Of a DNA stretch of 64,000 nt, positions 1-64,000 are shown one piece after another; the first letter of the stretch is position 1; each line of letters opens with the position of its first letter. A program made the position numbers and the translations under genes. Under the pieces are notes generated by a model that was given only the letters and a program-made list of their open reading frames with translations, did no database searches and was not told where the DNA came from. Origin of the DNA: Robiginitomaculum sp. (GTDB lineage Bacteria > Pseudomonadota > Alphaproteobacteria > Caulobacterales > Maricaulaceae); NCBI GenBank assembly GCA_002733905.1, contig NVXK01000003.1, positions 129,139 to 193,138 on the forward strand, given 5' to 3'.

Positions 1-1500
1 GACAAAGCGCTCTCCGCCATCAAAGATACCAAATGGTATCCCGCACGCGGTGAAAACCGTATCACCGCAATGGTCGAAGATCGCCCGGACTGGCTTATCT
101 CTCGCCAACGCAATTGGGGCGTGCCAATAACGCTGATCGTCAATTCTGAAACAGGTGCATTACATACGGAGCTGCCACAAGCAGACGCCATTAACGCCCG
201 TATCCTCAAGGCCGTAAACGCGGTGGGCGTGGACGGTTGGTTTGACGCCGATATCCAAGATTTGATGGGTGATGTGAGCGCAGACAGTTGGGAAAAAGTC
301 ACAGACATTCTCGACGTTTGGTTTGATTCTGGTTGTACACATGCTTTTTGTTTGAAACAACGGGACGAGCTTACAGACCGCGCTGATCTTTATCTTGAAG
401 GTTCCGATCAGCATCGTGGTTGGTTCCAGTCCTCATTAATGGAAAGCTGTGCCGTTTACGGTGAAGCCCCGTATAAAGCCGTGCTTACCCACGGTTTTGT
501 TATGGCCGAAGACGGTCGTAAAATGAGTAAATCACTCGGAAATACCGTTGCACCCGACACAATCATTCGTCAATTTGGCGCAGAAATCCTCCGCCTTTGG
601 GTGGCCAGTTCTGATTTTACAGATGATCTCCGTATCGGTGATGAAATCATCAAAACATCTGCGGATGCCTACCGTAAACTCCGCAATACGCTCCGCTATA
701 TGATCGGTGCGCTTGACGGCTATGACGCGGCAAACGCTGTTGAATATGCAGACATGCCAGCACTTGAACAATGGGTGCTCCACCGTTTGACAGAACTTGA
801 CGCTCAAGTGAAAAAATCATTCCTCGAACATGATTACAAACGTGTCTTCTCGACACTGTTTAATTTCTGTACCAATGATCTATCGGCCTTCTATTTCGAC
901 ATTCGCAAAGACGCACTTTATTGCGACCCGATTGACAGCACACGCCGCCGTGCGTGCCGCACGGTCATGGACGCATTGTTCAACCGCCTGACATTATGGC
1001 TCGCACCAATTTTGTGTTTCACAATGGAAGAAGTCTGGCAAACCCGCAAAGGCGAAATTGAGGGAAGTGTTCATTTGGAGCTGTTCCCAGATACTCCAAG
1101 CGCTTGGGAAAATGCCGAACTGGCCGCAAGTATGAAACATATGCAATCCCTTCGTGATGACGTAAATGCCTTAATCGAGCCTATGCGCGCGACCAAAGAT
1201 ATTCGCTCATCCCTTGAAGCAAATGTCACAATCCCAAGCAATGATGATCTTGCGTCTGCGCTCGCGGCATTCGGTTTAATGAACACATCTGATGATAATA
1301 ACCCATCCGATACATTGGCAGATTATCTGATTACCAGTGAAGCAAATGTCGGAAATTCTCTCAATATCAATGTGCTCAGCCAAAACGAAGCCTATGCAAA
1401 GTGCGAGCGTTCATGGAAGTATTTCGTACCTGAAAACGGCGCGACCATCACACCGCGCGACGAAATTGCCGTAAAAATTTGGGACGTTAAAAATGGGTAA
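1..1500 (+). CDS. ileS: Isoleucyl-tRNA synthetase, 3' part (runs off the left edge)
   Basis: This is the C-terminal half of a class I aminoacyl-tRNA synthetase that charges tRNA-Ile in the cytoplasm. The frame is open from base 1, so the N-terminal Rossmann half lies outside the window. The KMSKS signature is intact (KMSKSLGN, near base 520-545). It is followed by the helical anticodon-binding domain, with SADAYRKLRNTLRYM, a pattern typical of IleS. The extreme C terminus keeps only one cysteine (CERSWKY) where the E. coli enzyme has a four-cysteine zinc knuckle, so zinc is probably not bound there. The stop codon overlaps the start of lspA by 8 bases, so the two are translationally linked. 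Family assignment is secure. Confidence 0.97.
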   Translation, partial: DKALSAIKDTKWYPARGENRITAMVEDRPDWLISRQRNWGVPITLIVNSETGALHTELPQADAINARILKAVNAVGVDGWFDADIQDLMGDVSADSWEKVTDILDVWFDSGCTHAFCLKQRDELTDRADLYLEGSDQHRGWFQSSLMESCAVYGEAPYKAVLTHGFVMAEDGRKMSKSLGNTVAPDTIIRQFGAEILRLWVASSDFTDDLRIGDEIIKTSADAYRKLRNTLRYMIGALDGYDAANAVEYADMPALEQWVLHRLTELDAQVKKSFLEHDYKRVFSTLFNFCTNDLSAFYFDIRKDALYCDPIDSTRRRACRTVMDALFNRLTLWLAPILCFTMEEVWQTRKGEIEGSVHLELFPDTPSAWENAELAASMKHMQSLRDDVNALIEPMRATKDIRSSLEANVTIPSNDDLASALAAFGLMNTSDDNNPSDTLADYLITSEANVGNSLNINVLSQNEAYAKCERSWKYFVPENGATITPRDEIAVKIWDVKNG

Positions 1501-2029
1501 GCTACGCGAGAAATTCTGGTTTTGGGGCGGGGTGATCCCGTTGTCGATTGTGGCCTTTGATCAATTGACCAAAGCATGGGCGATTAAGAAATTTGACGCA
1601 CCAAACAATATTTGTGCTATCAATCCATACCCGAATTTGCAAATTGAGGTGAGCCCCATTTTTGATCTCGCCCTTGTGTGTAATCAAGGGGTCAGCTTTG
1701 GACTATTTTCTGGTTCACCAGAAATTACGCGCATCGTCGTGACCTTATTTGCCGCGATTATGTGTGTGGTTTTACTGTTTTGGCTGAACAAAGAAAAAGA
1801 CAAGCTTATGTCATGGGCTTTGGCTTTGATTATTGGCGGCGCGATTGGCAATGCGATTGACCGTGCGCTCTATGGAGCGGTGACGGATTTCCTCAATTTC
1901 AGTGATATTTACTTCAAATGGGTGTTTAATGTTGCTGACGCGGCGATCAGTTGCGGCGTTGCAGGATTGATGATTGCTATGTTTTTTCAAGCTAAAGAAG
2001 AAAAGAAATCTGCTAAATCAGAGCAATAA
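1493..2029 (+). CDS. lspA: Lipoprotein signal peptidase (signal peptidase II)
   Basis: This inner-membrane aspartyl protease cleaves the signal peptide of diacylglyceryl prolipoproteins. The 178-residue length is usual. The conserved boxes are visible: DQLTKAW in the first helix, NQGVSFG, GGAIGNAIDR, VTDF with catalytic Asp132, and FNVADA with catalytic Asp149. Four membrane segments can be traced. It overlaps ileS by 8 bases, an arrangement widely conserved in bacteria. The next gene downstream encodes a lipoprotein that would be one of its substrates. The C-terminal lysine/glutamate tail is cytoplasmic. The only doubt is minor: the start has no strong ribosome-binding site and probably depends on translation coming from ileS. 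Confidence 0.97.
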   Translation: MGKLREKFWFWGGVIPLSIVAFDQLTKAWAIKKFDAPNNICAINPYPNLQIEVSPIFDLALVCNQGVSFGLFSGSPEITRIVVTLFAAIMCVVLLFWLNKEKDKLMSWALALIIGGAIGNAIDRALYGAVTDFLNFSDIYFKWVFNVADAAISCGVAGLMIAMFFQAKEEKKSAKSEQ

Positions 2030-2116
2030 TCGCCAAACATCTGCATTATCACCATAAGTTAACTTGGCTTAGACGAAAAAGACCGCTAAACAGCGTATGA
2101 ATTATAGGAGTCTTTG

Positions 2117-2653
2117 ATGACAACGCGCACACTTTTAATTGGCCTTGTGGCCACTTCTGCTCTGCTAACTACGGGTTGCTCGACAGCATCCAAAGCGCTT
2201 GGTATGAGAAAAACCACACCGAACGAGTTTAATATTCTGACCAAGCCACCATTGGTGCTACCGCCAGAATATAATCTTCGCCCACCAAAAACGGGCGAGC
2301 TAAATGTTGAAGAAAAATACGCTACTGTTGCTGCACGCAAAGCACTTCTTGGTGAAATTGATCCCGTGAAACCTTCGCACGGCGAATCAATTCTTATGGC
2401 CCGCGCAGGCGGCGGCAAAGCCGATCCCGCCGTTCGTGTTATCATTGATGGTCAAAATTCAATCGAACGTAAAAGCCGTGGATTTGCAGACCGTGTTCTG
2501 TTTTGGAAAGACGGCAAAGCCACTGCACCTGACGGCACACCTTTGAACCCAGATACAGAAGCACGTCGCATGAAAGCGATACAATCTGCGACAGGCGGCG
2601 AAGCTGTGAAAATTCAGCGCCGTCCAGGGAGTGCGAAACTCCCAGGTTTGTAA
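2117..2653 (+). CDS. DUF3035 outer-membrane lipoprotein, BamF-like
   Basis: This 178-residue lipoprotein has a clear lipobox (LTTGC) about 21 residues in, so it should be lipidated and sorted to the outer membrane. The sequence after the cysteine matches my recollection of the DUF3035 family of alphaproteobacteria. That family was described in Caulobacter as the BAM-complex accessory BamF, which would give it a role in beta-barrel assembly. The ATG at 2117 is preferred over a TTG three bases earlier because AGGAG lies six bases upstream. It follows lspA, as is common in this class. The M16 peptidase genes that often sit between this gene and mutL in relatives are absent. The BamF role is inferred from the family, not visible in the sequence. 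Confidence 0.75.
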   Translation: MTTRTLLIGLVATSALLTTGCSTASKALGMRKTTPNEFNILTKPPLVLPPEYNLRPPKTGELNVEEKYATVAARKALLGEIDPVKPSHGESILMARAGGGKADPAVRVIIDGQNSIERKSRGFADRVLFWKDGKATAPDGTPLNPDTEARRMKAIQSATGGEAVKIQRRPGSAKLPGL

Positions 2654-2683
2654 ATTGTTACAAACAAAGTTTGAAAAATATCG

Positions 2684-2714
2684 ACCCTAGTGCGTTTTCG
2701 GGCTAGGGTTTTTT
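2684..2714 (+). terminator. Rho-independent terminator abutting the mutL start
   Basis: A 7-bp stem (ACCCTAG, 2684-2690, with CTAGGGT, 2703-2709) is followed directly by six T residues ending at 2714. It closes the ileS-lspA-DUF3035 unit. It ends only one base before the mutL ATG, so mutL must be read through it, transcribed from a start within or just after the hairpin, or translated almost leaderless. Confidence 0.75.
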
Positions 2715-2715
2715 C

Positions 2716-4611
2716 ATGTCTATATCTACCTCATCGATTCGCCGACTTCCACAACATACCATAAACCGCATCGCGGCAGGTGAGGTGGTCGAGCGCCCTG
2801 CATCTGTTATCAAAGAACTGGCCGATAACGCCCTCGACGCAGGCGCACGCCAAATCGATATCCGTTTCGAAGCGGGCGGCGCACGCTCTATTGTCGTTAC
2901 CGATGACGGCAAAGGCATGACGGCCGAAGAGTTGGAACTTTGCATCGAACGCCACGCCACGTCCAAACTCTCCCCAGACGAAAATGGCGAGTGGGACTTA
3001 CTCAATATCAGCACAATGGGGTTTCGCGGCGAAGCATTGCCCTCAATCGGTTCAGTCGCGCGCCTGACCATCACAACACAAACCTTGGATAGCGGCGAAG
3101 CGTGGGAATTAAAAGTCGAAGGCGGTGACGTTGGCAAACCTCGCCCCGCGCCCCGTTTTGGCCTTTCGGGTACACGGGTTGAAGTGCGTGATCTGTTCTA
3201 CGCCACACCTGCGCGGCTAAAATTCCTCAAAACAGAACGCGCTGAAAGCCTCGCAGTGTCCGATATGGTCAAACGCCTTGCAATGTCACGCGCAGACGTA
3301 GGTTTCACCCTCCATAACGGTGTGCGTGCCACGCTCAGCCTCCCTGCGGAAGCGGACAATGAAGCCCAAAAAAATGGAGGCCGCCTTAAACGCCTCGCCG
3401 ATATTCTCGGCCATGACTTTCGTGATAACGCCCTTGAAATTGACGCAGAACGTGAAGGCATAAAATTAACAGGTTTCGCAGGTCTGCCCACATTCTCGCG
3501 TGGCTCTTCAACCCATCAATATTTATTCATTAATGGCCGCCCCGTAAAGGACAAGCTATTATTCGGCGCGGTACGAGGTGCTTATCAAGATTTTCTCGCC
3601 CGTGGCCGCCATCCTGTTGTCGCTCTCTATGTCGAGCTTGATCCGCATTATGTTGACGTCAATGTGCATCCTGCGAAAACCGAAGTCCGCTTTCGCGATC
3701 CTGCGATTGTGCGCGGCCTGATCGTCAGCGCCTTGCGCCATGCATTGGCGGCCGCCGGCCACCGCGCCTCCACCACTACATCCGCCTACGCCCTTGGTAA
3801 AGTGCAAGTGGGGTCGTCTGGTTTTGGGCTACAAAGCACAACGGGCTACCGCCCTCAATATGGTAGCTATCAAGCACCGCCTGTCGCCGACCCACAAAGC
3901 CAATCCCTGATTGACGGTTTTTCAGCCCGTGTCGAAGAAGCGCCAGAGCATTTCTACCCATCCACAGAAATGCCAAACCAATCGATTGGCGGTGAATACG
4001 CGCAACAAAACGCACCCATAGATTATACGACATATCCTCTCGGCGCGGCGCGGGCGCAATTGCACGAAACTTATATCGTCGCGCAAACCACAGACGGCAT
4101 GATCCTTGTCGATCAACACGCCGCCCATGAACGCTTGGTCTATGAACAGATGAAGAAAAATATGGAAGGCAAAGGCGTCGAACGCCAAGCCTTACTGATC
4201 CCCGATATTATCGACCTTGGGGAAGGGGACGCTGTGCGGGTTTTGGCCCGTAGCGAAGAACTTGCAAAAATGGGCCTGATCATCGAACCCTTTGGCGTGG
4301 GCGCAGTCGCCGTGCGTGAAACCCCTGCAATCCTTGGTGAAATGGATGTGCAAGGCTTACTTAGAGACCTCGCCGATGATCTGCGTGATTATGACGAAAC
4401 CCTGTCACTTGCTGAACGGTTTGAACATGTATGTGGTACAATGGCCTGTCACGGTTCCGTACGTGCTGGCCGCCGCCTCAACGCCCAAGAAATGAACGCG
4501 CTCCTCCGCCAAATGGAATCCACCCCCCACAGCGGCCAATGCAACCACGGTCGCCCAACCTATGTGGAACTAAAACTCGCAGATATAGAACGGTTATTCG
4601 GGAGGCGGTGA
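2716..4611 (+). CDS. mutL: DNA mismatch repair protein MutL (endonuclease type)
   Basis: MutL couples mismatch recognition by MutS to strand removal. The N-terminal GHKL ATPase shows [15 protein letters not shown], the Mg/ATP asparagine region NALDAGA, DDGKGM and GFRGEAL. A proline/glutamine-rich linker spans roughly residues 345-440. The C-terminal dimer domain carries [12 protein letters not shown] (from residue 466), matching the nicking-endonuclease motif DQHA(X)2E(X)4E, together with the ACHGS- and CNHGRP-type metal-site boxes. It is therefore of the self-nicking type found where MutH is missing. Its 631 residues are normal. The start at 2716 lies one base after a terminator and has no evident Shine-Dalgarno sequence, but no other start fits before the conserved IRRLPQ block. 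It converges on the Fic gene. Confidence 0.96.
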
Positions 4612-4639
4612 GTAAGGGGTGATTTGAATTATTCCTAGT

Positions 4640-5770
4640 TTACTGCGTCTCAAGGGGCGGCATTTCTGTGAATAAATTGAGTAATTGTATATTTATATAA
4701 TAGGATTGCCTGCCTATTTTGTGTTTTTCTAATAGGCCGCACGTGACCATAATATTGAGATATTTTGTGGCTGTTTGACGCCCAATATTTTGAGATTGCA
4801 TTATATTGGAGATTTTTGTGTAGGGATGTTTGAAAATCACATTCAGTATGTCTTGTGAATAAATTTTTGTTTCGTCTCTGAGGCGGTTTTTATAATCTTG
4901 CATTAAATTTTTAAAAGCATTTACCAATTCTATTGTATGCTTAGCTGTTGCCGTTATTCCGTCTAATATATAGATGATCCATTCTTCCCAATTTCCACTG
5001 TCACGTACGCCTTGTAAAAGGCGGTAATAATCATATTTAGTTGTCGTGATATAACGACTAAGATATAGTATGGGGATATCTATCAAGCCCGTTAGCACCA
5101 AATATAATATATTTAAGATACGCCCTGTTCGCCCATTTCCATCTGGAAACGGGTGAATGCTTTCGAACTGATGATGCATAAGTGCCATGCGGACAAGTGG
5201 ATCATAATCATTTTCATTATCATTAATGAAGCTTTCTAAGCGGGACATAAGGTCTGTAATATGTTGTGGGTCTTGTGGGGGAATGAAAACTGTTTCGCCC
5301 GTTTTATTATTACGTAATTCTGTGCCTGAATGGGTACGAAATCCAATTTCGCTATCGCTTAAAACCGTATGTATAGATTTTATATGATTTAAAGTTAGAA
5401 ACTGATTGTCTCTTACGAGCTTAAAACCCGAAAATAAAGCGCGTGCGTAATTATGTACTTCTTTAGAGGCAGGTGTAAAGGCTTGCTCTTGTGGGGTTGA
5501 TTTGAAAAGTTCATCATGTGTTGCGATAATGTTTTCAACTTCCGAACTATCTTTTGCCTCTTGTAGTGCAAGCGTATTAATAAGGATGGAAGGATTTGGT
5601 AGGCTCGTGACGAGACCTTTGAGTTCAGCAAGTTGGCTACGTGCACTTGTAAGTTTTTTTAAAACAGAACGTGTTTCAATATCTATCGGTGGGGGGAAAT
5701 CATTAATATTCCAAATATGCACGTATTCCCCCCCCCCTATATGTATACGAAATATCATTTTTATATACAT
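4640..5770 (-). CDS. Fic family protein (class II, N-terminal inhibitory helix), possible AMP-transferase
   Basis: This Fic-fold protein of 376 residues has the catalytic loop HPFPDGNGR at residues 206-214, matching HPFx(D/E)GNGRxxR with the catalytic histidine intact. Fic enzymes usually transfer AMP to a hydroxyl of a target protein. Residues 75-80 (SSEVEN) fit the inhibitory consensus (S/T)xxxE(G/N). It should therefore be self-inhibited by its own N-terminal helix rather than by a separate antitoxin. The C terminus looks like a winged helix. Base composition is markedly more AT-rich than the neighbours, it sits alone between mutL and rsmD, and no partner gene is seen, all consistent with acquisition. 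A run of ten G lies 33-42 bases after the first ATG, so length changes could switch the frame. A GTG at residue 17 just after the tract is an alternative start. The target is unknown. Confidence 0.85.
   Translation of the reverse strand: MYIKMIFRIHIGGGEYVHIWNINDFPPPIDIETRSVLKKLTSARSQLAELKGLVTSLPNPSILINTLALQEAKDSSEVENIIATHDELFKSTPQEQAFTPASKEVHNYARALFSGFKLVRDNQFLTLNHIKSIHTVLSDSEIGFRTHSGTELRNNKTGETVFIPPQDPQHITDLMSRLESFINDNENDYDPLVRMALMHHQFESIHPFPDGNGRTGRILNILYLVLTGLIDIPILYLSRYITTTKYDYYRLLQGVRDSGNWEEWIIYILDGITATAKHTIELVNAFKNLMQDYKNRLRDETKIYSQDILNVIFKHPYTKISNIMQSQNIGRQTATKYLNIMVTCGLLEKHKIGRQSYYINIQLLNLFTEMPPLETQ
5728..5737 (-). repeat. Homopolymeric G10 tract near the 5' end of the Fic gene
   Basis: Ten consecutive C on the plus strand (G on the coding strand) encode Gly-Gly-Gly plus the first base of Glu near residues 12-15 of the longest Fic reading frame. 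Tracts of this length are prone to slipped-strand mispairing. Loss or gain of one base would put the upstream ATGs out of frame, leaving only a downstream GTG. Confidence 0.9.
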
Positions 5771-5850
5771 GTTTTTAAAAAATGTACAGAAAATAGAGAT
5801 ATTTAAACGTTAAGGGCGTTATCTAAGGTGGGGATTAAAGGCGTCATCAA

Positions 5851-5878
5851 AAACTTACGTAAACTCGTCATGTAAGTT
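5851..5878 (-). terminator. Possible terminator after rsmD
   Basis: A 7-bp inverted repeat (AACTTAC, 5852-5858, with GTAAGTT, 5872-5878) overlaps the rsmD stop codon. On the minus strand it is followed by a short T stretch. The stem is weak in GC, so termination is uncertain, but it would separate rsmD from the Fic gene. Confidence 0.4.
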
Positions 5879-6461
5879 AGTCAGGTAAACTTGTTTTGTC
5901 TGCAATTTGCATAAACACCACTCTCGCAGCGCCCCAAATTCTTTCATCTAGAATCTCATAGCCATTTAAATTTGGTTCTTCGTCTTTGCTCATTTCGTAA
6001 ATGATGATGGCGTCGTCGTGGATGAGGCCTTGGTCTTTGAGGCGGCGAAGGACGGGACGGATGAGGGATTTATGATAAGGTGGGTCGAGGAATATGTGGG
6101 TGAACGGGCCTTTGAGGTTGCTCGGTTCGATACGTAATTTTGTCGCGTCGCGGCGGTGTAGGCGGCTAATGCCACCAAGGCCGATTGTATCGACGTTTTC
6201 GCGAATGGCGGCGCGGGCTTTCGGTTCTGTTTCTACGAAGAGGCAAAACCCTGCACCGCGAGACATTGCTTCGATGCCGAGTGCGCCAGAGCCTGCGAAA
6301 ATATCAATCACGCGCGCATCTTCGTTGAGGGGCAGGCTATATTCTGCATGTTTTAGCATGTTGAAAATGCTTTCACGGGCTTGGTCGGATGTCGGGCGTG
6401 TTAATTTGCCTTTCGGCGCAACAATTTTTCGTCCTTTAAATTTTCCGCCAACAATTCTCAT
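5877..6461 (-). CDS. rsmD: 16S rRNA (guanine966-N2)-methyltransferase RsmD
   Basis: This SAM-dependent methyltransferase modifies G966 of 16S rRNA in the 30S subunit. The protein has 194 residues. It starts with the characteristic MRIVGGKFKGR and RPTSDQARESIFN. It has the SAM-binding glycine loop IDIFAGSGALGIEA and the N6/N2-methylase active-site box DPPY. Its start codon overlaps the end of the upstream pseudouridine synthase gene by four bases (ATGA type), so both rRNA-modifying enzymes are probably translated from one transcript. Nothing odd is visible. An assignment to another DPPY methyltransferase is unlikely given the N-terminal signature. Confidence 0.95.
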   Translation of the reverse strand: MRIVGGKFKGRKIVAPKGKLTRPTSDQARESIFNMLKHAEYSLPLNEDARVIDIFAGSGALGIEAMSRGAGFCLFVETEPKARAAIRENVDTIGLGGISRLHRRDATKLRIEPSNLKGPFTHIFLDPPYHKSLIRPVLRRLKDQGLIHDDAIIIYEMSKDEEPNLNGYEILDERIWGAARVVFMQIADKTSLPD

Positions 6462-7552
6462 CTTCTACGACCCTTGTTTTTCGGTGCTGGCGCAGGTTTC
6501 GCGCGGTTGGCTCTGAAACCTTTTTTACTCGCGCCTTTACGGGCGAATGGCTTGTCGTCTTTATTGCCATCTTTTCTGTCTGGTTTTGCCTGACCGCGTG
6601 GCCCACGACGTTCCGCATTTTTCTCGTCTTCTGTTTTGGCAAGTTGAGGGTTATAGCGCCCACCTTTAAAGTGAGATTTGATATTGATTTTTTTGCCACC
6701 CTTACCAAATTGTTGCCCCGTTTTCGGTACATATTTTCCGCTCGGTTTAATCGTCCCTGTTTGGCGTGTTTCGGGAATGTCGATCAAATGACCAACTTGG
6801 TCGCGTAAGATACGGTTAGGAATTTCTTCGACCCCGCCTTTTAGCAAATCACCCAATTGGAACGGGCCATAAGAAATACGGATCAAACGGTTTACGTGCA
6901 GGCCTAGGCTTTGCATAGCGCGGCGCACTTCGCGGTTTTTACCTTCGCGAATGGTGACGCTAATCCATGCATTATCACCTTGTTGTTTGTCGAGCTTAGC
7001 TTCGATAGGGCCGGTGGGCACACCCTCAATATCAATGCCATTGATCAAGCTATCAAGCCTGTTTTGCGTAACATGGCCATAAGCACGAACGCGGTAACGC
7101 CGCGCCCACGCGGTTGATGGCAGTTCCAGAATACGCGCAAGCTCTCCGTCATTGGTCAGCAAGAGAAGTCCTTCGGAGGTCATATCAAGTCTGCCGACAG
7201 AGATCACACGAGGCAGGGTGTCGGGCAGGTTTTCAAACACAGTTGGGCGACCACCTGGATCACTATGGGTCGTCAACATGCCGTCGGGTTTATGATAACG
7301 CCAAAGTCGCGCAGGTTGTTTGCGCTCAATCGGCACATTATCGACCATAATCTCGTCTTTGGAGGTGACAAGAAATGCAGGGGTATCAAGGCGTGTACCA
7401 TTGACGCTAATGCGGCCTGCTTCGATCATACGTTCAGCTTCGCGGCGAGAGGCAACGCCTGCACGCGAGAGGGCTTTGGCAATCCGCTCGCCTTTATTCG
7501 GGTCTGAAGCGGTCGTTTTTTTGTCTGTCTTATTATCGTCTTGAGATGACAC
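6458..7552 (-). CDS. rluB: rRNA pseudouridine synthase, RsuA/RluB family
   Basis: This enzyme isomerises uridine in rRNA; RluB acts on U2605 of 23S rRNA. An N-terminal S4 RNA-binding domain (SRAGVASRREAERMIEAG) is followed by the RsuA/RluB catalytic domain. The active-site aspartate lies in GRLDMTSEGLLLLTNDG, and EGKNREVRRA is also present. The last 110 or so residues form a very basic, glycine-, lysine- and arginine-rich disordered tail, which many alphaproteobacterial members carry and which probably adds nonspecific RNA binding. It is first in a two-gene unit with rsmD and is divergent from tadA. RluB is preferred over RsuA/RluE by overall length and tail, but exact site specificity is inferred. 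Confidence 0.85.
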   Translation of the reverse strand: MSSQDDNKTDKKTTASDPNKGERIAKALSRAGVASRREAERMIEAGRISVNGTRLDTPAFLVTSKDEIMVDNVPIERKQPARLWRYHKPDGMLTTHSDPGGRPTVFENLPDTLPRVISVGRLDMTSEGLLLLTNDGELARILELPSTAWARRYRVRAYGHVTQNRLDSLINGIDIEGVPTGPIEAKLDKQQGDNAWISVTIREGKNREVRRAMQSLGLHVNRLIRISYGPFQLGDLLKGGVEEIPNRILRDQVGHLIDIPETRQTGTIKPSGKYVPKTGQQFGKGGKKINIKSHFKGGRYNPQLAKTEDEKNAERRGPRGQAKPDRKDGNKDDKPFARKGASKKGFRANRAKPAPAPKNKGRRR

Positions 7553-7588
7553 TTGATTTATCCTGTAATTTGGTCGAATTCAGTAAGT

Positions 7589-8071
7589 ATGGAAACACAC
7601 ATAAATTCAGATGAGCACTATATGCGCCAATGTATAGACCAAGCGCAAGCGGCAAGTGCGCGCGCAGAAGTCCCTGTGGGGGCTTTAGTCGTTGAGACGC
7701 GCTCTGGCAAGGTAATTGCGCGAACAGGCAATGCGCCAATCGGCATTTGTGACCCGACAGCGCACGCAGAAATCCTCGCTCTTAGGGACGCGGCCTATAA
7801 GACGAATAATTATAGGCTGGGGGGGCTGACCCTCTATGTGACGTTAGAGCCTTGTACCATGTGCGCGGGGGCCATATCAAATGCGCGTATTGACCGTGTT
7901 GTCTACGGCGCGTCTGACCCAAAGGGCGGCGCGGTTGAAAATGGTGTGCGGTTTTTCGAAAGCCCCTCATGCCATTCACGCCCAGAGGTTTTGGGCGGCG
8001 TTCTGGCCGAAGAATGCGGACAGGTTTTGAAAGATTTCTTTAAAGCTAGGCGTAAAAAAAGGAAAGGCTGA
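7589..8071 (+). CDS. tadA: tRNA-specific adenosine deaminase TadA
   Basis: TadA converts adenosine 34 to inosine in tRNA-Arg(ACG), allowing one tRNA to read three arginine codons. The zinc-dependent cytidine/deoxycytidylate deaminase fold is clear. His59 and Glu61 lie in HAE (the Glu shuttles the proton), and Cys89 and Cys92 in EPCTMCAGA bind zinc. The frame is open upstream to a TTG at 7553, but the extension has no family resemblance. ATG 7589 is chosen, and ATG 7622, just before the conserved RQCIDQAQ, is also possible. It is divergent from the pseudouridine synthase, so the promoter should lie in the short gap. Its stop overlaps the start of the next gene by one base (TGATG). Confidence 0.93.
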   Translation: METHINSDEHYMRQCIDQAQAASARAEVPVGALVVETRSGKVIARTGNAPIGICDPTAHAEILALRDAAYKTNNYRLGGLTLYVTLEPCTMCAGAISNARIDRVVYGASDPKGGAVENGVRFFESPSCHSRPEVLGGVLAEECGQVLKDFFKARRKKRKG

Positions 8072-9066
8072 TGAAATTTAGCCGCCCCTCATACCGCGCA
8101 CTTCCGATTGAGGTTGAAACCGCTGATAATCGTCAGCAAATTGTCACAGCTTATATGCTCGCAGCCTTTGGTGCAGCTTTGTTTGCAACCAAGGCCATTT
8201 TTATCAAGCTTGCTTATGAAAGCTCTGCAACCCTTGATCCTATGACATTGTTGACCATGCGTATGGGGTTGTCTCTGCCTGTGTACGCCGCCATTACCAT
8301 TTGGGCATTACGGTCACAAAAACATTTGCGTATGCCGAATTTGTCCTTCCGCCATTATGTGAGCGCAGGGGCAATGGGGTTAATTGGTTATTATATGGCC
8401 AGTATCTTGGACTTTACGGGGCTGGTGTATATAACGGCGCAGCTAGAACGGCTCATTTTGTTTACTTACCCTGCATGCGTCATGATTTTAGGGGCGTTGT
8501 TCTTTGGTAAAAAAGTAAGCTTTGCAGCTGTGTGCTCTATGTTCCTTGCCTATTTAGGTCTTGCAATAATTTTCGCGCGCGGTTCAATTGCCCAAGGCGA
8601 GAATGTATGGCTGGGGGCCGTTCTCGTATTCGGTGCCGCATTATCATATGCGGTATTTCAACTGATAGCGGGCAAACAGATTAAGCGGTTCGGCAGCGCG
8701 CTGTTTACATGCATGGCGATGATGTGCGCGGGTGTTGGTATTTTGACCCATTTCACAGTACAGAGCTTAGTGACAGGACAATTTGATCGTTTGCAGCAAC
8801 CGCAAGAAGTTTGGATGCTGGGCGCAGCGATTGCAATCGTGGCAACGCTTATTCCGTCTTTTATGATCAATATTGCACTTGGACGGATTGGGGCGCAGGC
8901 CGTCGCAATTGTGGGCATGATCAGCCCGCTTACGACGATCTTTCTCGCAATCACATTCCTTCATGAACCATTTGGAGTAATGGACGGCATTGGTACATTG
9001 GTCACGATTATTGGGATCGGGTTGTTTACATGGTTTAGTCGTCAAAGAAAAAACCAACTGAACTGA
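8071..9066 (+). CDS. EamA/DMT-family permease
   Basis: This integral membrane protein of 331 residues has about ten hydrophobic segments arranged as two similar halves, the pattern of the drug/metabolite transporter (EamA) superfamily. Members export amino acids, nucleotides or other small metabolites, or import a few; the substrate cannot be read here. The first 25 residues are polar and cytoplasmic, then helices begin. The second half ends with the usual AVAIVGMISPLTTIFLA and EP motif region (FLHEPFG). It is translationally coupled to tadA by a one-base overlap, though no functional link is evident. A hairpin about 35 bases downstream probably ends the transcript. Confidence 0.85.
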   Translation: MKFSRPSYRALPIEVETADNRQQIVTAYMLAAFGAALFATKAIFIKLAYESSATLDPMTLLTMRMGLSLPVYAAITIWALRSQKHLRMPNLSFRHYVSAGAMGLIGYYMASILDFTGLVYITAQLERLILFTYPACVMILGALFFGKKVSFAAVCSMFLAYLGLAIIFARGSIAQGENVWLGAVLVFGAALSYAVFQLIAGKQIKRFGSALFTCMAMMCAGVGILTHFTVQSLVTGQFDRLQQPQEVWMLGAAIAIVATLIPSFMINIALGRIGAQAVAIVGMISPLTTIFLAITFLHEPFGVMDGIGTLVTIIGIGLFTWFSRQRKNQLN

Positions 9067-9098
9067 AATAGAATTTATAAGAAAGTTTATCCCAAACG

Positions 9099-9128
9099 AA
9101 AAATGGTTCCCCTGCCGAGGAACCATTT
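9099..9128. terminator. Strong hairpin after the EamA permease gene
   Basis: A 10-bp perfect inverted repeat (AAATGGTTCC, 9101-9110, with GGAACCATTT, 9119-9128) encloses an 8-base loop. The five-base T run is on the minus-strand side, so it fits best as a minus-strand terminator but may act in both directions. Confidence 0.55.
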
Positions 9129-9302
9129 CCAGTATACGGACCTATTTCAGTCACGTTTTCTGCCCCAATTCAGAAAATATCTCGTTTATTACATTATCAA
9201 ATATACGCAAAGTATTAATGATATATAACTTTTGCAGTGGCTCTATACGATTTACACCTTAAAATCTAGAGATATGCTCATTTAAAGTAGAGAATTAAAG
9301 CA

Positions 9303-9342
9303 AAAATAAGGCGAAACTGCCTGATTATGTTAATTTTCGCCT
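9303..9342 (-). terminator. Hairpin downstream of the TauE/SafE gene
   Basis: An 8-bp stem (AGGCGAAA, 9309-9316, with TTTCGCCT, 9335-9342) is followed on the minus strand by TATTTTT. It lies about 80 bases after the stop of the minus-strand permease gene and is a plausible terminator for it. Confidence 0.5.
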
Positions 9343-9419
9343 ATAAGATGCGTTTTTGTTACAAAGTTCTCTTTATAATTGAATTTTAGTTGTGAACGAA
9401 TCAGTATTTTTTTATACTT

Positions 9420-10178
9420 TTACGGGAATAGGCCGAGTAGGCTCAAGCCACGTAAGACGTAAATGATACCGATAAAACTGACGATCCACCTTGTATATTT
9501 ACGAAACCCGACATCACTCATACGTTTCAAGACACATGTACCCATAAATGTACCCAACATGGCAAAGGGCACAAAGGCAATGAAAAACCAAAGCGGTGGG
9601 AGTGTCGTGAGGCCAACAGACCTTATCAAAGGAATACCAAAGAATAAAATTTTCATCACATGTGACGAAAACATCGTAATGGCTTTTGTGGCCACGATTT
9701 CATGTCGCAGCATATCTGTCTTCACAAAGAACATATCCAGAGCTGGCCCCGCTGCGCCTGCGACAAGGTTGAGCCCCGTTGCGAGAAATCCGCAAAAATA
9801 CGCATGTCCACGTTTTTGCACATCCAAATGAATCAGCTCTTTGGGCAACCATAATAATATTGGCAGCAAACCCAAGGCACAAAACAATACGCCTTTGCTT
9901 GGGATATAGGCGATGAGCATCATAGCAATAACCGCAGGCAAAGAGCCGAGCGCGATTTTGCCAAACACATCCCACCGAATATTATCACGGAGGAGATACG
10001 CGCGGTAAGAATTGGAAATGCTTTGCACGGCGCCGTGAACAACCATGGCTTCCGCGACGCCAAGGAAACTGGCAATGACCCCCATAAATATCAGGCCGCC
10101 CGCCATGCCAAATATTCCAGAAATACAGGCGGTCACCAGAACCGATACTAATATGAATGCGAGAATATTAAAGGACAT
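9420..10178 (-). CDS. TauE/SafE-family sulfite exporter-like permease
   Basis: This membrane protein of 252 residues has about eight hydrophobic segments. The early glycine-rich ISGIFGMAGGLIFMGV and the mid-protein repeat NLVAGAAGPALDM are the paired signature motifs of the TauE/SafE (DUF81) family. Members are proposed to export sulfite or organosulfonates, but many have unknown substrates. The longest frame would start at 10256 inside the divergent PepSY gene. The ATG at 10178 just before the first helix is more credible. The gene is isolated, with its probable terminator near 9303-9342 and a shared divergent promoter region with the PepSY gene. No sulfur-metabolism gene is adjacent to support a substrate. 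Confidence 0.85.
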   Translation of the reverse strand: MSFNILAFILVSVLVTACISGIFGMAGGLIFMGVIASFLGVAEAMVVHGAVQSISNSYRAYLLRDNIRWDVFGKIALGSLPAVIAMMLIAYIPSKGVLFCALGLLPILLWLPKELIHLDVQKRGHAYFCGFLATGLNLVAGAAGPALDMFFVKTDMLRHEIVATKAITMFSSHVMKILFFGIPLIRSVGLTTLPPLWFFIAFVPFAMLGTFMGTCVLKRMSDVGFRKYTRWIVSFIGIIYVLRGLSLLGLFP

Positions 10179-10246
10179 AGTTTGCTGTAACGTTTTGCAT
10201 AGGCCTTGAAAAGAGCTAAGGTGTTTGAAAACAAGAAGGGGATAAA

Positions 10247-11002
10247 ATGATCGCAAAACATAAATTTTGGCGGAGCCTGACCCGTGTGCATAAATGGGCG
10301 GGTTTAATCCTTGGCGTACAAATTATGCTCTGGTTCGCCAGTGGCTTCTTCATGAGTTTTTTTAGCATTGATAAAGTGCACGGCGACCATATGGCGGAAA
10401 AACAAATTGCCCCATTACATATCGAAAATATTGTCTCTGTAAAAACCGCTTTATCACAATATCCAAATATGAACGACGATCAGACCAATACCGCATTGCG
10501 TAAAATCATTCTCCGCTCTGCATTAGGTCATCCGATTTGGGAAGTGGAGGGTGCGAGCGGCCTTGTCCGTGTCGACGCGAAAACAGGCCTGCTGTGGCAA
10601 GGGGTCAGTGAAGCACAAATCCGCACTGCCGCAAAAACATACTATAAAGGCGTGCAGTCTCCACACACTGTTTTGAAACTTGATACGGCCCCAAAAGATT
10701 ACAACAGTATCGTTCCTGTCTGGCAAATTACTTATGATGACCGTGCGAAAACACACCTGTATATATCGCCGCAAACAGGAGAGCTGTTAAAGGTGCGGAC
10801 ACGGTTATGGCGTGTGTTCGATTTTATGTGGATGCTCCATATTATGGATTATAAAAACCGCGACAACATAAATTTATGGTGGCTAAAACTTCTCTCATTT
10901 TGTGCGCTTCTGTTTAGCCTCACAGGTATCGGTCTGGTCATTCACCGTATTTTCATGCGACCAAAGCGCAAGAAACCTACCCAAACTGCGCCCAAAACCT
11001 AG
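10247..11002 (+). CDS. PepSY domain-containing membrane protein
   Basis: This 251-residue protein has an N-terminal membrane segment (residues about 17-40) preceded by HKWAG, the typical start of PepSY-associated TM proteins. An extracytoplasmic region follows, and a second helix lies near residues 205-235. The outer region contains two PepSY-like stretches ending in VRVDAKTGLL and LYISPQTGEL, each a beta-strand pair with the usual D/P-x-TG turn. Relatives are often linked to siderophore uptake or ferric-reductase-like functions, but no such partner is adjacent. The start at 10247 has GAAGGGG about five bases before it. It overlaps the convergent amidohydrolase gene by four bases. Confidence 0.8.
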   Translation: MIAKHKFWRSLTRVHKWAGLILGVQIMLWFASGFFMSFFSIDKVHGDHMAEKQIAPLHIENIVSVKTALSQYPNMNDDQTNTALRKIILRSALGHPIWEVEGASGLVRVDAKTGLLWQGVSEAQIRTAAKTYYKGVQSPHTVLKLDTAPKDYNSIVPVWQITYDDRAKTHLYISPQTGELLKVRTRLWRVFDFMWMLHIMDYKNRDNINLWWLKLLSFCALLFSLTGIGLVIHRIFMRPKRKKPTQTAPKT

Positions 11003-12306
11003 TCTTCGTTTTTGTAAACCTTGCCGTTTTTCATCACGAAATCTACGTCATAAAGCTCGGTAATGTCGTCCAGAGGATTGCCATTTACTGCAATAATATC
11101 GGCGAACTTTCCAGCTGCGATTGCGCCGACTATATCGCCCATCTCCATGCGCTCTGCTGCGGTAATCGTTGCCGCTTTGATCGCCTCCATTTCGCTCATG
11201 CCAGCCTCGACCATATAGCCAAATTCGCGTGCGTTGTCACCGTGTGCCGAAACGCCGCTATCGGTGCCAAACGCAATCGTAACACCATTCGCATGGGCGA
11301 TACGCAGCATGTTGAGCATTTGTGGTCCGACCTTTAAGGCCTTGGCTTTGGACGCAGGAGGGAGCCAGTCTTTATTCTCGGCCCAATCGACAACCGTCAT
11401 GCCCGCAAGAACTGTCGGCACAAGAGAGGCGTCATATTTCTTAAACAAACGCACAGTGGCTTTATCCAAATATGTACCATGTTGAATAGATTTTACACCA
11501 GCTTTTAAGGCCGACTCAATACCTGCTTTACCATGTGCATGGGCGGTAACCTGCCGCCCCATTTTTGCTGCACTTTGTACAATCGCTTCTAGCTCGTCTT
11601 GGAAAAACTGTTGGCCTGTTCCTGCCGCAGTATTGGAAAGCACGCCGCCTGTGGCTGTAATTTTCACAATGTCGGCGCCTGCTTTAATCGCGGCGCGTGT
11701 GGCGCGGCGGCAATCGTCTGCGCCGTCACAAATTGTTGGGCTGCGAAACACATCAAGCACTTTGGAAATATACCCATGTGTATCTCCATGACCACCTGTT
11801 GGAGATACACTCCGACCTGAGGCGCGAATGCGAGGGCCGTCAATTTTTCCCGCATTAATTGCGTCACGTAAGGCAAAGACTTCTTCAGGCCCACCAACAT
11901 CTTGCACACTGGTAAATCCAGCCATAAGTGTTTTTTGCCCGTTAATCATCGCGTCAAAGGCAATATCCCCAGAGCGTTTTGTAACAGCTTGCAAGCGAAT
12001 ATTCGGGTTCCACTCCATTGATAAATGCACATGTGAATCGATAAGCCCGGGCAGTACAAAACTATTTTTTAAATCAATATAGGTCGCGTCAGTATTATTT
12101 TGCTTTGCATACCCTGCTGTCACTGACACTATTTTTCCGTCAACCACTGTGATGGTCTGTTTTTGCAATGGTGCTTTCCCAGGATGGGTAAGTACCTGAC
12201 CTGCATGGATAATTGTTGTGTCTGATGCAAAAGCAGAAATGGTAAAAGCAGAAATAGCAAATACAGAACTTGTACCTGCGCGTAAAAGTGATTTTAAAAA
12301 TTTCAT
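10999..12306 (-). CDS. Exported metal-dependent amidohydrolase (imidazolonepropionase/prolidase-like)
   Basis: This 435-residue amidohydrolase carries a cleavable signal peptide of about 27 residues ending in AFA, so it should act in the periplasm. Metal ligands are visible in order: HVH in DSHVHLSMEW, the lysine expected to be carboxylated in DIVKITATGG, HAHG, QHGTYLD and the aspartate of GTDSG. This is the layout of the subgroup that includes imidazolonepropionase-like enzymes and Xaa-Pro or Xaa-Arg dipeptidases; secreted members usually cleave dipeptides or amides. The substrate cannot be told from the motifs. It stands alone between the convergent PepSY gene and purD and has no clear terminator of its own. 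Confidence 0.88.
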   Translation of the reverse strand: MKFLKSLLRAGTSSVFAISAFTISAFASDTTIIHAGQVLTHPGKAPLQKQTITVVDGKIVSVTAGYAKQNNTDATYIDLKNSFVLPGLIDSHVHLSMEWNPNIRLQAVTKRSGDIAFDAMINGQKTLMAGFTSVQDVGGPEEVFALRDAINAGKIDGPRIRASGRSVSPTGGHGDTHGYISKVLDVFRSPTICDGADDCRRATRAAIKAGADIVKITATGGVLSNTAAGTGQQFFQDELEAIVQSAAKMGRQVTAHAHGKAGIESALKAGVKSIQHGTYLDKATVRLFKKYDASLVPTVLAGMTVVDWAENKDWLPPASKAKALKVGPQMLNMLRIAHANGVTIAFGTDSGVSAHGDNAREFGYMVEAGMSEMEAIKAATITAAERMEMGDIVGAIAAGKFADIIAVNGNPLDDITELYDVDFVMKNGKVYKNED

Positions 12307-12354
12307 ATCAATCCCCTAATATACGCAAGCTCTGGTCTATGTTTTTACATATTT

Positions 12355-13635
12355 TTACATGTTTTTTAAGGCTTGCTTTGCGATGTCACGCCGACAAAAA
12401 CCATCAGGCCAATCAATCGCGTCATCAATCGCACTATAGGCACGTTTGACTGCTTGGTCTATATCTTTACCTGTTGCGGTTACATTTAAGACACGGCCAC
12501 CTGCGGCGACAAGTGCGCCTGCCTCATTGCGTTGCGTCCCTGCGTGAAAGACTTGAACCCCTTCCATCAGGTTGGCGGCGTCCACACCTTTAATCACTGT
12601 GCCCTTTGCATATGCGTTCGGATAGCCTTTGGCCGCCAAAACAACATTTGCAACAGGGGTTTCGTCCCATTCAGGGCTGGCCGATTTATCGAGTGAACCA
12701 AGGCTCGCCGCTAATAAAATTTCCACTATATCTGATTTAAGACGTCGCATTAACAGCTGGCATTCAGGGTCGCCAAAACGCGCATTATATTCAATTAATT
12801 TTGGGCCTTCATCTGTCATCATCAGGCCCGCAAATAACACCCCAACAAAAGGCATGTTTTCTTTGGCCATGCCGTGAACTGTTGGATTAATGATATCCGC
12901 CATAATGGTATTGACCATGGCTTGGTCAAATCCGGGAACAGGTGAATATGCCCCCATGCCGCCAGTGTTAGGGCCCTTGTCCCCGTCATAAGCACGCTTA
13001 TGATCTTGGGCCTCAATTAAGGGCATTGCCATTTTTCCGTCCGACAGGGCAAAGAATGAAATTTCATGCCCATACATAAATTCTTCAATAACAACACATG
13101 TGCCAGCGTCACCAAATTTACCCGAGAAAAATTCATCAAGCTCGCTTAACGCAATCTCTTTTGTCTCGGCAATAACGACGCCTTTACCTGCGGCCAACCC
13201 ATCAGCCTTAATCACATAAGGCGCAGTCATTTCGTCAAGATAAGCTTTGGCATCACCGAGTTCGGTAAACACATCATAACGTGCAGTCGGGATCGTATGG
13301 CGCGTACAAAAATCTTTGGTGAATCCCTTAGAGGTTTCGAGCTGCGCTGCTTTTTCTGTCGGGCCGAAACTTGCAATGCCAAGCGCGGTGAGCTTGTCCA
13401 CAAGGCCAAGTTCTAAGGGGGCTTCTGGGCCTACGATTACGAAATCAATATTTTCATCTTGGACGAGGGCGATAATACCTGCCACATCATTTACGGCTAT
13501 ATTCGCACAGTCGGCAATTTCGGCAATGCCTGCATTGCCGGGTGTGCAAATCAGTTGATCGCACAGCGGACTTTGAATAATTTTCCATGCAAGTGAATGC
13601 TCGCGTCCACCACCACCAATGAGAAGTATTTTCAT
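12355..13635 (-). CDS. purD: Phosphoribosylamine-glycine ligase
   Basis: PurD joins glycine to 5-phosphoribosylamine with ATP in the second step of purine synthesis. The 426-residue length is standard. The N-terminal nucleotide-like fold begins MKILLIGGGGREHSLAWKI. The ATP-grasp domain shows ADGLAAGKGVVIA and the metal-binding ending YNARFGDPECQ. The C-terminal domain is complete. The start codon has AAAGG seven bases upstream. It is divergent from xseA, a pairing common in alphaproteobacteria, so the 75-base gap holds both promoters. Confidence 0.97.
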   Translation of the reverse strand: MKILLIGGGGREHSLAWKIIQSPLCDQLICTPGNAGIAEIADCANIAVNDVAGIIALVQDENIDFVIVGPEAPLELGLVDKLTALGIASFGPTEKAAQLETSKGFTKDFCTRHTIPTARYDVFTELGDAKAYLDEMTAPYVIKADGLAAGKGVVIAETKEIALSELDEFFSGKFGDAGTCVVIEEFMYGHEISFFALSDGKMAMPLIEAQDHKRAYDGDKGPNTGGMGAYSPVPGFDQAMVNTIMADIINPTVHGMAKENMPFVGVLFAGLMMTDEGPKLIEYNARFGDPECQLLMRRLKSDIVEILLAASLGSLDKSASPEWDETPVANVVLAAKGYPNAYAKGTVIKGVDAANLMEGVQVFHAGTQRNEAGALVAAGGRVLNVTATGKDIDQAVKRAYSAIDDAIDWPDGFCRRDIAKQALKNM

Positions 13636-13710
13636 TTCCGCGCCTTTCGGGCTAGGTTATTTCTATGAAAACATATATGACCGAACTTACAGCAATAAGA
13701 AAGTAAATTT

Positions 13711-15159
13711 GTGCCTAAACTTGCATCTGAAACAGGGTCGAATGCTCATGAATACTCGGTTTCCGAGCTTGCATTTTCCCTAAAACGCACAGTCGAAGAG
13801 ACTTATGGACGTGTACGTGTGCGTGGGGAATTGGGCCGTGTTGTTATCGCCAAATCTGGTCATATGTATGTGGACATCAAAGACGATAAATCCGTCATTG
13901 CCTCTATCATGTGGAAAGGGTCTGTCTCGCGCCTGTCGATCCGTCCCGAAGAAGGCATGGAAGTCATTGTCGAGGGCAAGCTGACGACCTATCCGGGGCG
14001 TTCGCAATATCAATTGGTCATAGATAAGCTTGAACCTGCGGGTGTAGGTGCGTTGATGGCTTTGCTTGAAAAACGCAAAAAACAATTCGCAGATGAAGGT
14101 CTATTTGACGCAGACCGCAAACAGGATCTACCATATTTGCCGCAAACCATTGGCGTTGTGACCTCGCCAACGGGCGCGGTTATTCGCGATATACTACACC
14201 GTATTGCAGACCGTTTTCCTCTGCGTGTTTTGGTCTGGCCCGTTCTGGTGCAAGGTGACCGCGCCGCAGATCAAATCACAGAGGCGATTGTAGGCTTTAA
14301 CACCTATCCCGAAACACATGATCTCCCACGGCCTGATTTACTCATCGTCGCACGCGGTGGAGGTTCAATCGAAGATCTATGGTGTTTTAACGAGGAAAAC
14401 GTCGTGCGCGCCGCCGCCAATTCCGCTATTCCGTTGATCAGTGCCGTTGGCCATGAAACTGACTGGACATTGATTGATTATGTCGCAGACGAACGTGCGC
14501 CCACACCCACAGCCGCCGCCGAAATCGCAGTGCCCGTCAGAACCGAGTTGATAGATACGGTCGAAGACTATGCCTTACGCATCAAGCGTGGATTAAACAG
14601 AACCGTCGAGCGTAAAAAACTCGGGCTAGAAGTGGCAAAATTGCCTAAACTCGACACGGTGTTGTCGGGGCCAAGACAGCGTCTTGATATGGCGCTCAGT
14701 CGTTTACTCCCTGCGTTGGACGTAAATAGACGCGCACATGAAAACCGTCTCAACATACTTTCAACACGCTTGCGCCCCGATAATTTGACGCAAAACATAG
14801 GCCGTCGCCGTGAAAAGCTCGATAATGTTTCACGTGAAACATTTACAACCATGCGCCGCATTGTCGAAAAATCCGCAGAACGGTTAAGCCGTTCTGGAAA
14901 GCTTTTGGAGGCCTATTCCTACCAAGGTGTTTTGGCGCGTGGCTATGCGCTTGTGACCGATACAGCAGGGAAATTAATTCGCGAGGGCAAACCTCTTGCG
15001 CGCGGTGAGGCTGTGAATTTAACATTTAGTGACGGGGTACGAGAAGCCGTCATTGATGGTATAAGTTCTGGCGCAAGTTCTGGTGCATTAAAACCCATGC
15101 GCAAAGCCAAAAAACGCACTGTAAAAAAAGCAGATGAAAACCAAGGCGACCTCTTTTGA
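13711..15159 (+). CDS. xseA: Exodeoxyribonuclease VII large subunit
   Basis: XseA is the catalytic subunit of ExoVII, which degrades single-stranded DNA into short oligonucleotides and works in mismatch repair and recombination. An N-terminal OB-fold (VRGELGRV to WKGSVSRL) is followed by the catalytic domain with TSPTGAVIRD, ARGGGSIEDLWCFNEE and GHETDWTL. A long coiled coil and a basic tail come next. The start is taken as GTG 13711; no ATG fits before the conserved block. XseB is not in the window. It leads a compact plus-strand run with DUF2093, the M23 lipoprotein and chorismate mutase genes. Confidence 0.95.
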   Translation: MPKLASETGSNAHEYSVSELAFSLKRTVEETYGRVRVRGELGRVVIAKSGHMYVDIKDDKSVIASIMWKGSVSRLSIRPEEGMEVIVEGKLTTYPGRSQYQLVIDKLEPAGVGALMALLEKRKKQFADEGLFDADRKQDLPYLPQTIGVVTSPTGAVIRDILHRIADRFPLRVLVWPVLVQGDRAADQITEAIVGFNTYPETHDLPRPDLLIVARGGGSIEDLWCFNEENVVRAAANSAIPLISAVGHETDWTLIDYVADERAPTPTAAAEIAVPVRTELIDTVEDYALRIKRGLNRTVERKKLGLEVAKLPKLDTVLSGPRQRLDMALSRLLPALDVNRRAHENRLNILSTRLRPDNLTQNIGRRREKLDNVSRETFTTMRRIVEKSAERLSRSGKLLEAYSYQGVLARGYALVTDTAGKLIREGKPLARGEAVNLTFSDGVREAVIDGISSGASSGALKPMRKAKKRTVKKADENQGDLF

Positions 15160-15188
15160 TTTACCAAAAGATAGTATAGAAGATAGCT

Positions 15189-15398
15189 ATGTTAAATTTT
15201 TCAAATAATAACGGCGAAGCGAAACTCCATTATGGCTCGTCGGATTTCATGATCCTGCAATCTGGTCAATATGTTCTCTGCGCCGTCACGGGCGTGAAAA
15301 TTCCGCTTGAGGAACTTAAATATTGGAGCGACGAAACCCAAGAAGCATATGCCGACGCGGCGGCGAGTTTTAAGCGCTGGCAAGAGGTGAACTCTTGA
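15189..15398 (+). CDS. DUF2093 domain-containing small protein
   Basis: This 69-residue protein matches the alphaproteobacterial DUF2093 family, with the pattern LHYGSSDFMILQSGQYVLC, a VTG turn and IPLEELKYWS. The function is unknown. It very often lies directly after xseA, as here, 29 bases downstream. The final base of its stop region overlaps the TTG start of the following lipoprotein gene. No membrane segment or metal motif is apparent. Confidence 0.85.
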   Translation: MLNFSNNNGEAKLHYGSSDFMILQSGQYVLCAVTGVKIPLEELKYWSDETQEAYADAAASFKRWQEVNS

Positions 15399-16309
15399 GA
15401 AAACGCCTCAGTGTCATAACATTGGCACTTTTGCTTTCTGCTTGTGGACAATCCGAAAGCAAGGCGCAATCTGCCCCAACGCCGCAGCTAAAGCCTGTGC
15501 AAGAGATACAAGCTGTTGTCGCTCATGAAATAGCGAAAACCCCTGCGCCAAAAATTTCATGCATTGGTGTGCTCGAACAAGGCGGCGCGGTACAATGCAC
15601 GACTTTCCCACATGCTGTTTTGCAAGTCGGCAGCCTTAAAACCAAGGCGGATGAAAACGGCATCGCCATTATCGGTTTTGACCGTGACACACCTGCGAAA
15701 CAAAAAATCATTGTGGTAACGCGCAAAGGCGAAAGCTTTTCCAAAACCCTGAACATCAAATCACGTGAATTTGGCGTGCAACGTATTGACGGTCTTCCGC
15801 CGTCGCAAGTATCCAAATTTTCAGACAAAGCTCTTATACGTATTCGCGCTTCATCGGCGCGTAAGAAAACAGGCTTTGCTTCTCGTCAAAAAGCGATGGG
15901 ATTTACAGATGGGTTTGTTTTGCCCGTCGAAGGGACAAAGACATCTGATTTTGGCAATCAACGTATCTTAAACGGCGTTCCCAAACGTCCCCATTACGGT
16001 GTTGATATTGCCGCCCCTCTTGGTACGCCGATTTACGCACCTGCGGACGGTGTGATTTCGCTTGCGGACAATGATCTCTATTTCGAAGGCGCAATGGTGC
16101 TGATCGATCATGGGCAAGGTCTGATTTCCATGTATTTGCATATGAGCGATATTATCGTAGAATCCGGACAGAGCGTAAAACGCGGCGATAAAATTGGCGC
16201 AGTTGGTGCAAAAGGTCGCGCAACAGGTCCGCACTTGTGTTGGCGTTTGAAATGGCGTAATCGCAATCTCGATCCAGAATTATTGACGAAATGGCCGCGT
16301 AATGACTAA
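15395..16309 (+). CDS. M23/LytM-family lipoprotein endopeptidase
   Basis: This envelope peptidase-fold lipoprotein has 304 residues. The lipobox LLSAC puts the lipidated cysteine at residue 17, after a TTG start that overlaps the previous stop. A linker of about 150 residues leads to a LytM domain. The zinc-site motif HYGVD (His200, Asp204) is present, as is the substrate-groove motif YLHMSD. In the last motif, which is HxH in LytM (GPHLHW), this protein reads GPHLCW. His280 is kept, but the position of the third zinc ligand is Cys282. It may bind zinc through cysteine, or it may be a non-catalytic regulator like EnvC-type LytM factors. I believe the same change occurs in related alphaproteobacterial proteins, but cannot check. 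Confidence 0.88.
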   Translation: MRKRLSVITLALLLSACGQSESKAQSAPTPQLKPVQEIQAVVAHEIAKTPAPKISCIGVLEQGGAVQCTTFPHAVLQVGSLKTKADENGIAIIGFDRDTPAKQKIIVVTRKGESFSKTLNIKSREFGVQRIDGLPPSQVSKFSDKALIRIRASSARKKTGFASRQKAMGFTDGFVLPVEGTKTSDFGNQRILNGVPKRPHYGVDIAAPLGTPIYAPADGVISLADNDLYFEGAMVLIDHGQGLISMYLHMSDIIVESGQSVKRGDKIGAVGAKGRATGPHLCWRLKWRNRNLDPELLTKWPRND

Positions 16310-16628
16310 GACGACTCCCATGCTAAAAACAGCACATGAATGCGAAACCATGGTCGATGTCCGCGCCGAAGTGGACAGACTTGACCGCGAACTTGTGGCA
16401 CTTATCACCGAGCGCCAATCCTATATGGAAGCAGCGGCGCGTATTAAAACCAACCGCGAAAGCGTTTATGACGCCGCGAGGATTGAAGATGTTGTGAGTA
16501 AAGTCAAAGCCTTTGCACTCACATCTGGTCTCAGCACAGATATCGCTGAACCCGTCTGGCGCGAACTTATCAAACAATCCATCGCCCATGAATTTAAAGC
16601 GTGGGACAAGCAAAGAGGCGTGAGCTAA
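16302..16628 (+). CDS. Chorismate mutase, AroQ class
   Basis: This 108-residue all-helical protein belongs to the AroQ family, which rearranges chorismate to prephenate toward phenylalanine and tyrosine. Recognisable elements are RAEVDRLDRELVALITER in the first long helix with its active-site arginine, the AARIKTNRESVYD loop with lysine and arginine, and the final helix. Single-domain forms of this length also include isochorismate-pyruvate lyases (PchB), but no salicylate or siderophore genes are near. It overlaps the M23 gene by eight bases and converges with a four-base overlap on the acyltransferase gene. Confidence 0.85.
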   Translation: MTKTTPMLKTAHECETMVDVRAEVDRLDRELVALITERQSYMEAAARIKTNRESVYDAARIEDVVSKVKAFALTSGLSTDIAEPVWRELIKQSIAHEFKAWDKQRGVS

Positions 16629-17551
16629 GTTTTCTTATCTACTTTCGCCTGACGGTATAAATCTTTTGGCCAGCGGCGGTGAACCCAGAACCAGTCGGTG
16701 GGGTTTTGGCGGATATAGTCTTCGACGAATGTTGTGACTTTTATGACGCCTGCACGAATATCTGCATTTCTATCGTCCGTTTTGTCGAGCTGTATCGGTG
16801 CGTGAACGGTGACGCGAAAGTTCGCGCCTTGGGTGCGGACAACCGACATTGGTACAAGCGGCGCACCCGTTTTAATGGCGAGGCGCGTAGGGCCAGGGGC
16901 CGTCATTGCGCCGACCCCAAAGAATGGTATTTCAATCCCTTCGTTAAATTTTTGATCGTTAAGAAGCGCAATACTGCGGCCATTACGTAGGGCGTGGATA
17001 AGTTCTTTTGCGCCTTTCGCGCCTGATTTCGCGACCATGAGTTCGATGCCATAACGTGCGCGTTGCTGACGAATACGTTTGTCAAAATACGGGTTGTTGG
17101 TGGGACGGTAAGTAACGTGAACAGGGAGTTTTGCTTGCGAAAATACGGCGGCCATAATTTCCCAATTGGCAAAATGCCCAGAGATAAGCACTGCGGCTTG
17201 CCCGTCTTTCTTTAGCTGTTCAAGTCGCTCTAATCCTACAACTTCAACCCGTGAGTTTTCGTCAAATACCCGAATACGCCCAAGGAAAGGGAACTCACCA
17301 AATGTGCGGCCCATACGGTTCCAGCTCTCGGATAACCATGCCTCAATTTGCACATCATCTGCGTCAGGAAAGGCGAGGCGCATACCCGTTTTGGCGATAT
17401 GATGCTTGCTGGTTTTGGGGCCAATCCATTGGAATATACGCCCAAACAAGGCAGATATTTTATCGAGAGAAAGAGGGGATAATGCCAACCTGACAATATC
17501 ATAGGCCAAAACCTCGAGACGCCAGACAAGATGTTTGATGAATTTAGCCAT
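16625..17551 (-). CDS. Lipid A acyltransferase, LpxL/HtrB family
   Basis: This 308-residue membrane-associated acyltransferase has the LPLAT active-site box HFANWE (SGHFANWEIM), a form of H(X4)D/E, and RPTNNPYFD and ALLNDQKFNEG further on. LpxL-type enzymes add a secondary acyl chain to Kdo2-lipid IVA at the inner membrane. Its place directly after lpxK and waaA supports that role. The start codon shares a base with the lpxK stop. Whether it adds lauroyl, myristoyl or a longer chain cannot be told. It is the last gene of the minus-strand lipid A unit and overlaps the convergent chorismate mutase gene by four bases. Confidence 0.9.
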   Translation of the reverse strand: MAKFIKHLVWRLEVLAYDIVRLALSPLSLDKISALFGRIFQWIGPKTSKHHIAKTGMRLAFPDADDVQIEAWLSESWNRMGRTFGEFPFLGRIRVFDENSRVEVVGLERLEQLKKDGQAAVLISGHFANWEIMAAVFSQAKLPVHVTYRPTNNPYFDKRIRQQRARYGIELMVAKSGAKGAKELIHALRNGRSIALLNDQKFNEGIEIPFFGVGAMTAPGPTRLAIKTGAPLVPMSVVRTQGANFRVTVHAPIQLDKTDDRNADIRAGVIKVTTFVEDYIRQNPTDWFWVHRRWPKDLYRQAKVDKKT

Positions 17552-18552
17552 TAGCGTTTCGCAACAGGTAGGAGTGGATGTAAAAGCCGACGCATAGAAA
17601 GCTCATCTTCGAACTCTACGGATACAGGCCAAACGTGAATAAGTTTTTGAATGGCCTTGGGCAGGCGAACATAATCTTTTTCCGTCGTAATCAACTTGGC
17701 CCCGTATTCTTGTGACAGCTCTAGCAAGTCTTTCATGTCGGTTTCTTTGTAGGTATAATGATTGGCATAGGGCATGCTCTCGACCAAATCCGCGCCTGCG
17801 CGTAAAAGGGCATCAAAGAATTTATTCGGTCGCCCAATACCTGCAAAAGCATAAAGCTTGCCTGCGGGAACAGCCATGCTTGGTCGCAAGCTTGCAGAGA
17901 TAACCATTTTCCCTTTGAGCTGGGTAAGCAAGTCTTCATCGACTTTATACTCGCTATATGGCTTCATCAAAATGACCGCATCTGTACGTTCAAGCGCAGC
18001 TTTGACGGGCTCTCGTAACGGGCCTGCTGGAAATACATATTCATTGCCAAAACCAATTTCTGCGTCCACCACAAGAAGAGAAAGTGTTTTGACAAGAGAC
18101 GGGTTTTGGTGCCCATCGTCAAGAATAATAATCTGTGCACCTTGGGCGGCGGCGGCGCGTCCACCATCACCACGGTCCATAGCAACCCAAACACGACCGT
18201 GCCTTGCGAGCAAGAGCGGTTCGTCGCCCATCTGGGCCGCAGTATGTTTTTTCGTCACAATCATAGGGCCTTTTTCACGGCCACCATATCCACGCGTAAC
18301 AACACACGCGCGAACACCCATACGGGTCAGGCTTTCAAGTAAATATGCGCTCACGGGGGTTTTGCCCGTGCCGCCAACACTGGCATTGCCGACGCTGATG
18401 ACAGGGATATGTGGATCGTAAATATCGTCCGCGTCCGCTAATCGTTTCGCCGTTGCGCGAGCATATAACCACCCAAGCGGCGAAAGAAGCGTGCGTAACA
18501 TTGGCGCAGATTCGCGGCCATATTTATGGTTCCAAAATTCAGGGGCGCGCAT
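17551..18552 (-). CDS. lpxK: Tetraacyldisaccharide 4'-kinase
   Basis: LpxK phosphorylates the 4' position of the tetraacyl disaccharide to form lipid IVA on the inner face of the cytoplasmic membrane. The protein has 333 residues with an N-terminal membrane-anchoring helix (PLGWLYARATAKR). The P-loop is SVGNASVGGTGKTPV, followed by VVTRGYGG and the DDGHQN box with the catalytic aspartate. The start ATG directly abuts the waaA stop (TAAATG), and its own stop shares a base with the next gene. These contacts imply one transcript: DUF374, waaA, lpxK, lpxL-like. Confidence 0.97.
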   Translation of the reverse strand: MRAPEFWNHKYGRESAPMLRTLLSPLGWLYARATAKRLADADDIYDPHIPVISVGNASVGGTGKTPVSAYLLESLTRMGVRACVVTRGYGGREKGPMIVTKKHTAAQMGDEPLLLARHGRVWVAMDRGDGGRAAAAQGAQIIILDDGHQNPSLVKTLSLLVVDAEIGFGNEYVFPAGPLREPVKAALERTDAVILMKPYSEYKVDEDLLTQLKGKMVISASLRPSMAVPAGKLYAFAGIGRPNKFFDALLRAGADLVESMPYANHYTYKETDMKDLLELSQEYGAKLITTEKDYVRLPKAIQKLIHVWPVSVEFEDELSMRRLLHPLLPVAKR

Positions 18553-19893
18553 TTATATATCTCCAACCGATGAGGTCGGTTTTGGAAGAAGAGGGTCGAG
18601 TTGATCCCAGACATAATCAAGCACAGCATCGCGACTTTGGGCGTATTTTAGCGCAGAGTCTATTTGTGCTTTGCGGGTTTTTACATCCTTAAATAAAGCA
18701 AGTATGGCAGGTGCGAGCTCTGTAGTCTCAGAAATTCGACGACACCCGCCATAGGTAAGGAGCGCCATATAGGCATCGGCAAAACTAGAAATTTGATGGC
18801 CTGTGATAATCGCACTGCCAAGCCGTGCTGGCTCTAACGGGTTATGTCCTGCGAGACCTTTAAGCAAAGAACCGCCAATAAAACTAATTTCTGCAAGGCG
18901 GTAAACAAGTCCCATATAACCGATTTTATCCATGATAAACACATCGGTTTTTTCTGTTGGCATGCGTCCACTGGAATAGCGGATTGAGGTGAGACCTGCT
19001 TTGGTTAAAATCTCTTTGACATCTTTTGCCCGTTCGGGGTGGCGCGGTGCAAGAATAAGCAGGGCGTTAGGCTTGACTGTTTTTATATCGAGAACCGCCT
19101 GTGCAATATGTTCTTCTTCGCCTTTATGTGTGCTCGCGGCAGCCCAAATAGGACGGCGACCAATTGCAGCTTTGAGTGTTTTTAATGCCTTGTCATCAAC
19201 GGGCAAAATAGGGGCGGCATCTTTTAAATTCCCCGCGCTGGCAATATCCTTGCCTGTCAACCAAGACAGACCATCAGCGGTCGCTGTGTCGGCTGCAAGT
19301 ATCAGGTCAAAGCAGGAAAGCAAAACTTGCCCAGACTTTTTACCGCGTTTTTCCCAACCTTGAATAGACTTCGTACTCATACGTGCATTGAGAAGTGCCA
19401 AAGGGATATTTCGTTCTTTGGTCATAAGGATCATGTTCGGCCAAAGCTCTGATTCTGCAAAAATTGCCATACTTGGCTGCCAATGATCGAGAAAATTACG
19501 TACGGCTTTGGGATGGTCGGCTGGCGCATATTGATGCAGGGCATTGTCAGGTAATTGTTTTTCTAACAATTCAGCAGATGTAACCGTGCCCGTTGTGATG
19601 ACAATATGATAATGTGGGTAAAGCGCCAGCATACGATTGACGATTGGCATCAACATTTGCGACTCGCCAACACTCGCCGCGTGAAGCCATATTAATGGCC
19701 CGTCAGGGCGATCAATATTTGAAATACCATTGCGTTCATTTAAGCGTAGCGGATCCTCTTTGCCATTTTGGGCGCGGTGTTTTAACCACAAAGGTAAGGC
19801 GGGCGCAATGACACGTGTTACGCCGCTATACGCTTTCAACAGGCCCGTTTTTTTTACCTGCCCAGCCTTTTTTATATGGTTAGCCTTTTTCAT
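18553..19893 (-). CDS. waaA: 3-deoxy-D-manno-octulosonic acid (Kdo) transferase
   Basis: WaaA, a GT30-family glycosyltransferase, adds Kdo to lipid IVA. Diagnostic stretches are WLHAASVGE near residue 70, ESELWPNM with the catalytic-region glutamates, and GGSLLKGLAGHNPLEPA in the nucleotide-sugar domain. The first 30 residues are unusually rich in lysine with a repeated K-K-x-G pattern before the membrane-proximal segment, so the true start may lie slightly downstream. The annotated ATG overlaps the upstream gene by four bases, which argues for keeping it. Length is 446 residues. Whether it adds one or two Kdo units is not visible. Confidence 0.96.
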   Translation of the reverse strand: MKKANHIKKAGQVKKTGLLKAYSGVTRVIAPALPLWLKHRAQNGKEDPLRLNERNGISNIDRPDGPLIWLHAASVGESQMLMPIVNRMLALYPHYHIVITTGTVTSAELLEKQLPDNALHQYAPADHPKAVRNFLDHWQPSMAIFAESELWPNMILMTKERNIPLALLNARMSTKSIQGWEKRGKKSGQVLLSCFDLILAADTATADGLSWLTGKDIASAGNLKDAAPILPVDDKALKTLKAAIGRRPIWAAASTHKGEEEHIAQAVLDIKTVKPNALLILAPRHPERAKDVKEILTKAGLTSIRYSSGRMPTEKTDVFIMDKIGYMGLVYRLAEISFIGGSLLKGLAGHNPLEPARLGSAIITGHQISSFADAYMALLTYGGCRRISETTELAPAILALFKDVKTRKAQIDSALKYAQSRDAVLDYVWDQLDPLLPKPTSSVGDI

Positions 19894-20654
19894 ATGGCCG
19901 TTCTCTTTCGTGCCCGCCGTTTCGGATTGTCCTCAGCGGGTAATATCGGCGCATTGCCGACAGCTATATCTGCATTTTGCGAAGCTGTGTTCAGCACGTT
20001 TTCAAAGTGCAGTCTCAGCCTTTCAATCTCTGTGTCATCTGCGTCGGTAGGAACATAAAGCGGTTCTGCAAAAATAATTTTACCACGACCAAACGGAAGG
20101 GGGAGCATAAATCTATCCCATGAATTAAACAAGATTTTGTTTGAAGTCGACAAGGCATAGGCAAGCACAGGCGTGCCGCTTAATTTGGCGAGCCGTAACG
20201 GGCCTTCTCCCATACGCATACGTGGACCACGGGGGCCATCTGGTGTCATGAAAATACAATCGCCATTTTTAAGGGTTTGCACCATTTCACGCAAAGCACC
20301 TGCGCCGCGCTTATCTTTGTTTTTTGCTTTCGCTTTTGCGCCGACTTTACGCGACCCGCGAATAACGCCAAGCTTGAGCGCAAGAGAAGTATAGGCCACC
20401 AAATTTCCATCACGAGAGCGAGAGATCAGTACATATGGTTTTTGTTTCATTTTTGACCATGCCGCAGTGGTCATGAGAAAGCGCGAGTGCCAAGCACACA
20501 CAACAAAACCTTGGTTGCTTTTTTGTAGGTCTTTGAAATGCTCATGTCCGTCAAATGTCCAACGTGTTGTGAACCGCACAAGCCGCATATAGGCGGCAAG
20601 TATATGCGCAAGGCCAATTTGTATGGCTTTGAGGTTCATGAAACGTTTGAACAA
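19890..20654 (-). CDS. DUF374 lysophospholipid acyltransferase-like protein
   Basis: This 254-residue protein belongs to the DUF374 branch of the LPLAT acyltransferases. The catalytic histidine box reads AWHSRFL rather than the usual HX4D. The downstream substrate box TPDGPRGPR and ISRSRDGNLV are typical of the family. Genes of this family nearly always sit beside waaA in alphaproteobacteria, as here with a four-base overlap. A role in lipid A or Kdo-lipid modification is therefore likely but unproven. It is the first gene of the unit on this strand; the promoter should lie in the roughly 100 bases it shares with the divergent phosphatase gene. Confidence 0.85.
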   Translation of the reverse strand: MFKRFMNLKAIQIGLAHILAAYMRLVRFTTRWTFDGHEHFKDLQKSNQGFVVCAWHSRFLMTTAAWSKMKQKPYVLISRSRDGNLVAYTSLALKLGVIRGSRKVGAKAKAKNKDKRGAGALREMVQTLKNGDCIFMTPDGPRGPRMRMGEGPLRLAKLSGTPVLAYALSTSNKILFNSWDRFMLPLPFGRGKIIFAEPLYVPTDADDTEIERLRLHFENVLNTASQNADIAVGNAPILPAEDNPKRRARKRTAI

Positions 20655-20754
20655 TGGGGAACTCCCTGTTATGGCTTCTTGGTGGAATGCTTGATCGTAA
20701 GCCCTGAATATTGGGGATAATTGGCCAAGTTACAAGAGCCAGACAAAGATATAT

Positions 20755-21414
20755 ATGACATTAGATTTAGATACAGATACAGGGCGCAAGCAGGCGTATA
20801 AAGACCTGACATGGGGTGATCACGGATTTTTGCGTCTTTGGTTCAATAATCAACATCATATTGGCGGAGAAATGTACCGCGCCAATCAGCCTTCTCCTAA
20901 ACGGATTGCACAACTTGCCAATGAAGGCGTGAAAACGATATTGAACCTACGCGGTGAGAGCGACAAAGGCTATTATGCGCTCGAAAAAGAAGCCTGCGCG
21001 CAACACGGTATTACCCTTGTGAACTTGCGTATGTACTCACGTGACACACCCAAAAAGCATAAAATTCATGCCTTGAAATCTGCGTTCGAAACAATGGAAT
21101 ATCCGGTCATGATGCACTGTAAATCAGGCGCAGACCGTACGGGCATTACCGGCGTTCTTTATCGCCATTTTCATATGGGCGTGCCGATTGAAGAGGCTGT
21201 TGAGCAGCTAAAGCTAAAATATTTACATGTCAAAGCTGGTAAAACAGGCATGTTAGATTTCTTCTTTAACGATTATATCGAATTTGCGAAAACCAATGAT
21301 ATGAGTTTCATCGACTGGGTCGATGATGTGTATGACCCTGCGGATGTAAAAGCACGGTTCATGTCTGGATGGATTGGCAATATTTTATCAGAAAAACTTA
21401 TGCGCCGCGAATAG
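20755..21414 (+). CDS. Cysteine-based (dual-specificity/tyrosine) phosphatase family protein
   Basis: This 219-residue protein has the CX5R signature HCKSGADRTG at residues 121-130, with nucleophile Cys122 and Arg128 and the likely general acid Asp97 in YSRDTP. The early block YRANQPSPKRIAQLANEGVKT and NLRGES is shared with bacterial dual-specificity phosphatases. Substrates in this group range from phosphotyrosine proteins to phospholipids such as phosphatidylglycerophosphate. It lies on the plus strand inside an otherwise minus-strand lipid A and msbA block, converging on msbA with only 15 bases between. A lipid-linked or envelope phosphate is therefore a reasonable guess, not a demonstrated one. 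Confidence 0.85.
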   Translation: MTLDLDTDTGRKQAYKDLTWGDHGFLRLWFNNQHHIGGEMYRANQPSPKRIAQLANEGVKTILNLRGESDKGYYALEKEACAQHGITLVNLRMYSRDTPKKHKIHALKSAFETMEYPVMMHCKSGADRTGITGVLYRHFHMGVPIEEAVEQLKLKYLHVKAGKTGMLDFFFNDYIEFAKTNDMSFIDWVDDVYDPADVKARFMSGWIGNILSEKLMRRE

Positions 21415-21429
21415 GTCAAAAGTATGAAT

Positions 21430-23232
21430 CTATTTAAACTGTAGTGCGCGGAGCTTGGCGTACAAGCCTTTGGCTTTCATCAAGCTTTCATGTGTGCCTG
21501 TTTCAACAATTTTGCCTTTGTCGAGAACGATGATTTTATCGGCCTTGCGAACAGTGGAAAGACGGTGGGCAATCACAAATACTGTGCGACCCTTTGACAA
21601 TGTATCCAGTGCCATTTGCACTTTGGATTCTGATTCTGCGTCCAGTGCAGACGTTGCTTCATCAAGTAATAATATCGGTGCGTCGCGTAACATAGCGCGT
21701 GCGAGAGAAATGCGTTGACGTTGGCCGCCTGATAGTTTTCCGCCGTCCTCACCAATGCGCGTTTGATATCCGTTGGGCATATCCATGATGAAATCATGGG
21801 CTGCCGCCGCATTTGCCGCCGCCTCTATATCGCTTTGGCTCGCGCTTTGATCACCAAAACCGATATTGGCCGCAATCGTATCATCAAACAAAATGATATC
21901 TTGAGATACGAGCGCGATATTACCGCGCAAGCTTTTCAGTGTCACATCGCGTACGTCTTGACCATTAATTGTAATACTGCCTGCGCTCACATCATAGAGT
22001 CGCGGGATAAGGTTTATCACAGTCGATTTCCCACCACCCGATGGCCCGACAAGAGCAATTGTTTGCCCAGATTTGGCCTCGAAACTTATAGCGTCGAGCG
22101 CCTGTGTTCCGTCTTCATAACTGAACGACACATTGTTGATTTTGATATGGGCATTTGTGACGGCGAGGGCAGGGGCGTTGTTTTTTTCAATAATATCGAT
22201 ATCTGTATCGAGAATGCTAAAAATACGTTTTAAGGCCGAAAGACCTTCTTGCACGACATTATTAAGTGTCCCCAGCGCGCGTGCTTTGGGGGCAGCGAGA
22301 CCAAGTGCCGTCAAGACGGCAACCAATTGACCTGCACTGGCAGAGCCATCCGCCATTTGATACACACCAAATGCAAGCACGCCTGCAATCGCTATTCCCG
22401 TTAAGACTTCGAGGATTGGGTCAACGCGGGCTTGGTTTGTCACGAGTTTTAAATACAGGCGTACACGCTCTGTGAAAGCACTGCCGAGGCGTTTCTCTTC
22501 ATATGGTTCTAGCCCATATGCACGCACCATACGTGCGCCGCTCAGGCTTTCGTTGAGGAGAATATTGATTGTTCCCATTTGATTTTGAGCATCGGTAGAT
22601 GTGCCGCGAATACGTTTTGAAATTTGAATAATGGGCCAAAACGCGAGAGGGTAAACGAGGAGGATAATGAGCGATAATTGCCAGTTATGATAAAACATAG
22701 CGCCGATAAGAAAAATGAGTGTCAGCAAATCCCGCACGAGATTATTCATTGAACGTAAAAGTCCTGCGGCGACAACATTCACATCATTCGTAAAATGGGC
22801 AACATAATTCCCCACGGGTTTTGTACGTAATTTTGCATAGTCCATACGTTGTAATTGCCCAAACATAGATTTTTGCAAATCCCCCACAACATTGAGCGCA
22901 ACTTTATTAGAGAGTATCGAGGCCGTAAAGAGTGAGAGGCCAGAGACAAAGGTTAGGCCAATAACCGCAGGCACAATCAGGCGTACAAAATGCCTCGTCT
23001 TTGCAAGTGCGTCACTGCTCTCGCTAATCGAATTACCCAGAGCGTTCGCGCCCATACTGTCCACAATGATTTTCAGCAACCATGTGTAAGCCGCCGTTGC
23101 CGCAGCAACAATAATCATAAAGACAAATGCCAAAAGCAAAGTGCCAAGATAGCGCCGGACATAATCACGCCAAAGGCGTGCGATCAAATCTTTGTCGCGG
23201 GTCGGGAGTTTAAGCAAATTGCTTTTGGCCAC
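21430..23232 (-). CDS. msbA: ABC transporter, MsbA-like lipid flippase
   Basis: This 600-residue half-transporter joins an N-terminal six-helix membrane domain (residues about 25-320) to a nucleotide-binding domain. The Walker A motif is GPSGGGKST, the signature is LSGGQRQR, Walker B is ILLLDEATSALD, and the H-loop is FVIAHRLST. MsbA flips lipid A-core across the inner membrane using ATP. Its position between the lipid A synthesis genes and the CysQ-DUF4170 gene supports that, though other exporters of the same fold cannot be excluded by sequence alone. It starts with GTG directly after the upstream stop (TAA then GTG), so it is translationally coupled. Confidence 0.88.
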   Translation of the reverse strand: MAKSNLLKLPTRDKDLIARLWRDYVRRYLGTLLLAFVFMIIVAAATAAYTWLLKIIVDSMGANALGNSISESSDALAKTRHFVRLIVPAVIGLTFVSGLSLFTASILSNKVALNVVGDLQKSMFGQLQRMDYAKLRTKPVGNYVAHFTNDVNVVAAGLLRSMNNLVRDLLTLIFLIGAMFYHNWQLSLIILLVYPLAFWPIIQISKRIRGTSTDAQNQMGTINILLNESLSGARMVRAYGLEPYEEKRLGSAFTERVRLYLKLVTNQARVDPILEVLTGIAIAGVLAFGVYQMADGSASAGQLVAVLTALGLAAPKARALGTLNNVVQEGLSALKRIFSILDTDIDIIEKNNAPALAVTNAHIKINNVSFSYEDGTQALDAISFEAKSGQTIALVGPSGGGKSTVINLIPRLYDVSAGSITINGQDVRDVTLKSLRGNIALVSQDIILFDDTIAANIGFGDQSASQSDIEAAANAAAAHDFIMDMPNGYQTRIGEDGGKLSGGQRQRISLARAMLRDAPILLLDEATSALDAESESKVQMALDTLSKGRTVFVIAHRLSTVRKADKIIVLDKGKIVETGTHESLMKAKGLYAKLRALQFK

Positions 23233-24309
23233 TTAGCCAATAATCCCGTCATGATCTGGGTCGATAAGTTCGTGTGCGTGAAGAATGAAGAAGCGCATAT
23301 GGGCGTTATCGACTGTTGTCTGCGCCGCATTTTTCCATGCGTCATAGGCGGTTTCGTAACTTGGGTATGCGCCAATATAAATAACTTCGCTCAAATTGAT
23401 GAACTCAGTTTTCATAGGGTCAATAAGTTCCCCGCCAATCACGATATGCAATAATTGCTGTGGTGTTTCTTTGGTCGTTTTACGATCAGACATAGTTGTC
23501 TCCAGATATTGTGTTTTCTCCGCGTCAAAATGCGCGAGTCCATGCTTTACTTGTTCTAATAACAAACCATGCAGCGTGGGGCTAGCACAAATAACGCCGT
23601 TATTAGACGTACTTTTTTGTGCATAGTCAAATGCATCACCTTCAAGGTCTGTTGCCATTGCGCCTGCTTCTTGTGCAATAAGTGTCGCGGCGGCTAAATC
23701 CCAGTCGGATTTTGGGGTAAAAGAAACCGTTGCGTCCCGTTTTCCTGCCGCCACCATGACAATACGGTAGGCCATAGAATTACGAATACTGACATTCATG
23801 TCAGGCCAGCCCAGACGCCGAAACTTACGGGGATAGCCAACCATAGTGCAGTCTTGAATTTGGGCGCAAACATTAGGTGCAATAGCGTCACCATTTAAAC
23901 GCGCACCACCGCCCAACACCGCCTCATACATTTCATCTTTTAGCGGGTTATACACAACGCCAGCAATTGATTTTCCGTTTTCGATAACGGCGAGGCAAAT
24001 TGTGAAATGTGGACGACCATCGATAAAGGCGCGTGTCCCGTCAATTGGGTCAATGACAAAACTGCGTTTTGCCTGTGTGCGCGAATGATCATCTTTAGTT
24101 TCTTCGGACAACCATCCATAATCAGGACGCGCCGACATCAGCACGGTAAGGAGGTAATCGTTTACGGCAATATCGGCGTCGGTGACAGGGTGGTTTTCAG
24201 ATTTATCCCAAACTTTGGCAGTACCGTCTTGGAAATATTTGGCGGCAATCGCGCCAGCTTCGCGCGCGGCGCGGACAAGGAGTTGTAAGTCTGACGTGTC
24301 CGTATTCAC
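23233..24309 (-). CDS. CysQ-like inositol-monophosphatase-family protein fused to DUF4170
   Basis: Two domains lie in one 358-residue frame. Residues 1-260 are a lithium-sensitive phosphatase of the inositol monophosphatase/CysQ family, with WLSEE, the metal site DPIDGTRAF and KSDWDLAAATLI. CysQ removes the 3' phosphate of adenosine 3',5'-bisphosphate. Residues 273-358 are a DUF4170 domain (HIVIGGELIDP through HELIDPDHD). In relatives, as I recall, these are neighbouring separate genes. Met273 (ATG at 23493-23491) has CTGGAG eight bases upstream, so DUF4170 may also be made on its own. The main start is GTG with GGGGAG before it, three bases after pmbA. The sequence is closed up with msbA downstream. 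Confidence 0.85.
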   Translation of the reverse strand: MNTDTSDLQLLVRAAREAGAIAAKYFQDGTAKVWDKSENHPVTDADIAVNDYLLTVLMSARPDYGWLSEETKDDHSRTQAKRSFVIDPIDGTRAFIDGRPHFTICLAVIENGKSIAGVVYNPLKDEMYEAVLGGGARLNGDAIAPNVCAQIQDCTMVGYPRKFRRLGWPDMNVSIRNSMAYRIVMVAAGKRDATVSFTPKSDWDLAAATLIAQEAGAMATDLEGDAFDYAQKSTSNNGVICASPTLHGLLLEQVKHGLAHFDAEKTQYLETTMSDRKTTKETPQQLLHIVIGGELIDPMKTEFINLSEVIYIGAYPSYETAYDAWKNAAQTTVDNAHMRFFILHAHELIDPDHDGIIG

Positions 24310-24312
24310 ATC

Positions 24313-25677
24313 TTACTCCCCGGCAACAACCATGGTTGGAATGAGAAGGCTCGGGGAAGATATCGGGCCTTTGAACGCCAAATCATTGGCAGGAATGAGG
24401 CTCTTGAACATGTCCTTGAGATTACCCGCGATTGTCACCTCATTGACAGGCGTTGTGCGCTCGCCGTTTTCAATGGCAAAACCTGCAATCCCGACACTGA
24501 AATCCCCAGTATTGGAATTCACAGACGGGCCAAACATTTCCGTGATTTGTAACCCTTTGCCAATGTCTTGCATAAGTTGTTCAGGGCTTTTTTCGCCAGC
24601 GTGAATATATGTATTTGACGACGCCACACCGGGAGGCGCTGCCACGCCGCGCGCGGCATGTCCTGTCGTTTTAAGGCCAAGCTGTTTGCCAACAGAGGTG
24701 TTAAGAAGCCAAGATTGCAAAACCCCGTTTTTGATAATATCAAGCGGTTTAGACACTACGCCTTCACCATCCCAAGGGTGTGAGCCAAGGCCACGGACAC
24801 GTAGGGGATTATCGGTAATTGTAATATGACCGGCAAAAACCTGTGCGTCCATTTCGTCTTTCAAAAATGAAACACCACGGGCAATGGCAGGGCCAGAAAT
24901 GGCACCTATAAATGCAGATAGAATCTGGCTCGCCACGCGGCGTTCAAATAATATTGGCATATTCCCAGACGCGATTTGCTTTGCGCCAAGGCGGGCAATG
25001 ACCCGTGCGGCTGCTTTGCGGCCGATTTGTTCGGGGTCTGTTAAATCGGAAAAATAACGTTCGCCAGCATAGTCATAATCACGTTCCATTGACGTGCCGT
25101 CAGAGGCAATCGCAGAGACGGAAATACCGTGATGGGTCGAGCGCCATCCATTGGCGAAACCTTCGCTTGTCATAAAAAACAAAGAGGAGCTCACCGTGTT
25201 GGCATTCGCGCCTTCGGCCTGTTGTACGCGGCTGTCAGAAAGGGCGGATTGTTCTAATATTTTTGCGCGCGCGAAAAGCGCGTCCGCGTCTAACTCTGTT
25301 GGGTCAAACAAATCAAGCTCTGGCGAAACCGTGGCTAAATTTTCTTGCGCCGCTAAACCACAAAACGGATCTTCAGGCGCAAGCTTAGCCATCGCCACCG
25401 CACGCTCTGCGAGCTTGGAAAGGGAGGTGTTCGAGAGATCAGAACTTGAAACACAGGCTTGTCTTTGTCCGACAAAAACGCGCAGGCCAATGTCCTTGCC
25501 TTCTGAATTATCAACGTCTTCTAATTTACCTTCGCGTACGCCAATGGAAAGTGAACGCCCATGGGCAGAAATAGCATCGGCTTTATCTGCGCCAAACTGT
25601 TTGGCAAACCCCAAAAGGGTTTCAATAGCGGGCTTTAAGCTCTGGAAATTTATCTCGGTATCGACAGGTTTTTTCAT
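24313..25677 (-). CDS. pmbA: Metalloprotease-family protein PmbA/TldE
   Basis: PmbA (TldE) is the partner of TldD. The heterodimer is a cytoplasmic protease that trims unfolded peptides and matures some ribosomal peptides and the CcdA antitoxin. This 454-residue protein has the PmbA layout: an N-terminal domain with REGKLEDVDNSEGKDIGLRVF, a central region with ARGVSFLKDEMD, and the C-terminal block with ARGVAAPPGVASSNTYI. It lacks the HExxxH zinc motif, as PmbA does, since TldD supplies the active site. The tldD gene is in this window about 26 kb away. Its stop is three bases from the CysQ-DUF4170 start, suggesting one transcript through msbA. Confidence 0.93.
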   Translation of the reverse strand: MKKPVDTEINFQSLKPAIETLLGFAKQFGADKADAISAHGRSLSIGVREGKLEDVDNSEGKDIGLRVFVGQRQACVSSSDLSNTSLSKLAERAVAMAKLAPEDPFCGLAAQENLATVSPELDLFDPTELDADALFARAKILEQSALSDSRVQQAEGANANTVSSSLFFMTSEGFANGWRSTHHGISVSAIASDGTSMERDYDYAGERYFSDLTDPEQIGRKAAARVIARLGAKQIASGNMPILFERRVASQILSAFIGAISGPAIARGVSFLKDEMDAQVFAGHITITDNPLRVRGLGSHPWDGEGVVSKPLDIIKNGVLQSWLLNTSVGKQLGLKTTGHAARGVAAPPGVASSNTYIHAGEKSPEQLMQDIGKGLQITEMFGPSVNSNTGDFSVGIAGFAIENGERTTPVNEVTIAGNLKDMFKSLIPANDLAFKGPISSPSLLIPTMVVAGE

Positions 25678-25715
25678 CCGCCGCTTTTAGCACTATTACT
25701 GCGGTGAGCAAGAGC

Positions 25716-26108
25716 TTATGCGAGGATGTGAAATAATAAGTAACCTGCCTCGACGGTCAGAACGGTGAAGGTCAATATCATACCGAATACACGCGGCTTG
25801 GAGACACCTTCACTATTTGAGATACCAAATGCATGTAAAAATCGCCCTAGGGTCAGTGCGCCGCCAAGACAATGGAGCCATATCGGCGTCGCAGACAGCC
25901 CTGCCATGAGCAAGAGGCCGATCAGCGCCATTGGGGCGTATTCCGTTAGATTCCCGTGCGCCCGAATACGTTTTTGAAGCTGTGCATTGCCGCCGTCCCC
26001 AATGCCGATTCCATCTTTTTTACGCACACCAATAACGCGGAAACTTAAAAATACGAGCAAGAGCATATTAAGGGCGGCGTATAATCCTACGATTTCAAAA
26101 AGTGTCAT
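25716..26108 (-). CDS. MAPEG-family membrane protein
   Basis: This 130-residue four-helix membrane protein matches the MAPEG superfamily (membrane-associated proteins in eicosanoid and glutathione metabolism): the first helix is followed by RVIGVRKKDG, then RIRAHGNLTEYAPMALIGL with the conserved R-A-H-x-N-x-x-E pattern, and LGGALTLGRFLHAFGIS. Bacterial members may have glutathione transferase or peroxidase activity. The ATG at 26108 is chosen because GGAGACACC stands just upstream; the frame extends six codons further without support. A 15-bp triple repeat separates it from the frnE-like gene upstream on the same strand. Confidence 0.88.
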   Translation of the reverse strand: MTLFEIVGLYAALNMLLLVFLSFRVIGVRKKDGIGIGDGGNAQLQKRIRAHGNLTEYAPMALIGLLLMAGLSATPIWLHCLGGALTLGRFLHAFGISNSEGVSKPRVFGMILTFTVLTVEAGYLLFHILA

Positions 26109-26120
26109 GGGGTGTCTCCG

Positions 26121-26165
26121 TGGCATGGGTTAATGTGGCATGGGTTAAAATGGTATGGGTTAAGA
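26121..26165. repeat. 15-bp tandem repeat, three copies
   Basis: Units TGGCATGGGTTAATG, TGGCATGGGTTAAAA and TGGTATGGGTTAAGA run head to tail from just upstream of the MAPEG ribosome-binding site to the stop codon of the FrnE-like gene. The stop codon of that gene lies within the third unit. Confidence 0.85.
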
Positions 26166-26855
26166 ATGGGAAGAGGGAAATATAGATTTAGTTTCAAGTT
26201 CACTTGCGCGTTGCAGCGCATGTGTATGGACTTCGGGTAATTGCCCCCCTTGAACCGCAAATTCTCCGTTATAAATAAATGTAGGCACGGAATGAATGCC
26301 GAGCTGGTTGAAAAAGGCCAATGCGTTTTGTATTGTGTCTATGTCACGATCTGATCTGAGTAATTCATCGACCAGTTCAGCGTCCATGCCAATAGTGTCG
26401 GCGATCTTGGTGAGGGTTTCAATTTTTCCGACATCTTGACCCATTTCAAAAAAAGCCTTGAATAAAGCCTCTGCCGCCAAATGGGCCTTGCCTTGCCCAC
26501 CAGCCCATTTCATCAATAAATGTGCTTTCATACTATTGGGGCGTATGGAGATATCATCAAAGTTAAAGTGAATGCCTGCTGGCGTTGCCGCATTTTCTAA
26601 AAGCGTTCGCATGGATTTAAACCGACCTGCGCTTGCGTCTTTTGTATCCGAACTCCCAAATTTTTTACGCATATAGTCTTTATACCCAACACCCTCTGGC
26701 GTAATATCTGGATCGAGCATAAAGGGGTGCCAGTTAATCTCTACGTCAATCTCTGGTGAATTCGTGACAGCCGCGTCCAAATACTGCTTTCCCAACCAAC
26801 ACCAAGGACAAACAATGTCGGATACGATATCTATAATTATTGTGTGCGAAGCCAT
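26160..26855 (-). CDS. DsbA-family oxidoreductase, FrnE-like
   Basis: This thioredoxin-fold protein of 231 residues has the active site CPWC in SDIVCPWCWLGKQYLD near residue 17 and the cis-proline region HSVPTFIYNGEFAVQG. The helical insert between these elements is characteristic of the FrnE/2-hydroxychromene-2-carboxylate isomerase branch of the DsbA family. No signal peptide is present, so it acts in the cytoplasm, probably as a disulfide oxidoreductase or glutathione-linked isomerase. The start codon has no obvious Shine-Dalgarno sequence. It precedes the MAPEG gene on the same strand, with the triple repeat between. Confidence 0.9.
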   Translation of the reverse strand: MASHTIIIDIVSDIVCPWCWLGKQYLDAAVTNSPEIDVEINWHPFMLDPDITPEGVGYKDYMRKKFGSSDTKDASAGRFKSMRTLLENAATPAGIHFNFDDISIRPNSMKAHLLMKWAGGQGKAHLAAEALFKAFFEMGQDVGKIETLTKIADTIGMDAELVDELLRSDRDIDTIQNALAFFNQLGIHSVPTFIYNGEFAVQGGQLPEVHTHALQRASELETKSIFPSSHS

Positions 26856-27016
26856 ACAGACTTATAACCAATCTTACCAAGCGTGTCTTGATGTAATTGT
26901 GTAGATAGGGCGTTCAAAAATGATGATGCCAGAAATGATGATGTCAAAGATGCAGATAAGGGCATAAGAACCCAAGCGAACAATACCCGTATTGATATTA
27001 TTCGCGCAGAGACTTG

Positions 27017-27080
27017 CCCTCACTCTTGTGTTCCCTCACTCTTGTGTTCCTTCATTTTTGTGTTCCTTCATTTTTGTGTT
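27017..27080. repeat. 16-bp tandem repeat, four copies, across the end of a small gene
   Basis: Four 16-base units run head to tail: two copies of CCCTCACTCTTGTGTT then two of CCTTCATTTTTGTGTT. The stop codon of the small gene at 27052 lies in the third unit. Sixteen is not a multiple of three, so a change of copy number would alter the C terminus of the protein. Confidence 0.85.
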
Positions 27081-27330
27081 CAATGTCTACCTTGTGTTCA
27101 ACGTCTACTTTCTGTTCAATGTCCATCATTTCTCGCCAAGCCATATATTTTGCTGTTTGCAATAAAAGCTTACGTTTTTTGGCGCTTTGAATTTGGCGAA
27201 GCAACCCAAGTAAATCCATTTCCTGTAGTGTGTGGTGTTCTTGCAGTATTTTTTTTGCCTCAATCTGTTGAATATCAGAAAGGCCAATAACATTATCATG
27301 CTGAGTGTAGGTGTTGTCTTGATCGCTCAT
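27052..27330 (-). CDS. Hypothetical small protein with repetitive C terminus
   Basis: I do not recognise this 92-residue protein. It begins MSDQDNTYTQHDNVIGLSD. The middle part is strongly helical and charged (about residues 19-70, rich in Q, K, E and L, with SAKKRKLLLQTAKYMAWREMM), without a membrane segment or signal peptide. The C terminus repeats IEQK, VEHK and IEHK, reflecting the short DNA repeats that run through the stop codon. ATG 27330 is preferred over a longer frame because GGGGAAACGAC precedes it. It stands alone upstream of the frnE-like gene. The helical content could suit a small regulator, but that is only a guess. Confidence 0.55.
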   Translation of the reverse strand: MSDQDNTYTQHDNVIGLSDIQQIEAKKILQEHHTLQEMDLLGLLRQIQSAKKRKLLLQTAKYMAWREMMDIEQKVDVEHKVDIEHKNEGTQK

Positions 27331-27739
27331 GTCGTTTCCCCAAATTAGCCGGAAGAAACCAATAATGGGACAAACTGAGCCCATTGTACGCTATTTGGGC
27401 AAGCCTTGGACATTCACGCACCAACCGGCCATGATAAGGTCGGGTAGGCGTAAACATACCGTCAGACATGACGACAGTTTGTTCCAAATAGGAGTTGGTT
27501 TTCTCCTTACGCACTGCTGTGCGTTACCCGAATCTAACACTTTGGTGTTGATGTGGGCAACACTTGATTTTAATATTTTATGAGCGCGTAAACGCAGTGG
27601 TCGCACGTTTATGATCGTGCAATTGCTTTTGTGGGTATGTTTCTAAAAATTGAATGCCAAAAATTGCAGAAACAAAAGCAAGTATGAAACGAGACTATCA
27701 TGAAGATAATGGTTTGTATTCTAGAATTTATATATGATC

Positions 27740-27771
27740 TAAGGCTCAAAAACCAATGTTCTTGAGCCTTA
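27740..27771 (-). terminator. Hairpin downstream of ubiD and the micro-ORF
   Basis: A perfect 10-bp inverted repeat (TAAGGCTCAA, 27740-27749, with TTGAGCCTTA, 27762-27771) encloses a 12-base loop. On the minus strand it is followed by an AT-rich stretch but no clean T run. It could end the ubiD transcript. Confidence 0.4.
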
Positions 27772-27862
27772 GGATCTCCCCCGCAATATTCAATGCAGGT
27801 TCTGTATCTCAGATTCGAAGCAATAGCTCAAATGAAAATAGCAGTAGCACAAAGAGTGTGGC

Positions 27863-27902
27863 CAGGGTTTTGCTCATACGAACAGGGTTTTGCTCATACG
27901 AT
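27863..27902 (-). repeat. 20-bp tandem duplication containing a start codon
   Basis: Two copies of a 20-base unit differ at one position. On the minus strand each copy contains ATGAGCAAAACCCTG, so a Met-Ser-Lys-Thr-Leu start is present twice. The inner one opens a 22-residue hydrophobic frame; the outer one stops after seven codons. Confidence 0.8.
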
Positions 27903-27907
27903 CTTAT

Positions 27908-28009
27908 TCATATGAAAATGACACATGGTGTGAGAAGCAGTGCAATGGCAATCAGCAGGAGCCAAAGAGGTGTGCCCTGAGTGCTATAGGTTTCTAGTTT
28001 AAGTTTCAT
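27908..28009 (-). CDS. Possible 33-residue membrane micro-protein downstream of ubiD
   Basis: This short frame begins MKLKLETYSTQ and continues into a single 18-residue hydrophobic stretch (LWLLLIAIALLLTPCVIF) ending one residue later, the look of a small membrane protein. It starts 33 bases after the ubiD stop on the same strand and would be co-transcribed with it. The sequence before its ATG is GC-rich (GCGGGGCGCGC) and could serve as a weak ribosome-binding site. I do not recognise a family. It is too short to be sure it is translated. Confidence 0.3.
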   Translation of the reverse strand: MKLKLETYSTQGTPLWLLLIAIALLLTPCVIFI

Positions 28010-28042
28010 GCGCGCCCCGCAAAGTTACTAGTATGAGAGTAC

Positions 28043-29539
28043 TTATAATCCTAATGTCTTCCACATGTCATTAACTTTCTCGATAATATCCTCGTCCATG
28101 GCGATTTTTTCGCCCCATTCACGGTGTGTTTCAGGTGGCATTTTATTGGTCGCGTCCAGACCGATTTTAGAACCAAGGCTTGGTTCTGGACTGGCAAAAT
28201 CGAGATAATCAATCGGTGTATTCTCGATCATCACCGTATCACGTACGGGATCCATGCGCGTAGACACTGCCCACATCACTTCTTTCCAGTCGCGTGCATT
28301 AATGTCGTCGTCCACGACAATAATCCATTTTGTATACATGAATTGTCGCAAAAAGCTCCACGCCCCCATCATGACGCGCTTGGCGTGACCGGGATAGGCT
28401 TTCTTCATGCTGATAACCGCAATGCGGTAGGAACAGCCTTCTGGAGGCAACCAAAAATCAACAATTTCTGGAAATTGCTGTTGCAAAAGGGGGATGAAAA
28501 CTTCGTTGAGCGCTTCGCCCAATACACTTGGTTCGTCTGGTGCGCGTCCTGTATAGGTCGAAAGATAAATTGGGTTTTTACGCATGGTGATGGCAGAGAG
28601 CTTGAACACGGGGAATTTCTCAACCGAGTTATAATAACCCGTATGATCCCCGTATGGGCCTTCGTCCGCATATTCATCAAGCATCACATGACCTTCAAGC
28701 ACGATTTCCGCGTGGGCAGGTACTTTCAACGGCACTGTTTTGCAGTCCACAAGCTCAAGTTTTTCACCGCGCAATAATCCTGCGAATTGATATTCACTCA
28801 AGGTTTCAGGCACAGGCGTCACCGCCGCAAGAATCGTCCCCGGATCAGCGCCAATCACAATCGCGACTGGCAAAGGCTCTGGCTTTTCGTTTTTCCACCT
28901 CTGATGATGCCCCGCGCCGCCGCGATGTTTCAGCCAGCGCATAATCGCTTGGCGTGGCCCTTGTTTTTGCATGCGGTAAATACCGAGATTGTAATCATCC
29001 AGAGAGCTATCGGTCGGGCCTTTACTGACCACTAATGGCCATGTGATCAGCGGCGCAGGTTCATTTGGCCAACAGGTCTGGATCGGTAAAAGATCAAGGC
29101 TCGCATCATCGCCCAAAAGCACCACTTCTTGCACGGGCGCTTTCTTGACAGTCTTGGGGCGCATGGTCATTGCGGTTTTTAAAATAGGCAGCTTGCTCCA
29201 CGCGTCTTTCATACCTTTGGGCGGTTCAGGTTGACGCAGGGCGGCGAGCAATTCGCCAACTTCGCGTAACTCGGCTGCCGTCGTGCGTTCTTTGCCGCCC
29301 ATTGTCACACCCATAGCGACACGTTTAACTTTGGAAAATAGATTGATCAACACAGGCATGCTCGATTTCGTGCCGTCTTCCTTCACCACATTCTCAAACA
29401 AAACCGCAGGCCCCGTTTCCACAAGCCGTCGCCCGATCTCCGTCATTTCCAGATTGGTAGACACTTCCTCGCTTACACGCACCAATTCCCCGTCCGCTTC
29501 CAGTTTCGCAATAAATTCTCTAAGCGATGTATAGGCCAT
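28043..29539 (-). CDS. ubiD: UbiD-family decarboxylase (3-octaprenyl-4-hydroxybenzoate decarboxylase)
   Basis: UbiD decarboxylates polyprenyl-4-hydroxybenzoate in ubiquinone synthesis, using prenylated FMN made by UbiX. The 498-residue length is standard. The family shows in [25 protein letters not shown]-like and [15 protein letters not shown], and the catalytic region with [10 protein letters not shown], where the acidic residue of EGPYGDHTG contributes to proton transfer. ubiA of the same pathway lies 2 kb away. The start is preceded directly by a composite repeat whose edge supplies AGGGA seven bases before the ATG. UbiX is not in the window. Confidence 0.95.
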
Positions 29540-29652
29540 TATATTTCCCTGTCGTGCTGCGCACTCCGCGCCTCTTGTATATTTCCCTGTCGCTCCTCGC
29601 GCCCTGAGCGAAGCGAAGAAGTACCCTTGGGGTGCCTCTTGTATATTTCCCT
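29540..29652 (-). repeat. Composite dispersed repeat, copy A, abutting the ubiD start
   Basis: Read on the minus strand this holds a long unit and then a short unit, each ending in GACAGGGA followed by an A/T hexamer. The last boundary runs directly into the ubiD ATG. The long unit shares a nearly identical core of about 45 bases with copy B (32538-32653), including GAGGCACCCCAAGGGTACTT and CTCAGGGCGCGAGGAGCG. A third ATATTTCCCT boundary marks the outer end. It lies between the enoyl-CoA hydratase gene and ubiD. Confidence 0.85.
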
Positions 29653-29684
29653 ACAATACTAGGTATTTTGCGTATTCTACCTGT

Positions 29685-30470
29685 TTATTCAAATTTGGAG
29701 AAATCGGGTTTGCGGCGGGAGAGGAAGGCGGCGGCGGCTTCGGTGAATTCTTCTGATGAAAGGCGCGCTGAAAACTGTGTGCTTTCATATTCCATACGGT
29801 CGCGAATATCTTCGGCTGGGCGTAGCATAAGTGATTTAGAAAGGCGCACGGCACTCGGCGGTAATGCGACCAATGTTTGTACATTCTCGTCGGCTTTGGC
29901 ATAAAGTTTTTTACGTTTGAAGATACGCGTGACAAAGCCAAGGCGGAAGGCATCTTTCGCGGTCAGTTTTTTGGAAAGCATAAGCAGTTCTGACGCTTGC
30001 TGACGCCCCATAATCGCAGGCATAATTTGGCTCGACCCTGCTTCTGGGCAAAGGCCGAGAGAGGTGAACGGGGTTTGGAAGGTCGCGTGTTTTGAACAAT
30101 AGACAAAATCACAATGCAACAACATGGTCACAGCCACACCAACCGCCAGCCCATCAACAATCGCAATTAATGGCGTTTTCGTGTCGATAAGCGCAATAAG
30201 AAAACGCTGAACAGGCGTTAAGCCTCCGCGCGGGTCTCCTAGCCCATTGGTGGATTGCTGAAAATCAACCATATCATTGCCAGCACTAAAACAGCCTTCA
30301 TGGCCTCTAAACACAATGGCGCGGATTTTTGGATCTTTATCTGCGCCAACCATGGCATCGGCAATTGTTGCATACATGGCAAATGTGAGCGCATTCATTT
30401 TGTTTGGGCGATTGAATGTGATGGTACGAATTGCGCCTGTATCGGAGACGAGGATGTGATTGTCTGTCAT
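29685..30470 (-). CDS. Enoyl-CoA hydratase/isomerase family protein
   Basis: This 261-residue crotonase-fold enzyme has the oxyanion-hole segment GHEGCFSAGNDM near residues 54-65 and the active-site loop LGLCPEAGSS carrying one glutamate. A single acidic residue, rather than the two of classical hydratases, suits isomerase or other crotonase activities. The substrate is not visible. The gene follows the MarR regulator by only 11 bases on the same strand, so expression is probably controlled by it, as in aromatic or fatty-acid catabolic pairs. No other beta-oxidation gene is nearby. The C terminus ends in an acidic helix and is complete. Confidence 0.9.
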   Translation of the reverse strand: MTDNHILVSDTGAIRTITFNRPNKMNALTFAMYATIADAMVGADKDPKIRAIVFRGHEGCFSAGNDMVDFQQSTNGLGDPRGGLTPVQRFLIALIDTKTPLIAIVDGLAVGVAVTMLLHCDFVYCSKHATFQTPFTSLGLCPEAGSSQIMPAIMGRQQASELLMLSKKLTAKDAFRLGFVTRIFKRKKLYAKADENVQTLVALPPSAVRLSKSLMLRPAEDIRDRMEYESTQFSARLSSEEFTEAAAAFLSRRKPDFSKFE

Positions 30471-30481
30471 GTGGTTTCCAT

Positions 30482-30916
30482 TTACTTTATATTCAATTTA
30501 CTGGCGACGTTGAGGAATTTATAGATGGTTTCCATTTCCGCGTCTGTAAAATTTTTCGATAATTTTTCATCAACACGGCGCAAGGCGTCCATCACGTGTT
30601 CACGCTTAAGGAGGCCTTTGTCAGTCATGTGAACACTTTTGCCACGTCCGTCGCTTTGCAAGGCTTTACGGGTGACAAAACCAGACTTTTCCATACGGGA
30701 CACCAGTCCTGTAATGGCAGAATTATTGTGACCAACCCCGTCCGCAAGTTCTGATAACTGACAACCATTATGATAGCCCAAATAGATAAGTGCGGTGGCT
30801 TGTGCGGGTTTAATGTCAATTTGAGACAAGGCAAGGCCAGCCTGTCGTGACAGACGCCCATGCGCTTGGTCAAATACTGCAAAAATGCGTCTATGTGTTG
30901 GGCGTGCAATTGCCAT
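30482..30916 (-). CDS. MarR-family transcriptional regulator
   Basis: This winged-helix dimeric DNA-binding protein of 144 residues shows the MarR pattern: an N-terminal dimerisation helix, then QATALIYLGYHNGCQLSELA, the recognition region NNSAITGLVSRMEKSGFV and the wing RKALQSDGRGKSVHMTDKG. MarR proteins usually repress their own operon and are released by small phenolic or CoA-linked ligands. The ATG at 30916 is chosen because GGAG lies about ten bases upstream, whereas the longer frame has no family similarity. It is the first gene of a pair with the enoyl-CoA hydratase gene. Confidence 0.92.
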   Translation of the reverse strand: MAIARPTHRRIFAVFDQAHGRLSRQAGLALSQIDIKPAQATALIYLGYHNGCQLSELADGVGHNNSAITGLVSRMEKSGFVTRKALQSDGRGKSVHMTDKGLLKREHVMDALRRVDEKLSKNFTDAEMETIYKFLNVASKLNIK

Positions 30917-31005
30917 AAAAGTCGATCTCCATAAAGACAAACTCTTACACATCTAAACTATTATGTCACGTAAAGTCTTAAATTCGCGGCAGGTATTTGC
31001 CGTAT

Positions 31006-31518
31006 TTAACTGGCGACAAAATCAAGAGCAACGCCGTTATTGCAAAACCGCAATCCTGTTGGCTTGGGCCCGTCTTTAAACACATGTCCCTGATGACCGC
31101 CGCAACGCTTACAATGATACTCCGTACGCGGAAGTACCATTTTAAAATCACGCTTGGTTTCAACATTACCTGCGATAGGTTGGAAAAAGCTAGGCCAGCC
31201 CGTACCGCTTTCAAACTTTGCCTCAGAGGTAAATAGGGGGAGGGCACAGGCGGCGCAGACAAATGTGCCCTCACGCTTTTCATTATTTAAATCGGATGAA
31301 AAGGAGCGTTCAGTACCTTCTTTACGCAAGACACGATATTCCTCAGGGTCAAGACGTGTTTTCCATTCTGTTTTTTTGATCGCTTTCCAGTCAATAGTAT
31401 CATTCATGTCTTCACCTTTTTTGTGACCGTGATTATGGGCATAGGATAGGGATTGTCCGATTGCGCCTATGGTAACAATGGACAGTCCAGCGCGTGTAAA
31501 ATTACGTCTGTTCAACAT
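31006..31518 (-). CDS. msrB: Peptide methionine-R-sulfoxide reductase, Tat-exported
   Basis: MsrB reduces methionine-R-sulfoxide in proteins. The 170-residue product starts with a twin-arginine signal (NRRNFTRAG, then a hydrophobic stretch), so it should be exported folded to the periplasm. The MsrB domain has both zinc CxxC pairs (CAAC and CKRC), SGTGWPSFF, and the catalytic cysteine in LRFCNNG. ATG 31518 has AGGAG eight bases upstream, which settles the start; the longer frame overlaps ubiA. How electrons reach it in the periplasm is not evident from neighbours, as no DsbD or MsrQ-like gene is adjacent. Confidence 0.93.
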   Translation of the reverse strand: MLNRRNFTRAGLSIVTIGAIGQSLSYAHNHGHKKGEDMNDTIDWKAIKKTEWKTRLDPEEYRVLRKEGTERSFSSDLNNEKREGTFVCAACALPLFTSEAKFESGTGWPSFFQPIAGNVETKRDFKMVLPRTEYHCKRCGGHQGHVFKDGPKPTGLRFCNNGVALDFVAS

Positions 31519-31582
31519 GATTATTCTCCTGTTTGAGAATAATATATAGACAGTTTTGAGAAAATTACCACTCTCGCGCTCA

Positions 31583-32509
31583 TCACAAAGTTGCGAGCGG
31601 GGTGAGGGCGAAGCTTGCAATCAAGAGAAGCGCGGCAAGGCGGTTGGATTTGAATATGACAAGCGACCCCGCGCCGTCATGCTGATCCAGTTTTAAGATT
31701 TGCCAAACCAAGTGCAATCCAAATGGCAACAGATTAAGGCATATGAGGATGTTTTGGGTAAAGCTGAACACTGCGTAACACAGAAGCAATAGGGTAAATG
31801 CGTAGCAAATACCAACACCCGTTTTTACGCGATTGCCAAATCTACGAGCCGTAGATTTCACACCAATCATGGCGTCGTCTTCTATGTCTTGGCAGGCATA
31901 AATTGTGTCATAGCCGATTGTCCAAAATACAAGGCCAAAATAAAGGGCGAGAAGTGAGGGACTGATGAAACCTGTTTTGGCGGTATAGGCAACAAGCACT
32001 GCCCAGTTAAATGTTAGGCCCAGCCAAGCCTGCGGCCAAAATGTAATCCGTTTCATAAAAGGATAGGCGGCGACGAGGGCGAGTGAGGATACAGCAATGA
32101 TTTGTGAGAGCCTCGGAAAGAACATAAGAACGATAAGACCAACAAGACATTGGGCGACAAGCCAAACCCACGCGGATTTTAAACTGATTGTACCCGCGGC
32201 AAGAGGGCGTAGCGCGGTGCGTTCCACTTGTTTATCCAACTCACGGTCAATAATATCATTATAGGTACATCCTGCGCCGCGCATGGCAACCGCACCAATG
32301 GCGATCAGGGCCGCGTATTTGGCGTCCTGCATGGAAAATCCCGATTGCAATGCGACAAATGCAAGCCCTATCCACCCCGGCAACCCCAATAACCAAAACC
32401 CGATAGGACGGTCATAACGCGAAAGCCGTAGATATGGACGCAAGCCTTCGGGCGTGTTCTCAACCCATCCCTTGGCAATGCTATCATGTATAATTGTATC
32501 TTTTTTCAT
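31583..32509 (-). CDS. ubiA: 4-hydroxybenzoate polyprenyltransferase
   Basis: UbiA attaches the polyprenyl tail to 4-hydroxybenzoate in the inner membrane, early in ubiquinone synthesis. The protein has about eight or nine membrane helices. Both aspartate-rich prenyl-diphosphate motifs are present: YNDIIDRELDKQVERT and CQDIEDDAMIGVKSTARRFG. Length is 308 residues from the ATG at 32509. The longer frame would run into the repeat element upstream and has no conserved residues. It is divergent from rsmE, with copy B of the composite repeat in the gap. ubiD of the same pathway lies about 2 kb away on the same strand. Confidence 0.94.
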   Translation of the reverse strand: MKKDTIIHDSIAKGWVENTPEGLRPYLRLSRYDRPIGFWLLGLPGWIGLAFVALQSGFSMQDAKYAALIAIGAVAMRGAGCTYNDIIDRELDKQVERTALRPLAAGTISLKSAWVWLVAQCLVGLIVLMFFPRLSQIIAVSSLALVAAYPFMKRITFWPQAWLGLTFNWAVLVAYTAKTGFISPSLLALYFGLVFWTIGYDTIYACQDIEDDAMIGVKSTARRFGNRVKTGVGICYAFTLLLLCYAVFSFTQNILICLNLLPFGLHLVWQILKLDQHDGAGSLVIFKSNRLAALLLIASFALTPLATL

Positions 32510-32537
32510 TAAAGGGTGATTACGACGAACTTGTTGT

Positions 32538-32653
32538 CTATACAAGAGGCGAGGAGCGCATAGCGCGACCGGGAATGTATAAAGAGGCACCCCAAGGGTA
32601 CTTCCTCGCTACGCTCAGGGCGCGAGGAGCGCGCAGCGCGACAGGGATATATA
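32538..32653 (+). repeat. Composite dispersed repeat, copy B, abutting the rsmE start
   Basis: Read on the plus strand this begins TACAAGAGGCGAGGAGCG (short unit) and passes through a boundary near 32570. It continues with the long unit that matches copy A, and ends GACAGGGATATATA directly before the rsmE ATG. The order of units is short then long, the reverse of copy A. The edge again provides AGGGA as a ribosome-binding site. It fills most of the gap between divergent ubiA and rsmE. Confidence 0.85.
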
Positions 32654-33382
32654 ATGAGAAACTACGGCACGCTTGCACGGCTTTATATTGATGCACCACT
32701 TGTTGAAAACGCATGCGTAGACTTAACCCAAGCCCAAGTACATTTTCTTGGCACTGTGATGCGTAAATCCGAGGGTGAGAGTGTGCGCGTGTTTAATGGC
32801 GGCGATGGTGAGTATTTGGCCAACATTTCCCATTTATCGAAACGCAAGGCGACATTGGAAGTATCTGAGCGCTTACGTGAACCAAAAGCCTGCCCCGATA
32901 TTTGGCTTTTATTTGCGCCGCTGAAAAAAGCCCGTAATAATTTCATCATTGAAAAGGCGACAGAACTCGGCGTTGCAAAATTCCTTCCCATCTTGACAGA
33001 GCGCACAACGTCGAAAATTCGCATGGATAAATTGGAAGCACATATCATTGAAGCTGCCGAGCAAACGGAGCGCTTGGATATCCCAAATTTTGCCGCACCA
33101 GAAAAACTGGAAACCCTGCTTGCCAATTGGGATGAAACGCGCACATTGATATTTGCAGATGAAGAAGGCGACGCGCAAACGGCGGCTGAAATACTCAGCC
33201 GTGTAAAAACACCTTGTGCGATCCTTATCGGGCCAGAAGGCGGATTTACAGCCAAAGAACGCGCGTATTTACGTACGCAGACTTATGTCGTACCGATGAG
33301 TCTTGGCCCCAGAATTTTACGTGCAGATACGGCCGCTTTGGCAACGCTTAGCCTTTGGCAAGCGCTAAGTGGGGATTGGTGA
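32654..33382 (+). CDS. rsmE: 16S rRNA (uracil1498-N3)-methyltransferase
   Basis: RsmE methylates U1498 in 16S rRNA. The 242-residue protein has the N-terminal PUA-like domain (HFLGTVMRKSEGESVRVFNG). A SPOUT trefoil-knot domain follows, with KATELGVAKFLPILTERT, LIGPEGGFTAKE and the knot segment LGPRILRADTAALATL. The ATG follows the repeat element, whose AGGGA is the only plausible Shine-Dalgarno sequence. The position beside ubiA and gshA is common in alphaproteobacteria. Confidence 0.95.
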   Translation: MRNYGTLARLYIDAPLVENACVDLTQAQVHFLGTVMRKSEGESVRVFNGGDGEYLANISHLSKRKATLEVSERLREPKACPDIWLLFAPLKKARNNFIIEKATELGVAKFLPILTERTTSKIRMDKLEAHIIEAAEQTERLDIPNFAAPEKLETLLANWDETRTLIFADEEGDAQTAAEILSRVKTPCAILIGPEGGFTAKERAYLRTQTYVVPMSLGPRILRADTAALATLSLWQALSGDW

Positions 33383-33533
33383 TTGTGCCATATCTGGCTA
33401 TTCTAAAATGAATCGCCTACATTCTAAATATTAGGGGGTGGTTCATCTTGTTTTCTAATGATCCATCGCCTACATGTAAATAAACCTATTAGACCGTTAA
33501 GGAACTCGTGCGGGACGAATGAAGGAGTGTTTA

Positions 33534-34889
33534 ATGGCTGATAAATCTCACCCAATGATTGAAGATAAAGCGCAAATGATCGGGCATTTGGCCGATGGGT
33601 GTAAGCCTAAATCCGCGTGGCGTATTGGCACGGAACACGAAAAAATCGGCTATAGTTTGAAATGCCTTAAACCTCTGCCATATGATGACGGCGCAGGTAT
33701 TCTTGCCATGTTAGAAGGTTTGCAAAAATTTGACTGGGAGCCAGTTGTTGAAAATGGTTTTCTGATTGCCTTAAAACGCGACGACGCCTCTGTCTCTCTT
33801 GAACCAGGTGGTCAGTTTGAACTTTCGGGCGCACCACTTGAGAATATTCACCAAACCTGCGGTGAGGTGAGCCGTCATTTGCGCGAAGTGAAAGAAGTTG
33901 CCGACGCTATGGGCGCAGGTTTTCTCTCTTTAGGCTTTAGACCAGATACCAAGCTTGAAGATGTGCCGATTATGCCAAAAGGCCGTTATAAAATCATGAA
34001 AGCCTATATGCCAAAAGTTGGCAGTCTTGGGCAAGAAATGATGTTTCGAACATGTACGGTGCAAACCAATCTTGATTTCGGATCCGAAGCGGACATGGTC
34101 AAAAAACTTCGCGTTAGCTTGGCCCTACAGCCGCTCGCTACCGCATTATTTGCAAATTCTCCGTTCACAGATGGTAAACTAAACGGCTATAAATCTTACC
34201 GTTCAGCGATCTGGCTTGATACGGACGCTGACCGCACGGGCATGTTGCCATTTGCTTTTGAAGAAGGTTTCGGTTTCGAGCAATATGTAGATTACGCCCT
34301 CGACGTACCTATGTATTTTGTGCATCGGGGTGAAGACTATCTGGACGCGAGTGGGCTAAGTTTTCGTGATTTTCTTGACGGAAAACTCTCTATCCTTCCA
34401 GGTGAAAAACCACATATGGGTGATTTTGAAGATCATCTTTCGACGATATTCCCTGAAGTCCGCCTGAAGCAATTCCTTGAAATGCGCGGCGCAGATACAG
34501 GGCCGTGGAATCAATTATGTGCCATGCCTGCTTTTTGGGTTGGATTGCTTTATGACGAGGCCGCGCTTGATGCGGCTTGGGACTGGGTGAAAGACTGGAC
34601 AGAGGAAGAGCGTGATCAAATGCGCCGTGATGTGCCTGTTCACGGTCTGCAAACCAAGTTTAGAAATCAAACGCTCCAAGACCTTGTAAAAATTGCATTG
34701 GTGTTATCACGCGAAGGGTTGAAAGCACGTCAGCGTTTAAACGCTCACGGCGAATCAGAAACCGTATTCCTCAATGACCTTGATGAAATGGCACGAACAG
34801 GCAAGAACAATGCCGATGTGTTAATCGAGAAATTTAACGGCGAATGGAATGGCGATATTACGCGCGCCTACCAAGACTGTATCTATTAG
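33534..34889 (+). CDS. gshA: Glutamate-cysteine ligase
   Basis: GshA makes gamma-glutamylcysteine, the first step of glutathione synthesis. The 451-residue protein belongs to the plant/alphaproteobacterial class. The N-terminal RIGTEHEKIGY, SLEPGGQFELSGAP and the ATP/glutamate site region MFRTCTVQTNLDFGSEADM are visible. The start ATG 33534 has AAGGAG at the ideal distance; a frame five codons longer reads through that ribosome-binding site and is rejected. The 151 bases upstream hold an imperfect direct repeat around ATCGCCTACAT. A strong hairpin follows the stop by about 20 bases. GshB is not in the window. Confidence 0.95.
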   Translation: MADKSHPMIEDKAQMIGHLADGCKPKSAWRIGTEHEKIGYSLKCLKPLPYDDGAGILAMLEGLQKFDWEPVVENGFLIALKRDDASVSLEPGGQFELSGAPLENIHQTCGEVSRHLREVKEVADAMGAGFLSLGFRPDTKLEDVPIMPKGRYKIMKAYMPKVGSLGQEMMFRTCTVQTNLDFGSEADMVKKLRVSLALQPLATALFANSPFTDGKLNGYKSYRSAIWLDTDADRTGMLPFAFEEGFGFEQYVDYALDVPMYFVHRGEDYLDASGLSFRDFLDGKLSILPGEKPHMGDFEDHLSTIFPEVRLKQFLEMRGADTGPWNQLCAMPAFWVGLLYDEAALDAAWDWVKDWTEEERDQMRRDVPVHGLQTKFRNQTLQDLVKIALVLSREGLKARQRLNAHGESETVFLNDLDEMARTGKNNADVLIEKFNGEWNGDITRAYQDCIY

Positions 34890-34909
34890 ACATAAACTCA
34901 AATGATGAG

Positions 34910-34943
34910 TATTAAAAAGGGCGCTATGTGGCGCCCTTTTTAA
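34910..34943. terminator. Strong bidirectional terminator between gshA and the receptor locus
   Basis: A perfect 13-bp stem (TTAAAAAGGGCGC, 34910-34922, with GCGCCCTTTTTAA, 34931-34943) has A and T runs built into its ends, so it can terminate both gshA from the left and the receptor cluster from the right. It marks the end of the five-gene minus-strand block. Confidence 0.9.
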
Positions 34944-34960
34944 TACGGTAAATATGCATT

Positions 34961-37066
34961 TTAAAATGTACCACTTAGATTGAATTTCACAGATGTTCCT
35001 TGACGTTGTGATAGAAATTCTGTGCGGTCAAATACGCCTATGTCACGTCTAGCTGTGTAATAAATGAGCGTGTTTTCATCAAGTGCATTCAAAATATTGT
35101 TAAGGTTTAAACGGGCCTTCATACCAAACACATCTTTGTGTTCAAGAAATACACCCGCTCTCGGCTTAGACCTTGTATTGTGGGAAATGGTCTCAAGACG
35201 ATAGGTAAGGGCGGTGTGGTGTTCGCCAATACTTCCGCCATAGGCCCATTTCGTTTGTGGAATATCGTGGCGAAATTTAACATTCCAATGATTTTTTTCG
35301 CCGCGACTAATATCACGGTTAAAGAAGAGCAGAGGGTCTTCAACGGAGGAATCGTGGAGGCCAACGGCTATATCCAATTGTGTACCGTCCGCACCCCATT
35401 GATCCCCTTTTAGGGTGGTTGAGATATGTGCGGCAATCGTATGTGCACTATCAATATTGCCAACAGCGTCCCCGTCTTCGCCCAGAGGAATACGGTCGAC
35501 AATATCGGAAATTTTACTCCCATTTATTCGAAATTTAAAACGGTTGCCATTACCAAGGTCTTTATCAAATTCAATTTGCCCATTCCATGATTGTTGAGGC
35601 ACAAGATTGGCATTACCTGTATTTTCTTCACCATCATCCAAGTTTACGGAGGAAAGAAAGTCGCCAAAATTAAGTTGGCCAACATCACGCGCAATTTTTG
35701 TACGAATTGAAAATGTAGAACTTGGTTTATAGCTCGAGCTGATAAAACCTTTGAGGCGGAAAAACTTACGCGATAATTCGCTTTGCAATAATTCTGAATA
35801 CTCCGCGCCGAGAGAAGATTGTATATCCAGTTTTGATGATAAATTACGGGTATAGCTCAGGGTTGTTTCTGCACGTTTTTCTTCAACGCGTGTCCGTAAA
35901 TTATCAAGATCAGGATCAATTTCATATTGAGCAGTGCTTAAATTCAAATCAAACAAACTCGCCGTATGATCTAATGAATTAAAAGCCCCTTCGACGTCAA
36001 ACTGCCAATTATTTTTACCACGATTTACCCATGAAAATTCGGAACGAAAAATGGCTTCGGCGCGATCTGTATTGCTGATATAGCGGCTACCCTCCGTATG
36101 GCTCACCGTGTCATATGTATTGAAATCAGAACGACTTGGCTTATGACTAAAGCTATAAAACCCAATGAGTTTCAATTTGCCAAAAAGGGCGGGCCTTTCG
36201 TAATCCGCGCCAATTTCCGTTTTCCAGTTATCACCACGCCGACCAGAGATCGCTTGGAGAGTACTCCCGCGTTCGGTGAGCGCGCTGCGGTGGGATACGC
36301 TATTTCTGGACAAATTCGATGTTTTATATTTGGCATTTAAACTTACAAGCTGATCTGTACGGGGTGCCCAAGACAGATCAACAGCGCCGATAAGGGCATT
36401 ACCCTTTACGTCCGTATCGCCATTACGAATTTCATATAACACGCCATCTTCATCTGTAAGGGCTTTGGTGGTGACATTACCGAAGCGAAAAGGATCGCTT
36501 TGCAGAGAGGCCGCGTAAGTAAGTGCGCCTGATTCGCCAGAGACGCTTATTTCGCCATCATATAAATTTGGTGCGCGGTGATTTCTAAATTGTGGATTCC
36601 ATGCCCATGTGCCTGTGACGCCCTGAGTATTGATGATAAGGTTGGCAACTTGACCAGTTAGCCCCGGAATATGCGCTGAGGCACCATCAATGATAATGAT
36701 TTCAATAATACTGGACGCCGGGATTCTTCCTAATTGCTCACGCGCACTGGTTTTACCAGAAATACGCGCCCCGTTAATCAAGACATTCGCACCACCTTGC
36801 CCAAGGCCACGCCTACGACCACGCCCACTTCGGAGGCCATATCCAGGGATACGGGAAAGCATATCGGTCGCAGTACGCGGCGCATATTGATGGAAATACG
36901 CAGGTGTGTAATGCGTTCCCGTGTTTTTTTGCGTGTAAGCTTGGTCGGCCTTTGCAATCGTAATATTTGTGGGATTTGGTACGGGCGTTTCAAGGGCCAG
37001 GGCTGTAACAGGGAGAAGCGTAACCGCCAGAAGGCTTAATGAAAATGTGTTGCTCATATTCTTCAC
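34961..37066 (-). CDS. TonB-dependent receptor (paralogue 1)
   Basis: This outer-membrane receptor of about 700 residues has a signal peptide ending near TALA (residue 25). The plug-like domain contains RTATDMLSRIPGYGLRSG and a short block GGANVLINGARISGK, then EIIIIDGASAHIPGL. A long alternating beta-barrel region follows and ends in phenylalanine (SGTF), as barrel proteins do for BAM recognition. No obvious TonB box was found. It is clearly paralogous to the next gene along its whole length, with the same blocks. The start may be GTG 37066 (GGGAG upstream) or ATG 37057. It is last in the minus-strand cluster. The ligand is unknown. Confidence 0.9.
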   Translation of the reverse strand: MKNMSNTFSLSLLAVTLLPVTALALETPVPNPTNITIAKADQAYTQKNTGTHYTPAYFHQYAPRTATDMLSRIPGYGLRSGRGRRRGLGQGGANVLINGARISGKTSAREQLGRIPASSIIEIIIIDGASAHIPGLTGQVANLIINTQGVTGTWAWNPQFRNHRAPNLYDGEISVSGESGALTYAASLQSDPFRFGNVTTKALTDEDGVLYEIRNGDTDVKGNALIGAVDLSWAPRTDQLVSLNAKYKTSNLSRNSVSHRSALTERGSTLQAISGRRGDNWKTEIGADYERPALFGKLKLIGFYSFSHKPSRSDFNTYDTVSHTEGSRYISNTDRAEAIFRSEFSWVNRGKNNWQFDVEGAFNSLDHTASLFDLNLSTAQYEIDPDLDNLRTRVEEKRAETTLSYTRNLSSKLDIQSSLGAEYSELLQSELSRKFFRLKGFISSSYKPSSTFSIRTKIARDVGQLNFGDFLSSVNLDDGEENTGNANLVPQQSWNGQIEFDKDLGNGNRFKFRINGSKISDIVDRIPLGEDGDAVGNIDSAHTIAAHISTTLKGDQWGADGTQLDIAVGLHDSSVEDPLLFFNRDISRGEKNHWNVKFRHDIPQTKWAYGGSIGEHHTALTYRLETISHNTRSKPRAGVFLEHKDVFGMKARLNLNNILNALDENTLIYYTARRDIGVFDRTEFLSQRQGTSVKFNLSGTF

Positions 37067-37230
37067 AGACTTATTCTCCCAAATTTCAGATATTCATATG
37101 GTTTCTTGCGCTGACACTTAATCGCTATTTGCGGTATAAGTTATTATCGTTTTTGTCCAGCTTCTATGAATATGCGCCCTTAAGGATAAGAGAATAAGGT
37201 CTGTAAATCACATTACGTTTTTGTCATGTT

Positions 37231-39303
37231 TTAAAACGTACCACTGACGCGAACACGCCCAATCAAACCAAAAGACTGTGACCGTTTTTCTGTGCGGTCG
37301 ACAATGCCTTTATCACGTCTGTCTGTGTAATAAATTTGGTAAAACTCATCGCTCATATCGAGTAAATTGCCAACAATTCCCCGAATTTTCATGCCATATA
37401 CATCCTTGTGCTCCACAAATATTTGCGAATAAGGTTTTGAACCTTTGCCATTACTAATCGTGCGGAGCCTATATGTCGGTGCCTCTGTATAGTTTTCGAT
37501 ATAGACACCATAGGCCCATTGTGTATTTGGAATGTCATGGCGAAGCTCTAGGCTCCAATTGGATATTGTATCGCTACTGAGGCGGCGTGTGAAACCAAGA
37601 AGCGGATCTTCAACACGTGAATTATACAGATTGAGTGTTGCGTCCAATTGTAGGCCTTTCATGCCCCATTGTTCACCTTTTAAGGTCGAGCTGAGCTCGA
37701 TCCCGTATTGTTGTGCACTGTCAATATTGCCAATAGCATCGCCATTTTCACCAATGGGAATACGGTCAACAAGGTCCGAAATTTGTTTCCCAAATATCAC
37801 GGCTTTGAACGAATTACCTTGGCCGAATGTTTTGTCAAATTCGATTTCCGCATTCCAGCTTTGTTGCGGTACAATGTTCGCATTACCCGTCTTGTTTTGG
37901 TTGTCGGTTAAACTTACGGATGAGAGAAAATCAAAAAAGTTTAGCTGCCCAACCTCCCGCTCCAGCTTTGTGCGAATGGTGAAGCTCGCGCTCGGTTTAT
38001 ATGTCGTTGTCACAAACCCTTTCGGTCTGAAAAAATTACGGGAATCATTTGCTTGGGAAAGACCAGAGTATTCTGCGCCTAAAGACGTTTGCACATCCCA
38101 TTTTTTTGATAGTTTGCGTGTATGGGTGATACTCACATCTACACGGTCTTCGTCTACACGTGTGCGTTTCTCCGTAAGGTTTGGGTTTGCAATATATTCG
38201 CCGTTCACCGTGTTCAAATTATAGAGCGTTGCCGTGTTTTCAAGAAAGTTAAATGCACCTTCAAGAGCGATTTGCCAATCACGCCCTTCTTTTTGGCTCC
38301 ATGAAAACTCGCTACGCAATATTGCCTCTGCTTCATCTGTAAGGCTGTGATAACGGCTACCGCTAGAATGAAAACCCAAGGGCGTATATTCGTCATACCG
38401 TGAGATATTGGGAGAGTGTTCAAAACGGTAATACCCAATGAGTTTTAATTTACCCATCAGTGCCGGAAATTCGTAATCGCCCCCAATTTCTGAATTCCAC
38501 TCGTCCTCCGCATGCGTGAAAAGTGTCTCCAAACCTGAACCCGTTTTATGCGAACTTGGCGCGTGAATAGGCGTGCGCTTTGATTGCTTGCGACTGTTAA
38601 AATTAAACTGGGTATAGGCTATGTTGAAATTGCCGATATGGTCGGTTTTAGGAGTCCACGTTAGATCAACAGCCCCCGTGACATTCTCGCCATAAAAAAT
38701 ATCTGCTTCGTGGCGCTTTTCAAACAAAACGCCATTAATGTCGGTCTGCCTTTCGGGGCCAACATGTCCATTTCTAAATGCGTCACTATCAAGGGACGCG
38801 GAATAGGATAAATTGCCAATTTCACCCGAGACGCTTACATCGCCGCGAAGCCAATTTGGTGCGATGTCTTTCCTAAATTCTGGATACCATTCCCATGTGC
38901 CCGTTACGCCTGTGCTCTTCGTGAAAACATTTGCGACCTGTCCTGACAGGCCAGGAATACCTAATGATGCACCATCGACAATTTCAATCCGTAAGACGCT
39001 TTTTGCCGAAATCCGAGATAATTGCGAATATGCATCGCTCTTGCCAGAGATGCGCGCGCCATTAATCAGCACATTGGCTCCGCCTTGCCCAAGACCCCGT
39101 TTGCCATCATCGCCACTATTAAACCGAAAACCGGGAATGCGCGAAATCATATCTATTGCTGTACGCGGCGCGTAATCATCGAAATATACAGCTTCATACA
39201 TTGTGCCGTCTGCCGCAGGTTTTTCGAGGGCATAAGCAGGGCTAAATGTGCAAAACGAGGATATAGCTACGCCGGCGAAAAGGGTTTTTGTGAGGTTGTT
39301 CAT
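37231..39303 (-). CDS. TonB-dependent receptor (paralogue 2)
   Basis: This outer-membrane receptor has 690 residues from ATG 39303, with a signal peptide ending near SPAYA. Blocks shared with its neighbour are RTAIDMISRIPGFRFNSG, GGANVLINGARISGK, a DGASLGIPGLSGQVAN stretch, QQSWNAEIEFDK with IVDRIPIGENGDA-like text, and a terminal SGTF. Identity between the two is high enough to see by eye across the barrel, indicating tandem duplication. A longer frame starting at 39408 overlaps the next gene and lacks a signal sequence at its start, so it is rejected. The 164-base gap to the other receptor gene contains no clear terminator. Confidence 0.9.
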   Translation of the reverse strand: MNNLTKTLFAGVAISSFCTFSPAYALEKPAADGTMYEAVYFDDYAPRTAIDMISRIPGFRFNSGDDGKRGLGQGGANVLINGARISGKSDAYSQLSRISAKSVLRIEIVDGASLGIPGLSGQVANVFTKSTGVTGTWEWYPEFRKDIAPNWLRGDVSVSGEIGNLSYSASLDSDAFRNGHVGPERQTDINGVLFEKRHEADIFYGENVTGAVDLTWTPKTDHIGNFNIAYTQFNFNSRKQSKRTPIHAPSSHKTGSGLETLFTHAEDEWNSEIGGDYEFPALMGKLKLIGYYRFEHSPNISRYDEYTPLGFHSSGSRYHSLTDEAEAILRSEFSWSQKEGRDWQIALEGAFNFLENTATLYNLNTVNGEYIANPNLTEKRTRVDEDRVDVSITHTRKLSKKWDVQTSLGAEYSGLSQANDSRNFFRPKGFVTTTYKPSASFTIRTKLEREVGQLNFFDFLSSVSLTDNQNKTGNANIVPQQSWNAEIEFDKTFGQGNSFKAVIFGKQISDLVDRIPIGENGDAIGNIDSAQQYGIELSSTLKGEQWGMKGLQLDATLNLYNSRVEDPLLGFTRRLSSDTISNWSLELRHDIPNTQWAYGVYIENYTEAPTYRLRTISNGKGSKPYSQIFVEHKDVYGMKIRGIVGNLLDMSDEFYQIYYTDRRDKGIVDRTEKRSQSFGLIGRVRVSGTF

Positions 39304-39349
39304 GATGTCTTTCTTGATCTGGTCTAGTTTAGTCTGATCTGGCGTGTCT

Positions 39350-39823
39350 TTAATGGGAGCTTGTCGTACTATGGGTATCCGAGATATAAAGCGTATGGTT
39401 TTTTTCATCCCAAGACGTATTTTCGATTTCGAGATGGTTGCCTTGAATAATGATCCGCTTTGTTTTATTCTGCGTGCCGAGTGTGCTCTTGAGTAAGCTC
39501 ATGTAACGGGTTTTTTGTGTGTTGATGATGGGCTTGCCATTGATGAGAATGTTATCGTCGACAAAATCCATTTCTACCTTGTCATTCGCGGTGGTCAGAT
39601 AACCATCTGCTTTGAGCAACAGAACAATCTGGTCTCGCATAGCAAGATATTTGTCACCCTGTTCATGCCTTTGTAGCATTTGAGAGTTTTGATTTTGCGT
39701 CGTCTGGGTTTTGTGAATGCAGTCCGTGTTGGTATTTGCGCTATGTGCTGCATATGCAAATCCAGAAAAATTAAGCGTAAATAATCCTAGCCCGCTCAAA
39801 AGCGAGATTTTAAAAATATTCAT
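39350..39823 (-). CDS. Small secreted protein, stand-alone copy of the M56 protease C-terminal domain
   Basis: This 157-residue protein has a signal peptide of about 25 residues (ending AYAA) and a short polar linker. Residues 61-136 form a domain that aligns with the last 85 or so residues of the adjacent M56 protease. Shared features in the same order are MRD, ADG(Y/F), N(D/E)KV, D, IN, KxxY, LG, R(I/V) and NT. Identity is roughly a quarter by eye, with almost no gaps. I do not know a named family for this domain. It sits between the protease gene and the two receptor genes on one strand, 46 bases from the next start. It may act as a periplasmic ligand, decoy or partner of the protease; that is inference. 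Confidence 0.75.
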   Translation of the reverse strand: MNIFKISLLSGLGLFTLNFSGFAYAAHSANTNTDCIHKTQTTQNQNSQMLQRHEQGDKYLAMRDQIVLLLKADGYLTTANDKVEMDFVDDNILINGKPIINTQKTRYMSLLKSTLGTQNKTKRIIIQGNHLEIENTSWDEKNHTLYISDTHSTTSSH

Positions 39824-39866
39824 AATGTCCTCTTTAAATTGGCCTCAACACGGCGCTTATTTTGGT

Positions 39867-39908
39867 GTTAGTTGTTAGTTGTTAGTTGTTAGTTGTTAGT
39901 TGTTAGTT
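39867..39908. repeat. Heptanucleotide tandem repeat, six copies
   Basis: Six perfect copies of GTTAGTT run from 39867 to 39908 and contain the stop codon of the M56 gene. On the coding strand all three frames meet TAA within the array, so changes in copy number would still stop translation. Confidence 0.9.
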
Positions 39909-42397
39909 GTATGTTCTATATGTTCGCCGTTAGACGTGCGGGTATAGTTTTGTTGTTCATGAGTATTGTCTATGCTGACATGAAGATAATCAGGTTTTAG
40001 TACAACGCGTTGTAAACCATCATGCGGATCGCCAAGATATTTATTAAGAATTTGGCAATATTTATCTTTGCGAGAATCTGAAATATGTACGCTATTAATG
40101 CTTACATATTCATCCGTTTTATCAATCACAACTTTTTCATTCTTGTTGCGGATAAAGCCGTCAGCAAGCAGGGCGGGGATAAGTTTGTCGCGCATTTTTT
40201 CATATTTCGCCGTTTCTTTATCTCGCTTATATTGTTCACGGTCTCTTTTCGCTTCGGCGCGTTCGAGACGTTCTGCGTTCCGCTCTTGTTGACGTTCTCT
40301 GATGTCTTGCGCCCGCTCGCGTTTTTCTTCAGCATATTCAAGTGCAAGCTCTCTGAGCTCTGCGGCGTGTTCACGTTGTTCTTGTGCATGTTCAAGGGCG
40401 TATTCACGTTGCTCTTGTGCATATGCAAGCTCTAGCTCTCTTAGCTCGGCTGCCAGCTCATATTGTGCTTCATCGTGTTCCCTGACGTCTGTTTGACGGG
40501 ATCTGCGTTCTTCAGATTCTTCTTCTGCCTGTTTTGCGGCCCACGCATCTTGATGCGCCTCATGTTCACTTTCCCATGCGGCTTGTCTTTTTGCATTTTC
40601 TTTTTGCCACTTGCGTTGCTTTTTTTGAAACTCTTTTGTGCGTTCTTTTTGTTCTTGTTTCCATTCAACTTGCTTTTGCTTCATTTCACGTTGACGTTCA
40701 GCATGTTCTTCTTGCCATTCACGGGCAATGATAAATTCAGTTGTGCTGTGAGGTTTTTGTATCGCGGGAGTATGTGCTGGTATTGTAGGGAATTGCGGCA
40801 CAACGGGCTGTGTGGCCTGAACGGTGTCAAATGCAGTTTCAACGCTGACGATAGGTGATTGAGGGGGCAGAGCTGGTGTAATGTTGAACTCTGGTTTTTC
40901 AGCCGCGTTAAACCAATTCCCATCAATTTGAATAAAAGTATTGTTTAGACGACTGGTCTTTATCGCATAGGTTTTCGCATTTTTTGTCAAGAAGGAATAG
41001 ATATATCCATCATGTAAAGGCGTGCCTTTATCATAATCATTATTGGTTTTGATATAGAATTTATTGTTTTTGATTTTGAAATTGTCACCTTGAATACCAA
41101 TTGTCTTTTTGCCATTTTGCACTGAAATATCATTGTCAGACGCGAGGTATTTTTTACCATTCTTGATTTTATACACTTGCCCATTCTTAAGTATGAACTG
41201 TGTGGATTTATTTTTATGCTTACTTTTTTTGTTCTTTTTCTTTTTTCTTTTTTCTTTACCTTTGGCGCCTGCGAGTTCACTGTCTTGCACTAAAACTGGC
41301 GCGACAGTGTTTAAAGCTTGTGCCTGACTTTGTGTTGCGCCCAAGGCGACAACCAAGCCACTTGCGATGATCATCATGCCTGTGGCCGCAAAACCACCCG
41401 CTGTGCCGTTCGCACGTAGCCCATTTGTCGGCGCACCAACGAGGCGTTTCAGGCGGTGCATAATCGGCGCGTCTGGTCCGCCTGAGCCACTGACGCCAAG
41501 AATGCCGACTTGCGCATAGACAACACCTGCATTGCGCGCCGCTTTGATACGTATAGTGCCAAGGGCGATGGCAAGATGTTCTGGGTTACGTGTCAATTTG
41601 ACGGCGAAATCATCACACGCATGTTCGCGGTCTGTATTTATATTATCGCAAATATAGCGCACTGCTGGATGATAGAAGAAAACAGTTTTGATAATGATTT
41701 GAAAAATATTGGTGAGATAATCATGACGGCGAATGTGAGCGAGCTCGTGCAAAAGCACCGCTTCACATTGCTCTGTCGTCATGCCGGTAAAGAACCATGC
41801 AGGCACAAGAACAATGGGTTTAAAAAAACCAAAGGTCACGGGGCTTGCAACATGCTCCGAGATAAAACACCGGACTTTGTCGTTCACACCAGATTGTTTT
41901 GCAAGCGCGATAAATCGTGCATTCCAGTTAATCATGCCATTTGAAGGGATTGGTGATGTGCCCGTAGTCCGAAGTTTATGCGTGAGGCGGAAAGCCGCCA
42001 AATAACGTACAGACAAAACGGTAAAGCATAATGCCCATAAAATGCCGATAATATCTGTGTAATGCGTAATATGAAGAAGGGGATTAAGAGGCGCGGCCAA
42101 GAGAGCACCTGTCGCTTCATTTATCGCTTCAATTGTAATCGTGCGCGTCGGGACTTGCGCCAAGGCAAGAGCGCTCGCGCCAATATTGAAATAATACAAA
42201 AACGTACCGATAAAGGCTGCGAATAATGCGCTTAAGACAACCATGCCAGCCATATAGCGTGTATCGGCAGCGCTTTCCTTTGTAACGGCACGCAGTGTCC
42301 AAACGGCTAAGCCTGCGAGCGCACCCTGCCATAAAGAATGTAAGACGGCCCAACCAAGAGCGTCAACAATAAGTGTCGGGTTTGGAAGAAAACTCAT
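39896..42397 (-). CDS. BlaR1-like M56 membrane metalloprotease with novel C-terminal sensor architecture
   Basis: This 833-residue protein appears to be a signal-transducing protease. Residues 1-370 hold four to five membrane helices with the M56 zinc site HELAH at 217-221 and REHACDDFAV further on, as in BlaR1/MecR1. After the last helix come a lysine-rich run (about 382-395) and a region of short beta-like repeats (NGQVYKIKNGKKYL type, to about 495). A proline-rich linker follows, then a highly charged helix of about 180 residues (555-735) full of Q, E, R, K and A, and a final domain at 735-820. No penicillin-binding domain is present, so beta-lactam sensing is not indicated. The start overlaps the repressor gene by four bases. 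The expected action is cleavage of that repressor upon a periplasmic signal. Confidence 0.88.
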   Translation of the reverse strand: MSFLPNPTLIVDALGWAVLHSLWQGALAGLAVWTLRAVTKESAADTRYMAGMVVLSALFAAFIGTFLYYFNIGASALALAQVPTRTITIEAINEATGALLAAPLNPLLHITHYTDIIGILWALCFTVLSVRYLAAFRLTHKLRTTGTSPIPSNGMINWNARFIALAKQSGVNDKVRCFISEHVASPVTFGFFKPIVLVPAWFFTGMTTEQCEAVLLHELAHIRRHDYLTNIFQIIIKTVFFYHPAVRYICDNINTDREHACDDFAVKLTRNPEHLAIALGTIRIKAARNAGVVYAQVGILGVSGSGGPDAPIMHRLKRLVGAPTNGLRANGTAGGFAATGMMIIASGLVVALGATQSQAQALNTVAPVLVQDSELAGAKGKEKRKKKKNKKSKHKNKSTQFILKNGQVYKIKNGKKYLASDNDISVQNGKKTIGIQGDNFKIKNNKFYIKTNNDYDKGTPLHDGYIYSFLTKNAKTYAIKTSRLNNTFIQIDGNWFNAAEKPEFNITPALPPQSPIVSVETAFDTVQATQPVVPQFPTIPAHTPAIQKPHSTTEFIIAREWQEEHAERQREMKQKQVEWKQEQKERTKEFQKKQRKWQKENAKRQAAWESEHEAHQDAWAAKQAEEESEERRSRQTDVREHDEAQYELAAELRELELAYAQEQREYALEHAQEQREHAAELRELALEYAEEKRERAQDIRERQQERNAERLERAEAKRDREQYKRDKETAKYEKMRDKLIPALLADGFIRNKNEKVVIDKTDEYVSINSVHISDSRKDKYCQILNKYLGDPHDGLQRVVLKPDYLHVSIDNTHEQQNYTRTSNGEHIEHTTNN

Positions 42398-42819
42398 GAG
42401 CTTTCCCCCGTATTCGTATTGCCTTCATTCGCATTGCCTTCGATTTGGCTAATGAAAGCTTTGATGGCATCTAAATCTTCAGATGATGTTTTTGAATCCC
42501 CAAGCGCGTGCATAACAAGTTCATTCACATCACCGCGAAAGGCCGACTTTAAAAGCTGCCCTAAAAGTTTGCTTTGCGTTGCATGTGCGGTTTCAGACGC
42601 TGAATAGTCATATGACTTGCCTTTACCCTTTGAACGGACAACGAGACCTTTCGCCAGCATGCGCTGTAATTGTTTAAGTATGGTCGTATACCCAACCGAC
42701 TTAAAACGCGCGATCTCTTCGTGTACTGCATGCACACTACAGGGCTGTTTCTCCCAGAGGATTTGCAGTATTTCTACTTCAGCTTCTGATGGTTTCTTGT
42801 CGGTGTGTTGGTCAGGCAT
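42394..42819 (-). CDS. BlaI/MecI/CopY-family transcriptional repressor
   Basis: This 141-residue winged-helix repressor has the family pattern SEAEVEILQILWEKQPCSVHAVHEEI and GYTTILKQLQRMLAKGLVVRSKG-type recognition helix and wing. A C-terminal dimerisation part carries the site normally cleaved by the partner protease. A tail rich in N, E and G closes it. The ATG at 42819 has GAGGAACC just before it; the frame extends 33 codons further, through the putative operators, without family similarity. It is first in the cluster and overlaps the M56 gene by an ATGA junction. Two ACGACA-type dyads lie 36-80 bases upstream, consistent with autoregulation. Confidence 0.93.
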   Translation of the reverse strand: MPDQHTDKKPSEAEVEILQILWEKQPCSVHAVHEEIARFKSVGYTTILKQLQRMLAKGLVVRSKGKGKSYDYSASETAHATQSKLLGQLLKSAFRGDVNELVMHALGDSKTSSEDLDAIKAFISQIEGNANEGNTNTGESS

Positions 42820-42854
42820 AATGGTTCCTCGTCGAATTACAAAAAAATCTATAA

Positions 42855-42868
42855 ACGACAAGTGTCGT
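42855..42868. promoter_or_regulatory. Putative repressor operator 1
   Basis: A perfect dyad ACGACA-AG-TGTCGT. The inner ACA-N2-TGT matches the core bound by CopY/BlaI-type repressors. It stands 36 bases upstream of the repressor start codon, where a bound dimer would block transcription. Confidence 0.65.
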
Positions 42869-42885
42869 ATCGTAAAGTTAAAAAA

Positions 42886-42899
42886 ACGACATGTTTCGT
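42886..42899. promoter_or_regulatory. Putative repressor operator 2
   Basis: A second dyad ACGACA-TG-TTTCGT, with one mismatch in the right arm. Its centre is 31 bases from that of operator 1, close to three helical turns, so two dimers would lie on the same DNA face. Confidence 0.55.
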
Positions 42900-43016
42900 A
42901 ATGCGAGGAAAAATCCACCTTTTTCCAAAAAACACTTGAGAAAACCCATCAGACAGTGTTGTTTGGCGCGGATACTATAAAGTAATTATAACTAAGACTA
43001 ATTTAGGGGAGTAACT

Positions 43017-44582
43017 ATGTTTTATCTTATGCTTGCGGGCATTGCCTTTATAGGTCTTGCAATCGCATTATTTCAAATGCGAACGCATCCAAAAGGCTTA
43101 TATGTTTTATTTTTCGTAGAAATGTGGGAGCGTTTTTCATACTATGGTATGCGTGCTCTACTTGTTTTATACCTTACGAAGCACTTTTTGTTTGACCGAA
43201 CGGATGCCTATGGCCTCTACGGTGCCTATATAACACTTGTCTATATTACCCCCGTAATTGGCGGGTTTATCGCGGATAAGTATTTAGGTGCACGAAAAGC
43301 TGTACTCTTTGGCGGCATTCTCCTTGTTCTTGGACATTTGGGCATGGCGTTCGAAGGCGAACAAGTTGCTGTTGGTCAAGTGGCTGATCCAGATGTTCTT
43401 AATGTTTTCTATTTCTCGCTTGCACTTATTATTGCAGGTGTTGGTTTCTTGAAAGCGAATATCTCAACAATTGTTGGTATGTTATATGAAAAAACAGATA
43501 TCCGTCGCGACTCCGCATTTACACTTTTCTATGTAGGTATCAATCTTGGTTCTACATTCGGCGTACTTCTTGCCGGCGGCCTTGGTGAAACATATGGTTG
43601 GAAATATGGTTTCGGTGCCGCAGGTGTTGGCATGTTGCTTGGTCTTGTTATGTTTGTTATCTTTAAGCCTGTGCTTCAGGGTAAAGGCGAACCGAAAGAT
43701 CTTGCGTATCTAAAAGAAAAAATCTTCCTTGGTCTCGATCGTGAATGGCTAACATATATCGCAACAGGTTTTGCAGTTCTTCTGTTCTGGCAACTTGTAC
43801 GTAGTCAAGGTACTGTGAACTTGCTTCTTGTTGGTTTCGGTGCGCTTGTCGTTGGATATATCCTATATACATCAGTGTTGAAGCTAGAGGCACAGGAACG
43901 CAATCGTATTTTTGTGGCTCTGTTCTTGATTAGTGTGAACGTACTGTTTTGGGGGTTGTTCGAGCAAACTGGTTCGTCGCTTACGCTTTACACAGAAGAC
44001 AGTGTTGATCGGGTGATCTTTGGTCAAGAAATCAAAACGTCTATTTTCCAATCTATCAATGCAATCTATATCGTCCTTCTTGGTGCGCCTTTGGCGGGTA
44101 TGTGGGCATGGCTTGGTCGTCGCGGCCTCGAGCCGTCAACGCCAATGAAATTTGCTTTGGCAGTGTTCCAACTCGGGCTTGGTTTCCTTGTTCTTGTCTG
44201 GGGCGCAGGTAATGGTCAAAACTTGACACCTGTTATCTTCATTTTCTTGATCTACCTTTTGCACACAACTGGCGAACTTTGTATGTCACCTGTTGGTTTG
44301 TCAGCAATGACACGTCTTGCACCAACAAAAATGGTGGGCTTGATGATGGGGACATGGTTCCTTGCATCTGCGGCAGGTAACTCTGTATCTGCGATCATCG
44401 CACAAGCAACAGCAGTCGTTGGTCCGAACGGCGAGAGCATGGTTCTTGATGTTTATTCTAAAGTGGGTTGGTATGCGATTGGTATCAGTGTCCTGATGGC
44501 ACTCGCCGCACCAATTATCAAAAAAGGCATGCATCTTGATACATTAGAAAATGATGTTGAAGAAGGCACGCCTGCTGAGTAA
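43017..44582 (+). CDS. POT/PTR2-family proton-coupled oligopeptide transporter
   Basis: This inner-membrane symporter of 521 residues has twelve or more helices. The POT signatures are VEMWERFSYYGMRALLVLYL in the first helix (with the ExxER-like proton-coupling motif) and FYVGINLGSTFGVLLAGG further on. LLHTTGELCMSPVGLS marks the second half. Substrates are usually di- and tripeptides. The start is well supported by GGGGAG upstream. It is divergent from the repressor gene, so the region 42900-43016 carries its promoter and may be touched by the same repressor. A clear terminator follows the stop. Confidence 0.94.
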   Translation: MFYLMLAGIAFIGLAIALFQMRTHPKGLYVLFFVEMWERFSYYGMRALLVLYLTKHFLFDRTDAYGLYGAYITLVYITPVIGGFIADKYLGARKAVLFGGILLVLGHLGMAFEGEQVAVGQVADPDVLNVFYFSLALIIAGVGFLKANISTIVGMLYEKTDIRRDSAFTLFYVGINLGSTFGVLLAGGLGETYGWKYGFGAAGVGMLLGLVMFVIFKPVLQGKGEPKDLAYLKEKIFLGLDREWLTYIATGFAVLLFWQLVRSQGTVNLLLVGFGALVVGYILYTSVLKLEAQERNRIFVALFLISVNVLFWGLFEQTGSSLTLYTEDSVDRVIFGQEIKTSIFQSINAIYIVLLGAPLAGMWAWLGRRGLEPSTPMKFALAVFQLGLGFLVLVWGAGNGQNLTPVIFIFLIYLLHTTGELCMSPVGLSAMTRLAPTKMVGLMMGTWFLASAAGNSVSAIIAQATAVVGPNGESMVLDVYSKVGWYAIGISVLMALAAPIIKKGMHLDTLENDVEEGTPAE

Positions 44583-44603
44583 ATAATCGTTCTTTTACAA
44601 ATT

Positions 44604-44634
44604 AAAAGCCCGGCCATTTGGTCGGGCTTTTTTG
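44604..44634 (+). terminator. Terminator after the POT transporter gene
   Basis: A stem of AAAAGCCCG (44604-44612) with CGGGCTTTT (44623-44631) is extended by inner G-C pairs and followed by a T run. It is a typical Rho-independent terminator 22 bases after the stop. Confidence 0.9.
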
Positions 44635-44652
44635 TTGGGGGAGTTTTGGCAT

Positions 44653-44684
44653 AAAAAAAAGCGGCGCTATAATGAGCGCCGCTT
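44653..44684 (-). terminator. Terminator after the DUF937 gene
   Basis: A 10-bp stem (AAGCGGCGCT, 44659-44668, with AGCGCCGCTT, 44675-44684) is followed on the minus strand by a run of T. It ends the DUF937 transcript and lies back to back with the POT terminator. Confidence 0.9.
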
Positions 44685-44710
44685 GAATTCTCAAACTCTG
44701 AAAGCGTGGT

Positions 44711-45373
44711 CTATTTCAAGAACTGCTTCATGGCCATGCCAAGTACATCATCCATCACACTGCCGTCACCATCAGCGTCCAGAAGATTGCCGAGAATGCC
44801 CATGCCTTGTTTTTGTTGTTGTTGGTAGCCGCGTTGTTGACGACCTGCGCCGCCTGTTAACATGCCAAGAAGACTACCAAGGCCGCCACCGCTGCGTTGT
44901 TGCCCACCACCTAGCGCAAGGCCAGCAAGCTGACTTGCCATGCTTGGTTGTTGTGTTTGCTTGGACAATGAACCCATGGCCATTGTCGCAACCATTGGCA
45001 ACATTTTCTTAAGGATATCCGCGCCAATGCCAGATTTTTGTGAAGCGTGGCTCGCCACGGCACGGCTTACGTCTTTAGAGCCGAACAAATGACCCAGAAT
45101 AGCATTGCCTTCATTACGTGTTGCAGAGTGCGAATACACATCGGGATTATCCATATAACGACCATGGTCATTACCTTGCAATGCACCGAGCAAGCCTTGC
45201 AGACCTTGTGGCGACGCTGTGTTTTTTTTCAAAGCCGAAGAGATCGCTGGCAAAAGAGCCGCAATCGCGCTTTGTGATTGTTGTGCGTTCAGGCCGAACT
45301 GCCCACCTGCACTTTGCGCGATTTTCCCACCTTGCGCTTGCATAATCATCTCTATTAAATTCATTCCAGCCAT
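44711..45373 (-). CDS. DUF937 domain-containing protein
   Basis: This 220-residue soluble protein belongs to the DUF937/YidB-like family. It is rich in G, Q, A and S, with a helical N-terminal part (GGQFGLNAQQSQSAIAALLPAI) and glycine/glutamine-rich low-complexity stretches between residues 140 and 190. At the C terminus LDADGDGSVMDDVLGM fits a calcium-binding EF-hand-like loop (DADGDGSVMDD). No signal peptide is evident. The function of the family is unknown. GGGAGG before the ATG settles the start, and its own terminator shows it is transcribed alone. Confidence 0.85.
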   Translation of the reverse strand: MAGMNLIEMIMQAQGGKIAQSAGGQFGLNAQQSQSAIAALLPAISSALKKNTASPQGLQGLLGALQGNDHGRYMDNPDVYSHSATRNEGNAILGHLFGSKDVSRAVASHASQKSGIGADILKKMLPMVATMAMGSLSKQTQQPSMASQLAGLALGGGQQRSGGGLGSLLGMLTGGAGRQQRGYQQQQKQGMGILGNLLDADGDGSVMDDVLGMAMKQFLK

Positions 45374-45466
45374 TAAAGCCTCCCTAAGTTAAACGTTAAC
45401 ACCTTGTAACCGAACTGCCATAATATTGCGAGTCTCTATGTCAGTCGGGGAGAGCCGTGCTTTAGA

Positions 45467-45497
45467 CAAAAAAATAGGGCGTATGAAACGCCCTATT
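45467..45497 (-). terminator. Terminator after the PiT transporter gene
   Basis: A 9-bp stem (AATAGGGCG, 45473-45481, with CGCCCTATT, 45489-45497) is followed on the minus strand by a T run. It lies about 30 bases after the stop of the phosphate transporter gene. Confidence 0.85.
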
Positions 45498-45529
45498 ATC
45501 AGCAATGTTGTCTTTGTCTTTGCTTTAGC

Positions 45530-47116
45530 CTATGGCAATAACATACCGCGAAGCATGAAGAATAAACCTGCCGCGAAAAACCCCGTCAGAGGGACAGTGA
45601 TCACCCACGCCAGAACAATTTTGAACAACATAGAACGCTCAACCAATTTGGCTTTATAGGCTTTCTTAAAGCGGCGTCTTTGGCTCCATGATAATTCTTC
45701 TTTAATCGCTTTTTGTTTCAGCTCTTTGAGAAATTGTTTTTTCTCGGGAACGCTCGCCGCGTCAAACCGTGCGATGAACGCATCAATAGTGACCGCGTCT
45801 TCATTGTCTTCTTCGGCCATATGTTTGCGAATTTTACCAATGTTTTCATTATAGCGAGAGGTTAAATGCTCGCGCAAGAAACCAACACCGAAAATGCCGC
45901 CAACCGCAATATGGGTTGAGCTGACGGGGAGGCCAAGTTGCGAGGCAATAATCACAGTAATCGCCGCCGCCAAAGCCACACAGAAAGCGCGCACTTTATC
46001 AAGCTCAGTAATTTCACTGCCGACAGTTTTAATTAATTTCGGGCCGTAAAGCGCCAAACCAAAGGCAATACCAACCGCGCCAATCAACATAACCCAAAGC
46101 GGAATAGCAGCTTTGGTGGCAATTGCACCACCAATAACCGCTTCATTGATCGCGGCGAGAGGGCCAATCGCATTCGCAACATCATTGGCACCATGGGCAA
46201 AGCTTAGGAATGCTGCACTGACGATGAGCGGGATCATAAATAATTTATCAATGCCTTCTCGTGTGTTCTCGATACTATCAGATTTTTTCTTGAGAAGAAT
46301 TGTTACAAAGAAAAAGACAATAATCGCGGCGGCTAAACCCATGCCGACGGCAACGATGAAGTCTACTTTGAAAAGGTCAATTCTTTTAAGGCCCTTTACG
46401 ATGAGGTATGTTGAAAATGCCCATGCCATAATTGCCATTAAAAATGGCACCATTTTTTGCGCCGCGCCGCGCATATCGGCTTTATAATACACACTACGTT
46501 TGATCGCGTAGAGGAATGCCGCCGCAATAATACCGCCAAGCGCAGGAGAAATAATCCAGCTTGCGACGATTTTTTGCACTTGGCCCCAATCGGCAATGGC
46601 CCAACCACCTGCGGCAATACCCGCGCCCAGAACGCCACCAACAATAGAATGGGTGGTGGAGACAGGCGCACCAATATATGTCGCCGCATTTAGCCAGATA
46701 GCCGCCGCCAAAAGCGCCGCCGTCATCGCCCAGATAAATGTCTGTGTGTCAGGGATAAGGTCGGGGTCGATAATGCCCTTTTTAATGGTGTTGACCACGT
46801 CGCCACCTGCAATAATCGCACCGCCAGCCTCGCACACAATAGCGATAAGAATAGCACCAGTTAAAGTAAGCGCGCCAGAACCAACGGCAGGGCCAACATT
46901 ATTGGCCACATCATTCGCACCAATATTCATGGCCATATAACCACCAATCACAGCCGCCATAACAAGAAGTGTTGAATTTGTGCTCGTACCTGAAATGTCA
47001 CCAGAAACAAAAATATAAATGACGACCAAAAAACCAATTGCCAAGGCAAGACGGCCAAGATCGATCAAGCCAAAGTTGACCAATTTCTCATTGGGGTTTG
47101 CTGTTGGTTTACGCAT
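45530..47116 (-). CDS. PiT-family inorganic phosphate transporter
   Basis: This inner-membrane phosphate permease of 528 residues carries the duplicated PiT signature. Near the N terminus is GANDVANNVGPAVGSGALT, and in the second half GANDVANAIGPLAAI. It has about ten membrane helices and a cytoplasmic loop (residues about 430-490) rich in E, K and R. PiT proteins import metal-phosphate complexes driven by protons or sodium. ATG 47116 is preferred because GAGGTGG precedes it; the longer frame runs into the upstream gap. No phoU-like (DUF47) partner gene is adjacent, though one is common in other bacteria. Confidence 0.93.
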   Translation of the reverse strand: MRKPTANPNEKLVNFGLIDLGRLALAIGFLVVIYIFVSGDISGTSTNSTLLVMAAVIGGYMAMNIGANDVANNVGPAVGSGALTLTGAILIAIVCEAGGAIIAGGDVVNTIKKGIIDPDLIPDTQTFIWAMTAALLAAAIWLNAATYIGAPVSTTHSIVGGVLGAGIAAGGWAIADWGQVQKIVASWIISPALGGIIAAAFLYAIKRSVYYKADMRGAAQKMVPFLMAIMAWAFSTYLIVKGLKRIDLFKVDFIVAVGMGLAAAIIVFFFVTILLKKKSDSIENTREGIDKLFMIPLIVSAAFLSFAHGANDVANAIGPLAAINEAVIGGAIATKAAIPLWVMLIGAVGIAFGLALYGPKLIKTVGSEITELDKVRAFCVALAAAITVIIASQLGLPVSSTHIAVGGIFGVGFLREHLTSRYNENIGKIRKHMAEEDNEDAVTIDAFIARFDAASVPEKKQFLKELKQKAIKEELSWSQRRRFKKAYKAKLVERSMLFKIVLAWVITVPLTGFFAAGLFFMLRGMLLP

Positions 47117-47784
47117 TGTTTTTCCACCTCTAACAGAATCTATGTTCTTCCAGACCATCTGACACTAATTTCACAAAATTGCAAAAAATAATTCATGAAA
47201 TTTGCATAAATGTGTGGAGTGCCGAGATTGGCGAATAAGAGAATTTATAATTTCGCCCCAACTTATATCTAGCGTATATCCAGCTTATATATAGTGGATT
47301 TGCTAATTCATAGACTTAGGAACGATGTAAACTAATGCCCGTTTTGGATACGTCTTGTACAGTATAGGGTATATATGCCTTTCATATCTCAACATGAAAC
47401 TACTGGACTTGTAGGTCAAAAGAAGAGAACATATTCCTACGGCCTGTGATGTGGGGGGCTGAACGCCATGAATGGGTAGCGTTTGACGCCATACATCCCA
47501 GATAAGTAAGCTAGGCAAGTAAGGCAGAGCCTCTGTTTCAATTTTGATATGAGGCGCTCGAGGCGGCGTTAAATCGTAAATTTTACACACGTAGCCCAGT
47601 ATGGTTGTCAATTGGTTCAGTGAAGCGCAAGCCCAGAAGAGGCCATCACATCGCTAGCTATAAATAACTAAAAGCTTTGCTTTGCCGTCATTGACGCGAC
47701 GAGGACAATCGGGTTGTACCGACCATGCTCCGTTATAAACCTAACCGATCTTTTGCGGATCTATCGTAAGTAAAGGAAGATGAA
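47117..47784. other. Large gap between divergent phosphate-transporter and CDGSH-glutamate synthase genes
   Basis: A 668-base region that must hold promoters for both flanking genes. The minus strand has one open frame of 102 codons (47303-47611) with no recognisable family, no signal peptide and no ribosome-binding site I would trust. I see no tRNA, riboswitch or convincing terminator. It may be a decayed gene or plain intergenic sequence. Confidence 0.5.
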
Positions 47785-49332
47785 ATGACCAACAAGACCA
47801 ACATCATTATTGCTGCTAAAAGCCCCATAAACACAGAATTAGAAGCGGGTACAGACTATTTTTGGTGCCGTTGTGGGCGTTCGAAAAGCCAGCCCTTTTG
47901 TGATGGTTCCCACACGGGGACTGGCATCGCACCACTTAAATTTACGGTGGAAAAAGACGGCAGTGCCGCACTGTGTCAATGCAAGGCCAGCGCCAACGCC
48001 CCATTTTGTGACGGCACGCATACGCAGCTTGGTGCGTTGGACATCGGTGATCCTGCGCCAACCCCCAAATCTAAATCCGATATCCCTACGGCAATTCCCA
48101 CACCCGAAGAGCCAACTGTCGCGCGCATTCATGAATTAGCAAAAAACGGCCTCTCTAAATTGGGCCATCACGGGGAAATGGGGTCTATGGGGGTTCCGCG
48201 TAAAGACCTCCCCCATTGGGATGATATTCAGATATTGCCAGCGCAAATGGCGCGAAAACCACTGCTTGATGAACATCATGTATCAACATCTGTCACCATT
48301 GGGCCACGGGCGAAAAAGCCGCTTATACTCGATATTCCTTTATTTGTGTCAGATATGAGCTATGGCGCATTGTCCGAAGAGGCGAAAATTGCTCTTGCGC
48401 GGGGCGCGCAAATGGCGGGAACTGGTATATGTTCGGGAGAGGGCGGTATGCTCGCAGATGAACAGGCAGAAAACACCCGCTATTTTTATGAACTCGCCTC
48501 GGCTAAATTCGGTTGGAAACCTGAACTGATGGAAAATGTTCAGGCTTTCCATTTCAAAGGTGGTCAGGGCGCAAAAACAGGCACGGGCGGTCATTTGCCA
48601 GGCGATAAAGTACAAGGAAAAATAGCCCAAGTGCGTGGTTTAACTCCTGGTCAAGCCGCCATATCACCTGCAACCTTTACTGATCTCGTAACGCCTGCTG
48701 ATTTCCGTAAAATAGCGGATGAAGTGCGAGAACGTTCTGGCGGTATTCCCATTGGCTTTAAACTCTCGGCCAACCATATCGAAGACGACATTGATTTCGC
48801 CTTAGCCTCAAGCGCAGATTACATAATTCTGGATGGTCGCGGCGGTGGCACAGGGGCCGCGCCTCTCATTTTTCGAAACAATATTTCTGTCCCCACCATC
48901 CCTGCTTTAGCGCGCGCACGAAAGCATTTGGACAATAAGACAGGCCGTGAAGTCACCTTAGTGATTACGGGTGGTTTGCGTGTAGCCGAAGATTTTGTCA
49001 AAGCCATGGCTTTGGGTGCAGACGCAATTGCTCTTTCTAACTCTGCGATGCAGGCGGTCGGCTGTATTGCGGCGCGTATGTGTAATTCCAATAATTGCCC
49101 CGTCGGTGTCGCAACGCAAAAACCAGAGCTTCGCAAACGCCTCGATGTTGAAATTGCCGCGCAAAAACTTGCCCGTTATTTCGGGGCAAGTGTTGAGCTA
49201 ATGCAAGTTCTGGCCCGTGCTTGCGGTCATGACGATCTGTCAAAACTAAACCTCAATGATATTACCACTTGGAAACGTGAAATGGCTCACCTTTCTGGCA
49301 TTTATTATGGAGGTCTTAATCTGGGGCAGTGA
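47785..49332 (+). CDS. Two CDGSH iron-sulfur motifs fused to a glutamate-synthase-type FMN domain
   Basis: The first 80 residues carry two CDGSH-type [2Fe-2S] motifs with the CxC-x8-C-x3-H ligand set: Cys28, Cys30, Cys39, His43 and Cys64, Cys66, Cys75, His79. The rest (about 110-515) is the FMN-binding domain of glutamate synthase: DMSYGALSEEAKIALARGA, the FKGGQGAKTG and GRGGGTGAAP phosphate loops, and a final CNSNNCPVGVATQ where glutamate synthase binds its 3Fe-4S cluster. No glutaminase domain is present. It probably transfers electrons between the clusters and FMN, with an unknown substrate. AAGGAAG precedes the ATG. A terminator follows. It is transcribed alone. Confidence 0.9.
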   Translation: MTNKTNIIIAAKSPINTELEAGTDYFWCRCGRSKSQPFCDGSHTGTGIAPLKFTVEKDGSAALCQCKASANAPFCDGTHTQLGALDIGDPAPTPKSKSDIPTAIPTPEEPTVARIHELAKNGLSKLGHHGEMGSMGVPRKDLPHWDDIQILPAQMARKPLLDEHHVSTSVTIGPRAKKPLILDIPLFVSDMSYGALSEEAKIALARGAQMAGTGICSGEGGMLADEQAENTRYFYELASAKFGWKPELMENVQAFHFKGGQGAKTGTGGHLPGDKVQGKIAQVRGLTPGQAAISPATFTDLVTPADFRKIADEVRERSGGIPIGFKLSANHIEDDIDFALASSADYIILDGRGGGTGAAPLIFRNNISVPTIPALARARKHLDNKTGREVTLVITGGLRVAEDFVKAMALGADAIALSNSAMQAVGCIAARMCNSNNCPVGVATQKPELRKRLDVEIAAQKLARYFGASVELMQVLARACGHDDLSKLNLNDITTWKREMAHLSGIYYGGLNLGQ

Positions 49333-49380
49333 CATGAGAGGCTAGAAATTCCCTACAGCTGATAGCAAGGATTAAACCCT

Positions 49381-49404
49381 CGCCCTTTTTTTTGGGGGCG
49401 TTTT
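49381..49404 (+). terminator. Terminator after the CDGSH-glutamate synthase gene
   Basis: Stem CGCCC (49381-49385) with GGGCG (49396-49400) around a T-rich loop, followed by four T. It lies about 50 bases after the stop. Confidence 0.6.
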
Positions 49405-49405
49405 C

Positions 49406-49466
49406 CTAAACCGCAGACCCTCCAACCGTTAAGCCATCAATATATAAAGTCGGTTGGCTATCACCT
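49406..49466 (-). pseudogene. Remnant of a tldD 3' end
   Basis: Read on the minus strand this encodes GDSQPTLYIDGLTVGGSAV and a TAG stop, nearly the same as the last 19 residues of intact TldD (GVGQPTLYIEGLTVGGSAV) encoded at 51214 onward. The DNA of the two copies is about 80 percent identical by eye, and both are followed by TTTCC on the plus strand. The rest of tldD is absent here. A 26-codon frame could even be read from an ATG overlapping the DUF1772 stop, but it is probably only the decayed end of the gene. With the intact copy it brackets the DUF1772, DUF2147 and TetR genes. Confidence 0.8.
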
Positions 49467-49482
49467 AATGGACGTGAACTTA

Positions 49483-49932
49483 TCATACTGCGTGTGTCAA
49501 CAAATGTCCTGCAATGGAAATTGTAAGTGCAATAATTATCAAGACTGTTCTGAACCAGTGCCAATTTGCCCAACGGGTAAGTTCTTCAGCAAGTTCATCG
49601 TCCTTAAGGCTATGATCTGCAAAACTTTTATTGGCCTTGTTGAAGTAAATGAAGAATATAATCAGCGCCGATATGCAAAGCGCGGCTGTTACATTCCACG
49701 CCAGGTTTTCTCCACGGTTGAGCACCGCCGCTGCAATGGTGAGTACAACAGCCCCCGTTGTTAATGGTGCAAAATAGCGGTAGAGTCTTGGGCCAAGTGT
49801 GTTGTGTAGTCCAAAAAACTCAGCAGGTTTCATACGTCGCCAATATGGAACCAAAATCATAGCTTCTGTTAGGAGGCTGCCAGCATAAAGACCCAAAACA
49901 AGGGTCGATAGGATGTTGATTGCGTAAATCAT
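49483..49932 (-). CDS. DUF1772-like four-helix membrane protein
   Basis: This 149-residue integral membrane protein has four hydrophobic helices with the pattern GLYAGSLLTEAMILVPYWR, and a C-terminal segment with NWHWFRTVLI. It resembles the DUF1772 (anthrone-oxygenase-like) group of small membrane proteins; function is unknown. ATG 49932 has AAAGGAAAAG before it and is preferred over a slightly longer frame. It lies 33 bases after the DUF2147 gene on the same strand, so the two are co-transcribed and presumably controlled by the divergent TetR regulator. Confidence 0.65.
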   Translation of the reverse strand: MIYAINILSTLVLGLYAGSLLTEAMILVPYWRRMKPAEFFGLHNTLGPRLYRYFAPLTTGAVVLTIAAAVLNRGENLAWNVTAALCISALIIFFIYFNKANKSFADHSLKDDELAEELTRWANWHWFRTVLIIIALTISIAGHLLTHAV

Positions 49933-49965
49933 TCTTTTCCTTTCGTTGTGTGGGAAAACCACAAG

Positions 49966-50442
49966 TTAATCAGTTGTAATATTCATCTGTGAGCCCCGTT
50001 TTTCACTGTTAATTTCGTCATGAGGTTTAGGGAGAGGTGTCCAGATATTCGTGATGCAGAGAGGCCCTATGCAGCCTTTTACCTTGAGAGTCCCGTTCTC
50101 TTGCAAGCGCATACTGGATTTAAAGGTCTTACTGTCTTCGGGATTATAGATGCGCCCGCTTTTCCATTTTTCCTTTCCGCGTGCGTAACCCCAGACAATT
50201 GGCACGCCGACCAATGGCCGCGCCCGTAGGGATGTGTTGGCATTACGGGCATCAATGCCTGCCTCTGCAATCATAGGATCAACCCAGACAAGTGCACCAC
50301 ATGGTGTTCCGTCTCCGCAATCCGTGACTTTGATATGAGCGTCCTTGGCTTGGGTAAGCCAGAGTCCGTAGACATCAAGTGTATCTGCATTTGCAGGGGC
50401 AGACACTGCTAACGCAATAATGCCGAGCAAGAGTATTTTCAT
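49966..50442 (-). CDS. DUF2147 secreted protein
   Basis: This 158-residue protein has a signal peptide ending SAPANA (about residue 19). The mature part matches the DUF2147 family: YGLWLTQ near the start, the VTDCGDGTPCGALVWVD cysteine pair, a lipocalin-like beta pattern with GRIYNPEDSKTFKSSM, and LKVKGCIGPLCITNIWT. The family is periplasmic and of unknown role. Its gene starts 87 bases from the divergent TetR gene, and a perfect 16-bp palindrome lies between. It leads a two-gene unit with the DUF1772-like gene. Confidence 0.85.
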   Translation of the reverse strand: MKILLLGIIALAVSAPANADTLDVYGLWLTQAKDAHIKVTDCGDGTPCGALVWVDPMIAEAGIDARNANTSLRARPLVGVPIVWGYARGKEKWKSGRIYNPEDSKTFKSSMRLQENGTLKVKGCIGPLCITNIWTPLPKPHDEINSEKRGSQMNITTD

Positions 50443-50455
50443 CGTTAACCTTTTT

Positions 50456-50471
50456 ATTATACGCGTATAAT
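50456..50471. promoter_or_regulatory. Palindromic operator candidate for the TetR regulator
   Basis: A perfect 16-bp palindrome, ATTATACG followed by CGTATAAT, sits between the divergent DUF2147 and TetR genes, 14 bases from the DUF2147 start. TetR repressors typically bind such sites in their own divergent promoters. Confidence 0.65.
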
Positions 50472-50528
50472 TTATTGATTTGTAAGAGTCAATGGTATAA
50501 GTCTTAACTGGTCGAGTAGGAGTGAGCT

Positions 50529-51146
50529 ATGAATAAGACAGAGATGAAAACTACCACTATGCGTGGCCGCCCCGCGATTACGGACGCAAAGAGACAGCGC
50601 ATGCGAAACGAAATCGCAAACATTGCGAAGCAACTTTTTCAGGACGAAGGTTACACCACGATTTCTATGCGCCGCATTGCAAGAGAGATGGGGTGTTCCC
50701 CAATGACGCTCTACCAATATTACAACGCAAAAATTGATATACTCCGCACACTTTGGTCTGATGTGTTCAATGAGCTTTTTGATGAATTAGAGGTCGTATC
50801 AAGAACGCACACAAACATGCTTCACTGTCTGGGGATTACATATGTCCAGTACTGGCTAGACCATACTGAGTATTATAGGCTTGTTTTTATGACCGATGGT
50901 GTCAATCAGTCAGATGTCAGCACTTTTATCGATAGTCCTGAGCTTGTGCAGCGCTTCAGCGTATTCGCTCTGGCAATATCAGGCTCTTTTTCGGAGAAAA
51001 TAGAGCCTGAAGAGTTGAAGTTGAAGCTCGATGCTTTTCTCTGTTTTTTGAATGGCATTGCCCACAACCAGATTACAATCAGTGGCTATTCTTGGGCGGA
51101 CCCTGACAAAATGGTCGCAATGGCTGTGAGTGCTGTTACAGATTAG
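50529..51146 (+). CDS. TetR-family transcriptional regulator
   Basis: This 205-residue regulator has the N-terminal helix-turn-helix of TetR proteins: NEIANIAKQLFQDEGYTTISMRRIAREMGCSPMTLYQYY. A C-terminal all-helical ligand-binding domain follows, whose ligand is unknown. TAGGAG lies six bases ahead of the ATG. It is divergent from the DUF2147-DUF1772 pair and probably represses it and itself through the palindrome between them. It converges on tldD. The three genes look like one small mobile or acquired unit because of the duplicated tldD ends on both sides. Confidence 0.93.
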   Translation: MNKTEMKTTTMRGRPAITDAKRQRMRNEIANIAKQLFQDEGYTTISMRRIAREMGCSPMTLYQYYNAKIDILRTLWSDVFNELFDELEVVSRTHTNMLHCLGITYVQYWLDHTEYYRLVFMTDGVNQSDVSTFIDSPELVQRFSVFALAISGSFSEKIEPEELKLKLDAFLCFLNGIAHNQITISGYSWADPDKMVAMAVSAVTD

Positions 51147-51207
51147 GTTGCATATGTCATAATGATCGCTCAAAATACAAAGTCAGCGGAAATAATTCGA
51201 ATATCCA

Positions 51208-51274
51208 TTTTTCCTAAACTGCAGAACCCCCAACCGTTAAACCTTCAATATAGAGAGTAGGTTGGCCGACGCCG
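51208..51274. repeat. tldD 3' end, second copy of the bracketing direct repeat
   Basis: This stretch, the end of the intact tldD gene with its stop codon, is repeated in the same orientation at 49401-49466 with about 80 percent identity by eye. The pair encloses about 1.8 kb containing three genes. Confidence 0.75.
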
Positions 51275-52632
51275 ACGGGGACGCCTTGGCCAGCTTTGCC
51301 GCAGACGCCAATACCCGGATCAAGGGCCATGTCGTCGCCGATATGTTTGATCTGGGTCAGTACGGTCGGGCCATCACCGATCAGGGTTGCGCCTTTGATG
51401 GGTTCTTCGATTTTGCCATTACGCACGCGGTAAGCTTCGGTACACTGAAAGACGAATTTCCCAGAGGTAATGTCTACTTGTCCGCCGCCAAAGTTTGGCG
51501 CGTAAATACCGTCTTTAAGATTGGCAATAATCTCGCCTGCTGGTGTATTACCGCCAAGCATAAATGTATTGGTCATGCGCGGCATTGGTGGGTGGGCAAA
51601 ACCTTCGCGTCTGCCATTGCCCGTGACGGGAACATTCATAAGGCGCGCATTCATGCGGTCTTGCATATAGGCTTTTAAAATACCGTCTTCGATCAGGACT
51701 GTGCGCTCGGTCGGTGTGCCTTCATCATCAATGGTCAGAGAGCCGCGCAAACCTGCGAGTGTGCCGTCATCAACAACGGTTACGCCTTTGGCGGCAATGC
51801 GTTCTCCGATCATGCCTGTGAATGCAGATGTACCTTTGCGGTTAAAATCGCCTTCTAGCCCATGACCAATGGCTTCGTGTAAAAGTACGCCTGGCCAACC
51901 AGGGCCGAGAACAACGTCCATAGTACCCGCAGGGGCGGGGACAGCTTTCAGATTAACAATCGCGCCACGAATGGCTTCGTCGGCGAGGGACTTCCATGAG
52001 GCTTCATCTATAAAGTCTTCATAAGAGGCGCGGCCACCTGTACCAGCATAGCCGTTTTCACGACGACCATCTTTGTCTACCGTGACAGAAACAGAAAGGC
52101 GCACAAGGGGGCGAATATCATTATAGCGCTCTCCACCAGCCCGCAGGATTGTAATCGCACGACGTGACGCCGACATTGTAACGCTGACTTGCACAACAAG
52201 TGGGTTTTTGGCGCGGCAATAGGCGTCGATAGCTTGTAGTAATTCGACCTTGGGGCCAAATTCTGGGTTATCTGTTGGGTCAATATCTGGATACAGACTT
52301 ATATTCGTGCGCTTTGGTGATGGAGATTGTACTGCATTCTCATATCCCGCTTTGGCGAGTGTTACGGCTTGCGCCGCACGTTGTAATGCGGCGGGGGTCA
52401 TATCCGTGCCTTGAGCGAAACCTGTTGTTTCACCCGCAACACAGCGTAGGCCAAAACCGCGACTTGTGTCGAAATTTGCTGTTTTTAAGCGCCCATCATC
52501 AAAAGTGAGGGATTCGCTCGCGCCGCGTTCAAGGAAAAGCTCGCCGTCATCGGCGCCCTTTAGGGTTTCATTTGTAATTGTTTCAGCCTGTTGGAGGCTT
52601 AATTCGCAGTCTGAAAATAGAAAATCGCTCAT
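51214..52632 (-). CDS. tldD: Metalloprotease TldD
   Basis: TldD is the zinc-bearing subunit of the TldD/TldE (PmbA) protease, a cytoplasmic heterodimer that degrades unfolded peptides threaded into it. The 472-residue protein has the catalytic HEAIGH motif (HExxxH) in LLHEAIGHGLEGD, the C-terminal metal-site region, and FAHPPMPRMTNTFM. Start ATG 52632 is chosen; the longer frame lacks similarity. pmbA is about 26 kb to the left in the same window. It is divergent from the cytochrome oxidase operon. Its 3' end has a second, diverged copy on the other side of the neighbouring cassette. Confidence 0.95.
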   Translation of the reverse strand: MSDFLFSDCELSLQQAETITNETLKGADDGELFLERGASESLTFDDGRLKTANFDTSRGFGLRCVAGETTGFAQGTDMTPAALQRAAQAVTLAKAGYENAVQSPSPKRTNISLYPDIDPTDNPEFGPKVELLQAIDAYCRAKNPLVVQVSVTMSASRRAITILRAGGERYNDIRPLVRLSVSVTVDKDGRRENGYAGTGGRASYEDFIDEASWKSLADEAIRGAIVNLKAVPAPAGTMDVVLGPGWPGVLLHEAIGHGLEGDFNRKGTSAFTGMIGERIAAKGVTVVDDGTLAGLRGSLTIDDEGTPTERTVLIEDGILKAYMQDRMNARLMNVPVTGNGRREGFAHPPMPRMTNTFMLGGNTPAGEIIANLKDGIYAPNFGGGQVDITSGKFVFQCTEAYRVRNGKIEEPIKGATLIGDGPTVLTQIKHIGDDMALDPGIGVCGKAGQGVPVGVGQPTLYIEGLTVGGSAV

Positions 52633-52780
52633 AATTGTGAATATCCATAGGAAAAGGCAAAATCTTTTTCTCTCTTTGGCGATTATAAGCTTGTCTTGCA
52701 AGCTTTTAGGCAATAATCATGGCGATAATCTGTCTATTAAGCTGGGCGGAACCTATTTTTATGGATCAACACCATCAAGA

Positions 52781-52794
52781 CTGTCCGTGGACAG
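52781..52794. promoter_or_regulatory. Dyad in the leader of the cytochrome oxidase operon
   Basis: A perfect dyad CTGTCC-GT-GGACAG lies 19 bases upstream of the coxB start. A second hairpin (AAGCTTG with CAAGCTT, 52687-52705) lies further upstream in the same divergent gap. Either could be a protein-binding site or an RNA structure; which is not visible. Confidence 0.4.
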
Positions 52795-52813
52795 CAAAAC
52801 GAAGCGAGGGTAT

Positions 52814-53791
52814 ATGCGATTTTCGCCTTTCATGAAGGCCAGTGGGTTAGCAATAGCAACACTGTCTTTTTCAGCACTTACGTGTGTAGGTACGGCATTT
52901 GCCGAAAGTAATAAAGATGGCCCAACAGATGGGGATATCGGTTTTCAACGGGCAGTAACACCTGTTATGGAAGCCATTACTGGTTTTAACAATTTTTGGC
53001 TCGTGCCAATCATGGTTGGGATTGTTGTACTCGTAACTGTGCTTATGGGCTATATCATGATCCGCTTTCGTGAGAAGGCGAACCCAGAGGCACAAAAATT
53101 CTCACATCATACAGGGCTAGAGGTCGCGTGGACGCTTATTCCTGTTGTTATTTTGATGTGCCTTGCTGTGCCAAGTATGAAACTTTTGTATTTCGCTGAT
53201 GTCGTGCCCGAAGCTGGCCTTGTTGTAAAAGCAACAGGGAATACATGGAATTGGGAATACTCATATCCTGATTACGAAGATAAAGTTGATAGCTTTGTTT
53301 CAAATATCGTTGATATTCCGCATACTGAAAAACGTACAGAGGCAGGCGAAGCATTATCACATAAACAGATTATTGCACAAATCGAAGCGCGTCCTGCGGA
53401 TCAGCCTCGTTTGAATGGTCGTCCATATCTTATGGCAACTGACGCAGCATTGGTTGTGCCAGTGGATACAATCGTGAAAGTTCTCGTAACCTCAAACAAT
53501 AATCTTCACGCTTTCGCTGTGCCGCAATTCGGCGTCAAAATCGACGCTGTTCCGGGACGTATCAACGAAACATGGTTTAAAGTGAACGTAGGCGAAGAAG
53601 GTACATATTACGGTCAGTGTTCAGAGATTTGTGGTGTAAACCACGCCTTTATGCCAATCGAAGTAAAAGTTGTTAGCAAAGCCGAGTTCAAGCGGTGGGT
53701 CGCAAATGGCGGCAGTTTTACAGCGCAATATTCACAAAACACAATCCAAAATAAAATAGTGGGTGGCATGCAAACTGCCGCTGCTCAATAA
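52814..53791 (+). CDS. ctaC: Cytochrome c oxidase subunit II
   Basis: Subunit II accepts electrons from cytochrome c through its CuA centre in the periplasm. The 325-residue precursor begins with a signal peptide (to about AFA, residue 33). Two membrane helices follow (near 60-85 and 100-125), then the cupredoxin domain. The CuA ligand loop is [20 protein letters not shown], and the aromatic electron-entry patch [10 protein letters not shown] is present. The frame extends 116 codons upstream into the tldD promoter region without family similarity, so ATG 52814 is used. Ten bases separate it from coxA. It heads the aa3 oxidase operon. Confidence 0.95.
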
Positions 53792-53801
53792 GGAGGTCTG
53801 G

Positions 53802-55394
53802 ATGTCCAACTCATACGACCACGATGACGGAAAACCAGGCTTTTTTGCACGTTGGTTTTTTTCAACCAATCATAAAGACATTGGTACGCTTTATCTAATT
53901 TTCGGTATTCTTTCTGGCCTTATTGGTGGGTTTCTCTCCTTCCAAATGCGTATGGAATTAATGGAACCTGGTTTCCAAATTTTCGACAACCCACATACAT
54001 TTAATATGTATGTATCTATGCATGGTCTGTTGATGATCTTCTTTCTTGTCATGCCGTCCTTAATCGGTGGTTTTGGCAACTGGTTCTTGCCATTGATGAT
54101 TGGCGCGCCTGATATGGCTTTCCCGCGTATGAATAATCTGTCTTTTTGGCTTTTGCCGACAGCGCTTATTTGTCTTCTGATCTCTATGTTTATTCCAGGT
54201 AACCCTTCAGGTGACGGTTTTGCGGGTTCGTGGGTTATGTATCCGCCGCTCTCAACGTCTGGGCATTCTGGCCCTGCATTTGACTTTGTGATTATTGGCC
54301 TCTTGGCTGCTGGTTTCTCGTCTATCTTTGGTGCGATTAACTTTATCACGACGATCTTCAACATGCGTGCGCCTGGCATGACAATGCATAAAATGCCATT
54401 GTTTGCTTGGGGTATATTGGTAACAGCTTTCTTGCTTCTCTTGTCTCTCCCTGTATTGGCGGCGGCATTGTTTATGTTGTTCTTTGACCGTAATGCGGGC
54501 ACGGGCTTCTTTGACGCAGCAAAAGGCGGCGATCCTGAAATGTTCCAGCATTTGTTCTGGTTCTTTGGGCATCCTGAAGTTTACATCATGATTTTGCCAG
54601 CTTTTGGTATTGTCTCCCATATTATTTCAACGTTCAGCCGCAAACCTATCTTTGGGTATCTCGGCATGGCCTATGCGATGGTTTCCATCGGTGTTGTTGG
54701 CTTCGTGGTTTGGGCGCATCATATGTATACCGTCGGCATGGACGTCGACATGAAAGCCTATTTCCTCGCGGCGACACTTATTATTGCTGTCCCAACAGGG
54801 ATTAAAATCTTCTCATGGCTTGCAACAATGTGGGGCGGTTCTATTCGCTTCGCAATTCCGATGCAGTGGGCGCTTGCCTTTATCTTCTTGTTCGTTGTTG
54901 GTGGTGTGACAGGCGTGGCTTTGGCCAATGCAGGTTATGACGCAGCCGTACATGATACATATTTCGTTGTGGCCCATTTCCATTACGTGCTGTCTCTTGG
55001 TGCCGTATTTGGTATCTTTGCGGGCTTCACATATTGGTTCGGTAAAATGTCTGGATATCTTTATAATAAATATCTCGCGGCGGCTCATTTCTGGTTCTTC
55101 TTTATCGGTGTGAACCTTGTTTTCTTCCCGCAACATTTCCTAGGAATGCAAGGCATGCCACGTCGTTATGTTGATTATCCTGCTGAATTTGAATTCTACA
55201 ATAAAATGTCTTCTTATGGTGCAATCGTGACATTAATCGGTGTTCTCTTCTTCCTTATCTGGGTTGCAGAAGCCTTTATCGTCAAACGTAAAGCGGGTGA
55301 TAATTATTGGGGTGAGGGCGCGAATACGCTCGAGTGGACATTGCCATCTCCACCACCATTCCATCAGTTCAACACACTACCGCGCATAAAATAA
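53802..55394 (+). CDS. ctaD: Cytochrome c oxidase subunit I (aa3 type)
   Basis: The catalytic subunit of 530 residues binds heme a, heme a3 and CuB and pumps protons. Visible signatures are the heme a region [12 protein letters not shown], the D-channel stretch [33 protein letters not shown] with the essential glutamate and a CuB histidine, [11 protein letters not shown] with the other two, and [17 protein letters not shown] with the heme ligands. AGGAGG is placed ideally before ATG 53802; a longer frame reading back into coxB is rejected. ctaB starts two bases after its stop. Confidence 0.98.
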
Positions 55395-55395
55395 A

Positions 55396-56460
55396 ATGAG
55401 CGGTGTTGTAAACCAAAATGCAAATAAGAGAGCCGCATCTTTATCAGATGCGGCTCTTGATTTGTCTGCACCTATAAATGGCGCTGTTGGCGCAGGCCTA
55501 GGTCTGGCAGAGCCGCGCGATTTTTACGCACTGATGAAACCTCGGGTTATGTCACTCGTCGTCTTTACCGCAATGTCAGGACTCATCTGTGCCCGTGTGC
55601 CGATGAATTTATTCATGGCCATTGTCTCTATCATTTGTATCGCCGTTGGTGCAGGTGCGGCAGGTGCGCTTAATATGTGGTATGACCGCGATATTGACGC
55701 GGTCATGAGCCGTACAAAAACACGTCCATTACCTGCAGGTAAAATGTCGAGCCCCAGCGTACTGATCTTTGGTTTGTTTATGTCGTGCTTTGCCATTTTT
55801 GGCTTGGTCCTTGCGTCCAACTATTACGCGGCAGGTTTGTTAGCGTTTACGATTTTCTATTATATGGTCATTTACACGATGTGGCTTAAACGCTCTACGC
55901 CGCAAAACATCGTGTGGGGCGGCGCCGCAGGTGCATTCCCACCAATGGTCGGTTGGGCCGCAGCCGCAGGCGGCAGTGTTGCTGATCCCGTCTCGTGGGC
56001 AATGTTTACCCAAGCTGTACCCCTTGAATCCGTTGTTTTATTCCTCATTATTTTCCTTTGGACACCGCCGCATTTTTGGGCCTTAGCGCTTTATAAGCAA
56101 ATTGATTATGACAAGGCTGGCATACCGATGATGCCAAATGTTAAAGGTGCAAAATCAACACGCTTACAGATATTCCTCTATGCATTGGCGCTTGCAGCCG
56201 TATGTGGCTTCGTGCAATTCACGAATTTGGCGTCTCCATTATATCTCGGCGTTGCTAGTCTTTTGAATTTAGGTTTTGTCGCATTGGCCTTTAAAGTCTG
56301 GCGTTCTAAGGCAGGCGAAAAACCTGCGGATAAAGACGAAGCCTCATTATATGAAGTTCGCGCAGGTGACCGTGCGGCGCGCAATCTTTTTGCATATTCA
56401 ATTTTGTATTTGTTTGCATTGTTTGCTATATTGGCGGCAGCGCAAGTCTTGAAAGGCTAA
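55396..56460 (+). CDS. ctaB: Protoheme IX farnesyltransferase (heme O synthase)
   Basis: CtaB converts heme b to heme o, the precursor of the heme a used by subunit I. The 354-residue membrane protein of the UbiA superfamily has about nine helices. The prenyl-diphosphate motif is [21 protein letters not shown], and the second, [14 protein letters not shown], is in the expected place. The N-terminal 40 residues are a hydrophilic extension. It follows ctaD almost without a gap and is followed four bases later by the small coxF-like gene. Heme a synthase (CtaA) is not in the window. Confidence 0.96.
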
Positions 56461-56463
56461 ATT

Positions 56464-56628
56464 ATGTCCTCTGATCCATATACAGCTATCATTATCGACT
56501 ATGTCGAACCTACGCCAGAAGAGCTAAAAGCACAGAAAAAGCGTAATGTCGCCATTGCACTTGGCCTTGCAGGTTTTATGTGCCTTGTCTTTATGCTCAT
56601 GTTGATAAAATCTGGTTTTTTCGAGTAA
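56464..56628 (+). CDS. CoxF-like small single-helix protein of the oxidase operon
   Basis: A 54-residue gene lies between ctaB and ctaG. The protein starts MSSDPYTAIIIDYVEPTPEE. It has a basic stretch (KAQKKRN), then one membrane helix (VAIALGLAGFMCLVFMLMLI) and a short tail KSGFFE. Position, size and topology match the short CoxF-type genes found at this place in alphaproteobacterial aa3 operons. The function is not well defined. It starts three bases after the ctaB stop and ends five bases before ctaG, so it is part of the translated run. Codon use looks like that of a real gene. Confidence 0.75.
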   Translation: MSSDPYTAIIIDYVEPTPEELKAQKKRNVAIALGLAGFMCLVFMLMLIKSGFFE

Positions 56629-56633
56629 TCTGA

Positions 56634-57257
56634 ATGCCAGTGACACCTCCGTCAGATTCTAAAAAAGCAAATGCCAAAGTGGTGAAAGTCACTGTGCTTA
56701 TCGCTGTGGCTATGTTGGGGTTGGGGTTTGCGTCTAAACCGCTCTACGATACTTTTTGCAAAGTCACAGGCTATGCAGGGACAACACGCGTTGCCCTTGA
56801 AACGAGCAAAACCATGCTCGAGCGTGAAATTACCGTGCGGTTTGACGCCAATACGCGTAATGATTTACCGTGGACGTTCAAGCCCGAAGCCGTCTCGGTA
56901 AAAGTAAAACTTGGGCAAAACGCTTTGGCTTTCTACACGGCGAAAAACAACTCTGTCGTGCCAATCGTAGGAACGGCCAGTTATAATGTCTCACCGATCA
57001 AAGCCGCACCATATTTCTCGAAGGTTGAATGTTTTTGCTTTACTGAACAAAGGCTAGAGCCAGGTGAAGAAGTGCGGATGCCTGTATTGTTTTTCGTAGA
57101 TACGCTCTTGGCAGAAGATGAAAGACTGGACGAAGTTCAAACAATTACCTTGTCCTATACCTTCCATAATGTGGAAAACCCGGGGGAAGATGCCTATACC
57201 AAAGAGGACAGGGAAAAGCGCTTAAATGACTTGCAAAGCGTGGACTTGTCGCAATAA
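56634..57257 (+). CDS. ctaG: Cytochrome c oxidase assembly protein CtaG (Cox11)
   Basis: CtaG delivers copper to the CuB site of subunit I. The 207-residue protein has a short cytoplasmic start, one membrane helix (residues about 14-33) and a periplasmic immunoglobulin-like domain. The copper-binding CFCF motif is in KVECFCFTEQ, followed by LEPGEEVRMPVLFFVD. Length and layout are typical. It follows the coxF-like gene by five bases. A gap of 111 bases separates it from ctaE and may hold an internal promoter. Confidence 0.96.
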   Translation: MPVTPPSDSKKANAKVVKVTVLIAVAMLGLGFASKPLYDTFCKVTGYAGTTRVALETSKTMLEREITVRFDANTRNDLPWTFKPEAVSVKVKLGQNALAFYTAKNNSVVPIVGTASYNVSPIKAAPYFSKVECFCFTEQRLEPGEEVRMPVLFFVDTLLAEDERLDEVQTITLSYTFHNVENPGEDAYTKEDREKRLNDLQSVDLSQ

Positions 57258-57368
57258 CGAGAAAAAGAAGAAAATAAGTCAGAAAATACCAAAAAACTGG
57301 CTTCAACATATTGCCGCTAGGCCCTACGAAGGCTATAGCAGTAAAAAATCAATATTCTGGAGGGGCAT

Positions 57369-58334
57369 ATGTCCGACCACGCTGTAGAACATGACTATCA
57401 TTTATTACCGCCAAGCCCATGGCCATTTTTGTCGGGTGTTGCCGCGACCATTTGGGGCGTTGGCATGGTTGCTTTCTTTGCAGGTCTTTATCCTCGCAAT
57501 GCCGAGAACCCAAATGGCTTAATGGAGTTCTTATTCTCGCGCGGCATGGATATGTTCGGTGCTGATTCATCTGGTGTGTCTAACGGTGGTTGGATATTCT
57601 TGTTTTTGGGCTGTGTTTTTGCAACAATCGTCATGATCGGTTGGTGGCGTGATGTGGCCAAAGAAGGCAATACGGGTGATCATACACCGGTTGTGCGAAT
57701 CGGCCTTCGTTACGGCATGATCATGTTTATCATGCAAGAAGTTATGTTCTTCGTCGGTTGGTTCTGGATGTTTTTCGAATTTATGTTGTTCCGCAAAGAG
57801 CGTGCTGGTTGGAATACCGATGTTCTTGAAAGCGCGAGCGCATATCAAGATGGCTATGGCGTAAATGCTGCGGGTAATCATTTCTCAACGATTGACCCTT
57901 GGGGCTTGCCGCTCATCAATACACTCGTGCTTCTCCTTTCAGGTACGACAGTAACATGGGCGCATCATGCTTTAATTAAAGGCGACCGTAAATCAGCGGG
58001 AACTGGCATTTTGCTGACATTCTTGCTTGGTTTCTTCTTTGTCTTCCTACAAGGGCTCGAGTATAAAGAAGCATTCGTGGAACGTATGACCCATGGTTTC
58101 TGGCTTGATTCCAATATTTATGGTTCAACGTTTTTCCTTGCGACAGGCTTCCATGGTCTGCACGTCTTCATCGGGGCAATCTTCTTGTTTGCGATCTGGT
58201 TGCGTTTGAAAAACGGTAGCATGACACCAAAACAGCATTTCGGTTTCGAAGCCGCTGCTTGGTATTGGCATTTCGTTGACGTTGTGTGGTTATTCCTCTT
58301 CACATTCGTCTATGTCGTCTTTGCACTGAACTAG
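57369..58334 (+). CDS. ctaE: Cytochrome c oxidase subunit III
   Basis: Subunit III stabilises the aa3 oxidase and its proton uptake. The 321-residue membrane protein has seven helices with the family marks HDYHLLPPSPWPF, QEVMFFVGWFWMFFEF, LPLINTLVLLLSG and GFHGLHVFIGAIFL, and ends AAWYWHFVDVVWLFLFTFVYV. GGAGGGG precedes the ATG. An insert around residues 145-180 follows the FRKERAGWNTD stretch, which is common in alphaproteobacteria. The next gene, seven bases on, is not the usual DUF983 but an unrecognised protein. Confidence 0.97.
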   Translation: MSDHAVEHDYHLLPPSPWPFLSGVAATIWGVGMVAFFAGLYPRNAENPNGLMEFLFSRGMDMFGADSSGVSNGGWIFLFLGCVFATIVMIGWWRDVAKEGNTGDHTPVVRIGLRYGMIMFIMQEVMFFVGWFWMFFEFMLFRKERAGWNTDVLESASAYQDGYGVNAAGNHFSTIDPWGLPLINTLVLLLSGTTVTWAHHALIKGDRKSAGTGILLTFLLGFFFVFLQGLEYKEAFVERMTHGFWLDSNIYGSTFFLATGFHGLHVFIGAIFLFAIWLRLKNGSMTPKQHFGFEAAAWYWHFVDVVWLFLFTFVYVVFALN

Positions 58335-58341
58335 GGGGCAT

Positions 58342-58677
58342 ATGCCCTCATCAGAGCAAGTTGATAAAAGCCAGAGACTGCAAGCAGATCTTCGGGACAA
58401 ATGTTGCGAAGCTTCAATATTTTCTGGTTTTTTAACATTTGTGTCTGCGTACCAAGCTTACAAATTTAATTCCCATAAAAACGACATTGCCAATGGCCTT
58501 GCCGTTTTTGTATTTTTTATCGCGTCAATATTCGTATTTCCATTTCTATTTGCGAATGAAATCAAAAATGAACCACTCATTTGGTTAGCATTCCTTGTGT
58601 GTATGCCTTTAATAATAGTCGTTTATTTCGCCGAACAAACAATACAAAATATACAAAAAGTGTCCCATGAAGATTAA
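58342..58677 (+). CDS. Unrecognised three-helix membrane protein inside the oxidase operon
   Basis: This 111-residue protein has a hydrophilic start (SSEQVDKSQRLQADLRDKCC), a first weak hydrophobic stretch (residues 25-42), then two strong helices (about 52-71 and 78-95) and a charged C terminus. I do not recognise a family. In many alphaproteobacteria this place between ctaE and the SURF1 gene is taken by a DUF983 protein with CxxC zinc-knuckle motifs; this one has none. GGGGGC lies before its ATG, and it overlaps the SURF1 start by 11 bases, so it is translated as part of the operon. A role in oxidase assembly is inferred from position only. Confidence 0.7.
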   Translation: MPSSEQVDKSQRLQADLRDKCCEASIFSGFLTFVSAYQAYKFNSHKNDIANGLAVFVFFIASIFVFPFLFANEIKNEPLIWLAFLVCMPLIIVVYFAEQTIQNIQKVSHED

Positions 58678-59401
58678 ATTCAAACCCATGCTCGGCCTGA
58701 CCATTGCGGTTTTTATCTGCCTTTGCATTTTGCTGACCCTTGGGACATGGCAATATAAACGCTTGATTTGGAAAACGGCACTTATTGAACAGATCAATGA
58801 AGCCGCGCATAACCAACCGCTTTCGCATTTGGCGCAAATTAATGCTGGGCTGACAAATGGCGAAGCTTTGGACTTTCGCCGTGTATCACTTGATTTGAAT
58901 TTCATAGAGCCATCAATGAATAATGGGAACGCATTTCATCTGATGCGTTCCAACGGAAAGTCGTTTTCGTGGCGGCTATATCAACCTGCTGTGCAAAACG
59001 GCGACGCCGCCTATGTGGCAACACGAGAGTTTACGGAGATACAAAAAGAAAAGCCCCCTGCAATGCTTGTGGGCGAAAGAAAAATAATTGGCTATGTGCG
59101 TCTTGTGCAAAAGGCCAATTGGACAATCCCGAAATCAAAGCCGAAAATCAACCGCTGGTTTGCTTTCAACGCGGCCCCTGAAATATTAAACTGGCAGGGC
59201 GACAATAATATTCAAACATCATATTATATCGATCATGTAGAGCAGGTAAGTGATATAAATGATTTGCCTGTACTCATACCAGAGCTTCGTAATAACCATC
59301 TCGATTACATGCTAACATGGTATAGTTTCGCACTTATCCTGTTGATTATTTACGCCTTGATCCACAAGAAAAATGGGCGTCTGGGAATAGAAAGATCATA
59401 A
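58667..59401 (+). CDS. SURF1-family cytochrome oxidase assembly protein
   Basis: SURF1 (Shy1) proteins help insert heme a into subunit I. This 244-residue protein has the expected two-helix topology, one near residues 8-27 and one near 215-232, with a periplasmic domain between. Family marks are LGTWQYKRLIWK right after the first helix, DFRRVSLDLNF, VGYVRLVQ-like text (IIGYVRLVQK) and LPVLIPELRNNHLDYMLTWYSFA before the last helix. Divergence is high but the layout is clear. It overlaps the upstream gene by 11 bases and is three bases from the GNAT gene. Confidence 0.92.
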   Translation: MKIKFKPMLGLTIAVFICLCILLTLGTWQYKRLIWKTALIEQINEAAHNQPLSHLAQINAGLTNGEALDFRRVSLDLNFIEPSMNNGNAFHLMRSNGKSFSWRLYQPAVQNGDAAYVATREFTEIQKEKPPAMLVGERKIIGYVRLVQKANWTIPKSKPKINRWFAFNAAPEILNWQGDNNIQTSYYIDHVEQVSDINDLPVLIPELRNNHLDYMLTWYSFALILLIIYALIHKKNGRLGIERS

Positions 59402-59404
59402 ACC

Positions 59405-59980
59405 ATGTCAAAGCGGGGCCAACTACCGACAAAATTATTCGAACCTTGCGCCGGTGGCGGTGTGTATTTGCGTACACCGAAATGGTCGGATTTCGAGACA
59501 TGGGTGGAGTTGCGCCGAGAAAACAAAAACTATCTCAAACCTTGGGAACCTAATTGGTCTGATGATTTCCTGACCCGCACGTCTTACCGTACGCGTCTGG
59601 CAAATTTTAAAAAAATGATTGCCAATGATAGTGGCTATCCATTCTATGTTTTCAAATCCGCAGACGACAGTCTTGTAGGGGCATGTAATATTACCTTTGT
59701 TAAACGTGGTTCGCAAATGTCGTGTAATATTGGGTATTGGATTGGTGAAGAATATTCCCGCAACGGTTTCGCAAGAGCCTCCGTGCGCGCCATTTTACGA
59801 TTTGCTTTTGAAGACATTGGCTTGCACCGCGTAGAGGCAGCCGTGCGAGAAGACAATATTGCGTCCATTCAATTGCTCGAAAAATTGGGGTTTATCAAAG
59901 AAGGCGTGGCGCGTGGTAAATTAAAAATCGACGGCCAATGGCGCGATCATATCATGTATGCCAAGCTCTCATCTGATTAA
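59405..59980 (+). CDS. GNAT-family N-acetyltransferase, RimJ/RimL-like
   Basis: This acetyl-CoA-dependent acetyltransferase of 191 residues begins VYLRTPKWSDFETWVELR and continues to NIGYWIGEEYSRNGFARASVRAILRFAFE, the acetyl-CoA pyrophosphate loop region. It ends with HRVEAAVREDNIASIQLLEKLGF and GQWRDHIMYAKL. The pattern is that of the RimJ/RimL group that acetylates ribosomal or other protein N termini, but substrates vary. It follows the SURF1 gene by three bases and is the last gene of the plus-strand run, converging on yqgE. No link with respiration is evident. Confidence 0.9.
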   Translation: MSKRGQLPTKLFEPCAGGGVYLRTPKWSDFETWVELRRENKNYLKPWEPNWSDDFLTRTSYRTRLANFKKMIANDSGYPFYVFKSADDSLVGACNITFVKRGSQMSCNIGYWIGEEYSRNGFARASVRAILRFAFEDIGLHRVEAAVREDNIASIQLLEKLGFIKEGVARGKLKIDGQWRDHIMYAKLSSD

Positions 59981-60003
59981 AGAAGCTCTGCAATGAGACG
60001 GCT

Positions 60004-60618
60004 TTAAGCATTACCTGCCTCAGCAGACAGAAGCTCTGGCGTGATGCCAAGCTTGGCAAGTGCTTGCTTCCATTTGTTGTCATGGTCAGTGCTAAAAATC
60101 AAAGCCTCGTCAGCAGGAGCGGTAAACCAGCCGTTTTGCATAATCTCGGTTTCCAATTGCCCTGCGTGCCAACCAGCATAGCCCAGAGCAAGCACAGCAG
60201 ATTTTGGCGCATTGTCCTTGACAAGAGATTTGAGGATATTTTTACTCGTACTTAACGCCAAGCTCTTGCTGAGTGGTAGCGAGGTTTCAGGATCAAAATA
60301 ATCACGTGAATGTAGTACAAAACCTCTGTTTTGTTCTACAGGGCCGCCGTAAAGCACTATATTATCTTCATGGGTTACATCGCCATGTATCTCTAAATTT
60401 CCAAGCATCTCAGATAGGGAAAGATCATCCTTGGGTCTGTTAATGATAATGCCCATAGCTTGTTCTTGGTCATGTACACACATATATATAACGGTGTTTT
60501 TAAAACGGTCATCATTCATACCGGGCCCAGCAATAAGAAATTGCCCAGCCAGATATCCACCAGAATCTTCGTCTGGTGACAAGGGATTATCGAAACTACT
60601 TTGTGCATTTAAAACCAT
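60004..60618 (-). CDS. YqgE/AlgH family protein (UPF0301, DUF179)
   Basis: This 204-residue protein has the family opening GQFLIAGPGMNDDRFKNTVIYM, the loop GIIINRP and VLYGGPVEQNRGFVLHS, then the C-terminal LGYAGWHAGQLETEI. YqgE/AlgH proteins are widely conserved, of uncertain biochemical role, and were linked to alginate regulation in Pseudomonas. It is single-gene, converging on the GNAT gene and divergent from the peroxiredoxin gene, with a 7-bp hairpin (GGCTTGA and TCAAGCC) in the divergent gap. Confidence 0.92.
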   Translation of the reverse strand: MVLNAQSSFDNPLSPDEDSGGYLAGQFLIAGPGMNDDRFKNTVIYMCVHDQEQAMGIIINRPKDDLSLSEMLGNLEIHGDVTHEDNIVLYGGPVEQNRGFVLHSRDYFDPETSLPLSKSLALSTSKNILKSLVKDNAPKSAVLALGYAGWHAGQLETEIMQNGWFTAPADEALIFSTDHDNKWKQALAKLGITPELLSAEAGNA

Positions 60619-60751
60619 AGGCTATGCTTGCGCGAACGGCTTGAAAAATCAAGCCACAAACGAAACCAAAACACGATGGGTGTTTGAAATCGGAGGCTCA
60701 GGCCTTGAAATTTCAAAACAAATACCCATATATTATATAAGCGGAGGAAAT

Positions 60752-61234
60752 ATGACGATCAAAGTGGGGGACACTTTACCAAGTGTAACATTTATGAATA
60801 TGGGCCCAGACGGCCCCATTCCTTTAGCAACCAAAGACATATTCGCAGGAAAGCGTATCGCTCTGTTTTCAGTGCCGGGGGCATTTACCCCAACATGTTC
60901 CGCGCAACATCTCCCTGGCTTTGTCAAGGATGCAGGCGCGCTACGTGCCAAAGGCATTGACAGTATTGCTTGTGTGTCTGTGAACGATGTTTTCGTTATG
61001 GACGCTTGGGGCCGTGATCAAAAAGTAGGCGATGATGTTGTCATGCTTGCTGATGGTAATGCCAGTTTCGCAGACGAAATCGGTCTTGGCCTTGACGGCA
61101 CAGGCTTTGGCATGGGCAAACGTGCACAGCGTTATGCTATGGTTGTCAATGATGGTGTGGTTGAACATTTATTTACCGAAGAGCCGGGCGAATTTGTTGT
61201 CTCCTCGTCGCAATATATGCTTGATGCTCTCTAG
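60752..61234 (+). CDS. Peroxiredoxin, Prx5 family
   Basis: This thiol peroxidase of 160 residues reduces hydrogen peroxide and organic hydroperoxides. The active site is PGAFTPTCS with the peroxidatic Cys49. Other Prx5 marks are the opening VGDTLPSVTF, LPGFV after the active site, and FGMGKRAQRYAMVV with the conserved arginine. There is no fused glutaredoxin domain, so an outside glutathione/glutaredoxin or thioredoxin system would supply electrons; gshA is in this window. The start has GGAGG seven bases upstream; a frame of 107 more codons upstream crosses yqgE and is rejected. Confidence 0.93.
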   Translation: MTIKVGDTLPSVTFMNMGPDGPIPLATKDIFAGKRIALFSVPGAFTPTCSAQHLPGFVKDAGALRAKGIDSIACVSVNDVFVMDAWGRDQKVGDDVVMLADGNASFADEIGLGLDGTGFGMGKRAQRYAMVVNDGVVEHLFTEEPGEFVVSSSQYMLDAL

Positions 61235-61274
61235 GCTATTCGCTTAAATAGATTGTAATTTTTAGGAGGTTGTC

Positions 61275-61772
61275 ATACCACTCGTACCAATATTGTTCTT
61301 TGGATTCATTGCACTCTTGCTAATGAAGGCTGTAAAAACCGTGCCAGAAGGCATGGAATACACGATCGAGCGTTTTGGGAAATATACCCATACCCTTACA
61401 GCAGGCTTGTCTGTGACTGTGCCTTTCATTGACCGTGTGGGCTATAAAGTGGATATGAGAGAGCGGAAGTTCAATACTGAGTTTTCTGATTTGAAGACCA
61501 AAGATAATGCCGAAATTTATAGTACCGCTGATATTTATGTCAGCGTCACGGATTCGTATAAAGTGGCCTATGCAACAGATAATGTAGACCAAACCATTCG
61601 TCAAAAAACCGAATTGGAAATGAAGAAACTTGTGAAGTCTATGACGGTGAAAGACATTACGTCACAGGCGGATACGATTGACAAAGCCTTGCTCGCTGCG
61701 ATCAATCAACACGAATCCACATGGGGAATGCAAGTGCGCTATATAGACGTACACAAAATTTACCCTGTCTAG
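61275..61772 (+). pseudogene. Truncated SPFH/stomatin-like copy with a lost start codon
   Basis: The frame is closely related to the N-terminal half of the following intact SPFH gene: [38 protein letters not shown] and a full central SPFH part. It stops after RYIDVHKIYPV, just where the other protein enters its coiled coil, losing about 140 residues. A perfect AGGAGG (61264-61269) is placed five bases before an ATA codon that would be residue 1, followed by PLVPILFFGFIALLL. The ATG start has apparently mutated to ATA; a TTG at 61293 is the next candidate. It looks like a decaying duplicate, though a short membrane-anchored form cannot be excluded. Confidence 0.7.
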
Positions 61773-61885
61773 ATCCCTGGTTTAGAGCTATGGTTGGATC
61801 CCCGTCTAAAGTAATGGGATGACTGCCATTTGAGATTGTGCACATTGTGTGCTAATTATTAAAAAATAAAAGAGAGAGAAAAATT

Positions 61886-62803
61886 ATGGAAGCACAAATT
61901 GTTGCAATCGGCGCCGTATTATTGGCGATCGTTATTTTATTTAAAATTGTTAAAACTGTGCCACAAGGCATGGAATACACAATTGAGCGTTTTGGGCGTT
62001 ATACGAAAACGCTTAAACCAGGCCTAAGTCTCCTCGTCCCATTTGTAGATAATGTGGGTTATAAAATGAATATGCGCGAGCGTGTTATTGATATTCCGTC
62101 TCAAGACGTGATTACCAAAGATAACGCAATGGTTACGGCTGACGCGGTTGTCTTTGTACAAATTCTTGACGCACGCCAAGCCGCGTATGAGGTGAATAAT
62201 CTTGATAATGCGATTAAAAATCTATGTTTGACGAATGTGCGTACCGTGGTTGGTTCTATGGATTTGGATGAAGTGCTTTCAAAACGTGACCAGATCAATG
62301 CCAAGCTATTAGGTGTTATCGATGCCGCGACTGATAATTGGGGTACGAAAGTCACGCGTATCGAGATTAAAGATTTGTCACCACCCGCTGACATCACCCA
62401 AGCCATGAACAAACAAATGAAGGCGGAACGTGAAAAACGTGCTGAAATTCTTACGGCCGAAGGTGCAAAACAGTCTGCAATTCTTGTGGCTGAAGGTGAA
62501 AAAACATCTGCTATTCGTGAAGCAGAAGGTCGCAAAGAAGCTGCATTCCTCGACGCCGAAGCACGTGAACGTGAAGCGCTAGCCGAAGCAAAAGCGACAG
62601 AAATGGTTTCAAGCGCGATTGCAAAGGGTGATATTAACGCGATTAACTACTTTATCGCCCAAGACTATGTAAGTGCTTTTAAAGCGCTTGCCACATCGCC
62701 AAACCAAAGCACAGTGATCGTGCCAGCAGAACTAACGGCGTTGGCGTCAACAGTTGGTGGTCTTAGCGCTTTGCTAGAAGCCGGCAAAAAATCAAAAAAA
62801 TAA
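61886..62803 (+). CDS. SPFH-domain (stomatin/slipin, QmcA-like) membrane protein
   Basis: This 305-residue protein has an N-terminal membrane hairpin or helix (residues 4-22) and the SPFH domain starting at [18 protein letters not shown] and including [22 protein letters not shown] coiled coil rich in A, E and K follows ([18 protein letters not shown] to about residue 230), then a C-terminal oligomerisation part. Such proteins form large rings and organise membrane microdomains. It is followed 36 bases later by an NfeD-family gene, the partner expected for this group. AGAGAGAG precedes the ATG. Confidence 0.94.
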
Positions 62804-62839
62804 ACCCCCAGACGAAAACCCCCAAAAAAGGAGAGCCAC

Positions 62840-63313
62840 ATGAATACAGAACCAAATGCAATACTACAATTTCTTGAGGGTATGAACGGTGCACGCTGGC
62901 TCATCCTCGGATTTATCCTTTTGGTGATAGAAGTTGTGACGGGAACTATGTACTTTTTGTGGATTGCGGCGGCAGCCTTTATCCTCGGTGTATTCATGTT
63001 CATCGCGCCTGTATTTGACTGGAGCACACAGCTTATAATCTTCGCTGTCCTCACGGGAATACTCCTATATGTTGGCCATACTCATTTGCGTCCAAAAATG
63101 AAAGGCGGCGAGCCGTCTGATTTAAATGATCGGGCGCGTTCTATGGTCGGTATGCGTGTGAAAGCAGTTGCTGATTTTGAAACAGGCCGTGGCCGTGTGC
63201 AAGTCGGTGATACCCAGTGGCGTGCACTGATGGAAACTGGTGATGCCAAGGCAGGGCAAGAATTGAGTATTCATTCTATAAAAGGCACAACACTTATTGT
63301 CGTGCCCCTCTAG
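62840..63313 (+). CDS. NfeD-family membrane protein
   Basis: This 157-residue protein has three closely packed helices (residues about 12-80) and a C-terminal OB-fold domain (residues 95-157) with GMRVKAVADFETGRGRVQVGDTQWRA, characteristic of the short NfeD type. NfeD proteins lie next to SPFH partners in bacteria and archaea and are thought to anchor to or control them. AAGGAGAG stands before the ATG. A terminator follows its stop, so the SPFH-NfeD pair is one unit. Confidence 0.93.
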   Translation: MNTEPNAILQFLEGMNGARWLILGFILLVIEVVTGTMYFLWIAAAAFILGVFMFIAPVFDWSTQLIIFAVLTGILLYVGHTHLRPKMKGGEPSDLNDRARSMVGMRVKAVADFETGRGRVQVGDTQWRALMETGDAKAGQELSIHSIKGTTLIVVPL

Positions 63314-63337
63314 AATTTAGCAATATTGATAGTTAAG

Positions 63338-63362
63338 AACGGGCTTTATGGCCCGTTTTTTT
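63338..63362 (+). terminator. Terminator after the SPFH-NfeD unit
   Basis: Stem AACGGGC (63338-63344) with GCCCGTT (63351-63357), followed by a T run to 63362. It lies about 25 bases after the nfeD stop and just before the end of the convergent rnhA gene. Confidence 0.85.
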
Positions 63363-63369
63363 ATGGGCG

Positions 63370-63822
63370 TTATTTCGGGGGAATTCCGCGACGGGCAAGT
63401 TCATCGGCGGCTTCATTGCCCGCGACACCTGCATGGCCTTTGACCCATTTCCACTCAATGTTTTTACCTTCAACAATCGCGTCGAGCCTTTGCCACAAAT
63501 CTTTATTGATAACAGGCTTTCTATCAGCTTTTTTCCAACCCCGACGTTTCCAGCCATGTATCCATTCTGTGATCCCTTTTTGTAAATAGACACTGTCTGT
63601 CCACAATGTGATTTGCCCCTGAAAATCTGGCTTTAAGCTTTCGATTGCCTGAATAGCCGCCATCATTTCCATGCGGTTATTTGTGGTATCGGGTTCACCA
63701 CCCCAAAGCTCTTTTGTGCGTGAACCAAATTGTAAAAGCGCACCCCAACCCCCAGGGCCAGGATTACCAGAACATGCACCGTCTGTATAAATAACGAGTT
63801 GTGATTGTTGTTTGCGTGGCAT
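63370..63822 (-). CDS. rnhA: Ribonuclease HI
   Basis: RNase HI cleaves the RNA strand of RNA-DNA hybrids, for example primers and R-loops. The 150-residue protein carries the full acidic active site: Asp14 in [16 protein letters not shown], Glu52 in NNRMEMM, Asp76 in LWTDSVYL and Asp140 in NEAADELAR, with His130 in KGHAG. Length is normal. Its ATG overlaps the ispH stop by one base (TAATG), so it is translationally coupled to ispH, an arrangement frequent in alphaproteobacteria (often with thrB between). Confidence 0.97.
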
Positions 63823-64000
63823 TATGTCGTCTTTTTTATTTTAGGGGGCCGCAAAAGGGCGGGTAGGCGGAAAATAACATCTTCTTTTGTCACTTCTACA
63901 TTTTCGACGCTGACTGTATAGCGTTCGCGCATGGCCGCAATTACGCCCTCGGTGAGATATTCAGGTGCGCTCGCACCAGCAGTTAAGCCAACGGACTTTG
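63822..64000 (-). CDS. ispH: 4-hydroxy-3-methylbut-2-enyl diphosphate reductase, 3' end (runs off the right edge)
   Basis: Only the last 59 codons are inside the window, read from the minus strand. They encode [20 protein letters not shown], the C-terminal [10 protein letters not shown] signature of IspH, which carries residues lining the substrate site. A basic tail follows ([15 protein letters not shown]) and the stop that overlaps the rnhA start. IspH is the iron-sulfur enzyme making isopentenyl and dimethylallyl diphosphate in the last step of the MEP pathway. These feed the polyprenyl tail used by UbiA elsewhere in the window. The rest of the gene lies to the right. Confidence 0.93.

Follow-up and report, generated by a model that had tools for sequence, protein, structure and literature searches.

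A BlaI-M56 operon with TonB-dependent receptor genes and a conserved operator, possibly directing an envelope response in one alphaproteobacterial family

BlaI/M56-type pairs of repressor and membrane protease are best known for sensing penicillin. What might such a pair sense, and what might it control, when it stands at the head of an operon for two TonB-dependent receptors (TBDRs)? We examined a locus of this kind in a window of 64,000 nucleotides from Robiginitomaculum sp. (contig NVXK01000003.1), the window being the whole stretch of DNA analysed. All five of its ORFs are called on the minus strand, in the order BlaI repressor, M56 protease, 157-aa protein, TBDR-A and TBDR-B, and they end at a strong hairpin, just as an earlier note made from the sequence alone had described them. 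The ATGA overlap of repressor and protease given in that note was read at 42394-42397, and, of the operator-like dyads that it had placed at the front of the locus, two lie before BlaI at 42855-42868 and 42886-42899. The strong bidirectional terminator that it had proposed is borne out as a hairpin: a folding energy of -25.3 kcal/mol (z -9.2) is obtained for about 34909-34946, a value matched by none of 200 shuffles. This hairpin stands convergent with the GCS2 gene and is missing from the output of a simple terminator scan; promoter and terminator scans of the region returned site numbers no higher than in shuffles. The features of the locus are as follows.

34909..34946, minus strand: terminator-like hairpin (both directions) flanked by A and T runs, from folding against shuffles
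34961..37066, minus strand: TBDR-B, 701 aa, GTG start; Plug at 22.4 bits, 1.5 below the cut-off of 23.9
37231..39303, minus strand: TBDR-A, 690 aa from an internal ATG; Plug (PF07715) at 26.9 bits against a cut-off of 23.9
39350..39823, minus strand: 157-aa protein, a stand-alone copy of the M56 C-terminal domain by homology to the M56 C-terminus
39896..42397, minus strand: M56 membrane protease, 833 aa; PF05569, E 2.5e-30, 106.1 bits against a cut-off of 31
39899..40243, minus strand: C-terminal domain of the M56 protein, residues 719-833, from homology and a structure model
40208..40735 (bounds approximate), minus strand: E/R/K/A/Q-rich predicted coiled coil of the M56 protein, from the alignment, the coiled coil judged by eye
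41321..41404, minus strand: last hydrophobic segment of the M56 protein, residues 332-359, from a Kyte-Doolittle plot
41735..41749, minus strand: HELAH zinc motif of the M56 protease, a sequence motif
42394..42819, minus strand: BlaI/MecI-type repressor, 141 aa; PF03965, E 7e-23, 81.6 bits against a cut-off of 22.6
42855..42868, minus strand: predicted operator O2, ACGACACTTGTCGT, proximal to blaI, with the exact core in 20 of 20 operons
42886..42899, minus strand: predicted operator O1, ACGAAACATGTCGT, 31 bp upstream of O2, a recognisable second copy being present in 13 of 19 operons

The repressor, which starts at the ATG at 42819 in a frame that stays open to a GTG at 42918, belongs to the BlaI/MecI family by its match to Penicillinase_R (PF03965) over the curated cut-off, and the protease to the M56 peptidases by a PF05569 domain over its cut-off together with HExxH; residues 116-268 of the latter match solved BlaR1 sequences (E 1e-8). 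Between the two receptors identity is 53%, and TBDR-A has the Plug domain of TonB-dependent receptors above the cut-off. The internal ATG at 39303 is the probable start of TBDR-A, because translation from 39408 would run into the 157-aa gene, and TBDR-B might have a promoter of its own because its GTG start comes after a gap of 164 bp. A perfect 7-bp tandem repeat of 6.4 copies (39866-39910) runs across the M56 stop codon and the gap to the 157-aa gene. The locus thus resembles the BlaI-BlaR1 and MecI-MecR1 systems of S. aureus and B. licheniformis in its repressor family, the adjoining HExxH-bearing M56 protein, the dyads in its own promoter and likely autoregulation, the ATGA overlap being a feature of the window locus in this comparison (for BlaR1/BlaI signalling, see passages of PMC7593790). 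The best matches listed from open-licence PubMed Central papers contained no description of this gene set. As sources on BlaI we set aside PMC12864828, where the matches in the passages concerned are author names such as Blair, and PMC12578637, whose passages hold no BlaI system and where M56 is the start of a catalogue number.

Whether these genes belong together was addressed in relatives, the genomes being cited below by our own numbers (the window genome is G000). Within a first set of 61 genomes, made up of the window genome and 60 relatives, the receptor is detected at E<=1e-10 in 53. At E<=1e-5, M56 is matched in 43, with other M56 proteins accounting for many of the matches; BlaI is found at E<=1e-8 in 21, with at least 44% identity in 14 and 25-32% in the remainder. 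All 14 of these BlaI orthologs adjoin an M56 gene and, contig permitting, the receptor. The gene order in G005 and G009 had to be pieced together because each operon is split over two contigs, and the contig of G013 ends inside the receptor. Locating relatives by the M56 protein in genome contigs returned one irrelevant Clostridium locus. When 299 genomes of the order were searched with a 14-row profile built on the C-terminal domain of M56, 13 gave a match, 13 of 13 in such an operon: eight were already known, and the five new ones, from another genus, all have BlaI-M56-TBDR with the predicted operator before BlaI. G061, unmatched by the domain profile, was entered as a presumed negative control, and its double operator revealed an operon. 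Six operons were therefore recovered after the pattern had been fixed, five through the M56 C-terminal domain and G061 through the operator. The BlaI-M56-TBDR core is thus found in 20 genomes of one family, the window genome included, across five genera, bearing out the conserved linkage of BlaI, M56 and receptor expected by the earlier note. That note had proposed looking for co-occurrence of the M56 protein, the 157-residue protein and the receptor, and here the outcome is divided: the three-gene linkage is conserved in the 20 operons, but the 157-aa gene is found in one of them, that of the window genome. In the 19 others, the gap between M56 and receptor does not exceed about 115 bp for the first-found set and is similarly small for the six found later, which leaves no room for the 157-aa gene, and we reject it as a conserved part of the operon.

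The second element that the operons share is their predicted operator. The exact core ACGAC-N4-GTCGT stands before BlaI in all 20, in keeping with the dyads that BlaI-family repressors have in their own promoters, and a recognisable second copy lies 28-31 bp away in 13 of the 19 operons examined for it (9/13 and 4/6). In the window alone there are four matches at up to one mismatch, a number within chance since at least four also occur in 17 of 100 shuffles; the significance of the dyads derives from their conservation in relatives and not from the statistics of the window. Searched as an exact pattern, ACGACNNNTGTCGT occurs at 32 places in the 11 operon genomes of the genus, where the reversed control has 5 hits, and at 17 places in 26 other genomes, where the control has 35. 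The 32 places comprise 11 operons, 10 psp-type DUF2807 loci, two sites before other secreted-protein genes (G011), one before an amidase gene (window genome), one (G012) some 110 bp ahead of a gene, and seven that are unexplained, of which one (G013:C220) was inspected. Matches inside ORFs or coding sequence (G041, G045, G124:C4, G062:C2 and the same G013:C220) were taken as chance, and single exact sites in G021 and G144 have no BlaI, M56, TBDR or DUF2807 match within the 10 kb fetched. Conservation reaches 98% in the arms of the operator, compared with 47% in distant flanks and with 75% and 58% in the bases next to it; the value for the arms is in part built in, because the motif itself was used to find most sites.

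Operator-like sites in the window genome lie at G000:C8:28288 (L174), before an amidase gene, and at G000:C37:72029 (L176), before a gene for an FG-GAP repeat protein. The same genome has five BlaI-M56 pairs in total; the other four BlaI genes have different promoter dyads (by eye), and the fetched flanks of these four pairs contain no such TBDR. Two of them (L107 and L108) have proteases with added domains: an M56 with ankyrin repeats and M23, and an M56 with a TonB C-terminal domain. Close to the BlaI-type operator in several of the promoters considered (L168, L187, L272, L273, L274, L276, L278, L279 and L280), we saw by eye a second, variable dyad of about TTATCG-N5-CGATAA, which perhaps serves another regulator.

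A recurrent place of the predicted operator outside the operon is a psp-type locus with the layout pspF|pspA-pspB-pspC, a small ORF, and one or two DUF2807 ('Toastrack') genes. Passages of PMC11237479 unify DUF2807, DUF4097 and DUF2154 as Toastrack and link it to PSP; our case resembles the PSP/Lia systems with Toastrack described there in that the recurrent predicted target is the DUF2807 gene next to pspABC. Among the best 30 DUF2807 loci, the operator precedes the DUF2807 part in 11 of the 12 psp-type loci from the genus and in none of the 18 loci from other genera. The sites of G010 and G012 are off consensus, with one base off in an arm (in one genome, one in each form of the pattern). 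By matrix score, the same-genus operator sites reach 15.6-25.3 against 9.5 for the best of the 18 other-genus loci; random sequence of slightly different background yields a score of at least 15 about 3.5 times, and of at least 20 about 0.2 times, per 3.5 Mb. Homologs of psp genes beside the DUF2807 gene were confirmed in 11 of the 12 same-genus loci, the contig of G005 ending before them, and the window genome has a PSP/Toastrack locus with PF04012, PF04024, PF00158, PF10988 and PF06667 all over their cut-offs. At 10 of 11 psp-DUF2807 sites, a TTGAC hexamer 8-10 bases before the operator is the best promoter-like match, and in the window genome a secreted-looking ORF of 83 aa lies between the operator and the DUF2807 gene. 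Further DUF2807 genes carry the operator in G031, G061, G124, G134, G189 and G267, where the fetched stretches contain no psp homolog, which brings the operon genomes with the operator before a gene of this family to 15 of 20; no exact operator was seen at such a gene in the remaining five (G011, G013, G024, G030 and G062), and the psp-DUF2807 locus present in G011 is without one.

Other operators precede UrcA-family genes (NCBIfam TIGR04433), near greA in G011, G124 and G189 (greA identity tested by Pfam for G124 alone) and elsewhere in G031, as well as a third set of small secreted proteins, alike by eye and without a Pfam match over cut-off, in G011, G024 and G031. The DUF2807 proteins have signal peptides by eye, whereas passages of PMC11237479 predict an intracellular Toastrack; the regulators named there are PspF, LiaRS, HAAS-PadR and more, and neither BlaI nor M56 occurs in its main text. 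Since the operator precedes the psp-linked DUF2807 gene and other genes for secreted proteins, which the earlier note had missed, the regulon is likely to be one of envelope genes and to extend beyond the two receptors. The main anomaly is G003 (98% complete), where the operator is kept at the psp-linked DUF2807 gene (L162) and no BlaI ortholog, M56, TBDR or neighbouring POT gene was found; one of the searches behind this had no positive control. In G010 (83% complete) a one-mismatch operator and a TBDR share a short contig, and no BlaI or M56 was found; several of the compared genomes are incomplete drafts.

Plug was matched at E<=0.01 by 24 of 25 members of the receptor family, whose profile matches CirA and BtuB over the N-terminal, plug-side part; barrel models match 6 and 8 of the 25, the first window member not among them, and structure prediction of the TBDR pair gave a pLDDT of 29, too low for use. 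A tree of 50 receptors, from which proteins below 550 aa (including the contig-cut receptor of G189) and distant matches were left out, groups 28 of its 30 operon-linked members in a single clade with a support of 0.97. Two other receptors complete this clade of 30, those of G010, whose contig is too short to tell, and G021, which is without a BlaI-M56 pair. Receptors without BlaI-M56 sit between POT and GCS2 in G014, G018, G021, G024, G030 and G032 and near POT in G016, G017, G022, G023 and G029; no POT was seen beside the receptor in G025, G035, G036 and G040. From this occurrence and the pattern of the tree, the receptor family seems older than its predicted control by BlaI-M56.

One might alternatively read the TBDR and the divergent POT as a peptide-uptake module in which BlaI-M56 tunes the receptor to its substrate, with DUF2807 and UrcA incidental or aids to uptake. 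Many members of the window's family, whether or not they have BlaI-M56, do have a POT gene next to the TBDR or within a few kb of it, and in the tree the POT-site TBDRs are joined by the first TBDR of G021 and by the second ones of G001 and G011. We nonetheless find this nutrient control rather unlikely: G024 and G030 have the operon elsewhere than at the POT site, a psp-linked gene repeatedly carries the operator, the TBDRs have no matched STN domain, and relatives of the TBDR stand in a cell-wall gene cluster of another family. In that other family of the order, ddl and murB of the division/cell-wall cluster adjoin the receptor homolog or lie close to it at all five loci fetched (L085, L086, L088, L089 and L090), a sixth genome (G045) having no receptor match, and in one further family the receptor is near a polysaccharide deacetylase gene in three of four fetched loci; one example each of ddl, murB and the deacetylase gene was checked by Pfam. 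On the strength of the POT and cell-wall neighbourhoods together, we propose peptides or peptidoglycan fragments as cargo.

The M56 protein points to where a signal might be read. Its HExxH is intact in 19 of 19 sequences covering the site, and DREx[AS]CDD in 20 of 20. The predicted periplasmic half begins after the last hydrophobic segment, and this tail of about 474 residues has, in the alignment of relatives, the order of variable repeats, a charged coiled-coil-like stretch of varying length and the C-terminal domain. A model of this domain, built from an alignment of two window sequences and of moderate confidence (pLDDT 73.9, pTM 0.69), predicts a long helix followed by beta-beta-alpha-beta-beta-beta. 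Foldseek and HMMER found no significant structural relative of it in the PDB; the best Foldseek match, a pilin-MBP fusion at E 0.04, was taken as chance. An M23 domain ends three of the 19 M56 proteins searched (G024, G030 and G267). Such fusions, annotated as M23/M56 family metallopeptidases, also include another M56 of the window genome; the M56 protein of the window locus, in contrast, is without M23. In place of the penicillin-binding sensor of BlaR1, the window protein has a coiled-coil-like tail and a small C-terminal domain, followed by M23 in the three relatives.

A diverged beta-lactam sensor, working like BlaR1 through an unrecognised sensor domain, is very unlikely. The BlaI and M56 families are indeed those of the BlaR1 pair, but the M56 protein has no penicillin-binding, transpeptidase or beta-lactamase domain by Pfam at E<=1, NCBIfam blaR1_generic matches its residues 40-277 only (75.5 bits against a cut-off of 400), leaving the NCBIfam BlaR1 cut-offs unreached, and none of the five genes encodes a beta-lactamase. 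We thus agree with the earlier note that the pair lacks a penicillin-binding sensor, such as BlaR1/MecR1 have at the C-terminus. The 157-aa protein looks secreted, its signal peptide being recognised by eye. Pfam gives nothing for it at E<=1, but it is 29% identical to the M56 C-terminal domain over 103 columns (E 3e-13); this free copy in the window genome may tune the sensor.

That an autoregulated BlaI-M56 pair simply has receptor genes downstream by chance, without regulatory meaning, we regard as scarcely credible: the TBDR also occurs at the POT-GCS2 site without BlaI-M56, so that the association looks younger than the receptor, but it recurs in 20 genomes of five genera at more than one chromosomal site, and the operon-linked receptors fall almost entirely into the single clade described above. 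FecA-FecR-type systems relay a signal from a TonB-dependent receptor through a membrane-spanning regulator. Our locus is similar in tying outer-membrane receptor genes to a membrane-spanning regulatory relay, but FecA-type signalling was rejected as neither the window receptors nor the family members have a matched STN domain, and the five genes include no sigma or anti-sigma family.

We consider it probable that a BlaR1-type relay has been turned at this locus to envelope homeostasis in a Gram-negative setting, responding to an envelope and probably a cell-wall signal. The operon and its operator are well supported, and all regulation is inferred from sequence. BlaI dimers would sit on the operators within the core promoters. 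The M56 tail would read a change in the periplasm, most likely one that affects peptidoglycan or the outer membrane, upon which the M56 domain would cut BlaI. Removal of BlaI would then permit expression of the operon itself (positive feedback), of the psp-linked DUF2807 gene and of other envelope genes, and the TBDRs would probably aid envelope recovery or recapture material set free, for instance peptides or fragments of peptidoglycan. Such a relay would put out outer-membrane and secreted proteins, as opposed to the beta-lactamase or PBP2a of the BlaI-BlaR1 systems. For Bacillus, PMC3305447 reports a peptidoglycan dipeptide that destabilises the BlaI-DNA complex and releases BlaI. The interpretation of the earlier note, in which a pair lacking a penicillin-binding sensor senses an envelope or nutrient signal and sets receptor levels, thus survives in the absence of that domain and in the conserved linkage and operators, and fails for the 157-aa protein, which is not conserved.

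More tentatively, with a confidence that falls a little short of even, we posit an undescribed Gram-negative envelope-stress response, found as far as seen in one family, in which M56 would read the cell wall via the coiled coil together with a C-terminal domain of a new kind, to which M23 is attached in some cases, and would remove BlaI to turn on TBDRs, the psp-linked Toastrack and UrcA, the sensor domain being duplicated in the window genome as a free, secreted adjuster. If this is true, TBDR and psp-linked Toastrack genes would gain a kind of regulator not met in the literature searched. BlaI-M56 pairs are common and yet chiefly familiar from beta-lactam resistance. Because the pair described here has a defined operator, few predicted targets and a region that is a candidate for sensing, the signal of such orphan Gram-negative pairs becomes directly testable.
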